NCBI GenBank assembly: GCA_027449865.1
Contig: DAIDKV010000046.1
Coordinates: 1 to 64,000, forward strand
Length of the DNA stretch: 64,000 bases
From: Planctomycetales bacterium
Lineage (GTDB): Bacteria > Planctomycetota > Planctomycetia > Isosphaerales > Isosphaeraceae
Direction: 5' to 3'
In this document: piece by piece, positions 1 through 64,000 of the stretch
How positions within the stretch are numbered: position 1 is the first letter of the stretch
Layout of the letters: the number at the start of each line of letters is the position of its first letter
Notes under the pieces: generated by a model
What the model was told of the DNA's origin: nothing
Seen by the model: the letters and a program-made list of their open reading frames with translations, nothing else
Database searches by the model: none
Position numbers and translations under genes: made by a program

Positions 1-50
1 AGCCCACTAGGACCTGAACCTAGCGCGTCTGCCAATTCCGCCACTTCGGC
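1..50 (-). tRNA. tRNA-Leu (anticodon CAG), 5' part only
   Basis: The reverse strand carries the acceptor 5' strand GCCGAAG, a D-arm of the form GGCGGAATTGGCAGACGCGC and an anticodon stem-loop CTAGG-TTCAGGT-CCTAG. The anticodon is CAG, so it reads CUG leucine codons. The variable arm, T-arm and 3' acceptor lie beyond the left edge of the window. The 5' end was placed at base 50 by comparison with the usual bacterial tRNA-Leu layout. Confidence 0.9.
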
Positions 51-143
51 GTCACACTATTAAAGAGCGAAGAAGGCCCGCCGTCAAGAGCATCGAACAC
101 TTGTGCGATCGGGAGCAGGCCAACTCACTCCCACAACCAGATT

Positions 144-2072
144 CTAGTGCGATAGCTCGAGAAATTCCAGTCGAGTTGGCAACTCGGCCGTGTGATACAC
201 GCGCTGGGTCGCTTTGCGGTAATCGGAGACTTGCGCCCGGTAGATATCCACGAACGTCTGAGGGTTGCGATCGATCAGCGGGAACCAGCTACTCTGAACC
301 TGCACCATCATCCGATGCCCCGCTCGAAACGTGTGCGCCACGTCCTGGAGCCGGAAGTGCACCGACGTCGGCCGGCCCGGGACGAACGGCTCAGGCTTCG
401 TGAGGCTCTCGCGAAACCTCCCGCGGAGGACGTCGCCGCGAACGAGCTGCTGGTATCCGCCCATCTTCGACGAGGCCCCTTCGACATCTGGATAATCGTC
501 CGGATAGACGTCGATCAGCTTCACGATCCAGTCAGAATCCGTCCCGCTCGTCGAGACGAATAGCCGGACCTCGATCGGGCCGACCATGGTTAGATCTTCC
601 GTCAGTCCGTCGGAAAGATACGAGACCACGTCGGGACGTCGCCAGGCGAACCGCTGGTCTCGGACCATGTAATCGTTCGCCATTCCTTCCTCGATCTCGT
701 CCGTGTACTCGACCGGATGCGCCGGGTCGCTCACGTACTCGTCGAACTTCGTCTCCTCGCCTGGTTCGGCCCTCGAGCCGGGCGGCTCGAAGGTCAGTCG
801 GCCGCCGGGAAGGACGTACAGCGAGCGCCGACGAGTCCCGCGGGGCGGCCAGGCATCAAAATTCCGCCAACGGTTCGTGCCCGTCTCGAAGATCCATGCC
901 TCGGTCCTGTCGCGTGGTTTTCCTTCATTCAGATGCTGCTCGAAGAACGGAAATTCGATCTCGTCGCGGAAGAATTCGCTCGTCTTCGTGTGAAACGCAA
1001 TCGGCCCGAGCTTCGAGCCGTCGTCGCGTGCCCAGCCGCCGTGACGCCAGGGACCCATCACCAGCCGATTCTCGATGCCGGGGCTGCTGGCCTCTACTTT
1101 CTTGTACGTCTCCAGGGCTCCGAAAAGGTTCTCGGCGTCGTACCAACCGCCGACTGTGAGTACGGCGGGCTTGATTCCATTGAGATGACGCCGGATGTCG
1201 CGCGTCTGCCAGAATTCGTCGTACGTCCCGTGCCGCATCATCTCATCCCAGAACGCGACCTGCCCCTTGAAGTAGAGCCGATCGACGTTCGACAGCGGGC
1301 CGAGGCCAAGATAAAAAGCATAGCCGTCGGACTTCGTGACGTCGAACCTCGGCGCAGGCTGGTGAGTTGGCTCCGGTCTCGAACGACCGAAAGATCCCAA
1401 AAATCCGAAGGCGTGGGGCAGGAAAAACGCCCCATTGTGGTGCCAATCATCGCCAGCAAACCAATCCGTTACCGGCGCCTGTGGTGAGACGGCCTTCAGC
1501 GCAGGATGGGCATCGATCATCCCGGCCGCGACGTAGAAACCCGGGTAAGAAATCCCCCACATCCCAACTCGTCCGTTGTTCCCGGGAACCTTCTTCACCA
1601 GCCAGTCGATCGTGTCGTAGGTATCTGTACTTTCATCAATGTCCTGCGAACCTCGCTTTTGGTCCAGATGAGGTCGCATATTCTCAAAAACGCCCTCCGA
1701 CATCCAGCGGCCTCGCACATCCTGATAGGCCACGATGTAGCCTTCACGGCCGAACTTTGGCGAGGGACCGATCTCCGATTTGTAAGCTTCCACTCCATAA
1801 GGCTGCACGCCGTAGGGCGTCCGCATCAGCAAAATCGGCGCCTTCCTCTCTGGTACCGCCGGAACCTTGGGCACTTCGCTCCGTCTCTTGGGGATGTAGA
1901 CCGCTGTATAGAGCCGGACCCCATCGCGCATCGGAATCCGGTATTCGTACTTCAAATAATGCTCGCGAAGGAACTCTACCCCCTGCGCCGCGGCTTTTCC
2001 GGGCAATGCAGAGATCAGCGCGAGCATCGCCAGAGGGGCAAGAAAGGATCTGCAATCGCGAAGAGTCATCAT
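144..2072 (-). CDS. Secreted CocE/NonD-family alpha/beta hydrolase (X-Pro dipeptidyl-peptidase S15 type)
   Basis: A 642-residue serine hydrolase. Residues 1-30 form a signal peptide (hydrophobic stretch APLAMLALISALPG, cleavage near KAAAQ), so the enzyme is exported. The early motif EYRIPMRDGVRLYTAVYIP is typical of the S15/CocE family. The nucleophile elbow is GISYPG, with the catalytic Asp likely in VGGWYD and His in GPWRHGGW. The last 200 residues match the PepX_C jelly-roll domain (VEVRLFVSTSGTDSDWIVKLIDVYP type). The family hydrolyses acyl esters or amides; the substrate cannot be read from sequence. It follows the BMC operon on the same strand but is separated from it by a large hairpin, so it is probably regulated apart. 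An ATG-ATG pair opens the gene; AGGAG lies 8 bases upstream. Confidence 0.88.
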   Translation of the reverse strand: MMTLRDCRSFLAPLAMLALISALPGKAAAQGVEFLREHYLKYEYRIPMRDGVRLYTAVYIPKRRSEVPKVPAVPERKAPILLMRTPYGVQPYGVEAYKSEIGPSPKFGREGYIVAYQDVRGRWMSEGVFENMRPHLDQKRGSQDIDESTDTYDTIDWLVKKVPGNNGRVGMWGISYPGFYVAAGMIDAHPALKAVSPQAPVTDWFAGDDWHHNGAFFLPHAFGFLGSFGRSRPEPTHQPAPRFDVTKSDGYAFYLGLGPLSNVDRLYFKGQVAFWDEMMRHGTYDEFWQTRDIRRHLNGIKPAVLTVGGWYDAENLFGALETYKKVEASSPGIENRLVMGPWRHGGWARDDGSKLGPIAFHTKTSEFFRDEIEFPFFEQHLNEGKPRDRTEAWIFETGTNRWRNFDAWPPRGTRRRSLYVLPGGRLTFEPPGSRAEPGEETKFDEYVSDPAHPVEYTDEIEEGMANDYMVRDQRFAWRRPDVVSYLSDGLTEDLTMVGPIEVRLFVSTSGTDSDWIVKLIDVYPDDYPDVEGASSKMGGYQQLVRGDVLRGRFRESLTKPEPFVPGRPTSVHFRLQDVAHTFRAGHRMMVQVQSSWFPLIDRNPQTFVDIYRAQVSDYRKATQRVYHTAELPTRLEFLELSH

Positions 2073-2081
2073 TCGCTGAAC

Positions 2082-2143
2082 TCCTGGAATCGTTCATCGG
2101 ATCGACTCGACGCTAGGAGTCGATCCGATGAACGATTCCAGGA
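2082..2143 (-). promoter_or_regulatory. Perfect 27-bp stem-loop between the BMC operon and the CocE gene
   Basis: Bases 2082-2108 and 2117-2143 are perfect reverse complements (27 bp) around an 8-base loop (GACGCTAG). The stem begins 21 bases after the last BMC gene and its base overlaps the AGGAG ribosome-binding site of the hydrolase gene (2081-2085). There is no T-run after it on the minus strand, so it is not a classical intrinsic terminator. It could protect the 3' end of the BMC mRNA or hide the hydrolase ribosome-binding site in a read-through transcript. Confidence 0.75.
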
Positions 2144-2164
2144 TACCCGACTCGCACAGAGGAA

Positions 2165-3535
2165 TCAGCGCCCGAGACCGAGTCGCTCCCGATGATAGGC
2201 CAGTCGTTCAGAGGCCGACATCCGGGCGAAGTCGGGGCGGCCGTTCGAGGGGAGTTGACCGTTGGCCGATGCGAGCCGATGGCGAGCGACCGAGTACGAT
2301 TCGGTGACGAGCGGCCGTTGGGTCTTTTGCGAGCACTGGCACGAATCCGGCTCGGAATGTGCGTGGGCCTCAGCGCCGTTCTTGCAAGGGCACGAAGTTT
2401 TTGATGATGCCGTCTGGACGACCGGAAGCGCGCCGTCTCCAGGCGCCTTCTTCGAAGGGGGCGACGCGTCACGAATGCCGTCAACTCGGGCGCCGGACGT
2501 CCCGGCATAGCTCATGGACTGTTCGGTAAGCTTCAGGTCATCGTCGAGGTTTCGAGTGGGTTGAGTGCCGAGCCGCTGGAGGACGCCGTGATAGGCCCGG
2601 ACCGCCTCGACTGGCCCCACGTGCCCCTCGACGATCAACCGGAGGAAGTGGACGAACGCGAGCTGGTTCTCGGCATTGTTGATCTTCCGGCCATAGAGCG
2701 CGACCTTCGCGCCGTACTTCCGCGCGTCGTGCAGAAGCTGAAACGCATCGCGAGTCGTACCGGCGGATCCGCCAAGAATGCCGACGATCAGGTGCGGGTC
2801 GAACCGGACCAGCTCTTCCATGGCCTTCGGTCCGTGATAGACAATCTTCAGAAAATCGGGGCGTCCGGTCGGGCCAACTCCTGCCAACATACGTGTGATC
2901 ATATCGTTGAGGAAATGCGGCAGGATCTCAGGCGAGATGGCGTTCGGGACGTTCGGATCGAAGACCTCGAGGAAGTATCGGAATCCCTTGCGCTCGGCCT
3001 CTTCGCGGAACTCGTGGAACCGAACAAGGGTCTCCATGTCGCGTTCGAGGTCGTTGTTGAATGTGACGCTGTAGAGCCCGAGGTTGGCCCCTAGCGATCT
3101 CTCCTCGGGCGAGCAATCGAGGTGGCCGCACTGAGCGTGGTCGATGCTTGCTGTACGGAACGGACGCGCCGCGGACTTCGCGTACGAGGAACCGCGTGCG
3201 AGGTGAATATCGGTCGTATCGTTGGCCCGAATGGCGGGGGTGACGGGCGAGTGGTCGAAAAATCGCTCGTCGAAGGTCAGGGCGTGATTGGAGCTGGCGG
3301 ACATCAGCATGATGTCCACTTGCCCCGATCGGGCGATCAGTCGCATCTGGTCGCGATACTGCTGGAGGGTCTTGAACCGAACCTCGCCGGCGTGCATCTC
3401 GGGCGATTGACCAGGCGCGCCGAGACCAAGCGCCATGTCGGCGTCCTTGGCGTCGGCGAGGATGAACTCTCGGCAGTTGGGGTCGGCGTGGATCGCGGCG
3501 AGTTTGCGGTCGAGCGACTTCTGCATGACGATCAC
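2165..3535 (-). CDS. BMC-associated predicted TIM-barrel (DeoC/DhnA aldolase-like) protein with Cys/His-rich tail
   Basis: Last gene of the BMC operon, 456 residues. It starts with GTG and overlaps the stop of the dehydrogenase gene by 4 bases (GTGA), implying translational coupling; an in-frame ATG three codons later is possible. Residues 1-350 look like a beta/alpha barrel. DFLKIVYHG, IVGILGGSAGTTRDA and VALYGRKINNAENQLAF resemble the end of DeoC/DhnA class I aldolases, with the Lys in FLKIVY a possible Schiff-base residue. The tail carries CPC (382-384), HAH (391-393) and CQC (399-401), then a short basic-amphipathic end (ASERLAYHRERLG). A protein of this type accompanies PV-type BMC loci, but its reaction is not established. 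The aldolase resemblance is my inference. Confidence 0.65.
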   Translation of the reverse strand: MIVMQKSLDRKLAAIHADPNCREFILADAKDADMALGLGAPGQSPEMHAGEVRFKTLQQYRDQMRLIARSGQVDIMLMSASSNHALTFDERFFDHSPVTPAIRANDTTDIHLARGSSYAKSAARPFRTASIDHAQCGHLDCSPEERSLGANLGLYSVTFNNDLERDMETLVRFHEFREEAERKGFRYFLEVFDPNVPNAISPEILPHFLNDMITRMLAGVGPTGRPDFLKIVYHGPKAMEELVRFDPHLIVGILGGSAGTTRDAFQLLHDARKYGAKVALYGRKINNAENQLAFVHFLRLIVEGHVGPVEAVRAYHGVLQRLGTQPTRNLDDDLKLTEQSMSYAGTSGARVDGIRDASPPSKKAPGDGALPVVQTASSKTSCPCKNGAEAHAHSEPDSCQCSQKTQRPLVTESYSVARHRLASANGQLPSNGRPDFARMSASERLAYHRERLGLGR

Positions 3536-4632
3536 CCCTGCCCCGAGATCGTGACCCGAGGCCGGCCGGTCGACCCGTTGCTTCCGCCGCCAGATCCCAT
3601 CGTCACCCGTACCGAGCGGGAACCGCCGCTGGTGGGGGTTGTGGTTGTCGAGGTCCGAGATCCGCCCGAAGCCGAGCCGGCGGCCGTCGCGGCAGCCTTT
3701 GGATTGGCCTTGAGAACGGCGTCGATCGTCTCGCGAAGGACTTGACCCGAGTGCTGCAATGCCGAGACCTCCTTCGGCCAGAGCTCAATCTCGAGCAGGC
3801 TTTCAACGCCCCGGCGGCCGACGACGGTGGGCACCGAGAGACAGACATCCCGGACGCCGTAGGTCCCGTTCACCAGCGACGAGACCGGCAGGATTCGCTT
3901 CTGGTCGAGGGCGATCGAGTGGATCACGTCTCGGATCGAGAGACCGACGGCGAAGCCCGCGCCCCCCTTCAGCTTGATCACCTCGGCGCCGCTGCCTCGA
4001 GTGCGCTTGAGGAGGGCCTCGGCCGTCGACGAATTCCAGCCGGGATAGCGATCCAGGGGCAGGCCAGCGGCCTGCGCCGTTGACCAGACGGGAACCATGC
4101 TGTCGCCGTGCTCGCCCAGAATCAGAGCGGTGACCTGAGTCGGTGGCAGGTTCAATCCCTCGGCGATGAGGCTGCGGAACCGGGCGGTGTCGAGAACGGT
4201 CCCCAGCCCGATGACCTGGCTCGAAGGGAGCCCCAGTTGCCTCGCGGCGAGATAGGTCAGCACATCAACCGGATTGGAAACGACGAGGACGATGGCGTCC
4301 TTCTTCATCCCGGCCGCGGAGACCTGGCCGAGGATGTTGAGAAAGAGCTCGACGTTCCGGTTGATGAGATCGAGCCGGCTTTCGTCGGGCTTCCGGCGGA
4401 GTCCGGCCGTGATCACAATCGCGTCGCTCTCGGGAATCGCCTCGTAGCCGGTCGCCCGGATCCGCTGATCAGCGACCAGCGAGGCGCCGTGAAGCAGGTC
4501 GAGGGCCTGTCCCTTGACCTGGTCGGCATTCAGGTCAATCAGATCAATCTGGCTGACGATTCCGCCGCATTGAAGGGCGAAGCCCGTCGAGGATCCCACC
4601 AGCCCGCCGCCACCAATAATGCTGACTTTCAT
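3532..4632 (-). CDS. Lactate/malate dehydrogenase family enzyme of the PV-type BMC
   Basis: NAD-dependent 2-hydroxyacid dehydrogenase of 366 residues; the fold ends near residue 315. The Rossmann loop is GGGGLVGSS, the catalytic His is in LILGEHGDSMVP and the substrate loop is AGLRRKPDESR. The residue aligned with LDH position 102 is Arg, as in malate dehydrogenases, whereas lactate dehydrogenases have Gln. In PV BMCs this enzyme is thought to recycle NADH made by the aldehyde dehydrogenase; whether it acts on oxaloacetate, pyruvate or lactaldehyde is not decided here. Residues 316-366 are a Gly/Ser/Thr-rich tail ending RPRVTISGQG, unusual for the family, perhaps for shell association. The stop overlaps the next gene by 4 bases. 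Confidence 0.88.
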   Translation of the reverse strand: MKVSIIGGGGLVGSSTGFALQCGGIVSQIDLIDLNADQVKGQALDLLHGASLVADQRIRATGYEAIPESDAIVITAGLRRKPDESRLDLINRNVELFLNILGQVSAAGMKKDAIVLVVSNPVDVLTYLAARQLGLPSSQVIGLGTVLDTARFRSLIAEGLNLPPTQVTALILGEHGDSMVPVWSTAQAAGLPLDRYPGWNSSTAEALLKRTRGSGAEVIKLKGGAGFAVGLSIRDVIHSIALDQKRILPVSSLVNGTYGVRDVCLSVPTVVGRRGVESLLEIELWPKEVSALQHSGQVLRETIDAVLKANPKAAATAAGSASGGSRTSTTTTPTSGGSRSVRVTMGSGGGSNGSTGRPRVTISGQG

Positions 4633-4664
4633 GAGAAAGTGACTCCTCTCTGGTTCGCGGGGGC

Positions 4665-5654
4665 TTAGCGGGCCGACCCGTTCAGGGCCTGCATGACCTG
4701 GTTGGTAATCGCCCGGACGAGCGCCTCGGCGTCCGTACTCGTCTCCGTGGCGTGACCGTTGCTCGACGGGGTGGAAGCCCGGGGCGCTGGAGCCGGAGTA
4801 GAGCCGCCAGATTGGTTCGGGAGCGACGGCCGTGGTGTGAGCAACGCCTCGATCGGCGACGGATGCGGAACGCTCTCGGCGATCTTCGGATGGATGAAGA
4901 CGCGAGGCTCGGGCTGGTTCTCGTGGTAGCCCTCGCGAAACAGGCTGTTGCCGCAGAGGTCGCAGTTCTCCAGCCCGCGCTCAAGGCGGGGATCGGCGAT
5001 CCCCAGGTTCGGCTTCAGCTTGATCAGCTCGGCGGCCTTCGTATCATCGTAGAAATGAACACGACCGAGTTGCTTCACCAGAATTAGAATCCGGCAATAG
5101 GCGTCGATGATCTCGGTCTTGAAGTAGGCGTCTTCGAGATCGCTCCCGTAGGTGAGTGTCCCGTGGTTCGCCAGCAGGATCGTATCGGTATCCTTCACGT
5201 AGGGCAGCACGGTGTTGGCAAACGGCTGACCACCAGGCGTCTCATACGGGGCAATCGCGACCTCGCCGAGGAAGACCTCAAACTCAGGCATGAGGCATTT
5301 CGGCACCGGCTCGCGGGCGATGGCGAAGGCGGTCGCGTGAGGCGGATGACAATGCACAACCGACCGGACATCGGCGCGGGCCTTCATGACCGCGAGGTGC
5401 AGCAGGATCTCGCTCGAACGCTTCCTCTTGCCCGAGACCTGCTTGCCGTCGAGGTCCACGATACACAGGTCATCCGGCTTCATGAAGCCCTTCGAGACTC
5501 GCGTCGGCGTGCAGAGGACGCGGTCCTCACTGAGCCGATAGCTGATGTTGCCGTCGTTCGCCGCCGCGAAGCCCTTGTTGTAGACCCGCCGGCCGATCTC
5601 GCACATCTGCTCGCGGAGCTTCCACTCGTTCATCACCGCGCCGTTGCTGTTCAT
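4665..5654 (-). CDS. Class II aldolase (fuculose/rhamnulose-phosphate aldolase type) with C-terminal encapsulation peptide
   Basis: Residues 1-225 are a class II aldolase/adducin domain: GNISYRL near the N-terminus, the zinc ligands in VVHCHPPHA and ANHGTL, and an acidic MPEFEVFLGEV segment. Known PV-BMC aldolases cleave L-fuculose-1-P and L-rhamnulose-1-P to DHAP plus lactaldehyde. A CDLC pair follows at about residue 236. After a Pro/Ser/Thr-rich linker (about 270-305) the chain ends in the amphipathic helix DAEALVRAITNQVMQALNG, a typical BMC encapsulation peptide. GAGGAA sits a few bases before the chosen ATG; a second in-frame ATG is seven codons on. The aldehyde product would feed the aldehyde dehydrogenase inside the shell. 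Confidence 0.9.
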   Translation of the reverse strand: MNSNGAVMNEWKLREQMCEIGRRVYNKGFAAANDGNISYRLSEDRVLCTPTRVSKGFMKPDDLCIVDLDGKQVSGKRKRSSEILLHLAVMKARADVRSVVHCHPPHATAFAIAREPVPKCLMPEFEVFLGEVAIAPYETPGGQPFANTVLPYVKDTDTILLANHGTLTYGSDLEDAYFKTEIIDAYCRILILVKQLGRVHFYDDTKAAELIKLKPNLGIADPRLERGLENCDLCGNSLFREGYHENQPEPRVFIHPKIAESVPHPSPIEALLTPRPSLPNQSGGSTPAPAPRASTPSSNGHATETSTDAEALVRAITNQVMQALNGSAR

Positions 5655-5699
5655 GAGTTCCTCGCGGGAATCGGGTTGCCGAATTCCGTTTGAATGTGC

Positions 5700-5978
5700 C
5701 TAGATCGAAATCTGATCGAGCAAGCAGGCGCAATAGGCGTCCACCGGAGTCTTGACCTTGCCGAACGGGTTGGCGGCCTCGCGGCCCTCACTGATCCCAA
5801 TCAGGCTGCCCGGCCCAGCGCCCAGATTGTCGAAAACCACAACCTCTTCGCCTCGGGCCGGTGAATCGTCCATGAGGGCGGCCATCGGCATCGGCAACGC
5901 GATCAGGTATCGCCCGCCGCGCAGGCTCGGATGCAGCCTCGACATCGTCACCCGCCCGATCACCTCGCCAATCCTCAT
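5700..5978 (-). CDS. BMC-P (EutN/CcmL family) pentameric shell protein
   Basis: A 92-residue EutN/CcmL protein that forms the pentameric vertices of the compartment. It starts MRIGEVIGRVTMSRLHPSL, has the family block VVVFDNLGAGPGSLIGISEG and ends in VDAYCACLLDQISI, which corresponds to the final beta strand that closes the pentamer. It is one of three BMC-P genes in the operon, a number typical of PV-type loci. It lies 19 bases after the upstream BMC-P stop and 45 bases before the aldolase. Confidence 0.92.
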   Translation of the reverse strand: MRIGEVIGRVTMSRLHPSLRGGRYLIALPMPMAALMDDSPARGEEVVVFDNLGAGPGSLIGISEGREAANPFGKVKTPVDAYCACLLDQISI

Positions 5979-5997
5979 CGACGCCTCCCCCTGCCCT

Positions 5998-6258
5998 TCA
6001 TCCGATCGCGTCCGGAATCCCCATGACGCTCCACCGCCCGGGCGTCTCTCGCCCGATCATTTCCTGGAGAACCCGTCCATCGTTCGTCAGAATGACCAGA
6101 TCGCCTCGCCCCGCACCGAGCCTGTCGAAGGCCAGCACCGGCTCGCCGTCCGGGTTCCCACTCGCCGTCTGGAGCTGGACAATCAGGAGCCTCTCCCCCT
6201 CGAACGTGGGATGCTTCAGCGTCGAGGTCGCCGAGCCGATGACACGCCCAATCTGCAT
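5998..6258 (-). CDS. BMC-P (EutN/CcmL family) pentameric shell protein
   Basis: An 86-residue vertex protein. MQIGRVIGSATSTLKHPTF and LAFDRLGAGRGDLVILTNDG are the family landmarks. It starts 1 base after the stop of the aldehyde dehydrogenase gene, so the two are likely translated together. It ends RWSVMGIPDAIG, lacking the Cys-containing end of the next BMC-P, so the two paralogues are not recent duplicates. The operon's separate vertex proteins could make mixed or alternative vertices; that is inference. Confidence 0.92.
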   Translation of the reverse strand: MQIGRVIGSATSTLKHPTFEGERLLIVQLQTASGNPDGEPVLAFDRLGAGRGDLVILTNDGRVLQEMIGRETPGRWSVMGIPDAIG

Positions 6259-6259
6259 A

Positions 6260-7681
6260 TCAAAGGAACCTCATGCCGCCGACAAGGCTGGTCCGGCGCT
6301 GCCTGGTGAAGGTCAGTGGAGTGGTCACACCCTCGCCGGTTGGTCCCGCGATCGAGAAAGAGAGCGAGCCCACGCCACCCAGTCCGAGACCCGCGACGCA
6401 GGGCCCATTGACCACGAAGATCGTGCAGTCCATCAGCCGCCCCATCTTCGTCATCACCGAGGAGTCGCGCGAGTGCAGGATTGCCGTGTGACCATAACCC
6501 TGCTCGCTCTCCTTCGCCAGTGAGATCGCTCGATCGACGTTCGAGACCCGGACGAACGGGACGAAGGGCATCATCTGCTCGTGCTGGACGAACGGATGCT
6601 CCGCGCCGGTCTCGGCGAATAGGAGTTGCGTTCCCTCGGGAACCCGAACGCCCGCATACCCCGCCAGAACGGACGGATCCTGCCCGACCAGGTCCTTGTT
6701 CACGTGCAAGGCACCATCATTTCCCTTCTGGAAGGCCGCCTGAGTCAGCGCATCCACCTGCCCAGCCGTGAGACGGAACGCGGTCTGCCTCGACATCTCT
6801 TCCATCAAGGTGTCGAAGATCTCGGCAACGGCGAAAACCTGTTTCTCGCCGATGCAGAGCAGGTTGTTGTCGTACGATCCACCCGCGACGATCGATTTTG
6901 CGGCATTCGTGAGACAGGCCGTTGCATCAACGACGACCGGCGGATTCCCCGGCCCCGCCACAATCGCCCGCTTGTTGCTCGCCAGCGCCGCACGAGCGAC
7001 CGCGGGTCCACCTGTCACGACCAGCAACCGAACGCCCCGATGCTTGAACAGATCATTGGCCGATTCGAGTGTCGGCGGGTCGATGATCGTGAGCAGGTTG
7101 TCGAGCCCGATCGCTTCTCGGATGGCCCGGTTGAACCGGCGGACGCCCTCGGCCGCGATCTTCGCGCCCGAGGGATGCGCGTTGAAGACGACCGTGTTGC
7201 CGGAGGCGAGCATGTTGATCGCGTTTCCGGCGAGTGTCGGTAGGCTGTGGGTGACGGGAGTAATCGCGCCAATCACGCCGAACGGAGCGTAATCGGTCAG
7301 GGTCAACCCCTCGTCGCCGGCATCGTTGTCGGTACGGAGATACTCAACCCCAGGCACCCTGGGGATCGCGTTACGAAGCTTCTCGATCTTGTGATCGAGC
7401 CGTCCGATCTTCGTCTCTTCCAGTTCCAGCCGACCCAGTTCGTCGGCCTGCTCAACGCAGATCTCCCGGATGCGATCAATGGCCGCCTTGCGGTCGGAGA
7501 GAGGACGGGATCGGAAAGCCCGGAAGGCTTCGTCGGCCGCGTGGACGGCGTCGTCGGCCGTGGCGAAGACGCCAAGGCTCCCCGACGACCGGACCTTCCC
7601 GTTCCCGGGCGCGGCCCCGTTCCCCATCTGCGAAAGCACCTGCTGAACGACACTGCGAATCAGGTCTTCGGTCATTTGCAT
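6260..7681 (-). CDS. CoA-acylating aldehyde dehydrogenase (PduP/EutE-like) with N-terminal encapsulation peptide
   Basis: Oxidises lactaldehyde (propionaldehyde in PduP) to the acyl-CoA with NAD. The first 20 residues hold an amphipathic helix (TEDLIRSVVQQVLSQMG) and a Gly/Ala/Pro linker, the usual encapsulation signal of signature BMC dehydrogenases. The catalytic domain shows FGVIGAITPVTHSLPT, the nucleotide-binding VVTGGPAVARAAL, and the active-site Cys in YDNNLLCIGEKQV. The length of 473 matches PduP and EutE (about 460-470). It provides the acyl-CoA used by PduL and the NADH recycled by the dehydrogenase at 3532-4632. Confidence 0.93.
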   Translation of the reverse strand: MQMTEDLIRSVVQQVLSQMGNGAAPGNGKVRSSGSLGVFATADDAVHAADEAFRAFRSRPLSDRKAAIDRIREICVEQADELGRLELEETKIGRLDHKIEKLRNAIPRVPGVEYLRTDNDAGDEGLTLTDYAPFGVIGAITPVTHSLPTLAGNAINMLASGNTVVFNAHPSGAKIAAEGVRRFNRAIREAIGLDNLLTIIDPPTLESANDLFKHRGVRLLVVTGGPAVARAALASNKRAIVAGPGNPPVVVDATACLTNAAKSIVAGGSYDNNLLCIGEKQVFAVAEIFDTLMEEMSRQTAFRLTAGQVDALTQAAFQKGNDGALHVNKDLVGQDPSVLAGYAGVRVPEGTQLLFAETGAEHPFVQHEQMMPFVPFVRVSNVDRAISLAKESEQGYGHTAILHSRDSSVMTKMGRLMDCTIFVVNGPCVAGLGLGGVGSLSFSIAGPTGEGVTTPLTFTRQRRTSLVGGMRFL

Positions 7682-7752
7682 GGCGGATACCGTGGCTATG
7701 GGGAGGGTCGGTCGGATGCCTCGTGATGCCGACGTTAGGTTCCAGGTCTGAA

Positions 7753-8073
7753 TCAGGCGGTGGCTTCGCGGTTCGAGAAAATGACCCGTCCACCGATATC
7801 CACGGTGTCCACCAGGCCAATTACGACCGCGTCGATCGGAAGCTTCTCAGTCTCGGGTGTCAGCCGGGCACTCGATCCCTGGCAGATCAAGACCATCTCA
7901 CCAACCCCGGCTCCCAGGGTATCGACCACGACGAAGGTCCGCCCGGTGGAGACAAGCCGGTTCCGCTCCTTCTCGTCGACCCGATAAGGCTCGACCGTCA
8001 GAAGCTTGTGTCCCGTCATTGAGGCGACTTTCTGAGTCGCCACCACGCTCCCGGTCACCCTCGCGAGAAACAT
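7753..8073 (-). CDS. BMC-P (EutN/CcmL family) pentameric shell protein
   Basis: The shell protein begins at the ATG encoding MFLARVTGSVVATQKVASM and is 106 residues long. The longer open frame upstream encodes low-complexity sequence with no shell-protein similarity and includes a dispersed repeat, so I set the start at 8073. Landmarks are TFVVVDTLGAGVGEMVLICQ and the C-terminal strand IDAVVIGLVDTVDIGG. The conserved ending suggests it is the canonical EutN/CcmL-like paralogue of the three. It sits between ackA and the aldehyde dehydrogenase. Confidence 0.9.
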   Translation of the reverse strand: MFLARVTGSVVATQKVASMTGHKLLTVEPYRVDEKERNRLVSTGRTFVVVDTLGAGVGEMVLICQGSSARLTPETEKLPIDAVVIGLVDTVDIGGRVIFSNREATA

Positions 8074-8110
8074 CGGGTTGAACGCCTCGAAAGCCTGGGG
8101 GATGCGAACG

Positions 8111-8174
8111 AACCACGGAGACACCAAAAATGGATGGCTTTTCCCAATCTCTGTGTCGCCGTGACTTTGTGGTT
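8111..8174 (-). repeat. Dispersed CCACGGAGACAC-type inverted repeat
   Basis: The arms AACCACGGAGACACC (8111-8125) and GTGTCGCCGTGACTTTGTGGTT (8153-8174) are imperfect inverted copies. This is the widely dispersed 'accacggagacacggag' repeat type seen in many environmental bacterial genomes. It fills the gap between ackA and the BMC-P gene and touches the ackA stop codon. It may form an mRNA hairpin that separates the two halves of the operon. Confidence 0.55.
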
Positions 8175-9370
8175 TATTGATCTTTGCCCTGAAGAATATC
8201 CCGGGACTGCCGGGCGACGACGATCTCTTCGTTCGTCGGAACGGTCCAGACCTCGATCCGGGAACCGGGGGTCGAGACCTTTCGCTCGACTGGACCCGAC
8301 TCGTTAGCCGAAGGGTCAAGCTCGATCCCGAACCAGCCGAGGTCGCGGCAAACACCCGACCGGATTCTCGATGAGTTCTCGCCGATCCCGCCGGTGAACA
8401 CGATGGCGTCGGCCCCGCCCAGTTCCACGAGAAAGGCACCCAGGTAATGACGGATCGCCCCGACGAACTGGTCCATCGCCAGTTGAGCCCGAGCGTCGCC
8501 AGCCGATGCGGCGGATTCGATGTCGCGCAGGTCTCGCGCCCCGCAAAGCCCCTCCAGTCCCGACTGATTGGCGAGGATGTTCAGGATCTCTTCAAGACTC
8601 TTGCCCGTCTCGCGGAGCAGGACCGGCAGAGCGAAGACGTCGAAGTCGCCGACGCGATTATTATGCGGGAGGCCGGTCTGCGGGCTCATTCCCAGGCTAC
8701 ACGCCTGCGACTCACCATTCCGGATCGCGCAGAGGGAAGAGCTACCGCCGAGGTGACAGGAGATCAACTTGATCCCAGACCGTCCCATCAACTCCGGCAT
8801 TCTCCACGAGATATAACGATGACTCGCCCCGTGGAAACCCCAGCGACGCACCCCGAGTTCGGTCGCCCAGGCATCGGGGATCGCGTACCTCTGATTGGCC
8901 TCGGGTATCGTCCGGTGGAAACCGGTCTCGAAGGCCGCGACCAGCGGCAAATTGGGGAATCGCTCACGCAGCATCCGCATCGCGCGGGTGTACGGCGGAT
9001 TGTGCGCTGGGGCCACGTCCGCGAAGGCCTCCATCGCCGCCAACACCGACTCGTCGACCACGTGAACCCCGGTCAGGTTCCGCGCGTGGACCGCCTTGAA
9101 CCCGATCGCCGAGACCTCCGACGGATCGGCCAGAACGCCGATCTCCGAATCCGCGAGCGAGTCGAGACAAAGCCGAACCGCCTCGCCGTGATCGGCGATC
9201 GGCCCGACCTGCTCACGCTCGCCCCGGGGCGACTTCACGACCGACTTCGCGTTCGGCGAGCCGATTCGTTCAATCGCCCCCCGCGCCATCACGGGCTCGG
9301 CCGGGTCTGACAGATCAAATAGTCGATACTTGAAGCTGGTGCTTCCGAGGTTGGCGACGAGGATCTTCAC
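8174..9370 (-). CDS. ackA: Acetate/propionate kinase family (lactyl-phosphate to lactate plus ATP)
   Basis: A 398-residue ASKHA-fold kinase. The phosphate-binding start is ILVANLGSTSFKYRLFDL. Family blocks include ETGFHRTIP, RWGFHGASHRYI (catalytic His and Arg region), CHLGGSSSLCAIRNG and IVFTGGIGENSSRIR. It is slightly divergent from housekeeping AckA: the usual LGNGxS is LGGSSS and the usual EGLMMGTRSGD region reads TGLPHNNRVGD. In this operon it would harvest ATP from the acyl-phosphate made by PduL. It starts 3 bases after the stop of the BMC-H gene. No encapsulation helix is obvious, so it may act outside or at the shell. Confidence 0.92.
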   Translation of the reverse strand: MKILVANLGSTSFKYRLFDLSDPAEPVMARGAIERIGSPNAKSVVKSPRGEREQVGPIADHGEAVRLCLDSLADSEIGVLADPSEVSAIGFKAVHARNLTGVHVVDESVLAAMEAFADVAPAHNPPYTRAMRMLRERFPNLPLVAAFETGFHRTIPEANQRYAIPDAWATELGVRRWGFHGASHRYISWRMPELMGRSGIKLISCHLGGSSSLCAIRNGESQACSLGMSPQTGLPHNNRVGDFDVFALPVLLRETGKSLEEILNILANQSGLEGLCGARDLRDIESAASAGDARAQLAMDQFVGAIRHYLGAFLVELGGADAIVFTGGIGENSSRIRSGVCRDLGWFGIELDPSANESGPVERKVSTPGSRIEVWTVPTNEEIVVARQSRDILQGKDQ

Positions 9371-9373
9371 GGC

Positions 9374-9655
9374 TCACTGGCCTCCCACGAAGGCCCGGAC
9401 GATCGCCGAGTCGGGGCGAGGGATTACATGGGCGGCTCGAAGCTCGCCAACCCGCCCCGCCGCCTCGGCCCCCGCCTCGACAGCGGCACGAACACTACTG
9501 ACATCACCACGGATCATCACACTTACCACGCCGCCGTCGAGCTTCAGAACTGAGCCCGCCAGCTCCACGCTGGCCGCCTTGAGCATCGCGTCGGTCGCAT
9601 GGATCAGCGCCACCAGGCCGAACGTCTCGATCAGCCCCAGGGCGTTTCCGTTCAT
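9374..9655 (-). CDS. BMC-H hexameric shell protein
   Basis: A 93-residue Pfam-BMC protein. ALGLIETFGLVALIHATDAM is the opening strand and helix and LRAAHVIPRPDSAIVRAF the closing part. The helix VRAAVEAGAEAAGRVGEL is nearly identical to that of the next paralogue. Hexamers of this type tile the shell facets, with a small central pore for metabolite passage. It has the shortest N-terminus of the three BMC-H proteins. Confidence 0.94.
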   Translation of the reverse strand: MNGNALGLIETFGLVALIHATDAMLKAASVELAGSVLKLDGGVVSVMIRGDVSSVRAAVEAGAEAAGRVGELRAAHVIPRPDSAIVRAFVGGQ

Positions 9656-9737
9656 GGTTCCCTCGCTCCCCTCTCAATGTTGGTGTCCGGTCGGCCCGGT
9701 CGTCGGCCTCTCGCAACGCCGTCGGCCGGGGGATCTC

Positions 9738-9819
9738 AGATCCCGGATTCTGGAGTCCAAACCGCTTCAGGAAACAGGTTCCAGATATCTGGAACCTGGA
9801 GTCTGCGATCCTGGGATCG
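9738..9819 (-). repeat. Long imperfect inverted repeat with a 24-base perfect palindrome at its centre
   Basis: The 181-base gap between two BMC-H genes holds a self-complementary region. The centre at 9775-9798 is a perfect 24-base palindrome (half-site CAGGTTCCAGAT). The flanks GATCCCGGATTCTGGAGTCC and GGAGTCTGCGATCCTGGGATC extend it as an imperfect hairpin to about 82 bases. No T-run follows. It may be a small mobile palindromic element or an mRNA-processing hairpin that sets shell-protein ratios. Confidence 0.7.
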
Positions 9820-9836
9820 ATCCCCTGACGACCGGA

Positions 9837-10163
9837 TCAGCCGAGGAACGTCCGGATGATCGCCTCGTCCGGCCTGGGGATTACGTGGGCGCTCACCAGT
9901 TCGCCGACGCGACTGGCCGCCTCCGCGCCCGCCTCGACGGCCGCCCGGACGCTCCCCACATCGCCCCGCACAACCGTGGTGACAAACGCTCCGCCGACCT
10001 GAACCCGACCGGCCAACATCACGTTGGCCGCCTTGAGCATCGCGTCGGTTCCCTCGATCATCCCGACCAGACCCTTGGTCTCGATCAGGCCGAGAGCGTC
10101 ACCATTGAAACCGTTGCCGTTAACGCCGATTCGGCCGCCGGCCGCTCGCTGCACTGTCGCCAT
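9837..10163 (-). CDS. BMC-H hexameric shell protein
   Basis: A 108-residue BMC-domain protein with a short Gly/Asn-rich N-terminal extension (about 20 residues) ahead of ALGLIETKGLVGMIEGTDAM. The usual core GAFVTTVVRGDVGSVRAAVE and end SAHVIPRPDEAIIRTFLG are intact. It starts 4 bases after the stop of the previous BMC-H gene. In-frame alternative starts within the extension are possible, so the N-terminus is the least sure part. Confidence 0.92.
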   Translation of the reverse strand: MATVQRAAGGRIGVNGNGFNGDALGLIETKGLVGMIEGTDAMLKAANVMLAGRVQVGGAFVTTVVRGDVGSVRAAVEAGAEAASRVGELVSAHVIPRPDEAIIRTFLG

Positions 10164-10167
10164 GGTC

Positions 10168-10500
10168 TCAGGCTCCGTCGCTCTTGGTGGCCTTGGTTGG
10201 GGTCGCAGACGCCGCCTTGGTGAAGCTCAGAACGCCGCCGAGATCCTCGTGCGGGCGAGGGATCACCTGCACGCTCACCACCTCGCCAATTCGGCTCGCC
10301 GCCGCGGCGCCGGCGTCGACCGCCGCCTTCACCGCCGCCACGTCGCCCGCGACGAAGGCCGTCACCAGCCCGCTGCCGATCTTCTCCCAGCCGACAAGAT
10401 CGACGTTCGCCGCCTTGACCATCGCGTCGCTGGCTTCCACCAGCGCCACAAACCCCTTCGTCTCAATCATGCCGAGCGCTTCGAGCGATGCCGAGGCCAT
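10168..10500 (-). CDS. BMC-H hexameric shell protein with C-terminal extension
   Basis: A 110-residue BMC-domain protein: [20 protein letters not shown], then [20 protein letters not shown] and [15 protein letters not shown]. It differs from its two neighbours by a C-terminal tail of about 20 residues rich in Ala, Thr and Lys, which in related shell proteins lies on one face of the hexamer. It is the first shell gene of the operon, 71 bases after pduL. Confidence 0.93.
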
Positions 10501-10571
10501 GGAAGGCCCTCCCTAGGTCCAGTTACCGAAACGTTCCGCCCAGTCCCATCCATCCCCTTCGCCCAGAATCC

Positions 10572-11273
10572 TCACGCCTTGACGAGCGTGACCTTGCTGG
10601 CGTGGGGCAAGTCGCAGCAATTCGCCTCATCTGTGTCGATGTGAACTTCCAGCTTCCAGTCGGGATGCGTCCGCACCAGGAGCCCTTCGAGCGTCGAGGG
10701 ACACGTGCTCTCCACCCGCATGTTCATCCGATCGAGGTGCTTCACGCCGTAATACTCGGCGTCCTTCGGCCCCATGTGCACGTGCCGCTCGGCCCGGATC
10801 ACTCCCATTTTGAGTTCGAGCGTTCCCTTGGGTCCGACCAGCAAGCAACCCGGCGTCCCTTCAATATCACCCGAAAGCCGAACGGGGAGATCGATCCCCA
10901 GGCTGATCGCGTCGGTGAACGAAAGCTCCACCTGGCTGAACTTCCGGCAGGGCCCAAGAATCCGAACCCCCGGTATCATGCGCTGCCTCGGCCCAACCAC
11001 CGCCACGGTCTCGTTCGAGGCGAAGTCGGTCGCCTGGTACAGCCGTTTCATTTCCGTAAGCTGATACCCACGACCAAAGAGGACATCCACATCCTCCTGA
11101 GTGAGATGGCAATGACGCGCCGAAATATTCACAACCACATTCGGCCGGTATTCCTGGCTCATCGGGGCGTGCCCGTTCGCCGGAGCCCCTTGCCCCATCT
11201 GCTGCCGGAGGATCGCACGCACCAGGCCCTCGACCTGCTCGCGCGTCGGTGATGCCGCCGTCAGGATGCTCAT
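10572..11273 (-). CDS. pduL: PduL-type phosphotransacylase with N-terminal encapsulation peptide
   Basis: Converts acyl-CoA and phosphate to acyl-phosphate, freeing CoA inside the compartment. The 233-residue protein has an N-terminal amphipathic helix ([18 protein letters not shown]) and linker, then the PduL fold. Zinc ligands are visible in [14 protein letters not shown] and [13 protein letters not shown]. The CoA-binding barrel pieces [18 protein letters not shown] and ADE-type ends are as expected for the family. The start ATG overlaps the deoR stop (ATGA), so it is coupled to the regulator gene. Confidence 0.93.
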
Positions 11274-12118
11274 ACTGCGCTCCCTGGACCGTCATTCCCA
11301 CTCGAAGCGCCCTCGGCCCGGATCGCCGTGGACGCTGTCCCGTTGTTCCGACTCGATTCCACCGATGCGACGTGAACAGTCAGCCCCGCCGCCTCCAGCA
11401 TCGCCCGATGCTCCTCGGCCACGTCCGAGTCGATCACGATCGAGCCGACCTCATCGAGCCCGCAGAGCCTCGCCAGTGCCAGCCGGCCGAACTTGGTATG
11501 GTCGGCCACGATCATCACGTCCTGGCCGCAAGCCATCATCTGCCGCTCGGTCTCGACCAGCAGCAGATTGGAGTTATAGATCCCGTGCGGCATGATTCCA
11601 CCGGCGCCGAGGATGGCCGTCCGAACCCGGATCGACTTCATCATCTCGATCGCCTGAGACCCAAGCGCCACTCCCGTCCTCGGGTAGACATATCCGCCGA
11701 TGAGGATCAAATCCGTCTGCTGACTGCTCGCGAGCAACTGTGCGATCGGAAGGCTGTTCGTCACCACCTGCAGCCGGCGCCCGACCAGAGCCCTCGCGAC
11801 CTCAAGCGTCGTGGTTCCACCGTCGAGCAAAACGGTATCCCCATCTTCGAGAAGTCCGGCGGCCGTCTGTCCGATCGCTCGCTTCTCCGCGGCTGAGGTC
11901 CCGGTCCGCTCCTCAAAGGCCGGCATCGACCGGACCTCGCCCGCGTACACCGCCCCGCCGTGCGTCCGCTTGATCATCCCGGTGAGATCGAGCGCCTCAA
12001 GATCGCGCCGGATCGTACTCTCCGAGACCCCGAGTTCCCGAACCAGCTCGTCCAGGGTCGCGTAACCCTGCCGGCTGATCAGCTCGATCAGTCGTCGCCG
12101 TCGCGGTTCTGGCAGCAT
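11270..12118 (-). CDS. DeoR-family transcriptional regulator of the BMC operon
   Basis: First gene of the BMC operon. From the ATG at 12118 it encodes 282 residues starting [19 protein letters not shown], the typical beginning of the DeoR winged-helix domain ([18 protein letters not shown] is the recognition region). The C-terminal DeoRC sensor follows, with [18 protein letters not shown] as the sugar-phosphate-binding signature. The frame stays open to 12196, but that part would run across a palindrome upstream and lacks HTH similarity. DeoR proteins usually repress sugar catabolic operons and release DNA on binding a sugar phosphate, here plausibly a fucose or rhamnose pathway intermediate. 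Confidence 0.9.
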
Positions 12119-12189
12119 TCCGACCCTTGATTGAGATCTTGACCACGACCCGTCAACATTCTCCGCCACGCCGCAGTATCTGTCAAGAA

Positions 12190-12208
12190 CCTTCATTCAA
12201 CATGAAGG
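12190..12208. promoter_or_regulatory. Palindrome in the deoR-mutM intergenic region, candidate DeoR operator
   Basis: CCTTCAT-TCAAC-ATGAAGG is a 7-bp inverted repeat with a 5-base spacer. It lies 72 bases upstream of the deoR start in the only sizeable gap before the BMC operon, which is where an autoregulatory DeoR site would be expected. Binding is not demonstrated. Confidence 0.45.
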
Positions 12209-12300
12209 ATCTCGAAAGAAAATGGAAGGATTTGCCGGCTGATTGGAGTCGAGCCTCTCGGGTCGATAGAATCGATGGATCACTTTGAGGAGGATGGAGC

Positions 12301-13158
12301 ATGCCGGAGCTTCCCGAGGTCGAGACAATGGTCCGCGGACTGCGCGGGGTCTTGCCTGGTCGTAGCCTGCGTCGCCTGGAGGTCCGCGACCCGAGCCTCT
12401 TGCAGGGATGCACCGCAACCTCGCTGGTGCGGCGGATGCGCGGAGCCAAGGTGGCGGGCGTCAGCCGTCGAGGCAAGTGGGTGGTCGTCGAACTCGAAGA
12501 CAACCGGGGATTGATCGTCATTCAGCCGAGGATGACAGGAGGATTCTGGCTGATTGAACCCGCCCGACCCGAACACATCCGCCTGGCATTCCACCTGGAT
12601 AAGCCCGAGGCGACGGTCTGGTATTGCGATGCGAGGCGGCTAGGAAAGGTTTCCTGGTATCGGGATGCCGAGGCCGCGGAAATCGCCTTCTGCCGATCGC
12701 AGGGGCCCGACGCCCTCCAGATCGATCGTGAAGATCTGGCCGAGCGCCTCGCCCGGACCTCGCGCGGGATCAAGCCGACACTGATGGATCAGAAGGTCCT
12801 GGCGGGGATCGGGAACATTTACGCCGACGAGACCCTGCATCGCACCGGCCTTCACCCAGAGCGTCCCTCCTCCTCGCTTTCCTTGGACGAGATCGCGCGA
12901 CTTCACTCCGCGATTGGCGAGGTTCTGGCCAGGGCGATCGAGCTGGAGGGTTCGTCGTTTGACGCCGGATATCGGACCGTTCTTGGACTCGAAGGAGGCT
13001 TTCTGGCCCAGAACTCGGTGTACGGCCGAGAACATCAACCCTGCCCTTCGTGCGCCGGTCCCATCCGCAAAATCCGAATAGCCGGTTTGATCGGTCGTCC
13101 TACTTATTATTGCGCTGTCTGCCAGGTCATCCCGACCCGCATATCCCGTCCTCGCTAA
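12301..13158 (+). CDS. mutM: Formamidopyrimidine-DNA glycosylase (MutM/Fpg)
   Basis: Base-excision repair enzyme that removes 8-oxoguanine and nicks the strand. The chain starts MPELPEVETMVRGLRG, where Pro2 and Glu3 are catalytic. The conserved Lys is in RRGKWVVVEL, and the C-terminal zinc finger is CPSC...CAVC (about residues 246-269). The 285-residue length is usual. GAGGA lies just upstream of the ATG. It is divergent from the BMC operon and unrelated to it in function. The Asn-containing GIGNIYADE motif supports MutM rather than Nei. Confidence 0.95.
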   Translation: MPELPEVETMVRGLRGVLPGRSLRRLEVRDPSLLQGCTATSLVRRMRGAKVAGVSRRGKWVVVELEDNRGLIVIQPRMTGGFWLIEPARPEHIRLAFHLDKPEATVWYCDARRLGKVSWYRDAEAAEIAFCRSQGPDALQIDREDLAERLARTSRGIKPTLMDQKVLAGIGNIYADETLHRTGLHPERPSSSLSLDEIARLHSAIGEVLARAIELEGSSFDAGYRTVLGLEGGFLAQNSVYGREHQPCPSCAGPIRKIRIAGLIGRPTYYCAVCQVIPTRISRPR

Positions 13159-13339
13159 GTTTTCTTCCTCAAAATCAGGATTAATTTGCATTTTGCGGAT
13201 TTGGATTCACAATGGGTCTTGGTGGATCAGGCCCGACATCGCTCTTTGGCAATCCGGCGGACCATTCAGTGTTTTCGGCGCCGAACTTCGGCGCCGAAAG
13301 CGCCGACGAACGTCGCGGATTTCGGCGCCCTCGGGTTCT

Positions 13340-13425
13340 CGAAATCGTGACGAACGAACCCAAACTCCCAGCCCCCGGGTCAAGAATCGACCTCGAATCG
13401 TGACGAACGAACCCAAACTCCCGGC
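13340..13425. repeat. Two direct copies of a GTGACGAACGAACCCAAACT unit in a 660-base gene-free stretch
   Basis: The 20-base unit and its flanks occur from 13346 and from 13399, about 53 bases apart, both preceded by CGA(A)ATC and followed by CCC(A/G)GC. Nearby at 13277-13307 is a GGCGCCGAA palindromic cluster. I see no convincing gene between mutM (ending 13158) and the sensor kinase (from 13823); the short frames there are low-complexity Arg/Ser/Pro sequence. The kinase promoter is probably in this region. Confidence 0.7.
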
Positions 13426-13822
13426 TCCAGGTCGAAAATCGAGCAAACGAAGCCACGATATTGACGATCATTCGGAAAATGCCGCCGGATACGATGGGTC
13501 AGATGGTTCGATTTCCACTAGAAAGATCGATAATTTCGATGAGCCCCATCAACCGATTTTTTCCGATTTCTGGTCAAGAGCCGCCGACTCGTTTTCCTCG
13601 TCCTTCTCGGTTTCGACGGACGCGGCCGTCGGACGTTTGGGTCGGATCGCGGACGGGAGGCGGACCGGTCTCGACCGGCTCGGGATTCGCGGTTAACCTC
13701 TCGGAAGGGGACCATGGAAGGTCACGCAATCCCGGAAGGCCCCCAGGGGCTGCGTTCGTGACATTCCTTCGATTCGTCGTCGCGTCGGAATGGTCCCCGG
13801 TCGGCTCGGAGGATCGAGGCTC

Positions 13823-15733
13823 GTGTCGTATCGCAGCTTCAAGCACCTGCTCGGCGAGACCAGCCTGGAGCGCAAGTGCCGCTTCATCTTTGGGGCGGGG
13901 ATCTTCGTGCTGGTCGCCACCAGCTTCTCATGGTACGGCCAGAAGACCGAAAACCTCGTCCGCAAGCAAACGACCCAGAACGCTCGGATGCTCGTCGAAT
14001 CGGCATTGATGAACATCCACTACAAGGCGCTGGGGAACCACCTCTTCGAACCGGTTCTCAAGGTCCTGGTCGACGACCTGAAGCCGGCCGACCTTCCCAA
14101 TTATCAGGCGTGGGTGCTTGATCCCGACAGCCCAACCAACACCAAGAAGCAGCCGCGCGACGACTTCGAACGCGTGACCCTGGCGAGGTTCATCGAGGCC
14201 GCCGCGGCCGGCAAGCCGGGCCATTCCCCGGGGAAAACGCCCGCCTTCGCCAATGGCCTGCCAACCTGGGCCGAGAAGGTCACGCCCGACGGGCAGGAAT
14301 ATCACTACATTCAGGCCGTCTTTTTCAAGCCAAGTTGCCTGATGCCCTGCCACAGTATCACCAATCGGGGGGCGGGGCTGGATGAAGGCGCGGGGCTTCC
14401 CGAGGATCAGATCATCCTCGACAACCACATGATGAAGCTCGGCCCGGACGGCAAGCAGTATGTTGCGACTCGCCCCGACGACCTTGCCGGAGCGGTCGTG
14501 ATTAGCCTGCCGATGGCCCAGACGAATAATGCGATCAAGGGGAACCGGGCCATGCTCATCACCTTCGCCCTGGTGACGGTGGTGCTGGCGATGGTCTCCT
14601 CGCTGATGATCGTCCGTTACGTAATCGTCAAGCCGGTCAAGCACCTTCGCGACGTCTCCGACGCAATCGCCGCCGGACGGCTCAACATCCGAAGCCAGAT
14701 CCAGACGGGCGACGAGTTCGAGGATCTCTCGCACGCCTTCAATCGAATGCTTCACAACCTCGTCGCCATGCAGCAGGAACTTCGCGAGGTCAACAGCGAT
14801 CTCGACCGGAAGGTAGACGAGCTTGCCCAGGCGAACATGGCGCTCTTCGAAATGAACCGTTTGAAGAGCGACTTCCTCGCGACCATGAGCCATGAACTCC
14901 GAACGCCCCTGAACTCGATCATCGGCTTCTCGGAAGTTCTCGCCGGCTCCGACCAGCTCAACGACCGTCAGCGCCGCTATGCGGGGAATATCCAGACCTC
15001 GGGCAAGATGCTCCTCTCGATGATCAATGACATTCTCGACCTGGCGAAGATCGAAAGCGGCAAGATGGAGGTTCGCACCGAGGACTTCTCGATCCGCGAC
15101 GTTTGCGAGGGCCTCACAAACCTTTGCCGGCCGATCGCCGAACGAAAGGGGATCACCCTCGAATGCCGGATCGACGAGGCCATTCCCCTCCTCCGGCAAG
15201 ACCCGGTCAAGATCCGTCAGATCCTCTACAACCTGCTCTCGAACGCGATCAAGTTCACGCCCGAGGGGGGCCGCGTGACACTTCGCGCTCGCGCCGAGGG
15301 ACGCTCGGCCGTCCTGGAGGTCGAGGATAACGGGATCGGGATCGCCGAGGAGGAACGCGAGGTCATCTTCGAGAAGTTCCGCCAGGCCCGGGCCCCCGGA
15401 CAGGGGGACGACGTTCTCACGCGGGAACACCAGGGAACGGGCCTGGGCCTCTCGATCGTCCGCGAGCTAACCCGGCTCCTCGGAGGCGACGTCCACCTGG
15501 AGAGCGAGCCTGGCAAGGGAAGCACCTTCACGATCCGGGTCCCACTGATGCTCTCCGGCAATCGCAAATTCGAGGTCAACCTCTCCGACGAGCGGGTCGA
15601 CCTGACCAAAGCCCGTCGCGTCGACCCGATGCTCCCCCTGCCTCACCTCTCGATGTCCCGAGAGTCGACGCCGGTGATCTCCGAGCCGGCCGACCCTTAT
15701 CGATGGCGGCGACGCAACCCATCACGAAGCTAA
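13823..15733 (+). CDS. Membrane sensor histidine kinase with periplasmic Tll0287/DUF3365-like domain and CX3CH motif
   Basis: A GTG start at 13823 with GGAGGA about 10 bases upstream fits better than the in-frame ATG at 13790. Order: transmembrane helix (about 24-42), extracytoplasmic domain of about 190 residues resembling DUF3365, second transmembrane helix (about 240-265), HAMP, coiled coil, HisKA with phospho-His in MSHELRTPLNS, and HATPase_c with DNGIGIAEEE and GTGLGLSIV. The periplasmic domain contains C172-LMP-C176-H177, close to the CXXCH heme c motif but with three spacer residues. I infer a redox or heme-dependent input. No partner response regulator is adjacent. The last 45 residues after the ATPase domain are disordered-looking. 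Confidence 0.88.
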   Translation: MSYRSFKHLLGETSLERKCRFIFGAGIFVLVATSFSWYGQKTENLVRKQTTQNARMLVESALMNIHYKALGNHLFEPVLKVLVDDLKPADLPNYQAWVLDPDSPTNTKKQPRDDFERVTLARFIEAAAAGKPGHSPGKTPAFANGLPTWAEKVTPDGQEYHYIQAVFFKPSCLMPCHSITNRGAGLDEGAGLPEDQIILDNHMMKLGPDGKQYVATRPDDLAGAVVISLPMAQTNNAIKGNRAMLITFALVTVVLAMVSSLMIVRYVIVKPVKHLRDVSDAIAAGRLNIRSQIQTGDEFEDLSHAFNRMLHNLVAMQQELREVNSDLDRKVDELAQANMALFEMNRLKSDFLATMSHELRTPLNSIIGFSEVLAGSDQLNDRQRRYAGNIQTSGKMLLSMINDILDLAKIESGKMEVRTEDFSIRDVCEGLTNLCRPIAERKGITLECRIDEAIPLLRQDPVKIRQILYNLLSNAIKFTPEGGRVTLRARAEGRSAVLEVEDNGIGIAEEEREVIFEKFRQARAPGQGDDVLTREHQGTGLGLSIVRELTRLLGGDVHLESEPGKGSTFTIRVPLMLSGNRKFEVNLSDERVDLTKARRVDPMLPLPHLSMSRESTPVISEPADPYRWRRRNPSRS

Positions 15734-15923
15734 AGTCTATGATCTGGCAAGATGCACATTTCATCTTGTCGTACTGTATCGGGTGTGACGATAAGATTGG
15801 ACGTTTGGCTCTGGTTCGCATTCCGGGTGGATGCGGGTTAGACTGTCGTTGGGCAGAGCGAATGGGGGAGGGTCGTCGGGCCCTCGCTTCGTCTGGACCA
15901 GGGGATGGGGAGCATCGGAGCCG

Positions 15924-16910
15924 ATGAGCAATCCGGGCGAGGGACCAGCCGTCCTCGGGATCGACCTGGGCGGGACAAAGATCCTCACGGGAGTGGTTGG
16001 GGCGGATCACCGAATCCTCGGCCGCGCCAAGCGGCCGACGCCAGCCCGTGAGGGAGGAGCGGCGATTCTCTCGGCGATCCTCGGCTGTGTTGACGAGGCT
16101 TTGAAGGTTGCCGGGCTCGATCGGGGCGCGATCGCCTCGGCTGGCGTCGGCTCGCCCGGTCCGCTCGACACCGAGACTGGTGTGATTCTCTTCAGTTCGA
16201 ACCTCAACGTGAAGAACTATCCCCTGGGCCCCGAGCTTTCAAGGACCCTGGATCGGCCCGTGGTCGTGCAGAACGATGTTCGTGTCGGCGGGTATGCCGA
16301 GCACCGGCTGGGTGCGGGACGCGGATATGCAAGTATGATCGCGGCGTTCGTCGGAACCGGCATCGGCGGGTGTTACATCCAGCGCGGTGAGATTGTCCGA
16401 GGATCGACATGCAATGCCGGCGAGATCGGGCACGTGATCATCAAGGCCGGTGGCCCTCGATGCGGCTGTGGCGCCCGGGGATGCCTGGAAGCCCTGGCGA
16501 GCAAGACGGCGATCGGCCGTCGCGTGCAGAAGGCGGTCCGCAAGGGTCTCCCCACGATACTCGGCGACAAGATGGCGCGCAAGGGTGGTCGGCTGAAGAG
16601 CGGCGACCTGGCCGAGGCGGTCGCGGCGAAGGACCTGGTTGCTGTCAAGGAGGTTCACCGGGCCGCCCATTACCTGGGTCTTGGGCTTGGCAGTCTGATC
16701 AATGTCCTTGGGCCCGAGATTGTCATCATCGGCGGTGGGGTTGCCGGTGCCCTGGGTCAGCCCTACCTGGACCTGGTTCGGACCGCCGCGCGGTCGCAGG
16801 CTCTCACAGACCCTGACGGTCTGATCCGGATCGAGCCAGCCTCGCTCGGCGACGATGCCGGCATCCTGGGCGCCTCACTCCTCGCTCGCGAGAAGTTGGT
16901 CACCACCTGA
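15924..16910 (+). CDS. ROK-family sugar kinase (glucokinase-like)
   Basis: Starts MSNPGEGPAVLGIDLGGTKI, with GGAG just upstream. The longer frame from 15831 adds an unlikely low-complexity leader. The ATP-binding DLGGTK, the substrate Asp in VVQNDVRVGG, and the zinc-binding CGCGARGCLEALAS after GEIGHVII are ROK hallmarks. About 328 residues. ROK kinases phosphorylate glucose or related sugars; no ROK repressor HTH is present, so this is an enzyme. Glucose is the default guess for this subgroup. Confidence 0.88.
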   Translation: MSNPGEGPAVLGIDLGGTKILTGVVGADHRILGRAKRPTPAREGGAAILSAILGCVDEALKVAGLDRGAIASAGVGSPGPLDTETGVILFSSNLNVKNYPLGPELSRTLDRPVVVQNDVRVGGYAEHRLGAGRGYASMIAAFVGTGIGGCYIQRGEIVRGSTCNAGEIGHVIIKAGGPRCGCGARGCLEALASKTAIGRRVQKAVRKGLPTILGDKMARKGGRLKSGDLAEAVAAKDLVAVKEVHRAAHYLGLGLGSLINVLGPEIVIIGGGVAGALGQPYLDLVRTAARSQALTDPDGLIRIEPASLGDDAGILGASLLAREKLVTT

Positions 16911-17056
16911 TACCTCCGCTGGAGACGACCCGACAGGTTCCCTTGATTCTGCCGCGTCACTCTGATCGAATGTCTCTCACAACAGGACGACGCCCCGCCG
17001 GGATAACCCCGGGCCGGGAAAACCAGGCGGGGATTGAGGAAGATGGGGTGCTCGGG

Positions 17057-18223
17057 ATGATCGTCGGCGTGCCTCGGGAGATCAAGGCGGACGAATATCG
17101 GGTGGCGATGCTCCCGGTCGGCGTGGAAGAACTGACCCAGGCTGGCCACAAGGTTCTCATCGAGACGGGAGCCGGGCTCGGCAGCGGGATCGACGATGCT
17201 CAGTACCAGGCCGTCGGCGCCTCGATCATCGCGAATGCCGCCGAGCTCTGGGCCTCCTCCGATATGGTCGTCAAGGTGAAGGAACCGCTCGAGCCGGAAT
17301 GGGCCCACCTTCGCCCCGAGCAGATCCTCTTCACCTACTTCCACTTCGCGGCCGATGAGCGTCTCACGACCGCGATCATTGAGAGCGGGATCACGGCCAT
17401 CGCCTATGAGACCCTCCGAGACTCCCGCGGCAACCTTCCCTTGCTGACCCCGATGAGCGAGGTCGCGGGCCGGATGAGCATTCAGGAGGGGGCCAAGTAC
17501 CTGGAGCGTCCCCAGGAAGGGCGAGGTATCCTGCTCGCGGGTGTGCCGGGCGTGGCCCCGGCCGAGGTTGCCATCCTCGGCGGCGGCGTCGTCGGCTCGA
17601 ACGCGGCCAAGGTCGCCGCCGGACTGGGTGCCACCGTCCGCATCCTCGATATCAACCTCGACCGGCTTCGCTATCTCGACGACATCATGCCCCCGAACGT
17701 CACTACGCTCTACTCCGATCGTCACACGATCCGTGAGTCGATCGAGCGGGCCGATCTCGTCGTGGGAGCCGTTCTGATCACGGGAGCTCGAGCACCCCGG
17801 CTCGTCCGCCGTGACGACCTCGCCCGGATGAAGACCGGCTCCGTGATCGTCGACGTCGCGATCGATCAGGGGGGATGCATCGAGACCAGCCGCCCGACCA
17901 CCCATCGAGCCCCGACCTACGTCGTTGACGGCGTCGTCCATTACTGCGTGACCAACATGCCGGGCGCTGTCGGCCGGACGAGCACATATGCCCTTTGCAA
18001 CGTGACCCTACCCTACGTACTGCAACTGGCCCGGCTCGGCTGGCGGAGCCTCGCCGCTTCAGATCCAGGCGTGGCCGAGGGCGTGAACATCACGGGAGGG
18101 CACGTGACCAATCTGGCTGTTGCCCAGACGTTCGGGCTCCCGTACCACCCACTCGACCACGAGGTCCGGTTGGTCCCCGGAGACGGCGCCGGGGCCGTTG
18201 CCCTTGCCTCCGGCCGGGGCTGA
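17057..18223 (+). CDS. ald: Alanine dehydrogenase
   Basis: NAD-dependent interconversion of L-alanine and pyruvate plus ammonia. The family start is MIVGVPREIKADEYRVAMLP; the frame extends upstream to 16943 without similarity, so I start at 17057. Substrate residues are in MVVKVKEPLEPE (Lys) and YFHFAADERL (His). The NAD-binding loop is VAILGGGVVGSNAAKVA and the C-terminal signature is NMPGAVGRTSTYALCN. The length of 388 is slightly over the usual 370 because of a C-terminal extension after the LPYHPLDHEV region. Confidence 0.93.
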   Translation: MIVGVPREIKADEYRVAMLPVGVEELTQAGHKVLIETGAGLGSGIDDAQYQAVGASIIANAAELWASSDMVVKVKEPLEPEWAHLRPEQILFTYFHFAADERLTTAIIESGITAIAYETLRDSRGNLPLLTPMSEVAGRMSIQEGAKYLERPQEGRGILLAGVPGVAPAEVAILGGGVVGSNAAKVAAGLGATVRILDINLDRLRYLDDIMPPNVTTLYSDRHTIRESIERADLVVGAVLITGARAPRLVRRDDLARMKTGSVIVDVAIDQGGCIETSRPTTHRAPTYVVDGVVHYCVTNMPGAVGRTSTYALCNVTLPYVLQLARLGWRSLAASDPGVAEGVNITGGHVTNLAVAQTFGLPYHPLDHEVRLVPGDGAGAVALASGRG

Positions 18224-18314
18224 CCGGCCACTCCCTGACTCGGCCCCGCGTCGGCCCCTCTGGCGACCCGGGGATTTCCGACCCCCTACCCCTGTTCGCG
18301 GAGGACTTTCCATC

Positions 18315-18662
18315 ATGAACACCAACGACTTCGACGCCGGACTGCACGAGCCTAACGGCCACAGTCACGACCACGACCACGACCCCGACCACGATCACGA
18401 CGATGTTCTCGCCGAGGAGGCGCTGGAGGAAGCCCTGGAGCTCGATACCCAGAGCCAGATTTTCCTCGAAATGCGACGTCAGAACCTCGACCTGCTCCGC
18501 CTGGCCACCGAGGTCGCCGGCTACTCCGGCGAGCACGGGCCGCTCAAGCCCAGCGATCTCAAGGGCGCGATGCGGAACATCTGGGATGTCTTCTCGGAAT
18601 TCTACACCTGGATCGATCCCGAGGAGGCCGAGGAGGGCGACGAGGAGGATATGGAGGATTGA
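18315..18662 (+). CDS. Small acidic protein with His/Asp-rich N-terminus, unknown function
   Basis: A 115-residue protein not recognised by name. GAGGAC precedes the ATG by about 9 bases. Residues 15-30 are an alternating His-Asp stretch (HSHDHDHDPDHDHDD), which could bind metal ions. A helical middle (LFLEMRRQ to LLRLATEVAG type) follows, and the end is very acidic (DPEEAEEGDEEDMED). It lies between ald and mtnA, same strand, with gaps of 91 and 114 bases. A role cannot be assigned. Confidence 0.75.
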   Translation: MNTNDFDAGLHEPNGHSHDHDHDPDHDHDDVLAEEALEEALELDTQSQIFLEMRRQNLDLLRLATEVAGYSGEHGPLKPSDLKGAMRNIWDVFSEFYTWIDPEEAEEGDEEDMED

Positions 18663-18776
18663 ATCGAGGAAATCACGGAGACGCAGAAAAATCCCGGAGA
18701 ATCCTGGAACGAACAAACTGTTGCCGAAGTCTCTGATGGTGTGTCCCCGCGATAGAAACCCGGGAGTGGTCCATCG

Positions 18777-19823
18777 ATGTTCTCCGAAGAAATCTCGACG
18801 TTGAGATGGGTAGGAGACGCCGCGACCGGGGTTCTACGCCTGATCGACCAGACCCGGCTTCCGGGGGAGACGATGGAGATCGAATGCCGGGACGTTCCGT
18901 CGGTCTGGGTGGCGATCCGATCGCTCCAGGTCCGAGGCGCCCCGGCGATCGGCGTTGCAGCCGCCTACGGCGCCGTGATCGGGGCTCGATCCGGCGGCCC
19001 CGTCCGTGACGCTCTGAAACAAGCCTCGGCGAGCCTTCGAACTAGCCGACCGACGGCGGTCAACCTCTTCTGGGCCCTCGATCGGATGGAGGCCACCGCG
19101 GACTCGGCCGGGCCCGAACTCGACGATCCAATTCTTCTGGACCGCATTCTGGAAGAGGCGCGTCGGATCGAGGCCGAGGATCGCGCGATGTGCCGGGCGA
19201 TCGGCCGCCACGGCGCCGACCTCATTCGTCCCGGCCAGGGCGTTTTGACCCATTGCAATGCTGGCGGCCTGGCAACCGCCGACTACGGGACCGCACTGGC
19301 CGTGGTTTTCGCCGCGCATGAGCGAGGAACCCCACTCCGCGTCTTCGCCGACGAGACCCGTCCGCTTCTCCAGGGCGCCCGACTCACCGCCTGGGAACTC
19401 GCCCGGCGCGGCATTCCCGTCACCCTGATTTGCGACAGCATGGCCGCCCAGGTCATGCGCGAGGGGAAAGTTCAACTGGTCGTCGTCGGAGCCGACCGGA
19501 TCGCCGCCAACGGGGATGTCGCCAACAAGATCGGCACTTACTCCGTTGCGCTCCTGGCCCGGGCTCACGGCGTCCCGTTCTATGTCGCGGCCCCATCCAG
19601 TACCTTTGACCTCACACTCCCCGACGGCTCCGCCATCCCCATCGAGCAACGCGACCCCCGAGAGATCACTCACGGCTTCGGCCGACCGACGGCCCCCGAA
19701 GGTATCGACGTCTACAACCCCGCGTTCGACGTCACACCCGCCAACCTGATCTCTGGCATCATCACGGAAATGGGGATCATCCAACCCGTCGAGGCCGCGA
19801 CGATCCGACGCCTTCTAAGCTAG
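18777..19823 (+). CDS. mtnA: S-methyl-5-thioribose-1-phosphate isomerase
   Basis: Methionine-salvage enzyme that converts methylthioribose-1-P to methylthioribulose-1-P. The 348-residue chain has the eIF2B-like fold: RGAPAIGVAAAYGAV, the catalytic Cys in LTHCNAGGLATADYG, the DETRPLLQGARLTAWEL block, the catalytic Asp in VVGADRIAANGDVANKIGTY and the end VPFYVAAPSSTFDL. No other methionine-salvage gene is in the window. The upstream gap contains another trace of the CACGGAGAC-type repeat (about 18675). Confidence 0.95.
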   Translation: MFSEEISTLRWVGDAATGVLRLIDQTRLPGETMEIECRDVPSVWVAIRSLQVRGAPAIGVAAAYGAVIGARSGGPVRDALKQASASLRTSRPTAVNLFWALDRMEATADSAGPELDDPILLDRILEEARRIEAEDRAMCRAIGRHGADLIRPGQGVLTHCNAGGLATADYGTALAVVFAAHERGTPLRVFADETRPLLQGARLTAWELARRGIPVTLICDSMAAQVMREGKVQLVVVGADRIAANGDVANKIGTYSVALLARAHGVPFYVAAPSSTFDLTLPDGSAIPIEQRDPREITHGFGRPTAPEGIDVYNPAFDVTPANLISGIITEMGIIQPVEAATIRRLLS

Positions 19824-19990
19824 TTTCTCTTCTTGCTCCCACTCAAGAGTTGCCGATAACATCTCCTACCTTGATTTTTTATAGAAAGTCTTGCTACGAG
19901 GAACGATCCTCAATATTCTCAAACGCTATGACCCGGTGAGTGAAGGCATCCGTGGCGAGACGGACGCGGGAACCTCGGGAAAGCCCATCC

Positions 19991-20764
19991 ATGAGCACCG
20001 AATCTCACGAGACGGAATGGCCGAAAGAGCCGGTGTCGCGGGGCAATCTGCGTCAACAGGTGGCGGCTCGGCTCATGACCGCCATCTTCCAGGGGCGATT
20101 CCGATCGGGACAGCGGCTCGTGGTCCAGGACCTCGCCACCGCCTACCAGGCGAGTCCGACCCCGGTGCGCGAGGCACTCCTCGAATTGGCGAGCCTGGGG
20201 CTGGTCGTCCTGCTTCCAAATCGGGGAGCGATTGTCCAGCCGTTCGGCCCGGAGGAGATCCGTGAGATCAGCGAGGTCCGGCGCCTGCTCGAGGTTGAGG
20301 CGACGCGTCGAGCCTGCGGTCGTATCCCCGAGGAAGAGCTGCGCGTCCTGGAGTCGGAGTTGACCGATCTCGGGCAACGACCGGCCGACCAGGAATGGGA
20401 CGCTAGGGCCCGCGAGATTGACACCCGGCTACATGGATTGATCGCCAGGAACTGCGGGATTCGCCGTCTGGCCGCCGAGATCGATCGGTATCTTCTACTG
20501 TTCCGGACGCTCCGCGACCTCTCGCATCGACGCGACGCCTGGACGAATTACTCTCGATCCAACGACGTACCGGAGCACCTGGCAATCGTTACGGCCCTCC
20601 GCGAAGTCGATGCCGAGGCCGCCTCCGCCGCGATGTACCGACATATTCAATCGGCCGCACAGAAACTTGAGGAGGTTAACTTCACGGGGCCACCGGGCCC
20701 AGCCACCCTCGGCGACCTAGGTGGGGCGCAGGTTCATCCGGACGCGGGTGTCCATCCTCGCTAA
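19991..20764 (+). CDS. GntR/FCD-family transcriptional regulator with an unusual tail
   Basis: The start MSTESHETEW at 19991 is preferred over 19940. The winged helix spans about residues 15-85, with LVVQDLATAYQASPTPVREALLEL-type recognition sequence. The FCD ligand domain runs from about 90 to 225, with EVRRLLEVEATRRA and the late metal-site His in HLAIVTALREVDAEAA. FCD regulators respond to small carboxylates; the ligand is unknown. The last 28 residues (from VNFTGPPGPATLG) do not look like FCD sequence and are encoded by DNA that recurs about 120 bases downstream in the decayed FG-GAP region, so the 3' end was probably altered by a local duplication. Confidence 0.85.
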   Translation: MSTESHETEWPKEPVSRGNLRQQVAARLMTAIFQGRFRSGQRLVVQDLATAYQASPTPVREALLELASLGLVVLLPNRGAIVQPFGPEEIREISEVRRLLEVEATRRACGRIPEEELRVLESELTDLGQRPADQEWDARAREIDTRLHGLIARNCGIRRLAAEIDRYLLLFRTLRDLSHRRDAWTNYSRSNDVPEHLAIVTALREVDAEAASAAMYRHIQSAAQKLEEVNFTGPPGPATLGDLGGAQVHPDAGVHPR

Positions 20765-20784
20765 TCCTTCCTCGATTTCGTTCC

Positions 20785-21500
20785 TTGTGGAGGTCAACTC
20801 CACGGGCCGCTGGGCCCAGCCGCCATCGGCCTCCTTGATAACGACGGCAACCTCGATCTCTCTGTCTGCCACCCTCTCAAGGGGGACTTCGATAATCCGA
20901 GGCTTCGCCCCAGCACGACGACCTCAGCCATTGAGCGGCCCTCCGGCCGAGGCGCGTGGTAAAATGCGGCACGCTTCGCCCCCTTCCCCCTCTGCCTGAC
21001 CGCCTCTACCACGATAGAGGCCGCTTCGTCGATATGACGGCTAGGACGTGCATCCTGGAACACGAAAGAAGGGGGCTGGAAGTGGACGCGGCGGATATCG
21101 ACGACAACGAACGTGTCGACCTGTTTGTGGCCGATGGCACCACGGTCAATCACTTCTGTCACAACCTCGGGGGGGATGAAACACGAGGAGATCGGGGCGG
21201 TGGCTGGCGTGGCCTGCGATGCCTCGGATGCCTTCGAGGCCAGGATCGCTTTCCCGATCGGGATTGGCCATCTCGACGCGAGGCCGATTGTCGCCTCCTC
21301 GCTTGCTGGGATCATCGACCCCGTGGTTTTTCCCCTTGCCGAGACTGGCGAACGGCTCTCGACCCCTGCGATCCTAGAACTGGCCGCTCGGATGATCGTC
21401 GGGCTTGCAATCGGAGCGTTATTCGCACTCAGGTCGCCGACGCCACGATTCAACGCGTCCTCAATCCGATCCGAAGCTTCTGTTTCCAAGCCCATCTGAG
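20785..21500 (+). pseudogene. Decayed FG-GAP/VCBS-repeat (UnbV-like) protein remnant
   Basis: No intact gene spans this stretch of over 900 bases. Fragments in different frames spell FG-GAP-like sequence: LLDNDGNLDLSVCHP near 20835, YHDRGRFVDMTARTCI near 21010, VDAADIDDNERVDLFVADG near 21085-21135 and EEIGAVAGVACDA near 21190. The DxDxDGxxDLFVA calcium-loop pattern is recognisable but degraded. Frame changes and stops separate the pieces, so I read it as a pseudogene of a secreted repeat protein family common in planctomycetes. The exact ends are uncertain. Confidence 0.6.
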
Positions 21501-21691
21501 ATCCGCGAGACGCCTCGGAACCATTTCGAGGTGGGAGCGACCAAGGGTGAGGGTGCCTCAGAGTTCCGGTCTCGAAAATCGGGCCGACTAGGGCCCGCGC
21601 GAGACTCTTTCTTCGTTCCGGCGTGCGGTGTAGGATCGCTCTTCGACGAGAAAATACCCCTCGGATACTCAACCTGGGAGATTTGCCCGCC

Positions 21692-24055
21692 ATGCCAGGA
21701 TCACGCGCATTGCCCTCTCCTCTTGCCATCCTCGCCGCCCTGGCGATCGTTTCGATCCATTCGCCAGCGTTCGCTCAGCCTTCACGGCCCGCGACACCGG
21801 CTTTGAAGCTCGCCGAGCCCTCGGCATCGCGAGTCTATCAGCGCGAGGCGAACGGTCTGGCCGAGATCCCCGTCGTCCTGGAACATTCGAAGGACGATGT
21901 GAAGCTAGTGGACGTCACAATCTCCGGTGGCAACGCGCCGCTTTCGACCGTCCGGTTCGTCGACGGCAAGATCGTTGGCGTGCCGGCCGGCGGGCCCTAC
22001 ACGATCAGTGCGCAGGTCCAGTCGCAGGGACGCGGAATCGAGAACATCAACGTGAGTGACGTCTACGTCGGTGACCTCTGGGTTCTGTCCGGACAGTCAA
22101 ACATGGAAGGGGTCGGCAATCTGATCGACGTCGCGCCACCGCATCCTCGGGTCATGATGCTCGGAATGGACGGTCGATGGAAGCCTGCCGAGGAGCCGCT
22201 CCACTGGCTGATCGACTCGCCGGATTCTGTCCACTCGGGAGACCCGAAGACCCGAGAGGAGCGGGCGGCCCGCGCCCACAAAAACCGGCGAAGAGGCGCG
22301 GGACTCGGCCTTCCCTTTGCATCGGCACTCACCGACGCCACCGGTATCCCGATCGGGCTCGTCATTTGCGCCCACGGCGGGACCAGCATGGACCAGTGGG
22401 ACCCGTCGAAGAAGGATCAGGGCGGGAAGAGCCTCTATGGGTCAATGATGCGCCAGTTCAAGCAGGCAGGTGGAAAGGTGCGCGGGCTCCTCTGGTATCA
22501 GGGTGAAAGCGACGCCCACCCAGGTGCTGCCGAACAATACGGCCGCAAGTTCGCCCATTTCATCGAGGCCGTTCGATCCGACTTCGGTCAGCCCGAGCTT
22601 CCCTTCTACTTCGTCCAGATCGGCCGGTTCGTCCATGCCGGCGACCCGGAGAGCTGGAATACGGTCCAGGAAGCGCAGCGTCGACTCCCCGAGCGACTGC
22701 CGAACACCGCTGTGATCTCCGTGATCGACCTCGAACTCGACGACCCGATTCACGTCGGTACGCAGGGTCACAAACGCGCAGGTCTCCGATTGGCGAGAAT
22801 CGCCGAGCGCGAACTCTTTGGCCAGGTCGGCGCGACGACACCGACACTTGATAGCGTCGCGAAGGGCCCCAACAACACCCTGGTCGTCCGGTTCAAGGGC
22901 GTGAACAGGAACATGGCCTCGGAGAACGGCCCGGCGGTGATGCGACGGATCGACCGGATGATGATGGCCCCGGCTTCCAATGTTCCTCAGCCGAACGCCC
23001 CGGGGATGATGGCAATGATGGGAGGTCAATCCCAGGCTTCCAGCGAGGCCGAAGCGCCCCGCTACGGCCTGCGTCCCGATCGGCATATCGCCGGGTTCTC
23101 GATCCGAAAGGCCGATGGGACCGAGTTGCCAATGCTCTTTGAGGCCGCAGTCGGTGGAGCGAGGGATACCGTCGTCCTGAAACTGGCCGGCAAGGTGCCG
23201 GCCGGGGCCATGCTCTGGTACGGGTATGGCTACGATCCGTATTGCAACCTCGTGGACAGCATGGACATGGCCGTTCCTGTGTTCGGCCCGATCGCGCTCG
23301 ACGAGATTCTCGGCACCGAGCCGACAACGGCCGAGGCGCGGCCGAAATCAGCACGCCCGATCCAGGCTCTCGTCATCACCGGAGATAATGTTTCGGCCCA
23401 CAAGTGGAAGCAGACCTCCGCCGAACTGAAATCCATCCTCGAAAAAGGCGGTCGCATCCACGTCGACATCACCGAGAAACCCTCGAAAGACCTCACCGAC
23501 GAGAACCTCGCGAAATACGACGTCCTGATCCTCAACTATCGCGAGACACCGAATGGACCGCCCGAATCGCGATGGTCGGATGCCAACAAGGAGGCTTTTT
23601 TGAAGGCGGTACGTGGGGGTAAGGGGCTGGTCGGCTATCATTACGGGTCTGCGGCCTTCGCTCGGCCGAACTGGGTGGAGTTCGAGAAGGCTGTCGCGGG
23701 CGGTTGGCGTACGCAAGGATTCCACGGCCCCGCCCACGCCTTCACGGTGAAGAAGACCGACGCCAGGCACCCGATCTCCGAGGGACTGCCGGCGAAGTTC
23801 GATCATGAAATCGACGAACTCTACCAGAACTCCATGCTCACGCCAGGTAGCGTTGTGCTGGCGACCGCCTATTCCGACCCTGGCAAGCCGAAGGGGACAG
23901 GGAAGGACGAGCCAGTCATCTGGGTGAACAACTACGGCCAGGGGCGTGTCTTCGAGGATGTCCTGGGACATGACGTGAAGGCGATGTCCGATCCCGAATA
24001 CCAGAAGTGGCTGCACCGAGGCGTCGTCTGGGCAGCGACCGGCGAGGCGGAATGA
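21692..24055 (+). CDS. Secreted sialate-O-acetylesterase-like SGNH hydrolase fused to a ThuA domain
   Basis: The start MPGSRALPSPLAILAALAIV gives a clear signal peptide (cleavage near PAFAQ); the upstream frame is ignored. The first half is an SGNH/sialate acetylesterase domain: LSGQSNMEG (Ser), GLVICAHGGTSMDQW, LLWYQGESDAH and DPIHVGTQGHKRAG (Asp-His). From about residue 560 a ThuA-like domain follows (IQALVITGDNVSAHKW, GLVGYHYGSAAF, WVNNYGQGRVFEDVLGHD). ThuA domains occur in carbohydrate degradation proteins of planctomycetes. The fusion suggests deacetylation coupled to handling of a sugar polymer. It ends overlapping the next gene by 4 bases. Confidence 0.88.
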   Translation: MPGSRALPSPLAILAALAIVSIHSPAFAQPSRPATPALKLAEPSASRVYQREANGLAEIPVVLEHSKDDVKLVDVTISGGNAPLSTVRFVDGKIVGVPAGGPYTISAQVQSQGRGIENINVSDVYVGDLWVLSGQSNMEGVGNLIDVAPPHPRVMMLGMDGRWKPAEEPLHWLIDSPDSVHSGDPKTREERAARAHKNRRRGAGLGLPFASALTDATGIPIGLVICAHGGTSMDQWDPSKKDQGGKSLYGSMMRQFKQAGGKVRGLLWYQGESDAHPGAAEQYGRKFAHFIEAVRSDFGQPELPFYFVQIGRFVHAGDPESWNTVQEAQRRLPERLPNTAVISVIDLELDDPIHVGTQGHKRAGLRLARIAERELFGQVGATTPTLDSVAKGPNNTLVVRFKGVNRNMASENGPAVMRRIDRMMMAPASNVPQPNAPGMMAMMGGQSQASSEAEAPRYGLRPDRHIAGFSIRKADGTELPMLFEAAVGGARDTVVLKLAGKVPAGAMLWYGYGYDPYCNLVDSMDMAVPVFGPIALDEILGTEPTTAEARPKSARPIQALVITGDNVSAHKWKQTSAELKSILEKGGRIHVDITEKPSKDLTDENLAKYDVLILNYRETPNGPPESRWSDANKEAFLKAVRGGKGLVGYHYGSAAFARPNWVEFEKAVAGGWRTQGFHGPAHAFTVKKTDARHPISEGLPAKFDHEIDELYQNSMLTPGSVVLATAYSDPGKPKGTGKDEPVIWVNNYGQGRVFEDVLGHDVKAMSDPEYQKWLHRGVVWAATGEAE

Positions 24056-24426
24056 CCCATCCACCACCCGGCCAGCGTGATTACAGCTCGGTGCGGCTCT
24101 CGCGGCACGCCCTCGAACGGTTCATCGAACGGTTCGGGGCCGAACGCGAGGCCGCACCCGACGAACTGCGCCGGGCCCTCTCACGAACCCGGAGACTCGG
24201 TCGCAACCCCGAAAACGGCGCCCTGGCCATCCTGGCCGTCTTCCGATCGCGAGCGATGATCGCCATCCTTCAGGATTCAAGCTGCCTGACCGTCTTGACC
24301 TGGAACCAGTTTGTTCCTCGGCTCTCCGAGTTTGGACGGAGCAAGCTCCCTCGCAAGTGGGGAAGAACCCTCCGCCGGCTAACAGGGGAGGAAAAGGGCA
24401 CAGATCACAAGGATCTAAACCTTTGA
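24052..24426 (+). CDS. Small basic protein of unknown function coupled to the esterase gene
   Basis: The ATG overlaps the upstream TGA (ATGA), so translation is likely coupled. The chain has 124 residues, starting MTHPPPGQRDYSSVRLSRHA. The segment LSRHALERFIERFG and the later strands ALAILAVFRSRAMIAILQD recall small HAxxRxxER proteins of the DUF4258/RelE-like kind, but the resemblance is weak. No antitoxin partner is adjacent, and I do not assign a function. Confidence 0.65.
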   Translation: MTHPPPGQRDYSSVRLSRHALERFIERFGAEREAAPDELRRALSRTRRLGRNPENGALAILAVFRSRAMIAILQDSSCLTVLTWNQFVPRLSEFGRSKLPRKWGRTLRRLTGEEKGTDHKDLNL

Positions 24427-24579
24427 GCGCATCCCATGAAAAAACTATGCCAAAGCTGTCTAGACTAGTGAGAATAGCATTCGGAATTCCATCACCGGGA
24501 TTTCAAATATTGCTCTGATGCGAGATTCTCTTGGATGATCCGAACCTCACCTCATTCTCCCAGCATTCCGTGGCGAGAG

Positions 24580-27264
24580 TTATTCTCCATTCACGGGCGG
24601 TGACGGAATGGACTTGGGGGCAAAACCGAGGATGACGCGGCAGGGGGCATTTTCCAGGACATACCGCGTGTTTGAGGCGAAGGCGGTTGTGTCGCCTCGT
24701 CGGTAGGCACCTCGAAGGCTCATGAAGATCGCGTCGAACTTCCCTTCGACGGCGGCCCGAACGATCTCAGGGCCGGCCTCACCTCGGGCAATAAGCCGAT
24801 GAACCGATCGCCCAAGTTCATTCGCACGTTCGACGGCGTGCTCGATCAGGTCCTGCGCTTTCCCCACCGGATCGATCCCGTCTTCTCGGGCCTCGGGTTC
24901 GACGACGTCGATGAGGGTCACCGAGATCGCAGGATCGAGGAAGCTAAGAACGGTCTCCAGGAAATCGGAGCTGAGCGGGCTGCCGTCGTAGGCCAGCAGG
25001 AGTCGTTCCACTCCATGCCAGCTCTTGCGGAGCTCGGCCAGGATGCGGGCGGTCTCAGCAGCGATCGCGCCCGGACGGGGAATCTGGCTGCCACCGGCGA
25101 TATCGAGCCGGGCATCTCGATCCTTCCCAAGAACCCGGATCGAGATCGGCTCGGGTTTCGCGCCGCCCAGATTCAACCAGTAGAGCGCCACCTGATCGAG
25201 CTGGTCTTCCGGACGGAACTTGTTGGAGGCGCCCATGACGAGTTCCTGTGCCCCGATCGCGCGGGCCGTCTGCGCGAGAGCGTAAAACGGCTCGTTGGTT
25301 GGCACGATCACTGGTTTGACCGGCTTGCCCGCGTGCTCGGCCAGGTTCACGACGGCCGTCAAGAGTTGCCGATCCTGGTCTGTGATTTGCGGCTCGAGGT
25401 CGGCCGAGCGCTGAGGGAGAACCGAGGCCGTCATCACTACAACTTCAGTCGTATCGGGATCAGTCTCGGCGAGGCATCGCTCAAGCATACCCAGGTTGTA
25501 CGGGGAACGGATCGCCACCAGCTTTCGGTATGGCTTCGTCAGGCTCAACGACTCGACATTCAGGTTGTCGGCGCGCCGTTCGTTGAACTGCTCCAGGTGT
25601 TCTCGGCGTTCGGCCGCTGCGCCGGCCCGGCGCCGGCGGTGGACGTGCTCGCTCGCCCAGAAAACGGCGAAGAACCCGGCCGTAAAGAGCACGCCGGTGA
25701 TTGTGGCGACCTCCTTCGTCAGTAGATTGAAAATCGCCGAGACAGCCAGAACCACGAAGACGAGACCAATCCCAACCGGAATCTCGTAACCTTTGACGCG
25801 GATGTTGAGCGGAACCTCGAATTCTCTTGGCTCCGGACGCTTGAATCGCAAAACCAGCATCGACATCGTCATGAAGACAAAGCTCCAGACAACACCGAAG
25901 GCGTACGCCTCACCGAGGGTCAACACGTCCCCCTGGCTGGCTATTGTGGTGATGATCTGTAGGATGACCACCAGGTTGATGAGACGTGAGCTGGTCCCAT
26001 ACTTCGGATGAGGTCGAAGGAACCAGTCCGGAAGGACTCCGTCCTCCGAAACCCGATTCAGCACACCATTGGAGCCAACAATCGCCGTGTTCACGGCTCC
26101 CGAAAGAATCAACGAGCCGACGACAACCACCATGGCGTTGAGAGTCAGTCGGGCCCACTGCGGCCCTACCACGTTCATCGCCAGGCCACCGATCACATTG
26201 CCGGCATACCGGGTCACACGCTGATCATCTGGTATGATCATCACCGCGAAGAAGCTGATCAGTGAAGTGAGCAGCATGCTGTACAAAAATACGACCATCG
26301 CGGCACGTCGGAAGTTCTTGAGTTTAGGGCTCTCCACCTCTCGATAGACCTGGGCCAATGTCTCCTCGCCGCTCATCGCCAGGATCGAGTGACCGAACGA
26401 GATCATGATGCCGACGAGGCCGATCAGACCCAGCCAGTTGCCTGAAATGGGATCGGGGCGGAGCGACTCGCCCAGGCTCGTCTCGCCGAGGAAGCCCAGG
26501 GGGTCGACCTGCTTGCCGAAGGGGTCGAGCATCGGAGTACCCGTCGGGCTTACTTTCTTCGAGAGGTCGGGTGTCAGTGGCGGGATCGCGCGCTTCTCGG
26601 GCCGGACCGCGAGAGTGACCAGGCACCAGGCGACCATGACGACGCCGATCACTGTCGTCGCCGCCATGATCTTCAGCGCACGGTCGCTGGATTCGTGAAT
26701 CCCTCGAATGTTCACCCGCCAGAAGTAGACGATCACCCCCACGGCCATGACCGCCGAGAGTGGGTTTGTGTAGGCGACGAGCCAGCTTTCAGGGCCGAGG
26801 CCAAAGAGGTCGTTGAGCAGTCCAACGATGTATTGCCCGCCCGAGACGGCACTGATTGGACCGGTGAGAATGTAGTCGAACAGGAGCGCCGAGACCGCGA
26901 TGCGGGCCAGCGTTCCCCCCATCGCCTCCTTGACAATCCGGTAGACACCGCCGCGCACGAACATGGCGCAGCTCTCGATGTACACACTTCGCACGCCGTA
27001 GCTGAAAAGCATCACGCCCAGGATGAACCAGGGAGCGGCCTTGCCGATCTGCGACTCGACGATTCCCTCGATGTAATAGACCGTGCTGGCGAGGTCACAG
27101 AGCACAATCGCCGCCGTCCGCCAGAACGAGATGAAGGTGAACATCACGCTCGTGACGACCACCACCTGCCCAGCCGTCGGGCCTCGGCGATGAGACTTGG
27201 CAACCGGGCTGGTGGACGTGATCGGACCTTCAGAGGCGGTCGAGCGAAGATCGCCGGCGGACAT
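24580..27264 (-). CDS. APC-superfamily amino-acid permease with C-terminal universal-stress domains
   Basis: About 12 transmembrane segments occupy the first 530 residues (for example VVVVTSVMFTFISFW, GVRSVYIESCAMFVRGGVYR, LISFFAVMIIPDD), matching the APC amino-acid transporter family. The cytoplasmic C-terminal 340 residues contain two UspA-like units: YRKLVAIRSPYNLGML to ELVMGASNKFRPED, and RLLLAYDGSPLSSDF to MSLRGAYRRGD. The start is uncertain: ATG 27264 is used here, but a TTG at 27345 overlaps the stop of the upstream gene (TTGA) and would add 27 residues. The transported solute is unknown; USP domains may bind nucleotides and gate transport. Confidence 0.87.
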   Translation of the reverse strand: MSAGDLRSTASEGPITSTSPVAKSHRRGPTAGQVVVVTSVMFTFISFWRTAAIVLCDLASTVYYIEGIVESQIGKAAPWFILGVMLFSYGVRSVYIESCAMFVRGGVYRIVKEAMGGTLARIAVSALLFDYILTGPISAVSGGQYIVGLLNDLFGLGPESWLVAYTNPLSAVMAVGVIVYFWRVNIRGIHESSDRALKIMAATTVIGVVMVAWCLVTLAVRPEKRAIPPLTPDLSKKVSPTGTPMLDPFGKQVDPLGFLGETSLGESLRPDPISGNWLGLIGLVGIMISFGHSILAMSGEETLAQVYREVESPKLKNFRRAAMVVFLYSMLLTSLISFFAVMIIPDDQRVTRYAGNVIGGLAMNVVGPQWARLTLNAMVVVVGSLILSGAVNTAIVGSNGVLNRVSEDGVLPDWFLRPHPKYGTSSRLINLVVILQIITTIASQGDVLTLGEAYAFGVVWSFVFMTMSMLVLRFKRPEPREFEVPLNIRVKGYEIPVGIGLVFVVLAVSAIFNLLTKEVATITGVLFTAGFFAVFWASEHVHRRRRAGAAAERREHLEQFNERRADNLNVESLSLTKPYRKLVAIRSPYNLGMLERCLAETDPDTTEVVVMTASVLPQRSADLEPQITDQDRQLLTAVVNLAEHAGKPVKPVIVPTNEPFYALAQTARAIGAQELVMGASNKFRPEDQLDQVALYWLNLGGAKPEPISIRVLGKDRDARLDIAGGSQIPRPGAIAAETARILAELRKSWHGVERLLLAYDGSPLSSDFLETVLSFLDPAISVTLIDVVEPEAREDGIDPVGKAQDLIEHAVERANELGRSVHRLIARGEAGPEIVRAAVEGKFDAIFMSLRGAYRRGDTTAFASNTRYVLENAPCRVILGFAPKSIPSPPVNGE

Positions 27265-27341
27265 GTCGATGGAGTTCCCGGAGGATCGGATCGGGCCGAA
27301 GCTGGCAAGTCGATGATTACAGCGGACGCGCCGAGTCGGCG

Positions 27342-27866
27342 TCAAGAGGCGGACGAAGCTTGGGCCGCCTCGGGCGTCCTCGACTTCGGCCGCGTCCGCC
27401 TTGTCAGTAGCCCCGCGATCCCGATGGCACCCCCCCCAATGACGTCAGCGATCAGGTAGCCGACCTTCGAGCGCTCCTCCCAGGCAAAGGCAAACCTCGT
27501 GCTCAACCGGTCGCCCCGTACGATGGCCCATAGCCTGAGCGAGCGGTCGATGAGAGCTTCAGCGATTCGTGCGAGTCCTTCATGGGGGTTGCCGTGAGCG
27601 AAAGAAGAAGGGCCCAATCCACCGAAGGCAATTGCCGCCAGCACGCTTGTCAGCCCCGCAATCATCATCGCGATCAGGGTCCGATTGAACGTCCCGGAGT
27701 AGACCATCAACGCATAGAGTCCCAGGTCGATCGTCACCGCCGAGAGGATGACAACAGGATGGAGCAAGACGACCTCGCGATCGAACTGACGAATCAGAAT
27801 CAGATTGAGCGCCGCAAGCACGCTCAGACGCATCATCGCCGAGGTCGATAGTCGGTTGAGATGCAT
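27342..27866 (-). CDS. Predicted membrane protein, about four helices, unknown function
   Basis: Starts MHLNRLSTSAMMRLSVLAALN with AGGA upstream; the frame upstream of 27866 overlaps the dehydrogenase gene and is ignored. The 174 residues have hydrophobic segments at about 10-28 (LSVLAALNLILIR), 35-56, 62-84 (LIAMMIAGLTSVLAAIAFGG) and near 145-160, and a basic C-terminus. It sits between the isocitrate/isopropylmalate-dehydrogenase-like gene and the permease, all on the minus strand, so they may be one operon. Not recognised as a named family. Confidence 0.7.
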   Translation of the reverse strand: MHLNRLSTSAMMRLSVLAALNLILIRQFDREVVLLHPVVILSAVTIDLGLYALMVYSGTFNRTLIAMMIAGLTSVLAAIAFGGLGPSSFAHGNPHEGLARIAEALIDRSLRLWAIVRGDRLSTRFAFAWEERSKVGYLIADVIGGGAIGIAGLLTRRTRPKSRTPEAAQASSAS

Positions 27867-27882
27867 CAAGGAGCTTTCCTGG

Positions 27883-28929
27883 TTAAGCCTCCGACTCGGA
27901 AGATTGGAGGGGATTGTGTCGGGCGACTCCCGCCGCGACGGCGTCGGTGAAGCTCTCGGTTGTCTCCCGACCACCCAGATCGGGGGTCCGGACACCCTGA
28001 CGCAACAGCTCCAGTGTTGCGTTCTTCACCGCCTGTCCGACGGCGATTTCACCGAGCTGGTAGAGAAGGAGTGAGAGGGCCAGAAAGATGGCCGTTGGAT
28101 TGGCGAGATTCTTACCGGCTATGTCGGGTGCGGTACCATGCGCCGCGTCGAAGAGTGCGACCCGAACGACTGCCGCGGCATCGAAGCCGAGATTGGCGCT
28201 GGCGCCGATCCCGAGCGAGCCGGCCAGCCCACAGGCCATGTCGGAGAGGAAGTCTCCATACTCATTGAGGACAAGCACGATCTGGAACTTCTCGGGCGCC
28301 ATGATCACCTTGCCGAGCATCGCGTCGAAAAGCTCGACCGAGTGATTGACTTCTGGGAACTGGCTGGCGACTTCCTTCGTGATTTGTTCGAAGAGGCCGT
28401 CGGTGGCTCTCTGGATTGTGTACTTGGACGAGCTGGTCACGCGCTTGCCCGTCTTACGAGCCAGGTTGAAAGCGTATCGAGCAGCCTGGGTGACCGGCTG
28501 ACGCTCCACGATCCGAAGGCTGACGGCACCGTCCGTACCGATCAAACGACCAGGGTCGTCGTAGGTGCCCCCGGTGGCGATCCGGACGATATCGAGATCG
28601 AGCTCACGTCGGAAGTTGGTAGGAACGCCAGGGATCGTGTAGACCGGCCTGTGAATCACTGAGAGGTTCAATCGGCGGCGGAGGACGGCGTTGGGGCTTT
28701 CCTCAGCCGTGGTCGTCGGATGTTTGAGGGCGACCCGAGCCGCGTGAATGGCCTCGACCGCCTCATCGTAAAGGAGCTTTCCACGCGTCCGACGGTTTTC
28801 CAGACTGATGTCGACCGGGATAAACTCGAGACGAACGGGCAGGGCCTCGGCCAGTCGATGGACGGCCCTCGAAAGCTCCGCTCCGATGCCGTCTCCCAGG
28901 AGCTCGACGACGGGATAAGTTGGGCGCAT
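27883..28929 (-). CDS. Isocitrate/isopropylmalate dehydrogenase family protein
   Basis: Beta-decarboxylating dehydrogenase of 348 residues. Landmarks: VVELLGDGIGAEL, SSSKYTIQRATDGLF, LNEYGDFLSDMACGLAGSLG (the Asp ligands of Mg) and LFDAAHGTAPDIAGKNLANPTA. The substrate loop normally reading RExTEGxYxG is here RIATGGTYDDPGRLIG, so the usual Glu and Ser/Thr determinants are missing and substrate preference cannot be set as isocitrate, isopropylmalate or tartrate. The length is close to NAD-IDH and LeuB. It heads the minus-strand group with the membrane protein and permease. Confidence 0.82.
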   Translation of the reverse strand: MRPTYPVVELLGDGIGAELSRAVHRLAEALPVRLEFIPVDISLENRRTRGKLLYDEAVEAIHAARVALKHPTTTAEESPNAVLRRRLNLSVIHRPVYTIPGVPTNFRRELDLDIVRIATGGTYDDPGRLIGTDGAVSLRIVERQPVTQAARYAFNLARKTGKRVTSSSKYTIQRATDGLFEQITKEVASQFPEVNHSVELFDAMLGKVIMAPEKFQIVLVLNEYGDFLSDMACGLAGSLGIGASANLGFDAAAVVRVALFDAAHGTAPDIAGKNLANPTAIFLALSLLLYQLGEIAVGQAVKNATLELLRQGVRTPDLGGRETTESFTDAVAAGVARHNPLQSSESEA

Positions 28930-29174
28930 TCCTGTCCGAGTCTCCTGAATAGTTCGGGGAAGAGGAGATTACCGCCGATTGTAAGGGTGGGCCGCAAAGT
29001 CGTCAAACCCGTCGCGGCGCAACGGGATCCGGCGGCCGATCCCTGGCAAACCTTCTGTCCAGGGGGTATATTACGAACAGGATTGGCCCGTGCTCTGGGC
29101 CTCGTCTCCTCGACGGGCCGACCGTCCGGGCGCCGGCCCGCCACATGCCGATCGATTGACACGGGAGAGGTCTG

Positions 29175-29702
29175 ATGTCCACCGCGGGCAAGGTCCTTGT
29201 CGTCCTGGTAATGCTTGTCTCCATCGGCTGCCTGATCCTGGCCGGTGGTGTCGCCCAGCTCCATTACAACGCCAACCAGCGGCTCCAGAAGCTGGACGCC
29301 GATCTGGAGAAGGCCCAGGCGGGGATCGACACGACGCGTGCGGAGATCGCCCAGACCCGCGATCTGACCAACATCATGCAGGAGAAGCTCGATCGAGAGA
29401 TTGCGTCTCTCCGTTCGCAGCAGACCGACCTGGAACGGACGCGGTCACAGGTCACCGACATGCTCGCCCGCCTCCAGGCTGATCTCAAGACCGTCAACGA
29501 AACTATCGCCTCGGCCCGGGAGTCGCATCAGGTTCGGATCGCCGAGTTCGATGCTGATACCGCGGCGATGGACGATCTCCGGCGTCGCGTCAACGAACTC
29601 AAGGCGACGAACTCCGAGATGACCGCCCGGCTCCAGTCGCTCCGGGACCAGTTCCAGAAGTCGTATCACGATAGCCTCGAGAGGATCGGCTCGCATCGTT
29701 GA
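29175..29702 (+). CDS. Single-pass membrane protein with long coiled coil
   Basis: A 175-residue protein. The N-terminal hydrophobic helix (GKVLVVLVMLVSIGCLILAG, about 5-25) could be an uncleaved anchor or a lipoprotein-like signal. Residues 30-165 are an almost continuous heptad-rich coiled coil with high Arg/Gln/Asp/Leu content. GAGAGG precedes the ATG by about 5 bases. No enzymatic motif. Such proteins are common in planctomycetes; a structural or tethering role is a guess. Confidence 0.75.
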   Translation: MSTAGKVLVVLVMLVSIGCLILAGGVAQLHYNANQRLQKLDADLEKAQAGIDTTRAEIAQTRDLTNIMQEKLDREIASLRSQQTDLERTRSQVTDMLARLQADLKTVNETIASARESHQVRIAEFDADTAAMDDLRRRVNELKATNSEMTARLQSLRDQFQKSYHDSLERIGSHR

Positions 29703-29727
29703 GTGACCGCCGGGAAAGGGCTTCGCG

Positions 29728-30813
29728 TTGATCGATGACCGAGAGGCGAGCGAGAAGAGCGAATCGGCTCCTCACGAGCATGCCGACCGGATGACCGGCT
29801 CCGGTCCTTCCTCTTCGGGTGCGACGTCGTGGGTTGGCATCATCGCCAATCGCAATTCGGGAGCCGGACGCGGACGACGACTGGTCGACCAATTGGTCTC
29901 AGAGCTTCGGCGACAGGGGCTTGCATCCGAGGTGGCCTGGACACCCCAGGCCCGAGCCTTGCTCGTCGAGCGGGCGCGTGCTCGGAACGATTGTCGATGC
30001 CTGATCGCCGTCGGGGGAGACGGAACAGTCTCGGCCCTCCTCAACGAGCATCCAGGCGTACCCATAACCGTTATGCCGGCCGGGACCGAGAACCTTGTCG
30101 CCCGGCATTTCGGGCTAAGACGCGACCCACACGGCCTGGCCAGGTTGATCTCGGCCGGCCGTTCGGTCCCGGTCGATCTCGCCGAGGTCGCGGGGCGGCG
30201 TTTCCTTCTGATGGCCGGATTCGGGTTCGATGCCGATGTCGTTACCCGGCACCATCGAGGCCGAATTTCTCGTTCCGGAAGGATGGGGACCACAAGCCGT
30301 ATGGCTTATGTCTGGCCCATCCTCCGCGCCAGCTTCACCTACCGTTTCCCTGTGATTACCGTCCGCATCCTCGATCTCGGCAGCGAAGAGACTCTTCGAG
30401 GGACGACCGTCTTCCTTTTCAATCTTCCCCGATATGCCCTTGGTCTGCCGTTCGTTCCCATCGCCCGAGACGATGACGGGTGGCTTGACCTGATTGTTTT
30501 CCGCCATGCGGGGCCGGTGAGGGCTTTCTATTATCTTTGCAAGGTCTTCCTTGGCGTTCATTTGACCGATCCGAGCGTCTACCATCGACGAGTCCGGAAA
30601 GTTGTCATCACCTCTCGATCGAGGATCCCGGTCCAGCTTGATGGCGACCCCGCCGGCACGGTAGTCCCCACACTTCGTGCCAGAGATCCGGGAGTCGTTT
30701 GCCACGACGTCGAGGACGGAGGAACATTACTCCATCGTGAGGAATGGGTCGTCGAGATTCTCCCCTCCTCACTCTCGATGTTGGTACCGCCCAGACACCA
30801 GAGGTCAGAGTAA
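29728..30813 (+). CDS. Diacylglycerol/lipid kinase family protein (DagK/YegS type)
   Basis: Starts at TTG with AAGGG seven bases upstream; an ATG at 29791 is an alternative. The catalytic domain begins WVGIIANRNSGAGRGR, with the nucleotide site in CLIAVGGDGTVSALLNEHP and PAGTENLVARHFGL. The C-terminal half is a beta-rich lipid-kinase lobe with a VQLDGDPAG motif. The family phosphorylates lipid alcohols such as diacylglycerol or sphingoid bases with ATP. It lies 25 bases after the coiled-coil gene, so they may be co-transcribed. Confidence 0.88.
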   Translation: MIDDREASEKSESAPHEHADRMTGSGPSSSGATSWVGIIANRNSGAGRGRRLVDQLVSELRRQGLASEVAWTPQARALLVERARARNDCRCLIAVGGDGTVSALLNEHPGVPITVMPAGTENLVARHFGLRRDPHGLARLISAGRSVPVDLAEVAGRRFLLMAGFGFDADVVTRHHRGRISRSGRMGTTSRMAYVWPILRASFTYRFPVITVRILDLGSEETLRGTTVFLFNLPRYALGLPFVPIARDDDGWLDLIVFRHAGPVRAFYYLCKVFLGVHLTDPSVYHRRVRKVVITSRSRIPVQLDGDPAGTVVPTLRARDPGVVCHDVEDGGTLLHREEWVVEILPSSLSMLVPPRHQRSE

Positions 30814-30920
30814 GTCGGAACGCCAGCACGCGACGGTGTTTGTTCTGTGCTCGCCAACTCTGCATCAGGATGATAGGATTGGCCCAGGATCGAATGGGAT
30901 CGCGCGAAAGGAGTCGTTGA

Positions 30921-31751
30921 ATGGGCACGCCTAATCCTGTGGTGATTGGCTCGGCTCGTGTCGGTAACGAGGGACCGCTGGCGCTGATCGCCGGCCCCTG
31001 CGTGATGGAACCAGGCGGTCTTACGCTCCGGATCGCTACAAGGCTCGCCGAGATCTGCGGTAAGCGCGGAATCCCATTAATCTTCAAAGCGTCGTTCGAC
31101 AAGGCCAACCGGACTTCGGGTTCGAGCTTTCGCGGGCCGGGTGTCGAGGAAGGGCTACGTACCTTTGAGAAGGTCAAGGCCGAGACCGGCTTGCCAGTGA
31201 CAACCGACATCCATGAGACGATTCAGGCGGCCCCGATCGCCGAGGTGGTCGATCTGCTCCAGATTCCCGCATTCCTCGCCCGGCAGACCGACCTGCTCGA
31301 GGCTGCCGCAGCGACCGGACGACCAGTGAACGTGAAGAAAGGCCAGTTTCTCGCTCCCTGGGACATGCAACACGTCGTCAAGAAGCTGAACGCCGCGGGT
31401 GCCTCCGGCGTTCTGCTGACGGAGCGAGGGACCACATTTGGATATGGTCGGCTGGTCAACGACTTTCGATCGATCCCTCAGATGAAGGAGACCGGGGCGC
31501 CGGTCGTCTTTGATGCCACGCATTCGGTGCAACTCCCCGGTGGCGGTCCTGACGGTGCTGCGTCTTCGGGGCAACGTGAGATGATCCCCACTCTCACTCG
31601 GGCCGCTGTGGCCGCGGGTTGCGATGCTCTCTTCCTTGAGGTCCACCCGGAACCCGATCGGGCTCTCTCCGACGGGCCCAACTCGCTCCCGCTTGACGAC
31701 CTACCTGCTTTGATGGATCTCTGTCTCCGAATCCGCGAGGCCATCGCCTGA
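30921..31751 (+). CDS. kdsA: 3-deoxy-8-phosphooctulonate synthase (KDO-8-P synthase)
   Basis: Condenses arabinose-5-P and PEP for KDO, the inner-core sugar of lipopolysaccharide. 276 residues; AAAGGAG lies upstream of the ATG. Motifs: [12 protein letters not shown] (the Cys marks the metal-dependent class), [39 protein letters not shown] and [12 protein letters not shown]. The sequence closely follows the Aquifex-type metal-dependent enzyme. Its presence supports an LPS-bearing outer membrane in this organism. Confidence 0.95.
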
Positions 31752-31978
31752 TCGGTCGATAAAGGCTCGGCTCGACGAACCTTCCGGCAATCCCGATCGT
31801 ATGGCGGAAAGAGGGGGCCGATCGCTCGGTAGGACTCGCCGCGCGCCCCGACTTTTTCGCACAATGGAACGGGAGCAGGCGTGGCGACCTCCTCGCCCGA
31901 CCGGCCTGCGTCGATGGTCGCCGCCCGACGGGGGGATTCTGCCTCGACGCCTCTCACCTTGGATCAGGAGTACCGGGC

Positions 31979-33706
31979 TTGAATCGTCGTCTTCGAATCT
32001 GGTTCTGGAGTGGGCTTGGAGTGGCCGGTTTCAGTCTGGCCGCGGCCACCGGTTGCGACTACTCTGTCCCCGATAACGATATTGTTCAGAAAGGCCGGAC
32101 CTTTCTGGGGCCGATCCCAGGCTCCAGGGGCCGAGACCGCGACGGAGCGGTCAGCAGCATCTCGGCAAGAACTGCCGAGGAGCGGAAGGCGATCCTCGAC
32201 AGCTCGATCAGCCTGATCGAACGTGCCTCGATCAAGCCCGGCGGCGACAACTACAAGCTTGCCGTCAACAAGTTGAATCAATACTTCGACGAGGGCACTC
32301 CCGAGAAGCTGTATCAGCTCGATGCGCCGGCGCGCGATTATCTTGTCGCCCAGCTTGGAAGCTCCGCAGTTCCCCCGTTTCAGTCCAGGGAATGGAACGA
32401 CCGCGACACACGTCATATCGAAGATTGCATGATGTATTCGAAGATCGCCGCCCGGGTCGCTGGGTCCGGCGACGACCTGGCGCGAGTTCGAAGGCTATTT
32501 GACTGGATCATCCGACAGGTTCAACTGGTCCCAGCCGGGTCATTCGGGGGTGGTCGGCGCGGGCCGGCGTTCGCCCGGCCATACGACGTCCTGATGCGCG
32601 GAATGGCAACCGAGTCAGAAGGCTCGGCCTGGGCGGAGCGGGCCTGGATCTTCATGGCCTTCTGCCGGCAACTCGACATCGACGCGGGCCTGCTGACTTT
32701 CACTCGTGCGACAGGTGGTGACACGGTGGTTTCCCGCGAGGAGCCGCAGCCTGGATCGATCCGACCTCAAAAACCCCGGATCGTCTGGCTCGTCGCGGTT
32801 CTGATTGACGACCGAGCCTACCTGTTTGATACGCGGCTGGGTCTCGAAGTGCCCGGGCCCGAGGGCCGGGGCATCTCCACTCTCGACGATGTCCTGACCG
32901 ATCCGACAATCCTTGAACGGATGAACATCCCGGGTCTCGCCCCGTACGTTGCCAGTCGAGCGACACTACTCAACAGTCCGACGAAAATTGGGGTGCTGAT
33001 CGACTCCAGTCCCGGCTACTTCGCGCCGAAGATGAGGCTTCTCCAGCGGGAGCTTTCCGGCAAGTATCGGACGGTCCTTTTCAGCGATCCGGCCGTCCAG
33101 CGCGACCATTTTGCCCGGGTTCTCGGTCCAAGGCTCGGCTCGGTTTCGCTCTGGGAGATCCCGCTCCAGGTGCAGGTCCGCCTTTTCAACGACGCCGAGT
33201 TTGTCCAGGCGATCCAGTATTCGCTTTTCTGGTTCCGACCCGAGTATCCGCTCATCTATGCAAGGGTGAAACAGCTTCGTGGCGAGATGCCAGAAGCGAT
33301 CAGCGAATACGTCGCATTTCGCAAGGGGGAGAATGTCCCGCTTGCGATCCATCAAAAGGGTGTCTCAAAAGAGAAGCAGCAGACGATCCCGAAGGACGTA
33401 CAGGCCGGACTCGACGTTTACGCCAGTTACTACCTGGGCCTGGCCCACCTCGAGAATAACAATCTCGACCGTGCTGCGGAAATGTTCCGGCAGGTCGTCA
33501 GTTCCGTACCGCCACCGAGCGGAAAGCGGCAACCTTACTATTATATGTTTCAGTGGGGTGCCAATGCGAATCTTGCGCGGATTGAGGAGGCCCGGCGAAA
33601 TCCCGGGGCGGCGATCGATTACTACTCCCAACCCGATCCTACACCACAGGGTGTAGGCAATCACCTTCGGGCCCGAGAGTTGATCTGGATCGACCCTACG
33701 CACTGA
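31979..33706 (+). CDS. Putative lipoprotein with transglutaminase-like and TPR regions
   Basis: A TTG start with AGGAG about 9 bases upstream. The N-terminus has a hydrophobic helix and a lipobox-like AATGC with Cys26, so it is probably lipid-anchored. Residues 140-330 resemble a transglutaminase-like fold in layout (ERAWIFMAFCRQLDIDAGLL, then IDDRAYLFDTRLGLEVPG), although a full Cys-His-Asp triad is not clear. Residues 460-560 contain TPR-like repeats (ASYYLGLAHLENNNLDRAA). Function unknown; it may be a cell-envelope scaffold. Confidence 0.75.
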   Translation: MNRRLRIWFWSGLGVAGFSLAAATGCDYSVPDNDIVQKGRTFLGPIPGSRGRDRDGAVSSISARTAEERKAILDSSISLIERASIKPGGDNYKLAVNKLNQYFDEGTPEKLYQLDAPARDYLVAQLGSSAVPPFQSREWNDRDTRHIEDCMMYSKIAARVAGSGDDLARVRRLFDWIIRQVQLVPAGSFGGGRRGPAFARPYDVLMRGMATESEGSAWAERAWIFMAFCRQLDIDAGLLTFTRATGGDTVVSREEPQPGSIRPQKPRIVWLVAVLIDDRAYLFDTRLGLEVPGPEGRGISTLDDVLTDPTILERMNIPGLAPYVASRATLLNSPTKIGVLIDSSPGYFAPKMRLLQRELSGKYRTVLFSDPAVQRDHFARVLGPRLGSVSLWEIPLQVQVRLFNDAEFVQAIQYSLFWFRPEYPLIYARVKQLRGEMPEAISEYVAFRKGENVPLAIHQKGVSKEKQQTIPKDVQAGLDVYASYYLGLAHLENNNLDRAAEMFRQVVSSVPPPSGKRQPYYYMFQWGANANLARIEEARRNPGAAIDYYSQPDPTPQGVGNHLRARELIWIDPTH

Positions 33707-33716
33707 CTTCAAAGAA

Positions 33717-33755
33717 ACGGGGCACGACGCCACTTTCCATGGCGACGTGCCCCGT
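33717..33755 (-). terminator. Hairpin terminator downstream of csrA
   Basis: ACGGGGCACG and CGTGCCCCGT form a 10-bp outer stem, with an inner CGCCA/TGGCG stem around a CTTTCCA loop. On the minus strand it is followed by TTTCTTTG. It lies between the convergent lipoprotein gene and csrA and probably stops transcription of the BON-csrA operon; it may also act on the plus strand. Confidence 0.6.
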
Positions 33756-33783
33756 ACGTGTGGACCGATGCAGTACGACAGGA

Positions 33784-33999
33784 TCAGACGGAGGAACTGA
33801 CTGGAGTCGCGAGACCAACCGGGGGGCTGCACAGTGCGCTGGCCACGTTCCGATCCTGGAGTTCCTGACGAATGATCGGGATCGAGCCGGGTGCCTCGAT
33901 CCCAACACGCACGTGATTTCCACGGATGCCGACGATCGTGATCTTGATGTTGCCGTCGACGACGATGGACTCGTTGAGCTTTCGGCTGAGGACTAACAT
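33784..33999 (-). CDS. csrA: CsrA-type translational regulator
   Basis: A 71-residue RNA-binding protein that usually binds ANGGA sites and blocks translation. The start MLVLSRKLNESIVV and the block VRVGIEAPGSIPIIRQEL are diagnostic. AAGGA lies about 10 bases upstream. The last 20 residues (ASALCSPPVGLATPVSSSV) form a non-conserved tail. It is the second gene of the BON-csrA unit (51-base gap) and follows the leader element at 34477-34561. Confidence 0.95.
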   Translation of the reverse strand: MLVLSRKLNESIVVDGNIKITIVGIRGNHVRVGIEAPGSIPIIRQELQDRNVASALCSPPVGLATPVSSSV

Positions 34000-34050
34000 C
34001 GGGTGAATTCCTTTCGGGCTCGTGGTGTCAGGTTCGCGGCCTCACCAGGG

Positions 34051-34344
34051 TCAAGGTGTCGTGGACCGGGAGAGGCATAGGACGTCGATCCGGTTGATGA
34101 CCTGCCGGACGCCTTCGACGCCGCCGGCGATCTCCTGTGCGATCTGCTTGAGGAAGTAAGATGGCACCCGACCCAGCAAATGAACCTCGTCGTCCTGAGC
34201 CAGACACGAGACGTCCCTGAGCGCGAGATACCCACTCCTCCAGAACCGATCCTCGATCACCTCCTGAATCCTGGCCTGCGGCGGCCGAACCCAGGAGCGG
34301 TGGACACGGGCTCGCTCCAGTTCTTTGACCGGGGTCATCTCCAT
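34051..34344 (-). CDS. BON-domain protein
   Basis: A 97-residue protein with one BON domain: RIQEVIEDRFWRSGYLALRD, then EVHLLGRVPSYFLKQIAQEI and GGVEGVRQVINRIDVL. BON domains bind membranes or hydrophobic ligands and occur in stress-related proteins. No signal peptide is evident, so it is likely cytoplasmic. It is the first gene after the leader element and precedes csrA, the two probably forming one transcript. Confidence 0.9.
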   Translation of the reverse strand: MEMTPVKELERARVHRSWVRPPQARIQEVIEDRFWRSGYLALRDVSCLAQDDEVHLLGRVPSYFLKQIAQEIAGGVEGVRQVINRIDVLCLSRSTTP

Positions 34345-34476
34345 GGTGCCGTCTGTTCCTTACAGGCCGGCGTCCCTTTTGGGCTTCGCCGGGATTTCGG
34401 CATCCATAACCGCCGAGCCGGACCCGATGGTTTCGGGCCGCGGTCGTCCAAGCTTTGGACGATGGGCTAGGCGCAC

Positions 34477-34561
34477 AAAAAAACCCCGTCCTTGTCGGAA
34501 TACGACAAGGCGGGGCCACCTTAGCCACCCTGCGGGCCCATCGCGAGCCAGCATGATCATG
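34477..34561 (-). promoter_or_regulatory. Leader element A: short hairpin plus intrinsic terminator upstream of BON-csrA
   Basis: Read on the minus strand: GATCATG, then CTCGCGATGGG, a small hairpin GGCT-AAGGT-GGCC, and immediately a G+C-rich terminator hairpin (stem CCCCG with CCTTGTCG inner part) ending in TTTTTTT at 34483-34477. The same arrangement recurs at 40400-40470 and 40862-40936. It stands 130 bases before the BON gene, so transcription would end early unless antiterminated. Candidate cis-regulatory RNA. Confidence 0.7.
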
Positions 34562-34751
34562 GGAGAGTAGCCGGTAGCCGTCGGTTGGTCAATCCCAGAT
34601 TACTCGATTTGTCCCCTACAGGCCGAGTCGCAAACGCTCCGATCCCGCAACTTCGAGAACTGGGGGCTTCACGCTCGCTGTGGTCGTAGCTAGGATAACT
34701 CCTAAACGTTGGGACGCGCTCATGAAGGGCAGCCCCCGACCGGGTTCAGGA

Positions 34752-34797
34752 AGCCCATGCTCCGCTACTCCACGGGCGGCGTGTGGGCTTTTGTTTT
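34752..34797 (+). terminator. Intrinsic-terminator-like hairpin in the leader of the globin-kinase operon
   Basis: AGCCCA (34752-34757) pairs with TGGGCT (34784-34789), with a partly paired G+C-rich interior, and TTTTGTTTTT follows on the plus strand. It ends only about 30 bases before the ATG of the kinase gene. Such a site suggests attenuation of the operon, which itself encodes an ANTAR antiterminator. The sequence differs from leader elements A-C. Confidence 0.55.
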
Positions 34798-34829
34798 TAG
34801 GTACCTTCGAGGGGGAAGGACAACGGACC

Positions 34830-36017
34830 ATGAATCCGGGCACGCTATTCGATCGCTATCGCGAACTCCAATTGTACGTCGGATGGGTGCCTTCCGACGC
34901 CGACCGGCTCACTGCGGCCGCTCCGCTCCTGGAGCCCTATATCGACCGGTTGGTCGACGACTTCTACGCCGAAGTTGAGCATCATTCGGGAACGCGGAAA
35001 GTTATCACCGGTGGACATGCACAAATCAATCGCCTCAAGCTCACTCTGGGCAAGTGGCTTCGAGAACTTTTTTCGGGAGCCTATGACGCGAAGTATGTCG
35101 AGCGTCGATGGCGGGTCGGCTCCCGCCATGTCGAGATCGGCCTGGATCAGGTCTTTACCAACGTCGCGCTCTCGCGGATTCGAGGTGGCCTTGTTCGCGG
35201 CATTCAGGAGAGCTGGCAAGGCAGCGAGGAGGAACGGAACGAGACAATCCGAGCCCTCAACAAACTTCTTGACCTCGATCTTGCCATCATTGAAGATGCT
35301 TATCAGGCTGAATATTCCGCGCGACTCCAGCGAACCGAGCGACTGGCAACAATCGGACAATGCGCAGGCGGCATTGCCCACGAGTTGCGCAATCCCCTGA
35401 ATGTTGTTAAGACCTCCGTGTATTACCTACTCAATGCCCGGAGTCCAACCGAGGAGAAAAAGGCGGAGCACCTGCGGCGAATCGAACGAAACGTCGAACT
35501 GGCTGATGGAGTTATCACTTCACTCTCAAACTTCGCCCGGATGCCGGTTCCCGAGCTGCGGCCAATTCGGATCGAGGTGCTCCTCCGCGAGGTTCTGGAG
35601 TTGAATCCAGTCGGAGAGGCAATCGAACTCGAACTCGACTGTCCCGATGGGTTACCTCCGGCTCTCGGAGACTCTGACCAGCTCCGGATCGTACTGGGAA
35701 ATCTCGTCCGAAATGCCCGAGAAGCCATGCCCGAGGGTGGCCGGCTCGCCATCTCCGCCCGTGCCCCCGGAGAGTACGTGGAGCTGAGCGTGGCCGATAC
35801 CGGCACCGGCATCGCACACGACGACCTCATCCGGATCATGGAGCCTCTCTATTCGACCAAGGCCCGAGGACTCGGACTTGGCCTTGCCATCGCCCGATCG
35901 ATCGTCGAGAAGAACCATGGTATGATCGAGGTTGCGAGTGAACCGGGTCGCGGGAGCGTCTTCAAGGTACGGATCCTGGCAGCACCCACCGGGACCGAGG
36001 AGGACGAAGTGCCATGA
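34830..36017 (+). CDS. Globin-coupled sensor histidine kinase
   Basis: The start at 34830 has a strong GGGGGAAGGA 9 bases upstream; upstream in-frame ATGs lie in the leader. Residues 1-130 form a protoglobin domain: DADRLTAAAPLLEPYIDRLV, then RRWRVGSRHVEIGLDQVF with probable proximal heme ligand His100. A coiled region follows, then HisKA with IAHELRNPLN and HATPase_c with NLVRNAREAMPEGG and GLGLGLAIA. Soluble, so it would sense intracellular O2, NO or CO through heme. It opens a four-gene operon with 4-base overlaps. Few globin-coupled sensors are kinases, the cyclase type being commoner. Confidence 0.9.
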   Translation: MNPGTLFDRYRELQLYVGWVPSDADRLTAAAPLLEPYIDRLVDDFYAEVEHHSGTRKVITGGHAQINRLKLTLGKWLRELFSGAYDAKYVERRWRVGSRHVEIGLDQVFTNVALSRIRGGLVRGIQESWQGSEEERNETIRALNKLLDLDLAIIEDAYQAEYSARLQRTERLATIGQCAGGIAHELRNPLNVVKTSVYYLLNARSPTEEKKAEHLRRIERNVELADGVITSLSNFARMPVPELRPIRIEVLLREVLELNPVGEAIELELDCPDGLPPALGDSDQLRIVLGNLVRNAREAMPEGGRLAISARAPGEYVELSVADTGTGIAHDDLIRIMEPLYSTKARGLGLGLAIARSIVEKNHGMIEVASEPGRGSVFKVRILAAPTGTEEDEVP

Positions 36018-36775
36018 ATCAGCAGACGCCCCGCATCCTCGTCGTCGACGACGACGCGGACATCTGCCGGAACCTCTGCGACATCCTTGCCGACCTTGGC
36101 TACGAGGTCGACTCGGCTCCAGACGGTCCTTCCGCCCTGGTCCTGATCGACCAGAAACCCTACGATGTCGCCTTGCTCGACTACAAGATGCCAGGCATGG
36201 ATGGCCTTACTCTCTACCGCGAGATCAAGCGACGAAGGGCCGACACCGTCTCACTCCTCGTGACCGCTTTCGCCAGCCGAGAGACGGCCGATGAAGCTCT
36301 CACCGCAGGAGCCTGGAAAGTCCTGTCCAAGCCGGTTGACTTCGGCAAATTGCTCGGGCTCGTCGAGGAGGCCGTCTGTCAACCTCTGGTCCTCGTCATC
36401 GACGATGACCATGACCTCTGCCGATCGCTCTGGGACCTCTTCCGCGACCGAGGATATCGCGTCGCCCTGGCACACGACAGTCGCGAGGCCTCTGTGCAAC
36501 TCCGAGGTCAGCGCTACAGGGTCATCCTGATCGATCTTCGGCTTCCCGACAGCGACGGAAGCGAAGTCTTCCGAATGGTTCGTACCGGCGATCCCAGCGC
36601 CCGGACAATTGTCATCACCGGCCACCGCTCCGAGATGGACCCAATCCTGGACGGACTCATCGCCGAGGGGGTTGACGCTGTCTGCTTCAAACCTTTCAAC
36701 ATCCCCGTGCTTCTCGATAAACTGGATGAACTGGCCGGCATCCCTGATGCATCGGCCGAGGATACCTCGGCGTGA
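36014..36775 (+). CDS. Double receiver (REC-REC) response regulator
   Basis: Two complete receiver domains and no output domain, 253 residues. The first begins ILVVDDDADICRN, with the phospho-Asp in ALLDYKMPGMDG and Lys in LSKPVDF. The second begins VLVIDDDHDLCRS, with Asp in LIDLRLPDSDG and Lys in CFKPFNI. It overlaps the kinase gene by 4 bases and the next gene by 4. It probably passes phosphate between the globin kinase and the following proteins. Confidence 0.92.
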   Translation: MNQQTPRILVVDDDADICRNLCDILADLGYEVDSAPDGPSALVLIDQKPYDVALLDYKMPGMDGLTLYREIKRRRADTVSLLVTAFASRETADEALTAGAWKVLSKPVDFGKLLGLVEEAVCQPLVLVIDDDHDLCRSLWDLFRDRGYRVALAHDSREASVQLRGQRYRVILIDLRLPDSDGSEVFRMVRTGDPSARTIVITGHRSEMDPILDGLIAEGVDAVCFKPFNIPVLLDKLDELAGIPDASAEDTSA

Positions 36776-37875
36776 GCAGGATCATGGACGACCCAACGCT
36801 CGACATCCTGGTGATCGAGGACGACCCCGACGCCCGAGAAAACCTGCGCGATCTGCTCGAAATGGACGGGCAACGGGTTGAGGTTGCCGGGTCGGCGGCC
36901 GAGGCGATGGCCAGCGAGCACCTCCCGCAGTTCGCCGCGATCATCCTCGATCGACGCCTTCCTGACGCCACTGCCGAGCGATTGATGCCTCGACTCAAGG
37001 CCGCGGCCCCAGATGCGGCTGTGATCGTGGTGACAGGCTACTCCGACTTGCAGGGAGTCATCGCGGCGCTCCGACAAGGGGCCGAGGATTATTTAATCAA
37101 GCCACTGAATCACGACCTGCTTCGCGCGAGCCTGGCTCGTATCTCCGAGAGACGCCGACTCGCCCATTCGCTGGAGGAAGCCAGGGAACGGGCCGTTCAG
37201 TCGGAGCGACTGGCCGCGATCGGCGAGATGGTCGCCGGCCTCGCTCACGAGAGTCGTAATGCACTACAGCGCAGTCAGGCTTGCCTCGAAATGCTCTCGC
37301 TCACCGTTCGGGATCGCCCCGAGGCGATCGACCTGATCGCTCGGATTCAAAATGCCCAGGACGACCTTCACACGCTCTACGAGGATGTCCGTGGATATGC
37401 CTCGCCGATCAAGCTCGATTGTGACCGCTGTGACCTCTCTCTCGTCTGGCGCGAGGCGTGGGAAAATCTCTCCTCAGCTCGAATCGGAAAGGAGGCCACG
37501 CTCGTCGAGCACATCGAAGGTGTGAACTTGCATTGTGTCGCAGACCTCTTTCGCATGGGCCAGGTCTTCCGTAACCTCCTTGACAACTCCCTGGCAGCAG
37601 GATTCCCACCGATTGTCGTCGAGGTCGTGGCCGAATCAACGACAATGGAGGGACGGCCGGCCCTCCGACTCCGTTTCCGCGACAACGGGCCAGGAATCCC
37701 TCCCGAACGTCGCAGCCAACTCTTCGACCCATTCTTTACGACCAAGGCACGTGGAACCGGACTGGGACTCGCCATCGCCCGGAGGATTGTCGAGGCCCAT
37801 GGAGGCCGTATCGAGGTCGGCGAAAACGGTCCAGGTGCCACGTTCTTCATCACCCTTCCGAGAGGACTACCATGA
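36772..37875 (+). CDS. Receiver-histidine kinase hybrid (REC-HisKA-HATPase)
   Basis: GTG start overlapping the previous stop (GTGA). Residues 8-125 are a receiver (ILVIEDDPDAREN, Asp in ILDRRLPDA, Lys in LIKPLNH). The kinase core has its His in GLAHESRNALQ and ATPase boxes NLLDNSLAAG, DNGPGIPPERR and GTGLGLAIARR. No transmembrane or PAS domain, so its input must come from its own receiver, likely phosphorylated within this operon. The first box differs slightly from HELRNPL but keeps His and Glu. Confidence 0.9.
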   Translation: MSRIMDDPTLDILVIEDDPDARENLRDLLEMDGQRVEVAGSAAEAMASEHLPQFAAIILDRRLPDATAERLMPRLKAAAPDAAVIVVTGYSDLQGVIAALRQGAEDYLIKPLNHDLLRASLARISERRRLAHSLEEARERAVQSERLAAIGEMVAGLAHESRNALQRSQACLEMLSLTVRDRPEAIDLIARIQNAQDDLHTLYEDVRGYASPIKLDCDRCDLSLVWREAWENLSSARIGKEATLVEHIEGVNLHCVADLFRMGQVFRNLLDNSLAAGFPPIVVEVVAESTTMEGRPALRLRFRDNGPGIPPERRSQLFDPFFTTKARGTGLGLAIARRIVEAHGGRIEVGENGPGATFFITLPRGLP

Positions 37876-38471
37876 GCCGACCGCTGAAGATCGTCGTCGC
37901 CGACGACGAACTGGACATGCGAGATTACTTCCAGAAAATCCTACCACTGCTCGGTCATCAGGTCATCGGCGCTGCTCGGACCGGGCTGGAACTCGTCGAG
38001 ATTTGTGCCCAGGCTCATCCCGACCTGGTCATCACCGACATCAAGATGCCGGACATGGACGGTATCGACGCCGCCTCGCGATTGTATCGGCAGAGCCCGG
38101 TTCCCGTGATCCTGGTCTCTGCCTACCACGACCCGGAATTCATCCGGCGAGCTGAGGCGGATCACGTCATGGCCTACCTTGTCAAGCCGATCAAGCAGTC
38201 TGACCTGATTCCGGCAATTCGCCTGGCCATGCACCGATTCGAACAATTCGAAGCGCTCCGCAGGGAAGCCACGAATCTCAAGCAAGCCCTGGAGGACCGC
38301 AAGATCATTGAGAAAGCCAAGGGAATTCTGATGAAAAAGGCAAGCCTCGATGAGCCTTCCGCCTTCCGCCGGCTTCAGAAACTGGCCAGCGACAAGAACC
38401 GAAAGCTCATCGAAATTGCCCAGATGATCCTCACCGCCGAGGAGGCACTGGGTACCGACGGACAGGCTTGA
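37872..38471 (+). CDS. Receiver-ANTAR transcription antiterminator
   Basis: A 199-residue response regulator. Receiver: KIVVADDELDMRDY, Asp in LVITDIKMPDMDG, Lys in LVKPIKQ. From about residue 125 is an ANTAR domain (LKQALEDRKIIEKAKGILM, then AFRRLQKLASDKNRKLIEIA), which binds paired RNA hairpins near terminators and prevents termination. It closes the operon by a 4-base overlap and is the likely output of the heme-gas sensor. Its RNA targets are unknown; terminator-bearing leaders nearby are obvious candidates. Confidence 0.93.
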   Translation: MSRPLKIVVADDELDMRDYFQKILPLLGHQVIGAARTGLELVEICAQAHPDLVITDIKMPDMDGIDAASRLYRQSPVPVILVSAYHDPEFIRRAEADHVMAYLVKPIKQSDLIPAIRLAMHRFEQFEALRREATNLKQALEDRKIIEKAKGILMKKASLDEPSAFRRLQKLASDKNRKLIEIAQMILTAEEALGTDGQA

Positions 38472-38517
38472 GTCTGACCCGCCGGTACCCCAGGCACCTG
38501 CGTGGTGAGCCGCATCC

Positions 38518-39462
38518 TTAGTGACCCGCTGCTACCGGCTCGGTGGCTTCTGACGACCGGTGCCTGGTCACAGTAGACCCAGCCTTGATCGCGAGCACCG
38601 GGCAGGCCGACCGGGTTACGACGCGTTCGGTCACGCTCCCCATGAGAAGCCGGCTGAGCCCGGTCCTGCCGTGCGTTCCCATCACGATCAGGCCACCATC
38701 GATTTCCACCGCCGCCTGGAGGATCTCCTCCGAGGCGTCTCCCTGTGCAAGGCGAGTGGCAACCGGGTATTTCAGATCAGGCCCCTCGATCATCCGCCGC
38801 TCTTGCTCGAGTGCCTCGCGGTAGACGGCCGGGTCGACGGCCACAGTCATGTCGCTTGCGTACACGCCATACGGAATCACGTGCATCAGTACGAGCCGGG
38901 CACCGAGGTCGCGTGCCATCGATCGGGCGACGCCGAGGGAATGCTCGCTCCCCGGAGAGAAATCAGTCGGATGCAGGATTGTCCGGATCTCCTCAAGCTT
39001 CCTCGGCACCTCCGGTCGATGATAGGCCAGCACAGGGCACCGGGCGCGCCGGACGATTGTCGTCGCCACGCTCCCGGCCAGAAGCCAGCTCAGACCCGTC
39101 CGGCCATGGGTGCCAACAACCAGGAGGTCGGGATTCAACCGCTCAGCCATCCGCAGGAGTTGAGCGGCCGGCTCGCCCTCGCGGATATGGTACTCGACCT
39201 CAACCGGGATCTCGGGGGCGTACTCTTCTCGGAGTCGCCGGCAGATGATCTCGTCTCGGCAGCCGTCCCCCTTGGCGTCGTAGAACTCAACGACGACCTG
39301 ACCGTACGGGACCGGCTCCTCCGGCACCCAGTGCGGCTCGATGACATGGACGACGTGGATCGTCGTCTGACCCGGTACCGCGAGGGAACAGGCGGCCCGG
39401 AAGGCATCCCGGGAGCCCTCGGAGAAGTCGGCACCGAAAAGGATGGTATGGAAAGCTTTCAT
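38518..39462 (-). CDS. Tandem universal stress protein (UspA x2)
   Basis: Two UspA domains in 314 residues. Each keeps the nucleotide-binding pattern: GTHGRTGLSWLLAGSVA in the first and GTHGRTGLSRLLMGSVT in the second, starting ILFGADFSEGS and ILHPTDFSPGS. ATP binding is expected. The repeats are intact and alike, so it is an internal duplication. It converges on the ANTAR operon and is followed (same strand, upstream) by hsp20, in line with a stress gene set. Confidence 0.93.
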   Translation of the reverse strand: MKAFHTILFGADFSEGSRDAFRAACSLAVPGQTTIHVVHVIEPHWVPEEPVPYGQVVVEFYDAKGDGCRDEIICRRLREEYAPEIPVEVEYHIREGEPAAQLLRMAERLNPDLLVVGTHGRTGLSWLLAGSVATTIVRRARCPVLAYHRPEVPRKLEEIRTILHPTDFSPGSEHSLGVARSMARDLGARLVLMHVIPYGVYASDMTVAVDPAVYREALEQERRMIEGPDLKYPVATRLAQGDASEEILQAAVEIDGGLIVMGTHGRTGLSRLLMGSVTERVVTRSACPVLAIKAGSTVTRHRSSEATEPVAAGH

Positions 39463-39596
39463 GGCGATTCTCCCGTTCTTTGGGACCCGATCGGCCCCAG
39501 ACTTCCCACGGATGCCGTCCCCGGGGCGGCCGTCCCCGGTTCCATCGACCGCCCCGGTTCGCTCGAATCACCCGCCCCGCGGTCGTCGCGGCCCGA

Positions 39597-40187
39597 TCAC
39601 GAGGCTTCACGAACCTCGAGACGACGGGCTTCCGCCTCGGGAGGGATCTTCTTCGGCATGACGATCTCGAGCACTCCCTTGCGTAGCTCGGCCGTGGCCC
39701 CGCCTGTGTCGATCCCCTCCGGAAGCGGGATCAGGCGGTAGAAGGCGCCGTAGCGGCATTCGCCGTAGTAACGCCCCTCCTTCTCCTGGTGCTGCTCCTG
39801 CTTGCGCTCGCCCTGAAGCGTGAGATGGCCCTTGCTCACCTCGACCTTAACGTCTTCAGGGGTCATCCCCGGCAACTCGACGCGGACCACGAACCGGCCC
39901 TCTCGCTCGAATGCCTCGATTCGGGGCAACCACTCGGCGGAGACGGCCCGGCCCGGCAGCCCGGGCCGTTCGTGGCCCCGAGCGAGAAGCCGCGGCCAGG
40001 GCCAGCCGGCTTCGAGCCCGAACTCCTCGAAAAATCGATCCATCTCCTCGGCGAGTCGTCCCATGAAGGTGAAGGGCGTCACAGGGGTCTTACTCCTCGC
40101 GGCCGACCCCGCGGACGTCTTCATCTCAGTCCCCTGTTCCGCGCCATCCGGAGTCTTTGTCCGGGGGGCTTCCTTGACTGCGCTCAT
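39597..40187 (-). CDS. Hsp20/alpha-crystallin small heat-shock protein
   Basis: ATP-independent chaperone. GAGGAG sits 6 bases before the ATG at 40187; the ATG at 40193 would have no spacing, and the frame further upstream lacks similarity. 196 residues: a variable N-terminus with PFTFMGRLAEEMDRFFEEFG, then the alpha-crystallin domain WLPRIEAFEREGRFVVRVEL to LPGMTPEDVKVEVSKGHLTL and GVLEIVMPKK. The C-terminal I-X-I motif is not evident. Leader element B lies about 210 bases upstream. Confidence 0.93.
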   Translation of the reverse strand: MSAVKEAPRTKTPDGAEQGTEMKTSAGSAARSKTPVTPFTFMGRLAEEMDRFFEEFGLEAGWPWPRLLARGHERPGLPGRAVSAEWLPRIEAFEREGRFVVRVELPGMTPEDVKVEVSKGHLTLQGERKQEQHQEKEGRYYGECRYGAFYRLIPLPEGIDTGGATAELRKGVLEIVMPKKIPPEAEARRLEVREAS

Positions 40188-40399
40188 GGCCATCTCCTCT
40201 CGCGATCGGAGGAACCAACCCGGCGGGTCGCACAGCCTCATACAGCCGCGCCGCCGCGGGCGGGACGCCATCCGAGGCGCCAGAAACCGGCCAGGACGAT
40301 CCCGGGCCGATCGATCCCCCTCCATTCGAGGATCTTTGATCGCCCCACGTCTCGCGGCGGTGGGCGACCCCTACGACTCACCTAACGCCGACCGGAAAC

Positions 40400-40470
40400 A
40401 AAAAACCCCGCCAGTGCGTCTCGCACCGCGGGGCTGCCCTAGCCGGTCGCCTTGATCGCCAGTCATGATC
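40400..40470 (-). promoter_or_regulatory. Leader element B: short hairpin plus intrinsic terminator upstream of hsp20
   Basis: Minus strand reading: GATCATGACTGGCGATCAAGG, hairpin GGCT-AGGGC-AGCC, terminator hairpin CCCCGCGGTGCG/CGCACTGGCGGGG and TTTTTTG. It shares the GATCATG-CTGG start, the GGCY hairpin and the CCCCGC terminator with element A. The 364-base gap around it (40188-40551) holds no gene that I can support. Confidence 0.7.
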
Positions 40471-40551
40471 GATCAACGACTTCACTGTACCGCGCGGAGA
40501 CCCAAGATTCAAGACATCTCCTGATTCTTAGCAGATCTTATAGATCTGGAT

Positions 40552-40812
40552 TCACCTTCGTGTGGCAGCGCCGCGGCCGACGAACTCGTGGACATCCTCG
40601 ATCGCATGGCGAATCTGCTCACGTCTCCAGTCGCTTGGGGCGCTGTCGAGCGTCCGGGCAAGCCGCTCGGCGAGATGAAGCGCGGCGTGCTCGGCCGAGT
40701 CACCCTCGCCATTGACCTCGGGAAAATTGCGGTGATGTACAGTCGTCAATGCCACAGCATGAATCGCGTGCTCTGCCGGCGTGACGATGACCTGCTCGAT
40801 TCCGCCAGACAT
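40552..40812 (-). CDS. Small conserved-looking protein of unknown function
   Basis: An 86-residue product with a strong GGAGGT 7 bases before ATG, so a real gene. It begins [20 protein letters not shown], has [18 protein letters not shown], then a helical end with [20 protein letters not shown] and [13 protein letters not shown]. The layout of short strands followed by amphipathic helices is typical of small planctomycete proteins located near stress genes. Leader element C is 50 bases upstream. Function unknown. Confidence 0.75.
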
Positions 40813-40861
40813 GACCTACCTCCTTACCTCGGCAACAGGCTCCAGCACCGTCCAGGCGCGG

Positions 40862-40936
40862 AAAAAAACCCCGACCACGCGAGATTCGCACGGCGGGGCT
40901 GTCATAGCCGGAGGGGGATCGCCCGTCGCGAGCGAT
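40862..40936 (-). promoter_or_regulatory. Leader element C: short hairpin plus intrinsic terminator upstream of the small gene
   Basis: Minus strand reading: ATCGCTCGCGACGGGCGAT (self-pairing ATCGC/GCGAT), hairpin GGCT-ATGAC-AGCC, terminator CCCCGCCGTGCG/CGCGTGGTCGGGG and TTTTTTT. It shares CTCGCGAYGGGC with element A and the hairpin-terminator unit with A and B. It is 50 bases before the small gene, and the catalase start lies on the other side. Confidence 0.7.
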
Positions 40937-41089
40937 TCCACACCTCTTCATCATACCGCAGACGCCGCAGACAACAAGTCATCTCCCAGACCAGCCTCTG
41001 GTGACCACCAACTTGGCTCGCGGTTTGCTCGCCCCTTCTCCCGCAGCAACCGTCTGACCCAAAACGACCGCACAACGAGGGTATGTGAG

Positions 41090-43204
41090 ATGGCCACGAA
41101 GAAGAAGAACGATGTCGGGCCGATCACCGGACGTTACGGCGACGATCAGGTGAATGTCGGCCTGGGTGGAGAAACCCATCAGTCAGCCAGTGGCGGCCAA
41201 CCCATCCTCACAACTCAGCAGGGTGTCCCGATCGCCGACGACCAGAACTCGCTCCGCTACGGCGCCCGCGGGCCGACCTTGATGGAAGACTTCCACTTTC
41301 GCGAGAAGATCTTCCACTTCGACCACGAGCGAATCCCGGAACGCGTCGTTCACGCCCGAGGCTACGGCGCACACGGCTACTTCGAAACATACGAATCCCT
41401 CGCCGCCCTGACCCGCGCCGACATCTTCCAGCGTAAGGGGGAGAAAACACCCGCCTTCGTCCGATTCTCCACCGTCGCGGGAAGCAAGGGCTCGGGCGAC
41501 CTCGCCCGAGACGTCCGCGGCTTCGCCGTCAAGCTCTACACGAAGGAGGGTAACTGGGACATCGTCGGCAACAACATCCCCGTCTTCTTCATCCAGGACG
41601 CGATCAAGTTCCCCGACTTCGTCCACTCGGTCAAGCCCGCACCCGATCGCGACTTCCCCCAGGCTCAAAGCGCCCACGACAACTTCTGGGACTTCGTCTC
41701 ACTCTCTCCAGAGAGCATGCACATGATCATGTGGCTCATGTCAGATCGGGCGATCCCTCGGTCGTTCCGGTTCATGGAGGGGTTCGGCGTTCACACCTTT
41801 CGCCTCATCAATGCGGAGGGGAAGTCCACGTTCGTCAAGTTTCACTGGAAGCCAAAGCAGGGCCTTCAATCGGTCGTCTGGAACGAGGCGCTCAAGATCA
41901 ACGGCGCGGACCCGGACTTCCATCGTCGCGACCTCTGGGACGCAATCCAGTCGGGTGATTACCCAGAGTGGGAGCTGGGTTTGCAGGTATTCGACGATTC
42001 GTTCGCCGATTCGTTCGCCTTCGACATTCTCGATCCAACGAAGTTGATCCCCGAGGAGGACGTGCCGGTCCGTCCGGTCGGACGGTTGGTCCTCGACCGG
42101 ATGGTCGACAACTTCTTCGCCGAAACCGAGCAGGTGGCGTTTTGCACGCAGAACATCGTTCCAGGAGTCGACTTCAGCAATGATCCGCTGCTCCAGGGGC
42201 GGAACTTCTCGTACCTCGATACGCAACTCAAGCGGCTGGGGAGTCCCAACTTCACCCACATCCCGATCAACGCGCCCAAGTGCCCATTCCACACCCTGCA
42301 GCAGGATGGGCACATGGCCATGAGCAATCCGAAAGGGCGCGTCAATTACGAGCCGAATTCGTGGACAACCAACTCCGGTCCCCGCGAGTCATCAGTCGGA
42401 TTTCAATCGTATCCGGCCATGGAGGAAGGACCGAAGCATCGGGTACGGTCAGAGACATTCGCCGATCACTACAGCCAGGCCCGCCAGTTTTACATCAGCC
42501 AGACCGACGTGGAGCAGTCGCACATCATCGCGGCCATTGCATTCGAGTTGAGCAAGGTCGAGACGCCAGCGATCCGGACGCGGGTTGTCTCGCACCTGTT
42601 GAACATTGACCAGGGGCTTGCCGATTCGGTCGCGAAGGCCATCCGGCTCCGGACGATGCCCCAGCCAGCAACGGCCGCCCGGCCGACGCGGCAGGACCTG
42701 AAGCCCTCACCTGCTCTGAGCCTCCTGCTCAATGGCCCGAAGTCATTCGCCGGCCGGAAGGTCGGAGCACTCGTCACCGATGGCGTTGACGTGGCCGTTC
42801 TAAACGCGCTCAGGGCCGCCTTGACGGCCGAAGGCGCGATGCTCAAGCTGGTCGCGCCCGAGGTCGGAGGCGTGCAGGGCAGCGATGGAACCTGGATCGG
42901 CGCCGACGAAAAAGTTGAGGGTGGACCGTCGGTCCTCTTCGACGCTGTCTCGCTTCTAACCTCGCCCGAGGGTGTGACCGCCCTTGCCAGGCGACCGGCC
43001 GCTCGCGATTTCGTCGCCGACGCCTTCGCCCATCAGAAGTTCATTGCTTACGTGGAGTCGGCGACCCCGCTCCTGGCGATCGCAGGCGTTGCAGGGCATA
43101 TCGACGACGGCTTCACCGCGATAAAGGGGGCCCCGGACTGTGTGGCGTTTGTGACGAAATGCCGCAAGCTGCGGTTCTGGTCACGCCCCTCACCCGACCG
43201 GTGA
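41090..43204 (+). CDS. katE: Large-subunit clade II catalase (HPII/KatE type)
   Basis: H2O2-degrading heme enzyme of 704 residues. The start at 41090 follows GAGGG; the upstream open frame covers leader element C and is not used. The catalytic His is in [16 protein letters not shown], Asn in [17 protein letters not shown] and the heme Tyr in [12 protein letters not shown]. The C-terminal 160 residues ([20 protein letters not shown]) form the flavodoxin/GATase1-like domain that marks large catalases. It belongs to the stress-gene neighbourhood, facing away from the small gene. Confidence 0.95.
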
Positions 43205-43228
43205 GGTGAGAACGATCAGGGCGTGTTG

Positions 43229-44857
43229 CTATCGCGGGCCGTGCTCGGGCCGGAGAGGTTCACCCGGCCTCCGTAGAGCTCGGCCCGGCAACTTTGCCCC
43301 TGCAATCGTTGGAACGACAGGCCTTCCGTTATTGATCATTGCAACCCCGTTGACCAGCAGATATCGAACGCCAGGCGCGAATTGCGTCGGCTCCTCGAAC
43401 GTGGCCGAATCGCGGAACGTCCTCGGGTTGAAGACGACCAGGTCAGCTAGCGCCCCAACCCGGACGACCCCGCGATTGGCCAGTCCGAGGATATCGGCGG
43501 GCCATCCCGTCGACGAGCGTACGGCCGCCTCGATTGAGAGAATTTTTTCGTCCAGGGAGTACCGGATCTTCCTGGGGAAGGTCCCGTAAGATCGAGGATG
43601 AGGCCGATCGCCCTGCCCGGGAAGATGAGTCGAGCCGTCGGAGGCCGTCGCGACGAAAGGCTGCCGCATCACCTCGCGGACATCGTTCTCGCTCATCACG
43701 AATCCGATCGCCTGTGCCCCACCGTGTCGTTGGACCTCCATGACGACATCGAGCGGCGTTGTTTTGAGTTTCCCTGCGATCGCGGCGAGGTCGAGCCCGG
43801 CCCATTCAGGTTTCGCCTCATACCGGGCGATTCGAACGGCGGCCCCGTCGTCTCGCTCGGCCAGTTCATGAAGAATGGATCGACGCAGTTCTGTCCCGCG
43901 GGCCGGGTCGCTGGCCAGACGATCGAACGTGGCTCCATCCACCTTAGCCGCCCAGGGTGGGACGACCATTGCGGCGAGGCTCGTGCTGGAAGCGATGTAC
44001 GGATACTGGTCGGCCGATACTCGCTTGCCTGCCGCTCTTGCCTCGGTGATCCTCTGGATCGCCTTGCGTACCGTTCCCCAGTTCTTCCGTCCGGTGACCT
44101 TCAGGTGCGAGATATGCACCGGAACACCAGCTCCAATACCCACGGCGATGGCCTCATCCACAGACTCCAGCAGCCCGGTTGCCTCGTCGCGGATGTGCGA
44201 GGCGTAGAGCCCGCCGTACCGCCGAACGACTTTCGCCAGCTCAATAATCTCGTCGGTCCTGGCGTACAGGCTCGGGACGTAGATCAGTCCGGTCGACATT
44301 CCCCAGGCACCGGCCTTCATTTCCCGATCGACGATCGCTCGCATCCGCTCCAGTTCATCGAACGAGGGTCGCCGATCGGCTTGACCCATGACTTCCTCAC
44401 GAACGTTACCATGCGGAATCAGGTGGATGACATTGGTACCGGCTCCGTGGGTGTCGATCTCGCCAAAATATTTCGCGACGTCGATCGCTCCACCACCGCA
44501 ATTTCCGGTGACGATCGTGGTAACACCCTGCCTCAGATAATTGATATTGAGCCGTGTCTCGGGCCGAACAATCCCGGAGTCAGAATGGGTGTGCAGGTCG
44601 ATGAACCCGGGCGCCACGATCAGCCCGGAGGCGTCGACAACCATCGCGGAGGCATCCACCTCGAACGTCCCGACCGCGACGATCTGATCGCCACGGACCG
44701 CGACGTCGGCTCGATGCGCCGGTGCCCCCGTTCCATCCACGACCGTACCTCCCTTGAAGACGAGGTTGGCCGGTATCGGTGCTGCTCGACCTGCCGCGGC
44801 GGTCGAGATCGCCAACAGGGCCCACCCTGCGAACATTCTCAAATTCGATTCTTTCAC
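43229..44857 (-). CDS. Secreted N-acyl-D-amino-acid deacylase (D-aminoacylase)
   Basis: An amidohydrolase of 542 residues with a signal peptide (MFAGWALLAISTAAAGRAAP). Metal-site motifs are PGFIDLHTHSDSG, GNCGGGA (bridging Cys), GLYASHIRDEA, VPVHISHLKVTG and FVATASDGST. The N-terminal beta domain (VFKGGTVVDGTGAPAHRADV) and C-terminal return (GALADLVVFNPRTF) are complete. The family frees D-amino acids from N-acyl derivatives, possibly from cell-wall material. It converges with katE (24-base gap). Confidence 0.92.
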   Translation of the reverse strand: MKESNLRMFAGWALLAISTAAAGRAAPIPANLVFKGGTVVDGTGAPAHRADVAVRGDQIVAVGTFEVDASAMVVDASGLIVAPGFIDLHTHSDSGIVRPETRLNINYLRQGVTTIVTGNCGGGAIDVAKYFGEIDTHGAGTNVIHLIPHGNVREEVMGQADRRPSFDELERMRAIVDREMKAGAWGMSTGLIYVPSLYARTDEIIELAKVVRRYGGLYASHIRDEATGLLESVDEAIAVGIGAGVPVHISHLKVTGRKNWGTVRKAIQRITEARAAGKRVSADQYPYIASSTSLAAMVVPPWAAKVDGATFDRLASDPARGTELRRSILHELAERDDGAAVRIARYEAKPEWAGLDLAAIAGKLKTTPLDVVMEVQRHGGAQAIGFVMSENDVREVMRQPFVATASDGSTHLPGQGDRPHPRSYGTFPRKIRYSLDEKILSIEAAVRSSTGWPADILGLANRGVVRVGALADLVVFNPRTFRDSATFEEPTQFAPGVRYLLVNGVAMINNGRPVVPTIAGAKLPGRALRRPGEPLRPEHGPR

Positions 44858-45242
44858 GGACGTTCCTCCATCCCATCGACATCACGTGATGCACCTGACA
44901 ATCCAGCCAGAATTCCGACGTACTTCGGAATGTTTGGCTTTGACCCATGTTAATCGGCCACTGGACCGAAATGATAGCGTTGCGCGGACGAATAATTCTG
45001 GCGTTATCATTGACCAGGCTCATCGAAGGCGGTGATCTCCGAACGGCGAAAAAACCGCTCTGCCACCCCCTTGATGATGAGAGACGAGGCAGACGAGAAT
45101 CATCGATGTTGCGGAAATTCAACGCTCCTGTACACGTCTCATCGTGGCCTATAAATTGTTTGAGGACGACGAATGTCTGGCCCCAACCAGTAAACCCGCC
45201 GGATTTTTCTGAATTCTGGTTTATTCCGAGGCTCCACATATC
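44858..45242. other. Intergenic region between divergent deacylase and TadE genes
   Basis: A 385-base gap without a supportable gene. The segment from about 44960 to 45110 is less G+C-rich than its surroundings, which fits divergent promoters, but I could not pick clear -35 and -10 pairs. Confidence 0.5.
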
Positions 45243-45722
45243 ATGTGGTCGAACCTGCTGCGAGGGCGATCTAAGACCCGTCGTCCGTCCCGGCGCGGGA
45301 TGGCAGCGGTTGAGCTGGCTTTTCTGCTCCCTCTGCTGGTCTTCGCCTGCATGGCGGCCGTCGATTTCGCCCGTGTCGTCTATGCGATGGTCTCCCTCCA
45401 GAATTGTGCCCGCAATGGCGCCCTCTACGAATTTTACAAGGCGGCCGGATATCAAATTCCATCAGGGTGGACCAGCCTCTCCACCGCCATACAGGCAGAT
45501 GCTGGTGGCCTGAATGTGACACTGCCTGCCAAAGTTGGCAACCAGGCCAACCCGTACTCGCCGCAGTCCATGACGAACAACTACGTGACCGTTACCGCGC
45601 AGGCCCCGTTCGTCCTGTTGACTCTCGGCAGCAACCGTCTATTTCCGTCGATTGGTGGAACGTTGACGCTAACCCAGTCGGTCTCGATGCCGATGCCTCC
45701 TTCCACTGGCCCAGTTCCCTGA
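45243..45722 (+). CDS. TadE-like pseudopilin/secreted protein
   Basis: A 159-residue protein with the TadE signature: a basic N-terminus, RRGMAAVELAFLLPLLVF with Glu in the hydrophobic helix, and DFARVVYAMVSLQNCARNGA. The rest is a Ser/Thr/Asn-rich extracytoplasmic domain ending in VSMPMPP. TadE-type proteins are minor pilins or adhesion factors of the Tad secretion system. First of four Tad-like genes; no Tad ATPase or prepilin peptidase is in the window. Confidence 0.88.
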   Translation: MWSNLLRGRSKTRRPSRRGMAAVELAFLLPLLVFACMAAVDFARVVYAMVSLQNCARNGALYEFYKAAGYQIPSGWTSLSTAIQADAGGLNVTLPAKVGNQANPYSPQSMTNNYVTVTAQAPFVLLTLGSNRLFPSIGGTLTLTQSVSMPMPPSTGPVP

Positions 45723-45762
45723 TCACCACGCCGCGTCCGATTCGTCTCTGGAGAAAAGCCAA

Positions 45763-46173
45763 ATGATACGACGGCAACGATCGTTACGACGTCGCGGGAT
45801 GTCGGTGGTCGAAAGCGCCGTCATCTTCCCGGTGACGATCCTACTCCTGATGGGGACGGTCGTTATGGGTCTGGGCGTTTTCCGATACCAGCAGCTCCAG
45901 TCACTGGCACGCGAGGGAGCACGATACGCATCGGTGCGTGGGCCCGCGTATGCCCAGGCAACCGGTAATTCGCAAGCCTCGGCCTCGACCGTGCAAACGT
46001 ACGTTCAGGGGCTCTCAGTCGGCCTGAGCGGTCTGAAATGCTCCTCCGTAGACTATTCCGCGTCCAGCCTCCCCTGCACCGTCAGCGTCACCCTTACCTA
46101 CACCTGGAGTCCCGAGGGTCTCTTCTCGCCTCAAACCTGGACGATCTCCTCAACCATGCCTGTGACCTACTGA
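45763..46173 (+). CDS. TadE-like protein
   Basis: 136 residues: RRRGMSVVESAVIFPVTILL with the Glu in the membrane helix, then GVFRYQQLQSLAREGARYAS, the classic TadE pattern. The C-terminal part is predicted beta-rich, ending WTISSTMPVTY. It lies 40 bases after the first TadE gene and 46 bases before the TadG gene, so they are likely one operon. Confidence 0.88.
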   Translation: MIRRQRSLRRRGMSVVESAVIFPVTILLLMGTVVMGLGVFRYQQLQSLAREGARYASVRGPAYAQATGNSQASASTVQTYVQGLSVGLSGLKCSSVDYSASSLPCTVSVTLTYTWSPEGLFSPQTWTISSTMPVTY

Positions 46174-46219
46174 TTTCTGTTTTCTGATTGGGCGCCACAA
46201 TCGCCCGGGAGTTGGATCC

Positions 46220-47593
46220 ATGCGAAGAAAACGACCGGTCGCCGCATGTCGGCCCCTGTTCGATCGTCGCGGGATGGTGCTGGCTCTCACCGCCATCCTG
46301 ACGCCGGTCGTCGTCGGTGTAATGGCGATGGCGCTGGATGCCGGCGTGATGTATCTCCAGCGACGACAGGCCCAGTCCGCGGCCGATGCTGCTTCCCTGG
46401 CGGGCGCTTACGCGATCTACAACGGCTCCAATTTCTCGACGGCCCAGTCAACGGCCGTCTCGGTCGCGATGCATAACGGTTTCACGATCCCAACTTCTTA
46501 CGTGACCCAGCCCAGCCCCACTCAGGTCGCGGTGAAGATTTCGTCAAACCCTCCACGTTTCTTCAGTGCACTTTGGGGCAAGGGGAATCTGGAAATCGCC
46601 GCTTCGGCCACGTCGCAGGCCAGTTCGAGCTCGTCGGGGACGGTTCCCTATTCGAAGGCCTCGGTGGTCCTGCTCAACCCGTCGGCGTCGGGAAGCCTTT
46701 ACCTCGCGGGTAGCGCACAGGTCCACAGTGGTAGTTGCGGTAGTTGCGGTAGTTGCAACTCCAATAGCTGCGGTACTTGCGGATCTGTCGGCTGTGGCCA
46801 TGGCGGAGGCTGTGGTGGCTTCGGCAGTTGCGGTGGTTGCGGCGGTTGCGGCGGCATCCAGGTGAACTCGTCTAATCAAACTGCCGTTATTGCGAACAAT
46901 GCCGGTGGAACCGCTGCGGATATCGATGTCGTGGGAGGATACATTACTTCCAGCGGAGGATACCTGAGCGGGAGGATCACCACAGGAGTCAGTTCGGCCG
47001 CTGATCCGCTGGCCTCGATCTCGGCTCCCTCAGACCCGGGATCTTCCTGCAACCAGGATGCTTACATGAAGGGCTACCCTGGCTGGGGCTCCTACACGAT
47101 GCAACCCGGCCAGTATACCTCGGACGTCAATCTTGGCAATGGTGGGACGTTCACCATGGCCCCGGGCCTGTACTACTTCAAGAACGGTGCAAACCTCACG
47201 ATCGCGAACGGTGCCAGGCTCACTGGCTCCGGTGTCACGATTTACACGCAGGGTGGAGGCACGATCAACTTTGAGGGCGGGACCACCACGACCCTGAGCG
47301 CCCCAGGTTCGTCGTCCAACGGTACTATTCAGGGGATGGTCTACATGCAGGATCGGACCTCAACCACGGCTCCTAACTTCGCCAACGGGACCAGCGTGAA
47401 TCTGAGCGGCACGTTCTACGCAGCAAAGGCTCCGTTGGTCTTCGCCGGCGGTAACCTATCCAACTTCGCCTCGCAGGTTGTGGTCGACTCGATGAACCTG
47501 AGCAACGACGCCCAGATCACCGTGAACTACTCAGCTTCGAACGTACCCTCGAAACCCGCTCCATTCAACTACCCGGTTACACTGATTCAGTAG
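46220..47593 (+). CDS. TadG-like surface protein with Cys/Gly-rich insertion
   Basis: 457 residues starting RRGMVLALTAILTPVVVGVM and QRRQAQSAADAASLAGAYAI, the pilus-assembly TadE/G-like N-terminus. The following 400 residues are a Gly/Thr/Ser/Asn-rich extracellular region with TITNGARLTGSGVTIY-like beta-helix repeats. Residues 170-213 hold a run of Cys-Gly repeats (GSCGSCGSCNSNSCGTCG then GGCGGFGSCGGCGGCGG), absent from the next paralogue. It ends ITVNYSASNVPSKPAPFNYP. Confidence 0.85.
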   Translation: MRRKRPVAACRPLFDRRGMVLALTAILTPVVVGVMAMALDAGVMYLQRRQAQSAADAASLAGAYAIYNGSNFSTAQSTAVSVAMHNGFTIPTSYVTQPSPTQVAVKISSNPPRFFSALWGKGNLEIAASATSQASSSSSGTVPYSKASVVLLNPSASGSLYLAGSAQVHSGSCGSCGSCNSNSCGTCGSVGCGHGGGCGGFGSCGGCGGCGGIQVNSSNQTAVIANNAGGTAADIDVVGGYITSSGGYLSGRITTGVSSAADPLASISAPSDPGSSCNQDAYMKGYPGWGSYTMQPGQYTSDVNLGNGGTFTMAPGLYYFKNGANLTIANGARLTGSGVTIYTQGGGTINFEGGTTTTLSAPGSSSNGTIQGMVYMQDRTSTTAPNFANGTSVNLSGTFYAAKAPLVFAGGNLSNFASQVVVDSMNLSNDAQITVNYSASNVPSKPAPFNYPVTLIQ

Positions 47594-47642
47594 GTGGCCA
47601 GGTTGGCAATCTGTTTGCTGTTCCGTTCTAGCCGAGGGTCCG

Positions 47643-47671
47643 AGGCACCTACCTTTTTTAGGTGGGTGCCT
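47643..47671 (+). terminator. Hairpin terminator between the two TadG paralogues
   Basis: AGGCACCTACCT and AGGTGGGTGCCT form a 12-bp stem with one U-G pair around a T-rich loop, followed by TTCATC. It lies 49 bases after the stop of the first TadG gene. The poor T-run makes it a weak terminator. Confidence 0.5.
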
Positions 47672-47748
47672 TTCATCAAAAAAAACCTGAAAATCCACAC
47701 AAAAAAATGATGTATTGTCAAGCAACTCGACGATCGAGACCTCGATTC

Positions 47749-49035
47749 ATGCGAAGGAGCCGGCGGGACGCTGCGAATTGGCCTCTGAACGAACGTCGTG
47801 GGATGGTTCTGGCGCTGGCCGCCGTCCTGATGCCCGTCGTGGTCGGCGCGATGGCGATGGCCCTGGATGCCGGCGTGCTCTATCTTCAGCGGCGACAGGC
47901 CCAGTCTGCAGCCGATGCTGCTTCACTGGCAGCCGCCTACTCGCTCTACAACGGGTCCAGTTTTTCGACAGCCCAGTCGGCGGCCGTCGCCATCGCGAAG
48001 CAAAATGGGTTCACAATCCCAACCTCTTACGTCACCCAGCCCAGTCCTGCTCAGGTCGCGGTCAAGATTTCGTCAAGCCCCCCTCGGTTTTTTAGCGCTC
48101 TCTGGGGCAAGGGAAACCTGACGATCGCTGCTTCGGCGACATCGCAGGCCAGCCCGGGTGCCTCGGGCACCGTCCCCTATTCGACCTCTTCGGTAATTCT
48201 GCTTAACCCATCGGCCTCTGGAAGCCTTTACCTGGCGGGGAGCGCGCGGATCATTTGCGGCGGGGGGAGTAGCGGTATCCAGGTGAACTCCACGAGCCCA
48301 ACCGCCGTCAACGCCAATAACGCCGGTGGGACGGCGGCGAATATCCATGTCGCCGGCGGTTACACGACCTCGAGCGGCGGACATCTGGACGGTGAGATTG
48401 AGACGGGCGATTCTCCCGAAGGAGATCCACTCGAGGAGATCGACGCGCCCGAAGAGCCCGACGATTCCTGCACCCAGGATGATCACATGAAGGCCTATCG
48501 CGGATGGGGGTCTTACACGATGAATCCTGGCAAATACACAGAAGACGTCAATCTGGGCAACGGCGGGACATTCACCATGGCTCCCGGTCTCTATTACTTC
48601 AAGGACGGCGCCAATCTCAACATTGCCAATGGAGCCACGCTGAGCGGTTCCGGAGTCACGATCTACATGGATGGCGGAGGAACGATCAGCTTCGAGGGTG
48701 GGACCACGACCAACCTCAGCGCCAGGAGCCCCGAGTCGGATTCTGAATCCGAGTCTGGCGACGGGACTATCCCCGGGATCGTTTACATGCAGGACCGCGA
48801 ATCGACCACTTCCCCAAATTTCGCGAACGGTACCAATGTGAATTTGAATGGAACCTTCTATGCCAAAAAAGCCCCGCTGGTCTTCGCGGGCGGCAACCTA
48901 TCCAACTTCGCCTCACAGGTCATCGTTGACTCAATGAATCTGAGTAACAATGCTCAGATCACTGTGAATTACTCGCCATCGAAGGTCGCGGCCAAGCCCG
49001 CCCCATTCAGCTATCCTGTGGCACTGATCCAGTGA
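47749..49035 (+). CDS. TadG-like surface protein, acidic paralogue of the preceding gene
   Basis: Started at 47749 (MRRSRRDAANWPL), which aligns with the start of the previous gene; the open frame from 47662 would cover the terminator. 428 residues. N-terminus RRGMVLALAAVLMPVVVGAM and the beta-helix region (FTMAPGLYYFKDGANLNIAN) are closely similar to the preceding protein. It lacks the Cys/Gly run; instead residues around 200-235 are acidic (GDSPEGDPLEEIDAPEEPDD). A tandem duplication followed by divergence is the simplest explanation. Confidence 0.85.
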   Translation: MRRSRRDAANWPLNERRGMVLALAAVLMPVVVGAMAMALDAGVLYLQRRQAQSAADAASLAAAYSLYNGSSFSTAQSAAVAIAKQNGFTIPTSYVTQPSPAQVAVKISSSPPRFFSALWGKGNLTIAASATSQASPGASGTVPYSTSSVILLNPSASGSLYLAGSARIICGGGSSGIQVNSTSPTAVNANNAGGTAANIHVAGGYTTSSGGHLDGEIETGDSPEGDPLEEIDAPEEPDDSCTQDDHMKAYRGWGSYTMNPGKYTEDVNLGNGGTFTMAPGLYYFKDGANLNIANGATLSGSGVTIYMDGGGTISFEGGTTTNLSARSPESDSESESGDGTIPGIVYMQDRESTTSPNFANGTNVNLNGTFYAKKAPLVFAGGNLSNFASQVIVDSMNLSNNAQITVNYSPSKVAAKPAPFSYPVALIQ

Positions 49036-49047
49036 AGCGACTTACGA

Positions 49048-51462
49048 TCAGGAGATAGCCGCCACTCGATCAAGGCTTCTTGCCCTTTTCTGTCGTCGGA
49101 AGCCAAGCCGCCATCGACGTCCGAGTGTCAGGCAGGCGGGGAGCACGGCGAGATTGCCAAGCGTGCTTCCCGCCGTCGCGATCCCAACCATGGTGCCAAA
49201 ATTCACGAACGGCTCGAACTCGCTCGCTCGAAGCGCCCCAAAGCCGATGGCCACCGCCAGGCTCGAAAGTAAGACGCCGGGCCCACTGACCCGATAACTC
49301 TCGAACAATCGGCGGCGGAAGCCCCGCGTCTCCCGGTGTCGGTGGAATTGCAGCAGGCAGTGGAACGTGTCGTCGACCGAGAGTCCGAGGGCCACGCTGG
49401 CAACCAGCGCCGTCGCCATGTCCAGGCGGATGCCGAGCCACCCCATCAGCCCGAGCACCAGAGCTACGGAAAGAAGCGTCGGCAAGATCGCGAGCACGGC
49501 CAGCACGGGACTCCGGAACGCCAGCGTCAGCATCAGCAGGATTCCGGCCGCCGACCAGGCGAACGTTCCCCATTGGGTGGCAATCACCGCCTGGGTCGTC
49601 CGGGTCATAAGGTAGGAGAGCCCTGTGAGGAATGATGAAGGCCCGAATTCCGAGGCAGCATCCTGGGTCGTCTCTCGGAATATCCTCGCTTTATCTTGCG
49701 CCGGTTGCTGTTCCTTGAGCCGAATGAGCATTCTAGCCTGCTTCGTGGACGGGTTCCAGAAGCCCCTAAGCAACTCCGATTGCGGCGTGGCGGCGATCAG
49801 ATCGAGTTTGTCGGCAAGTAGTCGGGTACCCCGATTGGACGGGAGCGTGGCGAGTCGGCTATCGGGATCCAGGACTGTCGCAAGGGAAAGCACCTGCGCC
49901 ACCGCGCCCGACTCTGTTGCTTGAATCGTGCGGATGGCCTCCTCGACATGCCTCAGCTTCGCCAGGGTCGCGGGCATGACCGGCCCTTCCAGCGGCACAA
50001 CCAGTTCCACGACCCCAATGCCGCCAAGCCGCGATTCCACGGTGTGATAGTCGCGCACCACGCGCGTCTCGGGTCGGAAGAGGTTGATGTAATTGGTCTC
50101 GTAATCGAGGCGGCCGAGACCGGCCGAGACCGGCAGAACCAGAGCGAAGACCACGGCGACGATCAGGACCGGATGGCGGTGTACTCCGAAGATCAGCCGG
50201 TTCATCACTGCGGCAACACCCGAATGCGACCCGTAACGGACAGGAACCTCCATTCGGAAGGGTGGAAGCATCGCGATCGGCGAGATCAGCAAGACGAGAA
50301 CGGCCGCACCCAGGGTACAGGTCGCGAGGATCGCCCCGAACTGGCGGACCGGCATGACCTCGCTCGTCACCAGCGCCCCGTAGCCAATGGCGCCGGTGAT
50401 CGCCGTCCAGGCAATCGGTGCGACGACCGCCGAGAGGGTCGAACGAGCGGCTCGGCGCGGGTCGGCCTCGCGCCGACGATCATCGCGGAAGTGGATCGCC
50501 AGATGGCTGGCCGCGGGCATCGTCAGGACAATAATCTGTGCCACCAGTGGCCCGCCCGAGAGCGCCAGCCGAATTCCCGAGCTCGCCAGCACATGCTCCG
50601 TCGCCAGCCAGATTAACCATCCGGCGAGCATCGGCACGATCGCCCACCAGACGCTACGTACGGCCGAAAGCGTCACCACGCCGATCAGAATCATCCCGAT
50701 GGCCGCAAGCCGGCGCCCGTCGAGCTCGATCGCCGAGAAACCGTCGGCAAGAAGTACCGGCGGACCGACCACCGCCGGCGGGCCAAGCCCGTGCCGAGCC
50801 GTGAACGCATCGGCCGCGGAACGTAGCGACTCGACCGTCGCGATCACGTTGTGCTGCTGAGTCTTCTTCAACCGGGCGACAATCGCGGTCGTCGTTCCTT
50901 CGGGGTCAATCAGCGTCCCAACGAAAAGCGGGTGATGGATCAAACGTTCTTTCAATGCCAATCGCTTTGCGGGATCGCCCCCGGCGCTCCGAACCGCCCC
51001 GCCGACGGTCATCGCGTTCGACTTCAAATCGAGATTCGCGACGCTCCGACGCGCCGCTGCCAGCGTGAACCGCCGGGCCATCTCCGGCATGCGATCCAGC
51101 GCGAGGAGTGCGTCATCAACGGCCCAGAGTAACGGCATCGCGTCGAGCGATTCGACTCGATGCACGCCCTTGATCTTCTCGGGAGCTACCGCGCCCGCCA
51201 GTTCCGCGACACGGTCGATGCCCGCGGGTGTAAGCAGGTCGGGGTCTTCGTAAACGAGGAAGACGAAGTTATCGTCGCCGAAGGTCCTCGCCGCCTCCTG
51301 GTAGACCCGCATATCCGGGTCATTCTCGGCGAAGAACGAGTTGATCGATTGTTCGTAGCCAACTCGCTTTCCGCCGATGGCCAGTATCACCAGCAGCACG
51401 GCGACCGTGGCGAACATCACAAACCGGACGGCAAGTAGAGTGCGGATCACCTGGGGCTCCAT
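49048..51462 (-). CDS. MMPL/RND-superfamily exporter
   Basis: About 804 residues (a GTG 12 bases further on with better-placed GGAG is an alternative start). The RND/MMPL layout is: helix 1 (FVMFATVAVLLVILAIGG), a large periplasmic loop with NSFFAENDPDMRVYQE, five helices with IAPIAWTAITGAIGYGAL, then a second loop and five helices with MATALVASVALGLSVDDTFH carrying the intramembrane Asp pair for proton coupling. Predicted lipid or hydrophobic-solute exporter. No membrane-fusion partner is adjacent. Confidence 0.85.
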   Translation of the reverse strand: MEPQVIRTLLAVRFVMFATVAVLLVILAIGGKRVGYEQSINSFFAENDPDMRVYQEAARTFGDDNFVFLVYEDPDLLTPAGIDRVAELAGAVAPEKIKGVHRVESLDAMPLLWAVDDALLALDRMPEMARRFTLAAARRSVANLDLKSNAMTVGGAVRSAGGDPAKRLALKERLIHHPLFVGTLIDPEGTTTAIVARLKKTQQHNVIATVESLRSAADAFTARHGLGPPAVVGPPVLLADGFSAIELDGRRLAAIGMILIGVVTLSAVRSVWWAIVPMLAGWLIWLATEHVLASSGIRLALSGGPLVAQIIVLTMPAASHLAIHFRDDRRREADPRRAARSTLSAVVAPIAWTAITGAIGYGALVTSEVMPVRQFGAILATCTLGAAVLVLLISPIAMLPPFRMEVPVRYGSHSGVAAVMNRLIFGVHRHPVLIVAVVFALVLPVSAGLGRLDYETNYINLFRPETRVVRDYHTVESRLGGIGVVELVVPLEGPVMPATLAKLRHVEEAIRTIQATESGAVAQVLSLATVLDPDSRLATLPSNRGTRLLADKLDLIAATPQSELLRGFWNPSTKQARMLIRLKEQQPAQDKARIFRETTQDAASEFGPSSFLTGLSYLMTRTTQAVIATQWGTFAWSAAGILLMLTLAFRSPVLAVLAILPTLLSVALVLGLMGWLGIRLDMATALVASVALGLSVDDTFHCLLQFHRHRETRGFRRRLFESYRVSGPGVLLSSLAVAIGFGALRASEFEPFVNFGTMVGIATAGSTLGNLAVLPACLTLGRRWRLGFRRQKRARSLDRVAAIS

Positions 51463-51710
51463 CCTCGGGCCGATCGTAATAACTCATTCACGGCCACGAC
51501 CAATCCGGGCAGGGTGGCGAACTCCATGCTCTCGCCCCTGCAAAATCCGCTCCGCATAGTGAAGATGCCGCGATAGATCGACTTCAGGTCGTCACCCGCC
51601 AGGCCGACAATTCGACCGAATCTCGATGATCGCCTTCGCGTGGCTCCCCTTGACCGAGCGAATCCGTCGCGATGGGATTGTACTCGATCGACCAGGCTCC
51701 TGCGAGCCGA

Positions 51711-53171
51711 TCAGCCGGCCCCGAGTTCGCATCGGTCACAGTGGCCGCATGCCGGGATCTCTGCGTCCTCATCGCTGAAGTAGTCAAGCAGAGACTGCCA
51801 TCGGCATCCGCGCGACTCAGCGTAATCGACCAATCGCTGGAGCTTGATCTGATCGCGGGCGTCGCGCTCCTCGTAGTCGCGGACCATCCGAGCCAGGTCG
51901 TCGCGAGAGAGATCCGGCTGGATCAGGTGCAGGTGTCCGGCGAGATCTTCCTTGACGGCGCACCGGCTACGGAGGAGCGAAAGCGCCAGTTTTAGCCGCG
52001 TCTTTGGGAGCGGCGAGATGGCCTGAACGTCCTCAAAAGTGGGCGAGTCTCCAGCGAGCCGCTTCAGGGCGTGGTGAGCGTTGACGAGGTCCTCGGCGTC
52101 AGGATATCGGCGGCTCTGAAAAAAATTGTGAAGTTTCCGATCGTCGGGCGAGTAGAGCAAGATGCACTGGGACGGCCCGTCGTCTCGCCCAGCTCGGCCG
52201 AATTCCTGATAGAACGCCTCGATCGAGCCCGGTAAATGGGCGTGGATCACAAAGCGGATGTCAGGCTTGTCGATCCCCATCCCAAAGGCGTTGGTCGCCA
52301 CCAAAATCGGGATCTCGCCACCCATGAACCGGTCCTGGTTCGTGGCGCGATCGGCCGCCTTCATACGTCCGTGATAGGAGGCGACTTCAAAGCCTCTGGC
52401 CTGTAAAAATTCCGTCAACTCGACCACGGCCTTGACGGTCGACGCGTAAATGATCCCGCTGCCCGACTGATCCGCGAGCAACCCGGCTAACCTCTCGCGA
52501 CGCGTCGTCTCTTCCGGCGTTGGAATGACCTTCAGGTGCAGGTTCGGGCGATAGAATCCAGTGTGGACTATCTCGGCGTCGGGGATTCGCAACTGTCGGA
52601 CGATATCGTCAACAACTTCGTCCGTGGCGGTTGCCGTCATCGCCAGGACCGTCGGACGCCCCAGTTCCTCAATCACCGAACCAAGCTCAAGGTAATCGGG
52701 GCGGAAGTCGTGCCCCCAGTGACTTACGCAATGCGCCTCGTCGACCACGAACAGGTCGATCGACGAGCGTCGCAGAAGTGATCGAAACTCACGATTTGCG
52801 AGCTGCTCGGGAGTTGTGTAGACGAATTCCTTGCCGCCCCGCACCACCTGCTCTTCGGCCTCCTGACGCTCTCGCGTCGACATGGTGCTATTGAATGCGA
52901 CCGCTCGAATACCCTTCTCGGCGAGTGCCTCGGTCTGGTCCTTCATCAACGCGATCAACGGGCTAATCACGAGCGTCGAGCCCTCAAGGACCAATCCCGG
53001 AAGCTGAAAGCAGAGGCTCTTGCCCGATCCGGTGGGCATCAGCGCCAGGGTATCTTTCCCCGAGAGCGCCGCGCGGACAACCTTTTCTTGACCCGGACGA
53101 AATTGCCGGAACCCAAAGTGCTCGCGCAGTGTGGTCCGCAACCCCGCGCGCGTGGCCGTCGCGATGCTCAT
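51711..53171 (-). CDS. recQ: RecQ-family ATP-dependent DNA helicase, non-canonical C-terminus
   Basis: 486 residues. Helicase motifs: GFRQFRPGQEKVV, LALMPTGSGKSLCFQLP (I), VVDEAHCVSHWGHDFRPDY (II), LAMTATAT (III), FGMGIDKPDIRFVIHAHLP and QEFGRAGRDDGPS (VI). After the helicase core, HTH-like sequence (PTFEDVQAISPLPKTRLKLA) precedes the zinc-type Cys cluster (GCRW then CGHCDRC) at the very end. There is no HRDC domain and no winged helix after the zinc site, unlike the E. coli layout. Confidence 0.9.
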   Translation of the reverse strand: MSIATATRAGLRTTLREHFGFRQFRPGQEKVVRAALSGKDTLALMPTGSGKSLCFQLPGLVLEGSTLVISPLIALMKDQTEALAEKGIRAVAFNSTMSTRERQEAEEQVVRGGKEFVYTTPEQLANREFRSLLRRSSIDLFVVDEAHCVSHWGHDFRPDYLELGSVIEELGRPTVLAMTATATDEVVDDIVRQLRIPDAEIVHTGFYRPNLHLKVIPTPEETTRRERLAGLLADQSGSGIIYASTVKAVVELTEFLQARGFEVASYHGRMKAADRATNQDRFMGGEIPILVATNAFGMGIDKPDIRFVIHAHLPGSIEAFYQEFGRAGRDDGPSQCILLYSPDDRKLHNFFQSRRYPDAEDLVNAHHALKRLAGDSPTFEDVQAISPLPKTRLKLALSLLRSRCAVKEDLAGHLHLIQPDLSRDDLARMVRDYEERDARDQIKLQRLVDYAESRGCRWQSLLDYFSDEDAEIPACGHCDRCELGAG

Positions 53172-53496
53172 GGACGCTCCTCGTTCTCGAGCGGAACGGA
53201 TTTTTATCCGATGGGACGCCGGGCCCTTGCGACGCCCGACGGGGCAGAATCACCTGGGATGGTGGACGGAAGCTCCATGTGCAAATCTCAGGCCATCGCG
53301 CTTCCAGATTTTGCTCAAGCAGCTTCCGACTCGACGAAGGTTCTCTCGGCTTCCCGGCGCCGGACAGCAGCCGTGTGAAGACGATCTTCGAGGGCCTACT
53401 ACTGGTCTCGGAGAGAAAAAACTCCGCTCGTCCCGAGTCATCGGAACCTACCTGTAGCACAATCCGGTCGATTGGTCCTCAATCGGGCATCACTTC
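53172..53496. other. Intergenic region between recQ and hemY
   Basis: A 325-base gap with no supportable gene. It contains the recQ promoter region, including a CGGATTTTTATCCG inverted repeat at about 53198-53211, and otherwise nothing I recognise. Confidence 0.5.
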
Positions 53497-54966
53497 TCAC
53501 GCTGCGCTGGCCGCAGCCTCGGTCAGAGAGTTGACCAGGGTGTCGGCCGTCCCCTCTGCGGCGTGGATGCAGTCAGGGATTCCAACGCCGTCGAAGGCCA
53601 CGCCGGTCAGGTAGAGTCCCGAATGCTTGGCGAGCTTTCGTCGGATGGCCTCAACCCGTTCCAGGTGCCCGAGGGTGTATTGCGGCATCGAACGCGCGTG
53701 ACGTCCGATCTGAATAAAGATCGGGTCACCGGAGGCCCCGATCAACTCGCCCAGTTCGCGACGAACGATCTCCTCGATGGCAGTATCATCGAGATCGAAG
53801 TATTCGGGCTGGGTCGCCCCGCCGATGAAGACACGGACCAGTGCCTTGCCCATGGGCGCTCGGTTCGGGAACTTCACGCTGAGGAACGAGATCGCCAGGA
53901 TCGGCCGCCGCTCGATAATTGGCACGACCACGCCGAAGCCGTCAAGCGGATGCTGGATCTGATCGCGATTGTAGGCGACATTGACGATGATCGACGAAGC
54001 ATAGGGGATCGACCGAAGCTGGAGCGAGAGGCCTGGATCCTGCGTGTCGATCAGCCGGGCGGCGGCGTGCGCCTCGGTGGTGAGAACAACCGCGTCGGCT
54101 TCGATGGGTGGTCCGTCGAGCAACTCGACCAGCCAGGGTGAAACCGGGTCATTCCGGATTACTCGGCGTACGGCCGCGCCCGTTCGGATCGTCCGGGTTG
54201 GCAAGGCCGCTGCGAGGGCCTCGGGAAACGCTCCCATGCCTTGCTCGAGCGCCACGAACAAACCATACCGCGCTCCAGAAGCCTGGCCCGATAGTCGTCC
54301 TCTCCGCCTCGACTCGCGGAGTCCCGCGAGAATTAGACTGCGATGCTCGCGCTCCATTGCCAGGAACTGCGGCAATGTCGCCTTGAGGCTGAGGTCGTTC
54401 GGGTCGGCGGTGTAAATTCCGCCGACGAGAGGTTGGATCAGCCGGTCGAGCGCCTCGCGACCCAGACGACGGCGAACAAAACCCGCGAGGCTCTCCTCAG
54501 CATCATCATCTCGACGTGGCAGAAACAGGTCCATCAACATCCGAAGCTTGCCGCGCCAGGAGATCACCGGCGTCGCCAGCAGCGGACCAAGCCGCTGCGG
54601 GGCCATCAGGACGAAGCCCTCCGGCACTGGTGTCAACCGACCGTCGCGGACCACGAACGAGCGACGTCGCCCCGGGTCCGTCTCGATCAGCTTTTCCTTG
54701 AGACCGAGCCGGCCACAGAGCTCGAGCGCCCAGGGCTTGTTGGTGATGAAGGAGTCCGGCCCGCATTCCACGTTGAATCCGTCGCGATGATCGGTCCAGA
54801 TGACACCGCCGACTCGCTCCCTCGCCTCAAGGAGTGTCAGCTCGACCGGTCGGCGCAACGACTGCATACGCTCGTGAATACGATGCGCCACGGCCAGTCC
54901 CGAGAGACCGCCCCCCACCACCACCACACGTTTCGCCCGCGCCGGGTCAAATTTCACCTCGGCCAA
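53497..54966 (-). CDS. hemY: Protoporphyrinogen/coproporphyrinogen oxidase (HemY/HemG FAD type)
   Basis: FAD enzyme of heme synthesis, about 489 residues. The dinucleotide site is VVVVGGGLSGLAVAHRI near the N-terminus; NVECGPDSFITNKPWALEL and LTGVAFDGVGIPDCIHAAEG are typical of the family. No ATG is available near the fold start. I chose TTG at 54966 with GAAGGGA about 10 bases upstream; GTG 54957 and TTG 55020 are other options. hemE lies upstream on the same strand (223-base gap), so the two heme genes probably belong together. Confidence 0.88.
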   Translation of the reverse strand: MAEVKFDPARAKRVVVVGGGLSGLAVAHRIHERMQSLRRPVELTLLEARERVGGVIWTDHRDGFNVECGPDSFITNKPWALELCGRLGLKEKLIETDPGRRRSFVVRDGRLTPVPEGFVLMAPQRLGPLLATPVISWRGKLRMLMDLFLPRRDDDAEESLAGFVRRRLGREALDRLIQPLVGGIYTADPNDLSLKATLPQFLAMEREHRSLILAGLRESRRRGRLSGQASGARYGLFVALEQGMGAFPEALAAALPTRTIRTGAAVRRVIRNDPVSPWLVELLDGPPIEADAVVLTTEAHAAARLIDTQDPGLSLQLRSIPYASSIIVNVAYNRDQIQHPLDGFGVVVPIIERRPILAISFLSVKFPNRAPMGKALVRVFIGGATQPEYFDLDDTAIEEIVRRELGELIGASGDPIFIQIGRHARSMPQYTLGHLERVEAIRRKLAKHSGLYLTGVAFDGVGIPDCIHAAEGTADTLVNSLTEAAASAA

Positions 54967-55189
54967 TTTCGGTCGTCCCTTCTCGTGATGAGCCCTTCTT
55001 ATCCGACGCCCCGGCCGCAACGCGAGATCTCGATTTCGCTCGCAGCTTAATCGATTTCATCGCAACAGGCGCGGAAAAAGCAATCCAGCATCCGCGTTTG
55101 TCAATCCCGTCGAGTTTGCTTGTTCGCTTGCTCAGTAAGTCGAACTGGATCACTGGCTCCTGAATCTTAACAGATACGCAACCCAGCAG

Positions 55190-56290
55190 TCAGCCGACCC
55201 GCCTCGATCCAGATGCCCTCCTCGAGGATGCATTGTGGACGAAATCCACCAGCGCCCGGACATTCTCGACTGGTGTCGTCGGGAGGATACCGTGTCCAAG
55301 GTTGAAGATATGCCCGGGGCGTCCTTCAGCTTCGTCGAGGATCCTCTGGGCCTGGGCTTCGATCTCGGCCTGGTTCGAGAGCAGAACGACCGGGTCGAGG
55401 TTTCCCTGAACAGCGACGCTCTCGCCGAGCAGTTGTCGAGCCGCGCGAAGGTCGACCCTCCAGTCGAGACCGATGACCGTTCCGCCCGCCTCTCGCTGGA
55501 GTTCCAGGAGCGAGCCGGTGTCGGTGCCAAAATGGATTGTGGAAACCCTGGAGTCGAGCCCCGCGAAGAGACGAGCCATGTGCGGCTGGACGAATCGTCG
55601 GTAGTCGGTCGGACTCAGGCTGCCGACCCAGCTATCGAAGACCTGCAACGCCTGCGCACCCGCAGCGGCCTGAGCGTTCAAATAGGTTGTCGTCGCATCG
55701 ACAAACCGTCTCATTAACGCATCCCAGGCGCCTGGGTCGGCATACATGAACGCCTTGGCCTTCTCGTAATGCCGCGACGAACCTCCCTCGATGGCGTAGC
55801 AGGCCAGGGTGAACGGTGCCCCAGCAAAGCCAATGAGCGGGAGGTCGGGCCTTAGCGCCGAGCGAATCGACCGAACTGCCTGGTAGACAAAATCGAGCGG
55901 TGCGGGGTCCTCAAACGGCCGGATGGTGTCCACGTCTTTCGCTGTCCGGACCGGATTGTGGATGACAGGCCCCTCACCCTTCGCGAATTCGAGTCCGAAG
56001 CCCATAGGCTCAAGGATCAGGAGAATGTCGGCAAACAGGATGGCGGCGTCGACCCCGAGTCGCTCCGCCGCCGTGACCGTCACCTCCGTTGCCAGCTCTG
56101 GCCGCTTGCAGAGGTCGAGGAATGGGACCCTAGAGCGCAACTCCCGGTACTCAGCCATGTACCGGCCAGCTTGCCGCATTAGCCAGATGGGAGTGACATC
56201 AGTCGGCTCGCCTCGACAGGCCTTCAGGAAGGGAGAATCGGCCAGCGGGTCGCGGGCAGGCGACGTGGGGGGGTGGGTCGGACAGTTCAT
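55190..56290 (-). CDS. hemE: Uroporphyrinogen decarboxylase
   Basis: Decarboxylates uroporphyrinogen III to coproporphyrinogen III. About 366 residues from the ATG at 56290 (MNCPTHPPTSPARDP); the frame further upstream is not conserved-looking. Motifs: PIWLMRQAGRYMAEYRELR, the catalytic Asp region in ILFADILLILEPMG, IGFAGAPFTLACYAIEGGSS, DSWVGSLSP and FNLGHGILPTTPVENV. It is divergent from the LOG-family gene. Confidence 0.94.
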   Translation of the reverse strand: MNCPTHPPTSPARDPLADSPFLKACRGEPTDVTPIWLMRQAGRYMAEYRELRSRVPFLDLCKRPELATEVTVTAAERLGVDAAILFADILLILEPMGFGLEFAKGEGPVIHNPVRTAKDVDTIRPFEDPAPLDFVYQAVRSIRSALRPDLPLIGFAGAPFTLACYAIEGGSSRHYEKAKAFMYADPGAWDALMRRFVDATTTYLNAQAAAGAQALQVFDSWVGSLSPTDYRRFVQPHMARLFAGLDSRVSTIHFGTDTGSLLELQREAGGTVIGLDWRVDLRAARQLLGESVAVQGNLDPVVLLSNQAEIEAQAQRILDEAEGRPGHIFNLGHGILPTTPVENVRALVDFVHNASSRRASGSRRVG

Positions 56291-56566
56291 GGACGCCGAA
56301 GGCTTCTCCAGTCTGGGGGCAGAACCGACCGGGCGCTGCGACAATCGCAGCGACGGCGCGAATGTTGCCATTCTACAACGCTTCTCGTAACCCGGGGAGA
56401 CTTCGGCGGCGATTCCGACGGCCAGGACTGGTTGCGGTCGGATTCCTCCCTAGAATGATAGATGGCCCTGGATGATTGGATCGAATCTCTCGCCCGATAA
56501 AAGGCGCTTCCGTGCCAGGTTACAATTGTCGGGCGCCTCTCCCCTTTCGACGGAAGAAGACAGGCG

Positions 56567-57517
56567 ATGGAGCACGAAGGTTTTGTGGGCCGGCAGGGCG
56601 GGCCGGACGCGTCGGCGCGCGAATACCTGGAATCGCATGGGGCGGGTCGCGCTATTGAAGGGAACGGAGCCGGGCCTCCAACGCCCCAACGCCATGAGAC
56701 TCGGCGCACGGGACCACGCCGAACCGCCGACGAGCAATTCCTGGAGAGCCGAGGGAGTGGCGAGCCATCTCCCTGGTCGCCCGAGAGCGGTGCCTTCACT
56801 CATACCGAGTCGTGGCGAATTCTGCGAATCCAGGGCGAATTCGTCCACGGGATCAATACGATGGCGGAGGTTGGGGCCGCTGTCAGTATCTTCGGCTCGG
56901 CCCGCTTCGAGCCATCGCACCCTATGTGCGTCGAGGCCCAGAAGCTCGGCGACCTTCTCGCGCATGCCGGATTCGCTGTGATCACGGGAGGAGGACCGGG
57001 AATCATGGAGGCGGCCAATCGGGGTGCCTTCGAGGCCGGTGGCCTTTCCGTCGGCTGCAACATCGAACTCCCCTTTGAGCAGGCCGGCAACCCCTACACA
57101 AACCTCGCCATCCACTTCCGCTACTTCTTCGTCCGCAAGATGATCTTCGTGAAGTTCTCCAGCGGCTTTGTCATCTTCCCTGGGGGCTTTGGCACGCTCG
57201 ACGAATTGTTCGAGGCTCTCACGCTGGTCCAGACTCGCAAGATCAGCCGGTTCCCGATTATCCTCTATGGACGCGACTACTGGCGCGGGCTGCTCGACTG
57301 GATGGCGAAAGCCCAGCTTGGAGGCGGAACGATTTCGCCCCAGGATCTGGATTTGCTTGAGCTGACCGATTCCGTCGAGGAAGTTCGCGACATCCTCGTG
57401 GATTGCTACCGGAAGCAAGGCCCGGCAGTGCCCCGGCACTCGGTCCGGGCCGAGATGCGGCGGGGAGCCTTCCACGTTCCAATGACCTCGACGGCCGATA
57501 AGGCCGATGGCCAGTAG
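56567..57517 (+). CDS. LOG-family (lysine-decarboxylase-like) nucleoside-monophosphate phosphoribohydrolase
   Basis: 316 residues. The C-terminal 220 carry the Rossmann-like LOG fold: AVSIFGSARFEPSHP, VITGGGPGIMEAANRGAFE and FVIFPGGFGTLDELFEALTL. The PGGxGTxxE motif marks enzymes that remove the ribose phosphate from nucleoside monophosphates (cytokinin activation in plants). The N-terminal 85 residues are low-complexity and probably disordered, an unusual extension. It overlaps the following open frame. Confidence 0.9.
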   Translation: MEHEGFVGRQGGPDASAREYLESHGAGRAIEGNGAGPPTPQRHETRRTGPRRTADEQFLESRGSGEPSPWSPESGAFTHTESWRILRIQGEFVHGINTMAEVGAAVSIFGSARFEPSHPMCVEAQKLGDLLAHAGFAVITGGGPGIMEAANRGAFEAGGLSVGCNIELPFEQAGNPYTNLAIHFRYFFVRKMIFVKFSSGFVIFPGGFGTLDELFEALTLVQTRKISRFPIILYGRDYWRGLLDWMAKAQLGGGTISPQDLDLLELTDSVEEVRDILVDCYRKQGPAVPRHSVRAEMRRGAFHVPMTSTADKADGQ

Positions 57518-57560
57518 CCAGCAATCCCCACTCGATCGCGATGGCGGAGGAGCAAACCTG

Positions 57561-58766
57561 ATGTCAGGATCATCAACGGCTGCCGATGCAGGGGCTCACC
57601 TCGGTGCCATCGAGACGGCTCTTCGCGAAGGTGGACCAGCCGCCGCGATCGATCGCCTCACCGCTGACCTCGATGCCTCCGGCGATTATCGGGCTCTACT
57701 TGATGCCCTGCTACTCAAGGCCCGCCACGAACTGGGTCTGCCTCCCATCGCCCCGCCCTCAACCGCAGAGATCCCCGAGCCCCTCCGATCTCGATATGAG
57801 GAGCGTTATGTCGAAGCGATCCGGCTTGTCGGCTCGAAACACCTGACGATGGGCGACATCCCGACCGCCTGGGCCTACTTCCGCGTCATCGGCGAGACCC
57901 AACCTGTCGCCCGCGCCATCGACGAATACCGTCCGGACGACGAAGATCCTGACCGCCTCGGTGCTGTGATCGAGGTCGCATTGAATCACGGAGTCCATCC
58001 TCGCCGGGGTTTCGAGCTGATTCTGGAGCATTACGGGACCTGCTCGGCAATCACAGCATTCGAAGGGATTCCGCCGCATGATGAGTCCGTCCGCGCCGCC
58101 TGTACCGAACGGCTGATTGACCGGTTGCATCGCGACCTCTCCGCAAACGTCAGGGCAGACATTGCCAGTCGAGGACAGCCGTCACCGCACGAGGGTGCCT
58201 CGCTCGCCGAGATGATTGCCGGACGCGACTGGCTTTTCGCCGAGGATTCCTATCACATCGACGTCTCGCATCTGGCGTCCGTGGTCCGAATGTCGCTCAT
58301 GGCAAAGGATCATTTGGCCATTGCGAAAGCTGCTGATCTGGCCGAGTATGGCCGTCGCCTCTCGCCGAGGCTTCAGTACGAGGGAAATCCGCCGTTCGAT
58401 CGGACCTACGAGGACCACCGGCTCTACTTGAATGCCCTGCTGGGCAAGAACGTCGACGAGGCACTGGCCCTCTTCCGGTCGCGGCTTGGCGATCCCGGAA
58501 CCTTTGCGGAGGATTCGGATTCGGCGGCACCCACGCTGGCGGCACAGGTTCTCGTGAATCTTCTGGCTCGGCTCGGGCGGCTGGACGAGGCAATCGAGGT
58601 TTCCTCGGCGTATCTGGACGGTCTGCCTGACGCCTCGCTGTTCTGTCCCACGGTTGCCCAACTTTGTCAGAGGGCTGGAAATCCGGCCCGGCTCGCCGAG
58701 ATCGCCCGACATCGCGGCGATCCCGTTCAATATGCCATCGCTTTGCTCGCCATGGCCGTTCAATAG
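57561..58766 (+). CDS. Helical repeat protein of unknown function
   Basis: Start 57561 has GGAGGAGC 8 bases upstream, better than the ATG at 57507 that overlaps the LOG gene. 401 residues, mostly predicted alpha-helix, with HLGAIETALREGGPAAAIDR and a C-terminal TPR-like LLARLGRLDEAIEVSSAYLD. No catalytic motif was identified. It converges with kaiC, 15 bases apart. Probably co-transcribed with the LOG gene. Confidence 0.75.
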   Translation: MSGSSTAADAGAHLGAIETALREGGPAAAIDRLTADLDASGDYRALLDALLLKARHELGLPPIAPPSTAEIPEPLRSRYEERYVEAIRLVGSKHLTMGDIPTAWAYFRVIGETQPVARAIDEYRPDDEDPDRLGAVIEVALNHGVHPRRGFELILEHYGTCSAITAFEGIPPHDESVRAACTERLIDRLHRDLSANVRADIASRGQPSPHEGASLAEMIAGRDWLFAEDSYHIDVSHLASVVRMSLMAKDHLAIAKAADLAEYGRRLSPRLQYEGNPPFDRTYEDHRLYLNALLGKNVDEALALFRSRLGDPGTFAEDSDSAAPTLAAQVLVNLLARLGRLDEAIEVSSAYLDGLPDASLFCPTVAQLCQRAGNPARLAEIARHRGDPVQYAIALLAMAVQ

Positions 58767-58781
58767 GGAAACGAACGATTC

Positions 58782-60329
58782 TCAGACCGGCGGTCGAAGG
58801 CTCTTGTTCGGGTCGTCCTGAAACATGGCGTCGAGCCGGCCGATCTCCTCATTCGCGGCGTGGATCGCCCGACCGGAAAGGATTCCCGAGACATTCCGGA
58901 AGGCCGGTCCGATGTGCATCCCCTTGTCATCGATGGAAAACTCGCGGATCTCCTTCTGGTGCATCGATCCGCGCATTTTGAGGACAGCCAGCCCTCGTCT
59001 CATCTCGCCAAGGATCTCAACGTAGCGGAGCAGGATGATCGAATCGGTGATCGATGAAATGTGCGCCTCGCTGACCGAGGTACCGCCCATGAGTTCGGGA
59101 GTTGTCGCGGTGAACAGCCCGGCCAGCTCTCGGTGCTTGATGAACGAGGTCAGGCTGATGACAAACTCGCGGAAGCTTCGGATCGAGCTGACCCGCTCGA
59201 GCGCAGAGAGACTATCGATGGCGACACGATTTGGGTTAAAGCTTTCGATCTCGCGTTTTATTGTGATGAGGTGGTCCTCCAACGTGGTGGCCTCGGGATA
59301 AACGCAGACGAGTCGGAGTCGGCCGTCAGCCTCCATGGCCTCGAAGTCGACGCCCCAACTCAGAGCGTTGCGAAAGAGCTGATCGTGGCTCTCCTCGAAG
59401 GCAAAAAGGAGCGATCGCTCGCCTGCCTCGGCCCCTCCGCTGAGAAATTCGGTTGTCAGCAGGGTTTTGCCAGTGCCCGTGGCTCCCGAGACAAGTACAA
59501 CCGAGTCGCGAAAGAAGCCGCCGCCGCACATCCCATCGAGTTCCGGGATCCCGGAACTAATCCGAACGTTCGACGATCTCTGACGTAACTCGATCGCCGA
59601 GAGGGGCAGGACGATAATCCCGTGCCCATCGGTGATTGTGAAAGGGAACTGTCCTTTCTGGTGCGAGGTTCCGCGAAACTTGAGGACCTCGACGGTCCGT
59701 CGTCGCTTCTCCTGCTCGAGCGCGTTTCTCAAGACGAGGACGTTGTCGGCAACGAACTCCTCGACTCCGTAGCGACCGACTTCACCCTCATCGGCGCAAC
59801 GCTCGGATGTAAGCAGACCGGTAACGCCCAGATCCTTCAGGGCCGCCGTGAGGCGGAAAATCTCGTGGCGGATCCGAGAGGAGTCGAACTGCGTGAAGAT
59901 CCCTCCGAGTGAGTCGATCGAGACTCGGCTGGCTCCCAGCCGTCGGATGGCATGCTCGATTCGGACAATGAGTGCGCCAAGGTCGAAATCGCCGGAGACA
60001 AGCGTTGGCTCTCCGGGCTGGATGGAGGCGTCGACGAACGCCCACTTGCCGGCCGCCTCCCATCGGGCCACATCCCAGCCAAAGCCCGCCAGATTGCGCC
60101 GGATGTCGGCTGACCGCTCCTCGAACGTGACGAATACACCTGGTTCGGCGAACTGATCGATCCCCGAAGCGAGAAACTGCGCTGCGAATACGGTCTTGGC
60201 ACTACCGGCGGTTCCCGAGATGAGTGTTGTCCGGCCTCTCGGAAGTCCGCCATACGTGATCAGGTCGAAGCCCTCGATTCCGGTTAGGAGTTTCTCGACG
60301 CCGGCCGCGCCCGCCTCGACTGCACCCAT
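58782..60329 (-). CDS. kaiC: KaiC-family double-domain clock-type ATPase
   Basis: 515 residues, the length of cyanobacterial KaiC (519). The ATG at 60329 has GGGAGA 7 bases upstream. CI has Walker A GTAGSAKT (39-46) and catalytic Glu-Glu in FVTFEERSADIRRN (70-71); CII has Walker A VSGATGTGKTLL (about 268) and FAFEESHDQLFRN. The CII phosphosite region reads AHISSITDSI: Ser425-Ser426 replace the usual Ser431-Thr432 pair. The tail DDPNKSLRPPV is shorter or different from the KaiA-binding tail of cyanobacteria. Downstream of the receiver/KaiA-like gene with a 161-base gap. Confidence 0.93.
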   Translation of the reverse strand: MGAVEAGAAGVEKLLTGIEGFDLITYGGLPRGRTTLISGTAGSAKTVFAAQFLASGIDQFAEPGVFVTFEERSADIRRNLAGFGWDVARWEAAGKWAFVDASIQPGEPTLVSGDFDLGALIVRIEHAIRRLGASRVSIDSLGGIFTQFDSSRIRHEIFRLTAALKDLGVTGLLTSERCADEGEVGRYGVEEFVADNVLVLRNALEQEKRRRTVEVLKFRGTSHQKGQFPFTITDGHGIIVLPLSAIELRQRSSNVRISSGIPELDGMCGGGFFRDSVVLVSGATGTGKTLLTTEFLSGGAEAGERSLLFAFEESHDQLFRNALSWGVDFEAMEADGRLRLVCVYPEATTLEDHLITIKREIESFNPNRVAIDSLSALERVSSIRSFREFVISLTSFIKHRELAGLFTATTPELMGGTSVSEAHISSITDSIILLRYVEILGEMRRGLAVLKMRGSMHQKEIREFSIDDKGMHIGPAFRNVSGILSGRAIHAANEEIGRLDAMFQDDPNKSLRPPV

Positions 60330-60490
60330 CTGTGATCTCCCGATCCACGCCTGAAGGCCGGCGGGGACGGACTTCGCGCGTCGATCCCTTTGACCATCGC
60401 CGACCTCGGGCAACGAGGCCCTACCCCTCCAGCGATCATTTTATCCAGACGGTCACCCTCATCGAGCCGGTCTCGTTCGCCCGGAAGCTC

Positions 60491-61366
60491 CTAGCCCAGG
60501 CGAGAGGAATCGGTTGGATGGTCGCGATAGTAGGAAACGAGATGCCCCATCATTTCCAGGACCAGAAGCCGTCCCTCGTCGAGATAAGCCCGTGCCCGGG
60601 CCGCGGCCACCCCGACCGATCGCGATTTCAGGACGTCGCCATACAGCTCGACCACGTCGCGTGGACCGGCTCCCAGGGATCCGAGCCGATCACCGACCTT
60701 CCTCAACTCGGTACTGATATCGTGCTCGATCCGGTAGTTTTGCTGCTGGATGGCCATATCCAGAAGCCGCTCGCATCGGGCGGCCAGCCCCGAGAATTCC
60801 TCGGGATGATTTTCCCGAAGCGATCGGCTACGCGCTCCCGGATCGTCTGATGTGGGCGCAGCGGACATCCGCCGCCCGAGTTCCTGAAGCTCGCGCTCGA
60901 GTTGTTCGATTTTCTCAGCGCCCGCTCGCGCGGCGTCTTCGGCCCGTCGCATCCGGAGTAGGCCCCGGATGCTGGCCACGAGCACCAGCGGCTCCACCGG
61001 CTGGATCAAGTATCCATCGGCACCGCTGATGAGCCCGAGCGAGCGATCTTCATCTCGCACGTAGCGTGCCGAGATGTGGAGCACCGGGATCGAGGCCGTG
61101 GTGGGATCCGCCTTGATCCGTCGGCAGACCTCGAAGCCATTCACATCGGGGAGGTCTACGTCGAGGACAACCAGGTCGTGCCGCCTCTGTGCCACCATCC
61201 GGAGCGCAGCGCTCCCGTCGATGGCCTCCTCGACCCGGAAGCCTTCCCTGGAGAGCATTCGGCTCACCGCGTAGCGATTGGCATCGTCATCGTTGACGTT
61301 GAGGATCATCGGCGAATCCTCAGCCCCGGTTGAAGAGCTAGGATTGGCGGCTCGGTTGGGATTCAT
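60491..61366 (-). CDS. Receiver protein with KaiA/RsbU_N-like C-terminal domain
   Basis: 291 residues. Residues 20-140 are a receiver: ILNVNDDDANRYAVSRML, phospho-Asp69 in LVVLDVDLPDVNG, and Gln122 (YLIQPVEP) in place of the conserved Lys. After a coiled segment, residues 188-285 match the helical KaiA C-terminal/RsbU N-terminal fold by pattern: FSGLAARCERLLDMAIQQQN, AGPRDVVELYGDVLKSRS and YLDEGRLLVLEMMGHLVSYY. In cyanobacteria a pseudo-receiver plus this domain makes KaiA, which stimulates KaiC. The start overlaps the kinase stop by 4 bases (ATGA). The KaiA likeness is from pattern reading and needs structural comparison. Confidence 0.85.
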   Translation of the reverse strand: MNPNRAANPSSSTGAEDSPMILNVNDDDANRYAVSRMLSREGFRVEEAIDGSAALRMVAQRRHDLVVLDVDLPDVNGFEVCRRIKADPTTASIPVLHISARYVRDEDRSLGLISGADGYLIQPVEPLVLVASIRGLLRMRRAEDAARAGAEKIEQLERELQELGRRMSAAPTSDDPGARSRSLRENHPEEFSGLAARCERLLDMAIQQQNYRIEHDISTELRKVGDRLGSLGAGPRDVVELYGDVLKSRSVGVAAARARAYLDEGRLLVLEMMGHLVSYYRDHPTDSSRLG

Positions 61367-62661
61367 GTACCTGCCCCCGCGGCAATCCCCCGAATTTCGA
61401 CCACCATCGGGCCAGTGTAAGCGATCGGCAAGCGAAGCCGGAATGTGGAGCCGATCCCAGGACGACTTTCGAGAGCGACGTCGCCGCCGAGTAACCGCGC
61501 AAGCTGTCGTGAAATCGGGAGACCCAGCCCGGTTCCCTTCAGCCGGACCTGGAGCGGGCTTTCGACCTGGGCAAACTCCTCAAAGATCCGCGATTGGTCC
61601 TCAAGGGCGATACCGATCCCGGTGTCGGCGACGGCGAACTGGATAGTGGCCTCGTCCACCATACCGGCCGAGATGCGAACCTCGCCTCGCTCGGTGAATT
61701 TCAGGGCGTTGGAAAGGAAGTTCCGAAGGATTTGCGCCACTTTTCCCTGGTCTGTTCGAAGGAGCGGGATGTCGTCGGGCAGCTCGAAGACCAGGTCGAC
61801 CGCGTCCGAAGATCTCAGGGGGCGCATCATCCCCCGCAGGGCGGCAAACAGATCATGTACGCTGAAGTTCTCGGGGCGTATGGTCGCCTTCCCGGCCTCG
61901 ATCCGCGCCAGGTCGAGAAGGTCATCGACCAGTTCGGAGAGCCCCTGGGCGGACTGTCGGATGTAACGAACCTCGGTCCGCTGGTCGGGGCCGAGCCGAT
62001 GTTCCCCTTCCTCGTCGAGCAAAAGCCCGGAGAGCGAGAGGATGGCGTTGATCGGCGTTCGGAACTCGTGGCTCATGTTCGAGAGAAATCGAGATTTCAA
62101 CTCACCGGCGCGGCGGAGAGCAGTGGCCTTATCCTCCAGCTCGGCGTAGAGGGCGAGAATGCCGCGATTGGTTTCGGCCAGCTCGGCCTCGGCTCGGCGG
62201 CGGGCCTGTATATCACGGACAAGCTGACGCTGGCTCTCGGCCAACTCGCGATTGAGGGCCAGGACGGACCCACGCAGAGCTTCCGACCCCTCGATGTCGT
62301 GCTCGGCGACGACAAAGAGTCCGCCTCCACATTGATAAGCAGCCCCACCCAGCGAGACGGGTGTGGTGCCGGGACGGCCAAGATTCAGAATGCCGCGGTA
62401 GAGAGGGAGTCCGTTGTACTCGTCTCCTGCTCTGCGGTCTATCAGCTCGGAGAAGGTTGGCTGGATGAACGAACCGGCGGCGTTCCACCTCGATTGGTCT
62501 GGCCATAGCTCGGTACCGATGGCGATGCGGAGAAATCCCCGGTTGGCATCAGCGACCGTGCCATCGGCCTCGAGACAGGCCATGGCCGTCGCCCTCGAAT
62601 CACGGAGAAAGTCGGGGACGCGAGCCCATTTGAGATCCAGCCGATCAGGTGTGGGCTTCAC
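61363..62661 (-). CDS. Soluble histidine kinase with PAS-like sensor
   Basis: GTG start at 62661 with GGGAGG upstream, overlapping the cobalamin-protein gene by 17 bases; an ATG at 62724 is less likely. About 432 residues: a PAS-like domain (MACLEADGTVADANRGFLRI, AAYQCGGGLFVVAEHDIEG), a coiled coil with ALNRELAESQRQLVRDIQ, HisKA with NMSHEFRTPINAILS and HATPase_c with NFLSNALKFTERG, DTGIGIALEDQ and KGTGLGLPISR. No transmembrane helix. Its likely partner is the receiver in the next overlapping gene. Confidence 0.92.
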   Translation of the reverse strand: MKPTPDRLDLKWARVPDFLRDSRATAMACLEADGTVADANRGFLRIAIGTELWPDQSRWNAAGSFIQPTFSELIDRRAGDEYNGLPLYRGILNLGRPGTTPVSLGGAAYQCGGGLFVVAEHDIEGSEALRGSVLALNRELAESQRQLVRDIQARRRAEAELAETNRGILALYAELEDKATALRRAGELKSRFLSNMSHEFRTPINAILSLSGLLLDEEGEHRLGPDQRTEVRYIRQSAQGLSELVDDLLDLARIEAGKATIRPENFSVHDLFAALRGMMRPLRSSDAVDLVFELPDDIPLLRTDQGKVAQILRNFLSNALKFTERGEVRISAGMVDEATIQFAVADTGIGIALEDQSRIFEEFAQVESPLQVRLKGTGLGLPISRQLARLLGGDVALESRPGIGSTFRLRLPIAYTGPMVVEIRGIAAGAGT

Positions 62662-63706
62662 GGAGGGCCTCCCTCGCGTTGGCTCCCCAGAGATCGGCGT
62701 CAAGGTCTCGCCAGAGGCTGTCAAGCTGGTTCAGCGCCAGTCCTCCGATGAGGACCGACGGGCGTCCCGCGCCGCCGTCGCTCCGGATGCTTTGGATCAC
62801 CTCGCGACCCGTGCTCACCTGCGAGGGCATCGAGATCGATAGCCCGACCAGGTCGGGACGAAATCGGTCGATCTGCTCAAGCAGCGACCGGGTTGGCGTG
62901 TCGGCTCCAAGGAACTGCACTTCCCAACCCTTGATCTCAAAGGCGTCGGAGACCATACGTAGACCCAGATCGTGGTGATTCCCCTCAACACAGGAGAAAA
63001 GGGCCTTGCGGCGGACCGGAGGAGCAAACTCGGCGGAGGCAAATGCCTGGGCCATCAGGCTCTCGCTGATCGCCGTCGCCAGGTGCTCCTGCGCGATCGA
63101 AACCTTGCTGACCTGCCAGAGCCGGCCGATTTCGTACATCGCCGGCTGGATCAGCCCGACGCCGACGTCGACCAGTTCGGTCCCCTGTTCGATCGGCTCG
63201 AAGATCATTCGACGTGCGGTCCCTCGATCGCCCGCAATCAGTGCGGCGCAGAGGGTCGGCGCGGCGGGGTCGCTCGCGGTCAGATGTCGATAAAAGGAGG
63301 GCTGATACTCGCCGGGCTCCTCCAGCGCGACCATTCCAGTCCAGAGGACGGCGTCGACCAGCGCATAGTCTTGCGGGGCCAGCCGGCTCGCCCAGGCCCT
63401 GGCCAGAAGCTCAAACGACTCGACCAGATGCGAGGCGGGGATTCCCTTGCCTTCCAGAACCGAGGCCAGCCACCGGGCATACTCCCGGAAGGGATCGGAA
63501 TAACCAGTCTCAATACAGGCGCGGACATATTCCAGATGGTAGGTCAGGTCTTCTCGGCAGTAATCGCGGCCCCAGGCTCCATACTGAGATTCCCATTCCG
63601 GATGCCTTTGGTAGAGAGTCTCCACGACCTCGTCAACCACACCGGCGGCCATCACTACCAACTGCTCTCGGCCCACAGGCGAGAGGGAAACGGGAAGCTT
63701 GGGCAT
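62645..63706 (-). CDS. Cobalamin-binding, CarH/LitR-like sensor without DNA-binding domain
   Basis: 353 residues; GAGGAGGG lies 5 bases before the ATG. Residues 1-140 are a helical domain not seen in CarH. Residues 145-220 match the B12-capping helical domain: W197 and E207-H208 (LWQVSKVSIAQEHLAT) form the W-x9-EH signature of adenosylcobalamin photoreceptors. Residues 233-353 are the Rossmann B12 domain: H245-D-L-G248 (the family's ExHxxG; here Asn occupies the E/D position), VGLSISMP and LIGGLALN. In this family light cleaves the Co-C bond and changes oligomeric state. No MerR HTH is present, so its output must be the adjacent kinase. Confidence 0.88.
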   Translation of the reverse strand: MPKLPVSLSPVGREQLVVMAAGVVDEVVETLYQRHPEWESQYGAWGRDYCREDLTYHLEYVRACIETGYSDPFREYARWLASVLEGKGIPASHLVESFELLARAWASRLAPQDYALVDAVLWTGMVALEEPGEYQPSFYRHLTASDPAAPTLCAALIAGDRGTARRMIFEPIEQGTELVDVGVGLIQPAMYEIGRLWQVSKVSIAQEHLATAISESLMAQAFASAEFAPPVRRKALFSCVEGNHHDLGLRMVSDAFEIKGWEVQFLGADTPTRSLLEQIDRFRPDLVGLSISMPSQVSTGREVIQSIRSDGGAGRPSVLIGGLALNQLDSLWRDLDADLWGANAREALREAHT

Positions 63707-63732
63707 CGGCCCTCCTCTGGATCGGCCGAGGC

Positions 63733-64000
63733 TCAGTCGGCCACATGCTCGAGCACGCGGATCGAGACACTCCCGGGGACGACCTTCAGCCCCTTCGGCA
63801 TCCCTCGGTGAGATTCCTTGTAATCATGGCTTCGATGCCAGAGACGAAAGCTCTCTTCATCGGTCCAGTAGGTAAAGAGCCAGAACTCGTCCGGCTGGTC
63901 TCGCGGGCTGAGTACTTCGAGACGGAGGAATCCGGGCGCATCCTCGACCAGGTGAGGCCGGGCGCGGAATGCGTCTCGAGTCGGATTCGACATCTCACCC
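63733..64000 (-). CDS. ABM-domain (antibiotic biosynthesis monooxygenase/heme-degradation type) protein, partial
   Basis: The visible 86 residues show an ABM ferredoxin-like fold: APGFLRLEVLSPRDQPDEFW, LFTYWTDEESFRLWHRS and the end SVSIRVLEHVAD. Its natural start is probably beyond the right edge: the Met at 63993 (MSNPTRDAFRARPH) falls within what is normally the first helix, and no spaced ribosome-binding site precedes it. The stop is 26 bases before the cobalamin-sensor gene, so it may belong to the same operon. Family members include heme-degrading monooxygenases and small signalling enzymes. Confidence 0.8.
   Translation of the reverse strand, partial: GEMSNPTRDAFRARPHLVEDAPGFLRLEVLSPRDQPDEFWLFTYWTDEESFRLWHRSHDYKESHRGMPKGLKVVPGSVSIRVLEHVAD

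Follow-up and report, generated by a model that had tools for sequence, protein, structure and literature searches.

Genes behind strong bacterial operons are exposed to read-through, and the locus described here raises the question of how one such gene might be kept from being translated together with the operon in front of it. The window, meaning the whole stretch of DNA that was analysed, is 64,000 nucleotides long (positions 1 to 64,000 of contig DAIDKV010000046.1, assembly GCA_027449865.1, from a Planctomycetales bacterium of the Isosphaeraceae). Along its minus strand, the last gene of a PVM-type microcompartment operon is followed by a long hairpin and then by the gene for a CocE/NonD family hydrolase. 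An earlier note on this DNA had seen in that gap a perfect 27-bp stem covering a ribosome-binding site, and had suggested that it could block translation of read-through RNA while leaving RNA from a nearby promoter free.

The reading favoured here, with a probability of roughly 0.6, is that the junction may act as a translational insulator, in which read-through RNA would be blocked and escape would be through a promoter inside the hairpin. CocE's own promoter would be squeezed into the stretch from the operon's last stop codon to the hairpin. RNA reading through from the operon would have both arms and would fold into the hairpin, hiding the Shine-Dalgarno sequence and leaving CocE untranslated. 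Local RNA would begin inside the left arm (at about 2133), without TCCTGGAATC, the pairing partner of the Shine-Dalgarno end, and would be left with the inner hairpin only and an ordinary ribosome site. If the hairpin blocks read-through and local RNA escapes in this way, CocE output would follow its own promoter rather than induction of the operon. The same letters would then serve as promoter and as translation lock, and the origin of an mRNA would decide whether it is translated, so that transcript abundance would be misleading for such genes. The junction is small enough for direct testing or for use as an insulator part.

The hairpin and its flanking genes

The two arms are complementary at all 27 positions (100%) around an 8-nt loop (Table 1), so the perfect stem of the earlier note stands. 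Folded as RNA, the plus-strand letters give a z of -8.78 and the transcribed minus strand one of -8.15, in both cases equalled by 0 of 200 shuffles. The same note had placed the whole AGGAG of the CocE gene in the base of the stem; this is right for four of the five bases (AGGA, 2085-2082), and the last G lies just outside. Its remark that such stems are rare also holds up. A scan for hairpins with loops of 2-16 and a score of at least 13 was run over 1,441,470 bases, window included, out of a genome of 8.48 Mb. Of its 24 hits, 2 are fully masked contigs and 22 are real hairpins. With a score of 27 the window hairpin ranks second among the 22, and the top one (29) is a member of a palindromic repeat family that accounts for 5 of them, which makes the window hairpin the longest non-repeat one in the scanned 1.44 Mb. 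The same scan on 339,855 mononucleotide-shuffled bases gave no matches, and an Rfam 15 search of positions 1-12000 of the window gave none above the gathering score.

Table 1. Positions of the features of the junction (window coordinates) and, in the last row, of a further locus from this genome
Feature	Position	Strand	Basis or remark
CocE/NonD family hydrolase	144..2072	-	TIGR00976 E 3.7e-83; PF02129 and PF08530
Shine-Dalgarno AGGAG of CocE gene, 8 nt before ATG	2081..2085	-	sequence
Hairpin 3' arm in minus-strand RNA	2082..2108	-	arm pairing
Hairpin loop, 8 nt	2109..2116	-	arm pairing
Hairpin 5' arm in minus-strand RNA	2117..2143	-	arm pairing
Predicted transcription start (+1)	2133	-	from usual -10 spacing; starts up to 4 nt to either side tried
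-10-like TATCCT, whose TCCT (2143-2140) pairs with Shine-Dalgarno AGGA	2140..2145	-	TAnnCT position in 15/15
-35-like CTGATT, includes upstream TGA stop, 17 nt before -10	2163..2168	-	CTGA in 15/15
Aldolase-like protein, 456 aa, last gene of PVM-type microcompartment operon	2165..3535	-	open frame
Flavin-reductase-like gene	L176, ATG at 5955 (G000:C9:45955)	-	perfect 10-bp GAAA-capped hairpin over Shine-Dalgarno

The flanking genes are co-directional, as the earlier note had it, and the hairpin does follow the end of a microcompartment operon, which is of the PVM type (fucose/rhamnose). Genes further up the operon match class II aldolase, lactate/malate dehydrogenase, aldehyde dehydrogenase and acetate kinase, and the microcompartment shell proteins were identified by eye. 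The PVM microcompartment is described as serving fucose and rhamnose degradation, and the same four enzymes belong to the PVM-type locus (PMC4207490). The hairpin junction is no part of the locus type as presented in that paper, and the words CocE and esterase are absent from its main text. The aldolase-like protein at the operon end matches no Pfam family, and its NCBIfam matches, of aldolase type, are weak and below the cut-off. The N terminus of the CocE protein resembles a signal peptide (by eye). At the contig end, positions 1-55 of the window look by eye like a cut tRNA gene, and ARAGORN reports none there.

A promoter-like element and the predicted occlusion of the ribosome site

The junction was compared across 15 loci in four genera, taken from the CocE loci, from a search with the operon's last gene in 45 genomes of the family, and from one extra stretch. 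CocE matches at E 1e-20 or better occur in 43 of the 59 genomes searched (own included), and the operon's last gene lies directly upstream in 9 of the 30 CocE loci taken. The last-gene search gave 42 places, of which 30 were taken as loci and 2 more added; nine of the other 10 have CocE elsewhere or not at all, judging by search coordinates, and one (G065) lies outside the CocE search. Among the best 80 loci of a genome-contig scan, 7 have CocE, apparently as repeats of loci already in the set (some stretches are identical). One assembly, G003, gives two different operon-CocE junctions (on C205 and C2), and since its contamination is put at 6%, one of the two may be from another organism and the genome possibly mixed.

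All 15 Isosphaeraceae loci have the same gene order, and in every one a TAnnCT motif starts 22-23 nt past the first base of the stop that ends the upstream gene, whereas none of 82 distinct stretches in which the same upstream gene has no CocE behind it has TAnnCT at that place. Restricting these controls to alignments that reach residue 448 leaves 0 of 65 (17 of the 82 end early). The background rate of TAnnCT is 0.00056 per position, from three sampled genome stretches. A CTGA precedes the motif in each of the 15, with a spacer of 17 in 11 loci and of 18 in 4, and the bases in between are variable. The stop codon within this CTGA is TGA at every junction locus, compared with 33 of the 82 controls; the C, in the CTG part, is also under coding constraint because it belongs to the last codon of the upstream protein. 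A simple promoter scan did not list the -10-like element at 2140-2145. From the fixed position of the two motifs, we infer that they form a promoter belonging to CocE.

The -10-like TCCT consists of the very bases that pair with the Shine-Dalgarno sequence, and these therefore lie upstream of any start that this -10 could give. Opening the window's ribosome site is computed to cost 21.5-23.5 kcal/mol in RNAs whose 5' end is at the -10 or further upstream, and 7.9-9.5 kcal/mol in those that start within 4 nt of 2133. When the segment from the stop codon to +1 is shuffled, 0 of 200 shuffles reach the window's cost. RNA starting at the predicted +1 retains the inner 17 bp of the stem, and its Shine-Dalgarno sequence is mostly paired, weakly, with downstream sequence (unpaired 0.08-0.25 at +1). 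Read-through from the operon is presumed here, and its RNA, folded in this way, would be expected to go untranslated.

Across the junction set, read-through RNA is costlier to open than local RNA in 12 of 15 loci, including 5 of 5 in the window's genus; in the computed folds of G010, G018 and G031 it is no more closed. With other flank lengths the exceptions are again three of 15, namely G010, G018 and G063. When the stretch from stop codon to +1 is shuffled, the native sequence of 12 of 15 loci is costlier to open than the mean of its shuffles (in two by 0.1 only), 7 loci rank in the top 5%, and G010, G018 and G063 lie below the mean.

Another comparison sets the 15 operon-adjacent CocE genes against 19 of 21 other CocE loci in the same 165-nt frame, with the starts of the non-adjacent genes picked by script. 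Two loci were left out, L027 (cut by a contig end, the rest of the gene being probably in L056) and L036 (start too near a contig end). The mean opening cost is 15.0 for the adjacent genes vs 8.0 for the others (Mann-Whitney p 8.5e-6), and z against shuffled own upstream DNA is above zero in 13 of 15 vs 4 of 19 (p 6.8e-5), where both p values overstate independence because the 15 loci are related and come from four genera. After correction for composition, z is 6.1 in the window, 2.5 to 3.2 in G027, G032 and the second locus of G003, and a moderate 1.2 to 2.0 in G001, G003 and G036; it is only 0.1-0.7 in G004 and only 0.13-0.67 in five of the six Paludisphaera-type loci, and G010 and G031 have values below zero. 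Occlusion thus appears to go with operon adjacency among CocE orthologues, and after composition correction it is strong in the window's genus and in three further loci and weak in most Paludisphaera-type loci. Taken with the fixed motif and the anti-Shine-Dalgarno bases inside it, this gives computational support to the logic of the earlier note, within the limits that three of 15 loci are not more closed and that the long stem is found in three species.

These three are the window's species and two sister species with the stem in the same place; among the 15 junction loci they alone reach a simple stem score of at least 17, and the loci grouped as g7 and g14 are at shuffle level. The stem is perfect only in the window's species. 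The sister species form 25 and 24 of the 27 pairs, of which 3 and 2 are G-U on the transcribed strand; two stem positions are changed on both sides, and one C-A cell in G003 would pair on the opposite strand. Among the three, conservation across the gap is highest in the inner stem. The six Paludisphaera-type loci share an invariant GCGATT, a short way ahead of the -10, that can form a helix with A(A/G)TCGC immediately in front of the ATG. This helix is part of the best fold in 5 of the 6 (G061 is without it) and scarcely varies; 7 of 35 pairs of the inner hairpin are doubly changed, and the covariation term of the consensus is unfavourable (+0.76). Whole-gap folds are clearly better than shuffles in G018 (z -2.1), G060 (z -2.6) and G032 (z -7.6), the only ones of the Paludisphaera type, and no better in G004, G061, G063 and G031 (z -0.3 to +0.8). 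The best folds of g7 loci pair CTCCG with CGGAG (G010) or CGGGC with GCCCG (G027 and G036). In both the Paludisphaera-type and the g7 loci the strand that occludes the ribosome site is found ahead of the predicted start, with bases that differ from those of the window. The computed fold of the single g14 locus has no occlusion.

Other explanations of the stem

The main rival is that the stem is a hairpin of the operon end, which would terminate the microcompartment operon or stabilise its 3' end and would lie near CocE by chance. This is a good deal less probable than the insulator. In its favour, 5 of the 62 control loci that have this operon-end gene but no CocE (L111, L119, L123, L108 and L058) carry a hairpin scoring at least 20 soon after the gene's stop. 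Like an intrinsic terminator, the window's stem is a stable hairpin between transcription units, but no T run follows it (the tail is GUUCAGCGA, with 2 T in 9) and the Shine-Dalgarno region comes next; a terminator scan did not list it either. An intrinsic terminator as the sole role is rejected for this lack of a U tract. An operon-end role is also hard to square with a long stem in only three sister species of the 15 loci, and a pure operon-end device would leave the fixed promoter-like element and the Shine-Dalgarno pairing unexplained. An operon-end role and a read-through block could coexist. The five control hairpins, which are from other Planctomycetes, have 1-3 T in the next 9 nt and perhaps represent a U-tract-less type of terminator or 3' end.

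A second alternative takes the hairpin as a 5' leader that stabilises locally started CocE mRNA, with the occlusion incidental. The inner 17 bp are indeed within the predicted local transcript, and their conservation in the three sister species would suit such a role. It is nevertheless an unlikely account, as it gives no reason for the pairing of the ribosome site with bases ahead of +1, and in several loci the hairpins that follow +1 are all short.

Less likely again is a palindromic operator acting at the DNA level, with a repressor, for instance the DeoR-type regulator of the operon, bound over the -10. The stem does sit over the promoter-like element, and a DeoR-like reading frame (by eye) is present at 11270-12196. 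The idea is disfavoured by the absence of a second copy at the operon start or elsewhere in the assembly and by arm sequences that differ among genera; a further point against it, resting on few cells, is that the sister species have G-U pairs on the transcribed strand. In the whole assembly the hairpin is single copy, and no other match to the 64-nt stretch exceeds 21 nt; the four short matches inspected all lie within open frames of 313-864 codons. Identical copies had been named in the earlier note as the sign of a mobile palindromic element without a role here. Such a functionless REP/MITE-like element is rejected because the hairpin is single copy, and it or a template-switch product is the least probable of all, given that the stem keeps its place in two sister species and is unlike the genome's palindromic repeat family, even though that family exists and a template switch could give a stem that is perfect only in the window's species.

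The palindromic repeat family of this genome has the core CCCTCGCTGGCGCGTCGGG, with sites at L163:6299-6370, L183:17-84, L232:14368-14431, L221:2311-2362 and L217:236-285. Within the window, positions 13266-13329 contain overlapping inverted repeats rich in GGCGCC.

Known parallels and a second locus

The translational insulator proposed for the CocE junction would be of a kind already known, since the lysozyme gene (gene e) of phage T4 works in this way. According to the account in PMC3014915, long early transcripts of gene e fold over the ribosome site, with a 100-fold reduction for the folded form, and late promoters just upstream give a well-translated RNA from which the 5' strand is missing. 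The same source describes long transcripts of soc, 49 and I-TevI that likewise hide the Shine-Dalgarno sequence and/or the start codon. The window resembles gene e in having a long-transcript helix that pairs with the Shine-Dalgarno sequence, as seen in the computed fold and opening cost. A promoter in or beside the 5' strand would be a second resemblance if the promoter-like element, at its fixed place in all 15 loci, is active. The differences are that T4 has phage late promoters, phage timing and measured effects, whereas here a chromosomal hydrolase gene lies behind a microcompartment operon, with a sigma-70-like element and computed effects only. In the transposons IS10 and IS200, RNA from external promoters is thought to fold and so to hide the ribosome site of the transposase; those are multi-copy transposon ends, unlike the single-copy host locus here. 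A paper on IS200 mRNA structure is among the titles cited in PMC8450116. Judged by titles and the beginnings of abstracts, with most subscription papers outside the coverage, the literature gave no recognisable case in which a -10 serves as lock at a metabolic junction of a chromosome, and no planctomycete transcription-start map is among the literature matches listed. For a bacterial gene of the ordinary sort, such a switch would be unusual.

A genome-wide scan for similar switches covered 1015 gene starts with a Shine-Dalgarno sequence in a 1.44 Mb sample, at a helix score of at least 6. TAnnnT over the anti-Shine-Dalgarno strand was found in 15 cases, against 4 to 57 for six decoy motifs, and no genome-wide enrichment is claimed because TAnnnT is no commoner than the decoys. 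Both genome scans omitted the CocE start itself, probably through the gene filter, which means that both miss cases.

One further gene in the same genome has a comparable arrangement. It encodes a 201-aa flavin-reductase-like protein (named by eye), and its TATAAT runs into AATCCCTCCG-GAAA-CGGAGGGATT over the ribosome site GGAGGG. The gene is present in 15 of the 45 genomes searched; the hairpin is found in three of these, which are three species of the window's genus (L235-L237), and is absent, by eye and by fold, from the other twelve. With CocE, where the sequences change from genus to genus, this gives two possible cases of a more general and still tentative idea, that promoter elements doubling as anti-Shine-Dalgarno strands insulate genes behind co-directional units in some Isosphaeraceae. 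If this were true, translation in such cases would be limited to RNA started on the spot. For the flavin-reductase-like gene, the computed cost of opening the ribosome site is 20.5 kcal/mol, and it drops to 7.0 kcal/mol in RNA beginning at the predicted +1.

Follow-up and report, generated by a model that had tools for sequence, protein, structure and literature searches.

The window analyzed here (64,000 bp, the start of the 88-kb contig C46 in a planctomycete genome of 8.5 Mb that is 99% complete) contains a five-gene cluster that we interpret as the light input and the core of a KaiA3-KaiB3-KaiC3 timer. In this timer a signal would pass from light to a photocobilin and then, via a histidine kinase and KaiA3, to KaiC3. 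We regard this interpretation as fairly probable, with no biochemistry behind it. The cluster itself is far beyond chance, as orthologues and the same gene order occur in related and unrelated genomes. The presence of the gene set in unrelated Chloroflexota suggests a direct, undescribed light input into a Kai timer.

The gene cluster and its sensor

Five ORFs on the minus strand, extending from the window end down to position 58782, encode an ABM protein, a B12 protein, a histidine kinase, a receiver protein and KaiC (Table 1). The same five genes had been listed in the first-pass annotation of this DNA. All the ORFs are present, their coordinates are essentially correct, and the Pfam search agrees with them (ABM; B12-binding_2 and B12-binding; HisKA and HATPase_c; Response_reg; two KaiC domains). 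The overlaps of 17 and 4 bases reported there were also borne out: the photocobilin and kinase genes overlap by 17 bp when GTG 62661, a start kept in congener G017, is taken for the kinase, and the kinase and receiver genes by 4 bp. The neighbor upstream of the cluster is an unrelated repeat-rich protein. At 57507-58766 on the plus strand, a TPR-like protein of unknown family is convergent with kaiC; this neighbor is kept in G017 (L075).

Table 1. Predicted genes of the cluster, with window coordinates and supporting evidence.
Product	Position	Strand	Evidence or remark
ABM-fold protein, IsdG/HmoB/HmuQ-like	63733..64000 (ORF in window 63733-63993)	-	True start outside window
Photocobilin	62645..63706	-	PDB profile match 8j2w, predicted model, conserved residues
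Soluble histidine kinase	61363..62661	-	Pfam HisKA and HATPase_c, congener orthologues
KaiA3-type protein	60491..61366	-	Pfam Response_reg, Crocosphaera watsonii match, genome scan, hhalign
KaiC, KaiC3-like	58782..60413	-	NCBIfam TIGR02655, tree, residues

As far as sequence and a predicted model can tell, the B12 protein is a photocobilin, with a photoglobin of the phycobiliprotein fold (residues 1-140) followed by a four-helix and Rossmann B12 photosensor (residues 145-353); chromophore binding is inferred. The best PDB match of a profile made from this protein and five relatives was the Saccharothrix photocobilin 8j2w (E 1.9e-45). The B12 and globin parts match 8j2w separately and in reversed chain order (8e-6 for the globin part), and for the N-terminal part there is a further match, to allophycocyanin alpha (E 2e-6). 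In the predicted model (pLDDT 86), residues 143-353 superimpose on photocobilins (Z 25.4), and a phycobilisome chain matches residues 1-129 (Z 16.6, rmsd 2.3, 128 aligned). Earlier the protein had been read as a CarH-like sensor without a DNA-binding domain. Of this description the B12 photosensor stands and so does the lack of a helix-turn-helix, given that neither Pfam nor the PDB profile revealed a MerR-type or HTH DNA-binding domain; the N-terminal photoglobin, which makes the protein a putative photocobilin, had been missed. Two planctomycetes from the same family (L078:7328-9796 and L079:7030-9369) encode photocobilin, histidine kinase and receiver as one fused protein.

The key bilin residues of SasPcob, Asp270 (D270) and Trp296 (W296), align with D53 and W79, which are invariant in relatives. 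This register is confirmed by AbDPcob, a weak bilin binder with His at the bilin Asp position (PMC10979010), since that His falls in the same column. The AdoCbl photosensor motif W197-x9-E207-H208 is intact and the His ligand H245 is present, both being conserved in relatives. The Wx9EH motif is crucial for the photoreceptor activity of CarH (PMC9304148); together with both bilin residues it is kept in the full-length relatives, with the exception of the L079 relative, where EH is replaced by GH. In the window lineage, Asn replaces the acidic residue that precedes the His ligand of B12. All known B12 ligand motifs are present except for this residue, and binding itself is inferred. The residue following Trp197 is Gln. 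In light-exposed CarH, a His after that Trp caps the cobalt.

The ABM gene, confirmed by Pfam, starts with an ATG at contig position 64032, just past the window edge. With the extended start the protein covers positions 1-77 of the Pfam ABM profile (20-77 for the window ORF). Its nearest solved chains are TT1380 (1e-12) and the HmoB family (2e-8), and the match to NCBIfam HmuQ (6.8e-10) is below the model cut-off. By these matches the protein resembles heme-degrading HmuQ/HmoB; it retains both members of the W-x9-H pair, Trp and His. A genome search for canonical heme oxygenase (PF01126) found none, hence the source of bilin is uncertain. The HmuQ/HmoB-like ABM protein may supply it, an idea that is weak because the catalytic Asn is replaced by Ser. 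A few kilobases from the photocobilin cluster (53497-56371, minus strand) there are two likely heme-synthesis genes, encoding uroporphyrinogen decarboxylase (URO-D) and a flavin amine oxidase-family protein similar to protoporphyrinogen oxidase.

Kinase and Kai proteins

The histidine kinase is soluble and consists of a PAS-like N-terminus, HisKA with the SHEFRTP box, and HATPase_c; its orthologues are present in four congeners. For the earlier label of a PAS-like kinase, Pfam supports HisKA and HATPase_c and finds no PAS domain, so that the N-terminus remains PAS-like only.

From its homologs, the receiver protein is assigned to the KaiA3 type, orthologous to cyanobacterial, Roseiflexus and Chloroflexus KaiA3. 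It is composed of a receiver domain, with the invariant phospho-acceptor D69 and the β5 Lys replaced by Gln (Q122), and a KaiA-like C-terminal helical domain (residues 183-283). Four main helices are predicted in the C-terminal 100 residues (188-211, 217-230, 235-250 and 255-282). Identity to the protein from the KaiA3 locus of Crocosphaera watsonii is 31% over 248 aa (E 2e-36). When the family was compared with the KaiA C-terminus by hhalign, the scores were 24.5 and 26.0, and all of the 200 and 100 shuffled controls, respectively, scored lower (means 10.6 and 11.4, maxima 15.9 and 19.7). The hhalign match to RsbU_N was likewise above its shuffles, as expected for a fold common to it and the KaiA C-terminus. 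The previously claimed KaiA/RsbU_N-like domain can thus be placed in this superfamily, and specifically in the KaiA3 family. On their own, Pfam and NCBIfam models missed the KaiA-like domain of this protein, and a PDB sequence search with the receiver-protein profile gave no relevant match. The Foldseek and VIA lists for this protein were filled by receiver domains and did not probe the C-terminal fold.

The C-terminal region was then used to scan 84,980 named genomes, the query being the closer alignment set with the consensus sequence as the first row. The matches included the KaiA3 loci of Crocosphaera, Microcystis, Roseofilum, Roseiflexus and Chloroflexus, as well as proteins from Desulfobacteraceae, Chromatiaceae, other planctomycetes and a Helarchaeota archaeon. 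KaiA3 has already been described in several of these groups (PMC11372060). In about 71 of 80 loci kaiB is directly next to kaiA3, usually followed by kaiC; in the window genus only kaiC adjoins kaiA3. On a contig from a Helarchaeota (Asgard) MAG (L142:2536-11831), a single row of genes comprises two-component genes, kaiA3 and two copies each of kaiB and kaiC, and on a Calditrichia contig (L161:1604-10666) two kaiA3-kaiB-kaiC sets and additional kaiB-like genes lie side by side.

KaiC scores 639 bits against the circadian KaiC model of NCBIfam (TIGR02655, cut-off 546) and is 65% identical to KaiC from the Crocosphaera kaiA3 locus. On the tree it is found among KaiA3-linked KaiCs, outside KaiC1 of Thermosynechococcus (T. 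elongatus), and is classified on this basis as KaiC3-like. The catalytic Glu pairs (EE) of both domains and the C-terminal KaiA-docking tail are retained. The sites of Ser431/Thr432 are occupied by S453/S454, a Ser-Ser pair in the window genus. The earlier description as full-length KaiC holds for the two Pfam KaiC domains and the TIGR02655 score, with the correction that the gene probably starts at ATG 60329 rather than at TTG 60413.

We looked for kaiB or its remnant between kaiA3 and kaiC in the window cluster and found none. An orphan KaiB is encoded on contig C229; it is 82% identical to KaiB from a Gemmataceae kaiA3BC locus and conserved in three congeners (91-100%). It adjoins a PAS histidine kinase of the type that often follows kaiC elsewhere, and the PAS domain of this kinase is mostly 42-56% identical to those of post-kaiC kinases in other kaiA3BC loci. 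Since the orphan gene sits beside such a kinase, away from the cluster, the usual kaiA3-kaiB3-kaiC3-kinase operon appears to be split in two in the window genus, with the putative KaiB3 provided in trans. Assignment of this KaiB to the KaiB3 class is likely and not certain, because the KaiB tree is based on 91 columns and poorly resolved. The genome encodes two further KaiCs of different classes, one on contig C215 (locus L011) and one on C16 (locus L010), both accompanied by a neighboring KaiB and hybrid kinase of their own. In L222, too, there is a set of the C215 type, at a distance of about 5 kb from a photocobilin.

Gene order in congeners and in Chloroflexota

The first-pass annotation had proposed a search for the same gene order in relatives. 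This order was found to be complete in one congener, deletion scars account for two others, and the order recurs in Chloroflexota. Among five congeners, all labelled Planctomycetales, G018 has the complete series ABM-photocobilin-HK-kaiA3-kaiC, and the contig of G017 begins inside the photocobilin gene. Two of the five, G016 and G019, have no photocobilin and retain HK-kaiA3-kaiC. The G016 scar fuses ABM residues 1-61 to the 13 C-terminal residues of photocobilin; that of G019 retains about 10 ABM residues ahead of the same photocobilin tail (nucleotide match E 4e-6). Both scar ORFs terminate just inside the kinase start. Because the ABM start and the photocobilin tail meet in these scars, we infer that the ancestor of the genus carried the photocobilin. 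Two congeners have lost it and kept the rest, hence light input is dispensable there. The deletions (L104:3796-4128 and L141:3901-4140) differ in the 5' breakpoint; in both cases a leader ORF made of the ABM start and the photocobilin tail remains and preserves the translational overlap with the kinase.

Two complete clusters were identified in Chloroflexota: photocobilin-HK-kaiA3-kaiB-kaiC-HK in an Anaerolineae genome (L126), where 22 bp separate the first two genes, and photocobilin-HK-REC/kaiA3-kaiB-kaiC-HK/REC (L220). There is also one re-ordered cluster (L216, kaiA3-kaiB-kaiC-HK-HK-photocobilin-HK) and one B12-only version (L165, B12 protein-HK-kaiA3-kaiB). Kinases partnering Chloroflexota photocobilins have one common N-terminal domain (30-57% mutual identity). 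In 396 Anaerolineae genomes, 3 of 13 full-length photocobilins are encoded in kaiA3BC clusters; by a rough estimate, photocobilin and kai genes would come within 6 kb of each other by chance in less than 1% of genomes. Photocobilin and HK form a unit with or without kai genes, and most kaiA3BC loci have no photocobilin nearby. The hypothesis that Kai-linked photocobilins form one clade was rejected (AU p 2e-5). Therefore the link either arose on more than one occasion or is ancient and has frequently disappeared, and photocobilins may have been recruited to kai loci repeatedly. Three candidates were not counted: L222, as its KaiC is placed near the C215 paralogue, in a different class; the KaiB-like L223 gene, which has a long branch; and the B12 protein beside kaiA3 in L159, which is divergent and has a motif without EH.

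Proposed pathway and related systems

In the pathway that we propose, the photocobilin would bind adenosylcobalamin and possibly bilin, and change its state in green or blue, possibly red, light. It would then act on the co-translated histidine kinase; standalone photocobilins are able to act via protein-protein contacts (PMC10979010), and contact with this kinase is inferred. The kinase would phosphorylate D69 of the KaiA3-type receiver domain, and the receiver would gate the KaiA-like C-terminus, which is expected to bind the C-terminal tail of KaiC3 and thereby set the autophosphorylation of S453/S454. KaiB3, encoded elsewhere beside the PAS histidine kinase, may provide the opposing step and the output. 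Synechocystis KaiA3 stimulates the KaiC3 autokinase and raises KaiC3 phosphorylation (PMC11372060), and stimulation of KaiC3 by KaiA3 in the window organism is assumed by analogy. Phosphotransfer to KaiA3, the direction of the signal, its dependence on light and any rhythm are likewise inferences. Several of the observations above weigh against the pathway: the photocobilin has been lost from two congeners and is missing near most kaiA3BC loci, Kai-linked photocobilins are not monophyletic, the receiver has Q122, the B12 part deviates by the Asn before the His ligand and the Gln after Trp197, and the genome search revealed no canonical heme oxygenase.

The photocobilin could instead inform the kinase and KaiA3-KaiC3 about the supply of adenosylcobalamin, or about heme/bilin status, its light sensitivity being incidental. 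B12 domains also act as non-light regulators, and such a B12- or redox-status input would be in line with the Asn in the His-ligand motif, with the missing PF01126 heme oxygenase in a genome whose ABM protein resembles heme-degrading enzymes, and with the photoglobin-free B12 protein of L165. We nevertheless find it rather unlikely, as the window protein and its full-length relatives retain Wx9EH (GH for EH in L079) and both bilin residues, and the closest solved proteins are photoreceptors. The survival of HK-kaiA3-kaiC after photocobilin loss in two congeners and the existence of photocobilin-HK pairs without kai genes could also mean that kinase, KaiA3 and KaiC3 make up a stress or metabolic timer, or hourglass, with the photocobilin as an accessory that mainly drives another output via the kinase. 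This is distinctly improbable in view of the repeated placement of photocobilin-HK right before kaiA3, with overlapping or closely spaced genes, in both Chloroflexota and planctomycetes. That an ordinary kaiA3-kaiC remnant merely happens to lie beside an unrelated B12 protein and a two-component kinase is scarcely credible: photocobilin does occur in only a minority of kaiA3 loci, but the gene overlaps, the same order in Chloroflexota and the scars of an ancestral gene contradict it.

We thus prefer the light-input reading. A stronger version of it, proposed only tentatively, is possible: a dual-chromophore (B12 and bilin) photoreceptor acting through a phosphorelay on a KaiA-type activator would constitute a light-entrained KaiABC oscillator outside cyanobacteria, with the photoreceptor and perhaps a bilin-making enzyme in the operon. 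The cyanobacterial Kai clock is set mainly via metabolism (ATP/ADP, quinones). To our knowledge, no photoreceptor acts directly on KaiA or KaiC. A full-text literature search (unpublished and subscription papers being outside its scope) yielded no paper mentioning both photocobilin and KaiC; in the few papers that contain cobalamin, KaiC and photoreceptor together no link between them was seen, judged by titles and abstracts. Within these limits, the earlier statement that no described pathway joins a B12 photoreceptor to KaiC was upheld. The cluster makes the question of light-set Kai clocks outside cyanobacteria testable with a handful of purified proteins, points to a possible natural partner for photocobilins, and widens the range of KaiA3-type clock genes to include planctomycetes and further groups.

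The window photocobilin shares with SasPcob and AbDPcob (PMC10979010; PDB 8j2w, 8j2y) the photoglobin, the B12 photosensor, Wx9EH and the bilin Asp and Trp, and like SasPcob it is standalone. It differs in the N-terminal position of the photoglobin, in the His-ligand motif NxHxxG, and in having a histidine kinase with a Kai core as the partner instead of diguanylate cyclase. CarH repressors have the B12 photosensor domain and Wx9EH as well, whereas the window protein lacks the MerR DNA-binding domain, has an additional photoglobin, and carries Gln rather than His after the Trp. The canonical cyanobacterial KaiABC (KaiC1) system also has the double KaiC domain, catalytic Glu pairs, adjacent phosphosites and C-terminal docking tail; in contrast to it, the window KaiC is KaiC3-like with Ser-Ser phosphosites, KaiA3 has a real receiver, and the operon includes a dedicated photoreceptor gene. 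With Synechocystis KaiA3-KaiB3-KaiC3 (PMC11372060) the cluster shares the receiver with a KaiA-like C-terminus and the KaiC3-type KaiC, and most relatives also have its kaiA3-kaiB-kaiC order; in the window genome, however, kaiB3 is at a separate locus, and photocobilin and histidine kinase genes precede kaiA3. Each part comes from a known family, and the combination is a variant of the KaiA3-KaiC3 kind.

Follow-up and report, generated by a model that had tools for sequence, protein, structure and literature searches.

A predicted KaiA3-family protein in Planctomycetota, encoded beside a KaiC3-type gene and overlapping a histidine kinase gene

P0001 is a gene on the minus strand of a 64,000-nucleotide stretch of a Planctomycetales genome (assembly GCA_027449865.1, contig DAIDKV010000046.1; hereafter the window). 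Its product joins a receiver to a KaiA-type helical domain and is, judged by homology, a KaiA3-family protein in Planctomycetota. In this study, we observed homology to cyanobacterial KaiA3, a predicted KaiA-like fold, linkage to kaiC, co-occurrence with KaiC3, co-loss with a KaiC tail motif, and an overlap with a histidine kinase gene. We consider it likely that P0001 acts as a planctomycete KaiA3, in which a kinase-set receiver tunes a domain that docks on KaiC at its tail and stimulates it. The gene and its parts are as follows.

60491..61366, minus strand: kaiA3-type gene P0001 (receiver, coil and KaiA-C domain; 291 aa, ATG start)
60947..61309, minus strand: receiver domain of P0001, aa 20-140 (Pfam Response_reg)
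61160..61162, minus strand: codon of Asp69, the expected phospho-acceptor of P0001
61001..61003, minus strand: codon of Gln122, which replaces the conserved receiver Lys in P0001
60863..60946, minus strand: coil linker of P0001, aa 141-168 (a helix spans 126-168 in the full-length model, which is of low confidence)
60512..60829, minus strand: KaiA-C-type four-helix domain of P0001, aa 180-285 (assigned by KaiA3 homology and a model)

Orthologues of P0001 from two sister species gave a pairwise dN of ~0.07-0.08 against a dS of ~0.38. Since dN is far below dS, P0001 is under purifying selection, and a chance ORF at 60491-61366 was ruled out.

Single-sequence scans with the curated Pfam and NCBIfam models left the C-terminal domain of P0001 unnamed. 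Its relatives occur both within the genus and in further planctomycete families. For comparison, 17 planctomycete domains were aligned with four proteins from cyanobacteria, in each of which a receiver is joined to such a domain and whose genes stand directly upstream of kaiB. The P0001 domain was 38-44% identical to these four proteins over ~105 aa (88-96 bits), and profile-profile alignment of the planctomycete and cyanobacterial groups by hhalign gave a probability of 99.95. Two of the four, L190 and L191, are 299 aa long, carry Asp65 and are encoded upstream of kaiB, with a KaiC3-type gene elsewhere. KaiA3 (Sll0485) was published with 299 aa, Asp65, a position upstream of kaiB and kaiC3 elsewhere (PMC11372060), and by fit to these features L190 and L191 appear to be KaiA3. 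Homology to cyanobacterial KaiA3 settles the family membership of P0001 at the sequence level. Because its receiver is not of the NarL type and the N-terminal modules vary among planctomycetes, P0001 is filed as a putative KaiA3 variant, defined by its C-terminal domain rather than as a strict orthologue along the whole length.

Similarity to canonical KaiA was examined with several profiles. PF07688, the canonical KaiA model, had no significant match in P0001 and none over its curated cut-off across 59 related genomes, which indicates that the curated model misses the family of P0001. The first PDB profile search placed KaiA at ranks 2, 3 and 6 with E values of 0.7-1, and E values of 0.5-0.7 were also obtained for KaiA over the PDB profile searches. 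Alignment by hhalign against 29 canonical KaiA sequences gave an E of 0.0034 over 91 columns (control alignments reached 0.019 with reversed sequences and no better than 0.08 with shuffled ones), and we regard the sequence similarity of the P0001 domain to canonical KaiA as only suggestive. RsbU_N (PF08673) and KaiA were the only Pfam families to match more than two of the 21 family members; they tied at four members each, the best E for RsbU_N being 0.0037, and the RsbU_N profile gave no match to the window P0001 domain itself. This tie is expected because the RsbU_N and KaiA C-terminal domains share a fold (PMC11372060). Since Pfam alone ties the two, the genomic link and the direct KaiA3 homology decide.

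The fold of the C-terminal domain was predicted with AlphaFold2. A model of P0001 residues 180-285, built with six sequences, had four long helices at a mean pLDDT of 87.6, in agreement with the helical C-terminal domain of the original prediction. The full-length model, with a long helix at 126-168, was too poor (mean pLDDT 59), and no fold claim rests on it. The best fold matches of the 180-285 model were 1q6a, 5jwr and 1v2z. As had been anticipated, KaiA C-terminal structures came first both in Foldseek (1q6a, probability 1.00, TM 0.63) and in VIA-align 2 (1v2z, Z 10.9, 93 residues, 2.3 A). The closest unrelated folds were smURFP/phycobiliprotein- and globin-like, at Z ~10.3 and below, the nearest lying within 1 Z of KaiA. 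Because the domain is helical and unrelated folds stand close behind, Z 10.9 alone is insufficient, and KaiA3 sequence homology carries the claim. The modelled fold supports the KaiA assignment and is not proof by itself. Neither HPt nor RsbU_N appeared among the fold matches listed, which by itself rules out neither. An HPt identity was set aside on the first rank of KaiA C-terminal structures in both searches, and an RsbU-regulator identity on the KaiA3 homology, the link to KaiC and the lack of a PP2C domain.

The position of the gene was compared among related genomes. Twelve related planctomycete genomes have the domain gene immediately ahead of kaiB, which kaiC follows (G053, G012, G029, G215, G353, G391, G167, G262, G341, G365, G250 and G278). 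In the five genomes of the window genus, the kaiA3-type gene is directly upstream of kaiC, with kaiB absent between them. KaiC3-type KaiC was intact in 20 of 397 genomes of the class, and G353 adds one in two frames, giving 21. All 17 genomes that carry the KaiA3-type domain fall within these 21 among the 397 sampled (simple hypergeometric p ~2e-26, with no correction for relatedness). The proposal of a KaiA equivalent beside kaiC was borne out by the KaiA3 homology, the KaiC3-type neighbour and this co-occurrence. It had been set against a tie to RsbU with no KaiC link, and such a link was found (KaiC3 genomes only; 12 genomes upstream of kaiB-kaiC). The G353 kaiC (L127:4082-5604, minus strand) is split over two frames that meet near residue 326, by a frameshift or an assembly error, and kaiA3 and kaiB are intact beside it.

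The same type of domain, joined to a degenerate receiver, also occurs in another family, which is widespread in planctomycetes and has no Kai genes nearby. Its members have ~340 aa, with a KaiA/RsbU_N-type domain after the degenerate receiver (L040:5221-6276, L041:3928-4908, L042:5107-6276, L128 and many others), and are perhaps cousins of planctomycete KaiA3. Since this family shares the domain type, fold alone is no proof of action on KaiC; the domain type is not Kai-specific, though the KaiA3 branch is.

The neighbouring kaiC gene was classified, and its features are given below.

58782..60329, minus strand: kaiC P0002, KaiC3 type, 515 aa (NF006799, identity and tree)
59052..59057, minus strand: codons of Ser425-Ser426, equivalents of the KaiC phosphosites Ser431/Thr432 (alignment with PDB KaiC)
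58821..58838, minus strand: KaiC tail motif RLDAMF, aa 498-503, proposed KaiA3 docking site (motif presence tracks KaiA3)

P0002 has both domains of KaiC in full (NF006799, E=5e-213). Its identity was 64-66% with KaiC3-type proteins from four cyanobacteria and 54-58% with the KaiC1-type proteins found, and in the tree it grouped with KaiC3 and apart from KaiC1 (support 100/99). The KaiC tail is the docking site for KaiA. In KaiC of this type, a motif R[LIVM]xx[LM]F sits past the conserved end of CII, and it was kept wherever KaiC3 occurs with KaiA3 and its tail has been sequenced (16 planctomycete and 4 cyanobacterial proteins); the G003 tail, cut by the contig end, was left out of the count. 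Among the four KaiC3 genomes without KaiA3, the motif was missing in three (G017, G019 and G032), where KaiB and KaiC are present and no KaiA3 was detected. The exception, G007, keeps the motif with no KaiA3 seen; its kaiB lies within ~75 bases of the contig end, so that an upstream gene there would go unseen. This co-loss is what would be expected if the KaiC tail is the KaiA3 docking site, as we propose, and the motif offers a testable KaiC tail element for KaiA3 docking.

There is no kaiB at the window kaiA3-kaiC locus. Three genes each for KaiB and KaiC occur in the genome of the window. In a tree, the KaiB encoded on contig C229 grouped with the KaiBs of KaiC3-type operons (support 96/92), and the PAS-type kinase encoded after it is 67% identical to the kinase encoded after kaiC in G017. 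On the simplest reading, kaiB, kaiC and a kinase gene formed one ancestral operon that was later split, and kaiC now stands with kaiA3. The other two kaiB/kaiC pairs of this genome (G000) are on contigs C215 and C16. The C215 pair (L057) groups with KaiC2, and in the C16 pair (L058) KaiC is 51% identical to P0002 and KaiB is very divergent.

We infer from these data that the four-helix domain of P0001 would bind the C-terminal tail (RLDAMF) of the neighbouring KaiC3-type KaiC and, once bound, stimulate KaiC autophosphorylation, as KaiA does. KaiB from contig C229, encoded beside the PAS kinase, would oppose KaiA3 and close the cycle, any daily rhythm being a presumed outcome. The receiver would serve as the input, with phosphotransfer to Asp69 from the upstream, translationally coupled kinase P0003 tuning the KaiA activity. 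The kinase gene lies as follows.

61363..62724, minus strand: histidine kinase gene P0003, HisKA and HATPase_c (true start uncertain)
61363..61366, minus strand: ATGA, 4 nt shared by the kinase stop and the kaiA3 start (5/5 congeneric genomes)

The receiver of P0001 was examined for its capacity to be phosphorylated. The Pfam scan placed Response_reg over residues 21-133 (E=1.9e-20), and in the profile scan the receiver was best scored by PleD/CseB/PhoB-type rather than NarL-type models. The acid pair Asp26/Asp27, Asp69 (VVLDVDL) and Ser99 are kept, and Gln122 (YLIQPVE) stands at the usual place of the receiver Lys, just as the original prediction described. Because the conserved Lys is absent, phospho-switching may be altered or lost, and this raises real doubt about classical receiver switching in P0001. 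It is unlikely, in our estimate, that the domain is a non-phosphorylated pseudo-receiver, with the KaiA-C domain stimulating KaiC constitutively and the kinase acting elsewhere. Canonical KaiA has a pseudo-receiver, and by direct reading the Lys is missing at Tyr+3 of the GADGY motif in all four cyanobacterial KaiA3 receivers, both of which fit that reading together with Gln122. However, the receiver retains Asp69, Ser99 and its acid pair, the 4-nt overlap with the kinase is conserved, and the same QP in place of Lys is seen in Myxococcus, in a receiver that is fused to a kinase (L017). Since the Lys is lost in the cyanobacterial KaiA3 receivers and in L017 as well, Gln122 does not mean decay, and it seems rather to characterise a subfamily of receivers. 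Phosphorylation control of P0001 is the reading we favour, by inference, for a receiver that keeps the Asp and lacks the Lys.

The N-terminal modules on the KaiA3-type domain differ among planctomycetes. They were assigned by reading the sequences, not by profile search.

Window genus: receiver
G053: PAS-like
G012, G029, G215: degenerate receiver and PAS-like
G353: receiver, GAF-like and PAS-like
G167: degenerate receiver
G341, G365, G250, G278: KaiA3-type domain without a sensor

The single-domain proteins are 157-173 aa long (L144 and L146 in G250 and G278; L138 and L139 in G341 and G365) and parallel the short KaiA of some cyanobacteria. A similar N-terminal range is known for canonical KaiA, which has a pseudo-receiver, other domains, or none (PMC8113500). 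KaiA in Planctomycetota is a modular adaptor, with varied sensors or none on one conserved, KaiC-linked domain. This pattern bears on whether the receiver is an output, with the KaiA-C domain tethering it to KaiC, the state of KaiC governing its phosphorylation by the overlapping kinase, and the phospho-receiver being the clock output. Kinase, receiver protein and KaiC do share one operon, and kinases also stand behind kaiC in other operons. However, the Pfam scan found no DNA-binding or enzymatic output domain in P0001, PP2C phosphatase included, and the exchange of the receiver for PAS, pseudo-receiver plus PAS or nothing in related kaiA3 genes fits sensory input better, so that we hold an output role to be quite unlikely. 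It is very improbable that the domain is a partner-switching module of the RsbU_N kind that has nothing to do with KaiC and is encoded beside it by chance. The Pfam tie and the Kai-less paralogues speak for this reading; against it stand the KaiA3 homology, the exclusive co-occurrence with KaiC3, the succession of kaiA, kaiB and kaiC in 12 genomes, the joint loss with the KaiC tail motif and the lack of a PP2C domain.

The fusion of a receiver with a KaiA-type domain has a precedent. KaiA3 (Sll0485) has been known since 2024 from Synechocystis sp. PCC 6803 and other cyanobacteria (Kobler et al. 2024, PMC11372060), with relatives in five genera outside that phylum, Roseiflexus, Chloroflexus, Chloroherpeton, Rhodospirillum and Bradyrhizobium (PMC11372060). 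P0001 shares with it a receiver with the phospho-Asp, a linker, a KaiA-like C-terminal domain and a KaiC3-type partner, and differs in its phylum, its PleD/PhoB-like rather than NarL receiver, the off-locus kaiB and the kinase overlap; other planctomycetes carry PAS, a pseudo-receiver or no N-terminal domain. Adjacency to kaiB3, a synteny trait in the naming of KaiA3, is lacking at the window locus and present in 12 planctomycete genomes. Canonical KaiA (PF07688) has in common with P0001 the four-helix C-terminal fold, a receiver-like N-terminal domain and a place next to kaiC, whereas P0001 has no significant PF07688 match, a live-looking receiver and KaiC3 rather than KaiC1 as its partner. 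With the RsbU N-terminal domain (PF08673) it shares the four-helix superfamily, but P0001 has no phosphatase domain and is linked to KaiC, not to RsbT/sigma-B.

Outside cyanobacteria, the hourglass system of R. sphaeroides, made up of kaiBC and a kinase (PMC10076222), likewise pairs KaiC with a histidine kinase of the same operon, as noted in PMC5520375. It lacks KaiA, and its KaiC has a long coiled-coil tail, whereas the window has KaiA3 and a short KaiC tail. Dvornyk and Mei (2021, PMC8113500) claimed a KaiA in another planctomycete record, 'Planctomycetaceae bacterium TMED241', as part of a complete kaiABC operon of cyanobacterial type, and by its published description it is not of the KaiA3 type. 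We found no report in the open-access literature of KaiA3 in Planctomycetota or of KaiA3 with an operonic kinase. New here are the phylum, the swapping of sensor domains on one KaiA domain, and kaiB at another locus. The locus bears on the view of KaiA as an essentially cyanobacterial invention.

Upstream of the kinase lies a further gene of the minus strand.

62645..63706, minus strand: B12-binding protein P0004 (photoreceptor signature and an N-terminal phycobilisome/globin-like region)

The light-responsive B12 signature consists of GxxW, EH, GxxH and GxxxP (PMC11796333), and P0004 has all four elements (GRLW194, EH207, GNHH242 and GADTP267). Its top PDB matches were photocobilins (8j2w, whole-protein E 7e-30, mostly from the B12 half). 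The N-terminal half gave weak matches, of just 12 bits to globin-like proteins and E 0.003 to Phycobilisome, and the domain order is reversed relative to photocobilin. P0004 is a photocobilin-like protein and, by signature, a candidate B12 photoreceptor. The B12 gene is upstream of the kinase in three of five congeners (G000, G003 and, in part, G001); G002 and G004 keep the kinase and kaiA3, with the B12 gene not adjoining the kinase. This upstream protein with a B12-photoreceptor signature and the 4-nt kinase/kaiA3 overlap in 5/5 species are likewise new.

In this species, P0003 would probably be informed by the B12 photoreceptor-like protein. A complete light-to-clock line, from a B12 (perhaps B12-bilin) photoreceptor through the histidine kinase and the KaiA3 receiver to KaiC3, is a tentative possibility; it would, if true, make P0001 the first known KaiA under the control of a cognate two-component kinase. 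The locus gives a concrete candidate pair of kinase and KaiA3, joined by the conserved 4-nt overlap, and a possible light sensor, and the operon suggests how a KaiA3-KaiC timer could be set. Just upstream of P0004, at the window end (63733-63999, minus strand), is a gene for a small ABM-domain protein (antibiotic biosynthesis monooxygenase family). Two genes at 53497-56371 (minus strand) resemble, by reading only, those for protoporphyrinogen oxidase and uroporphyrinogen decarboxylase, a putative tetrapyrrole-synthesis pair a few kb from the Kai operon.
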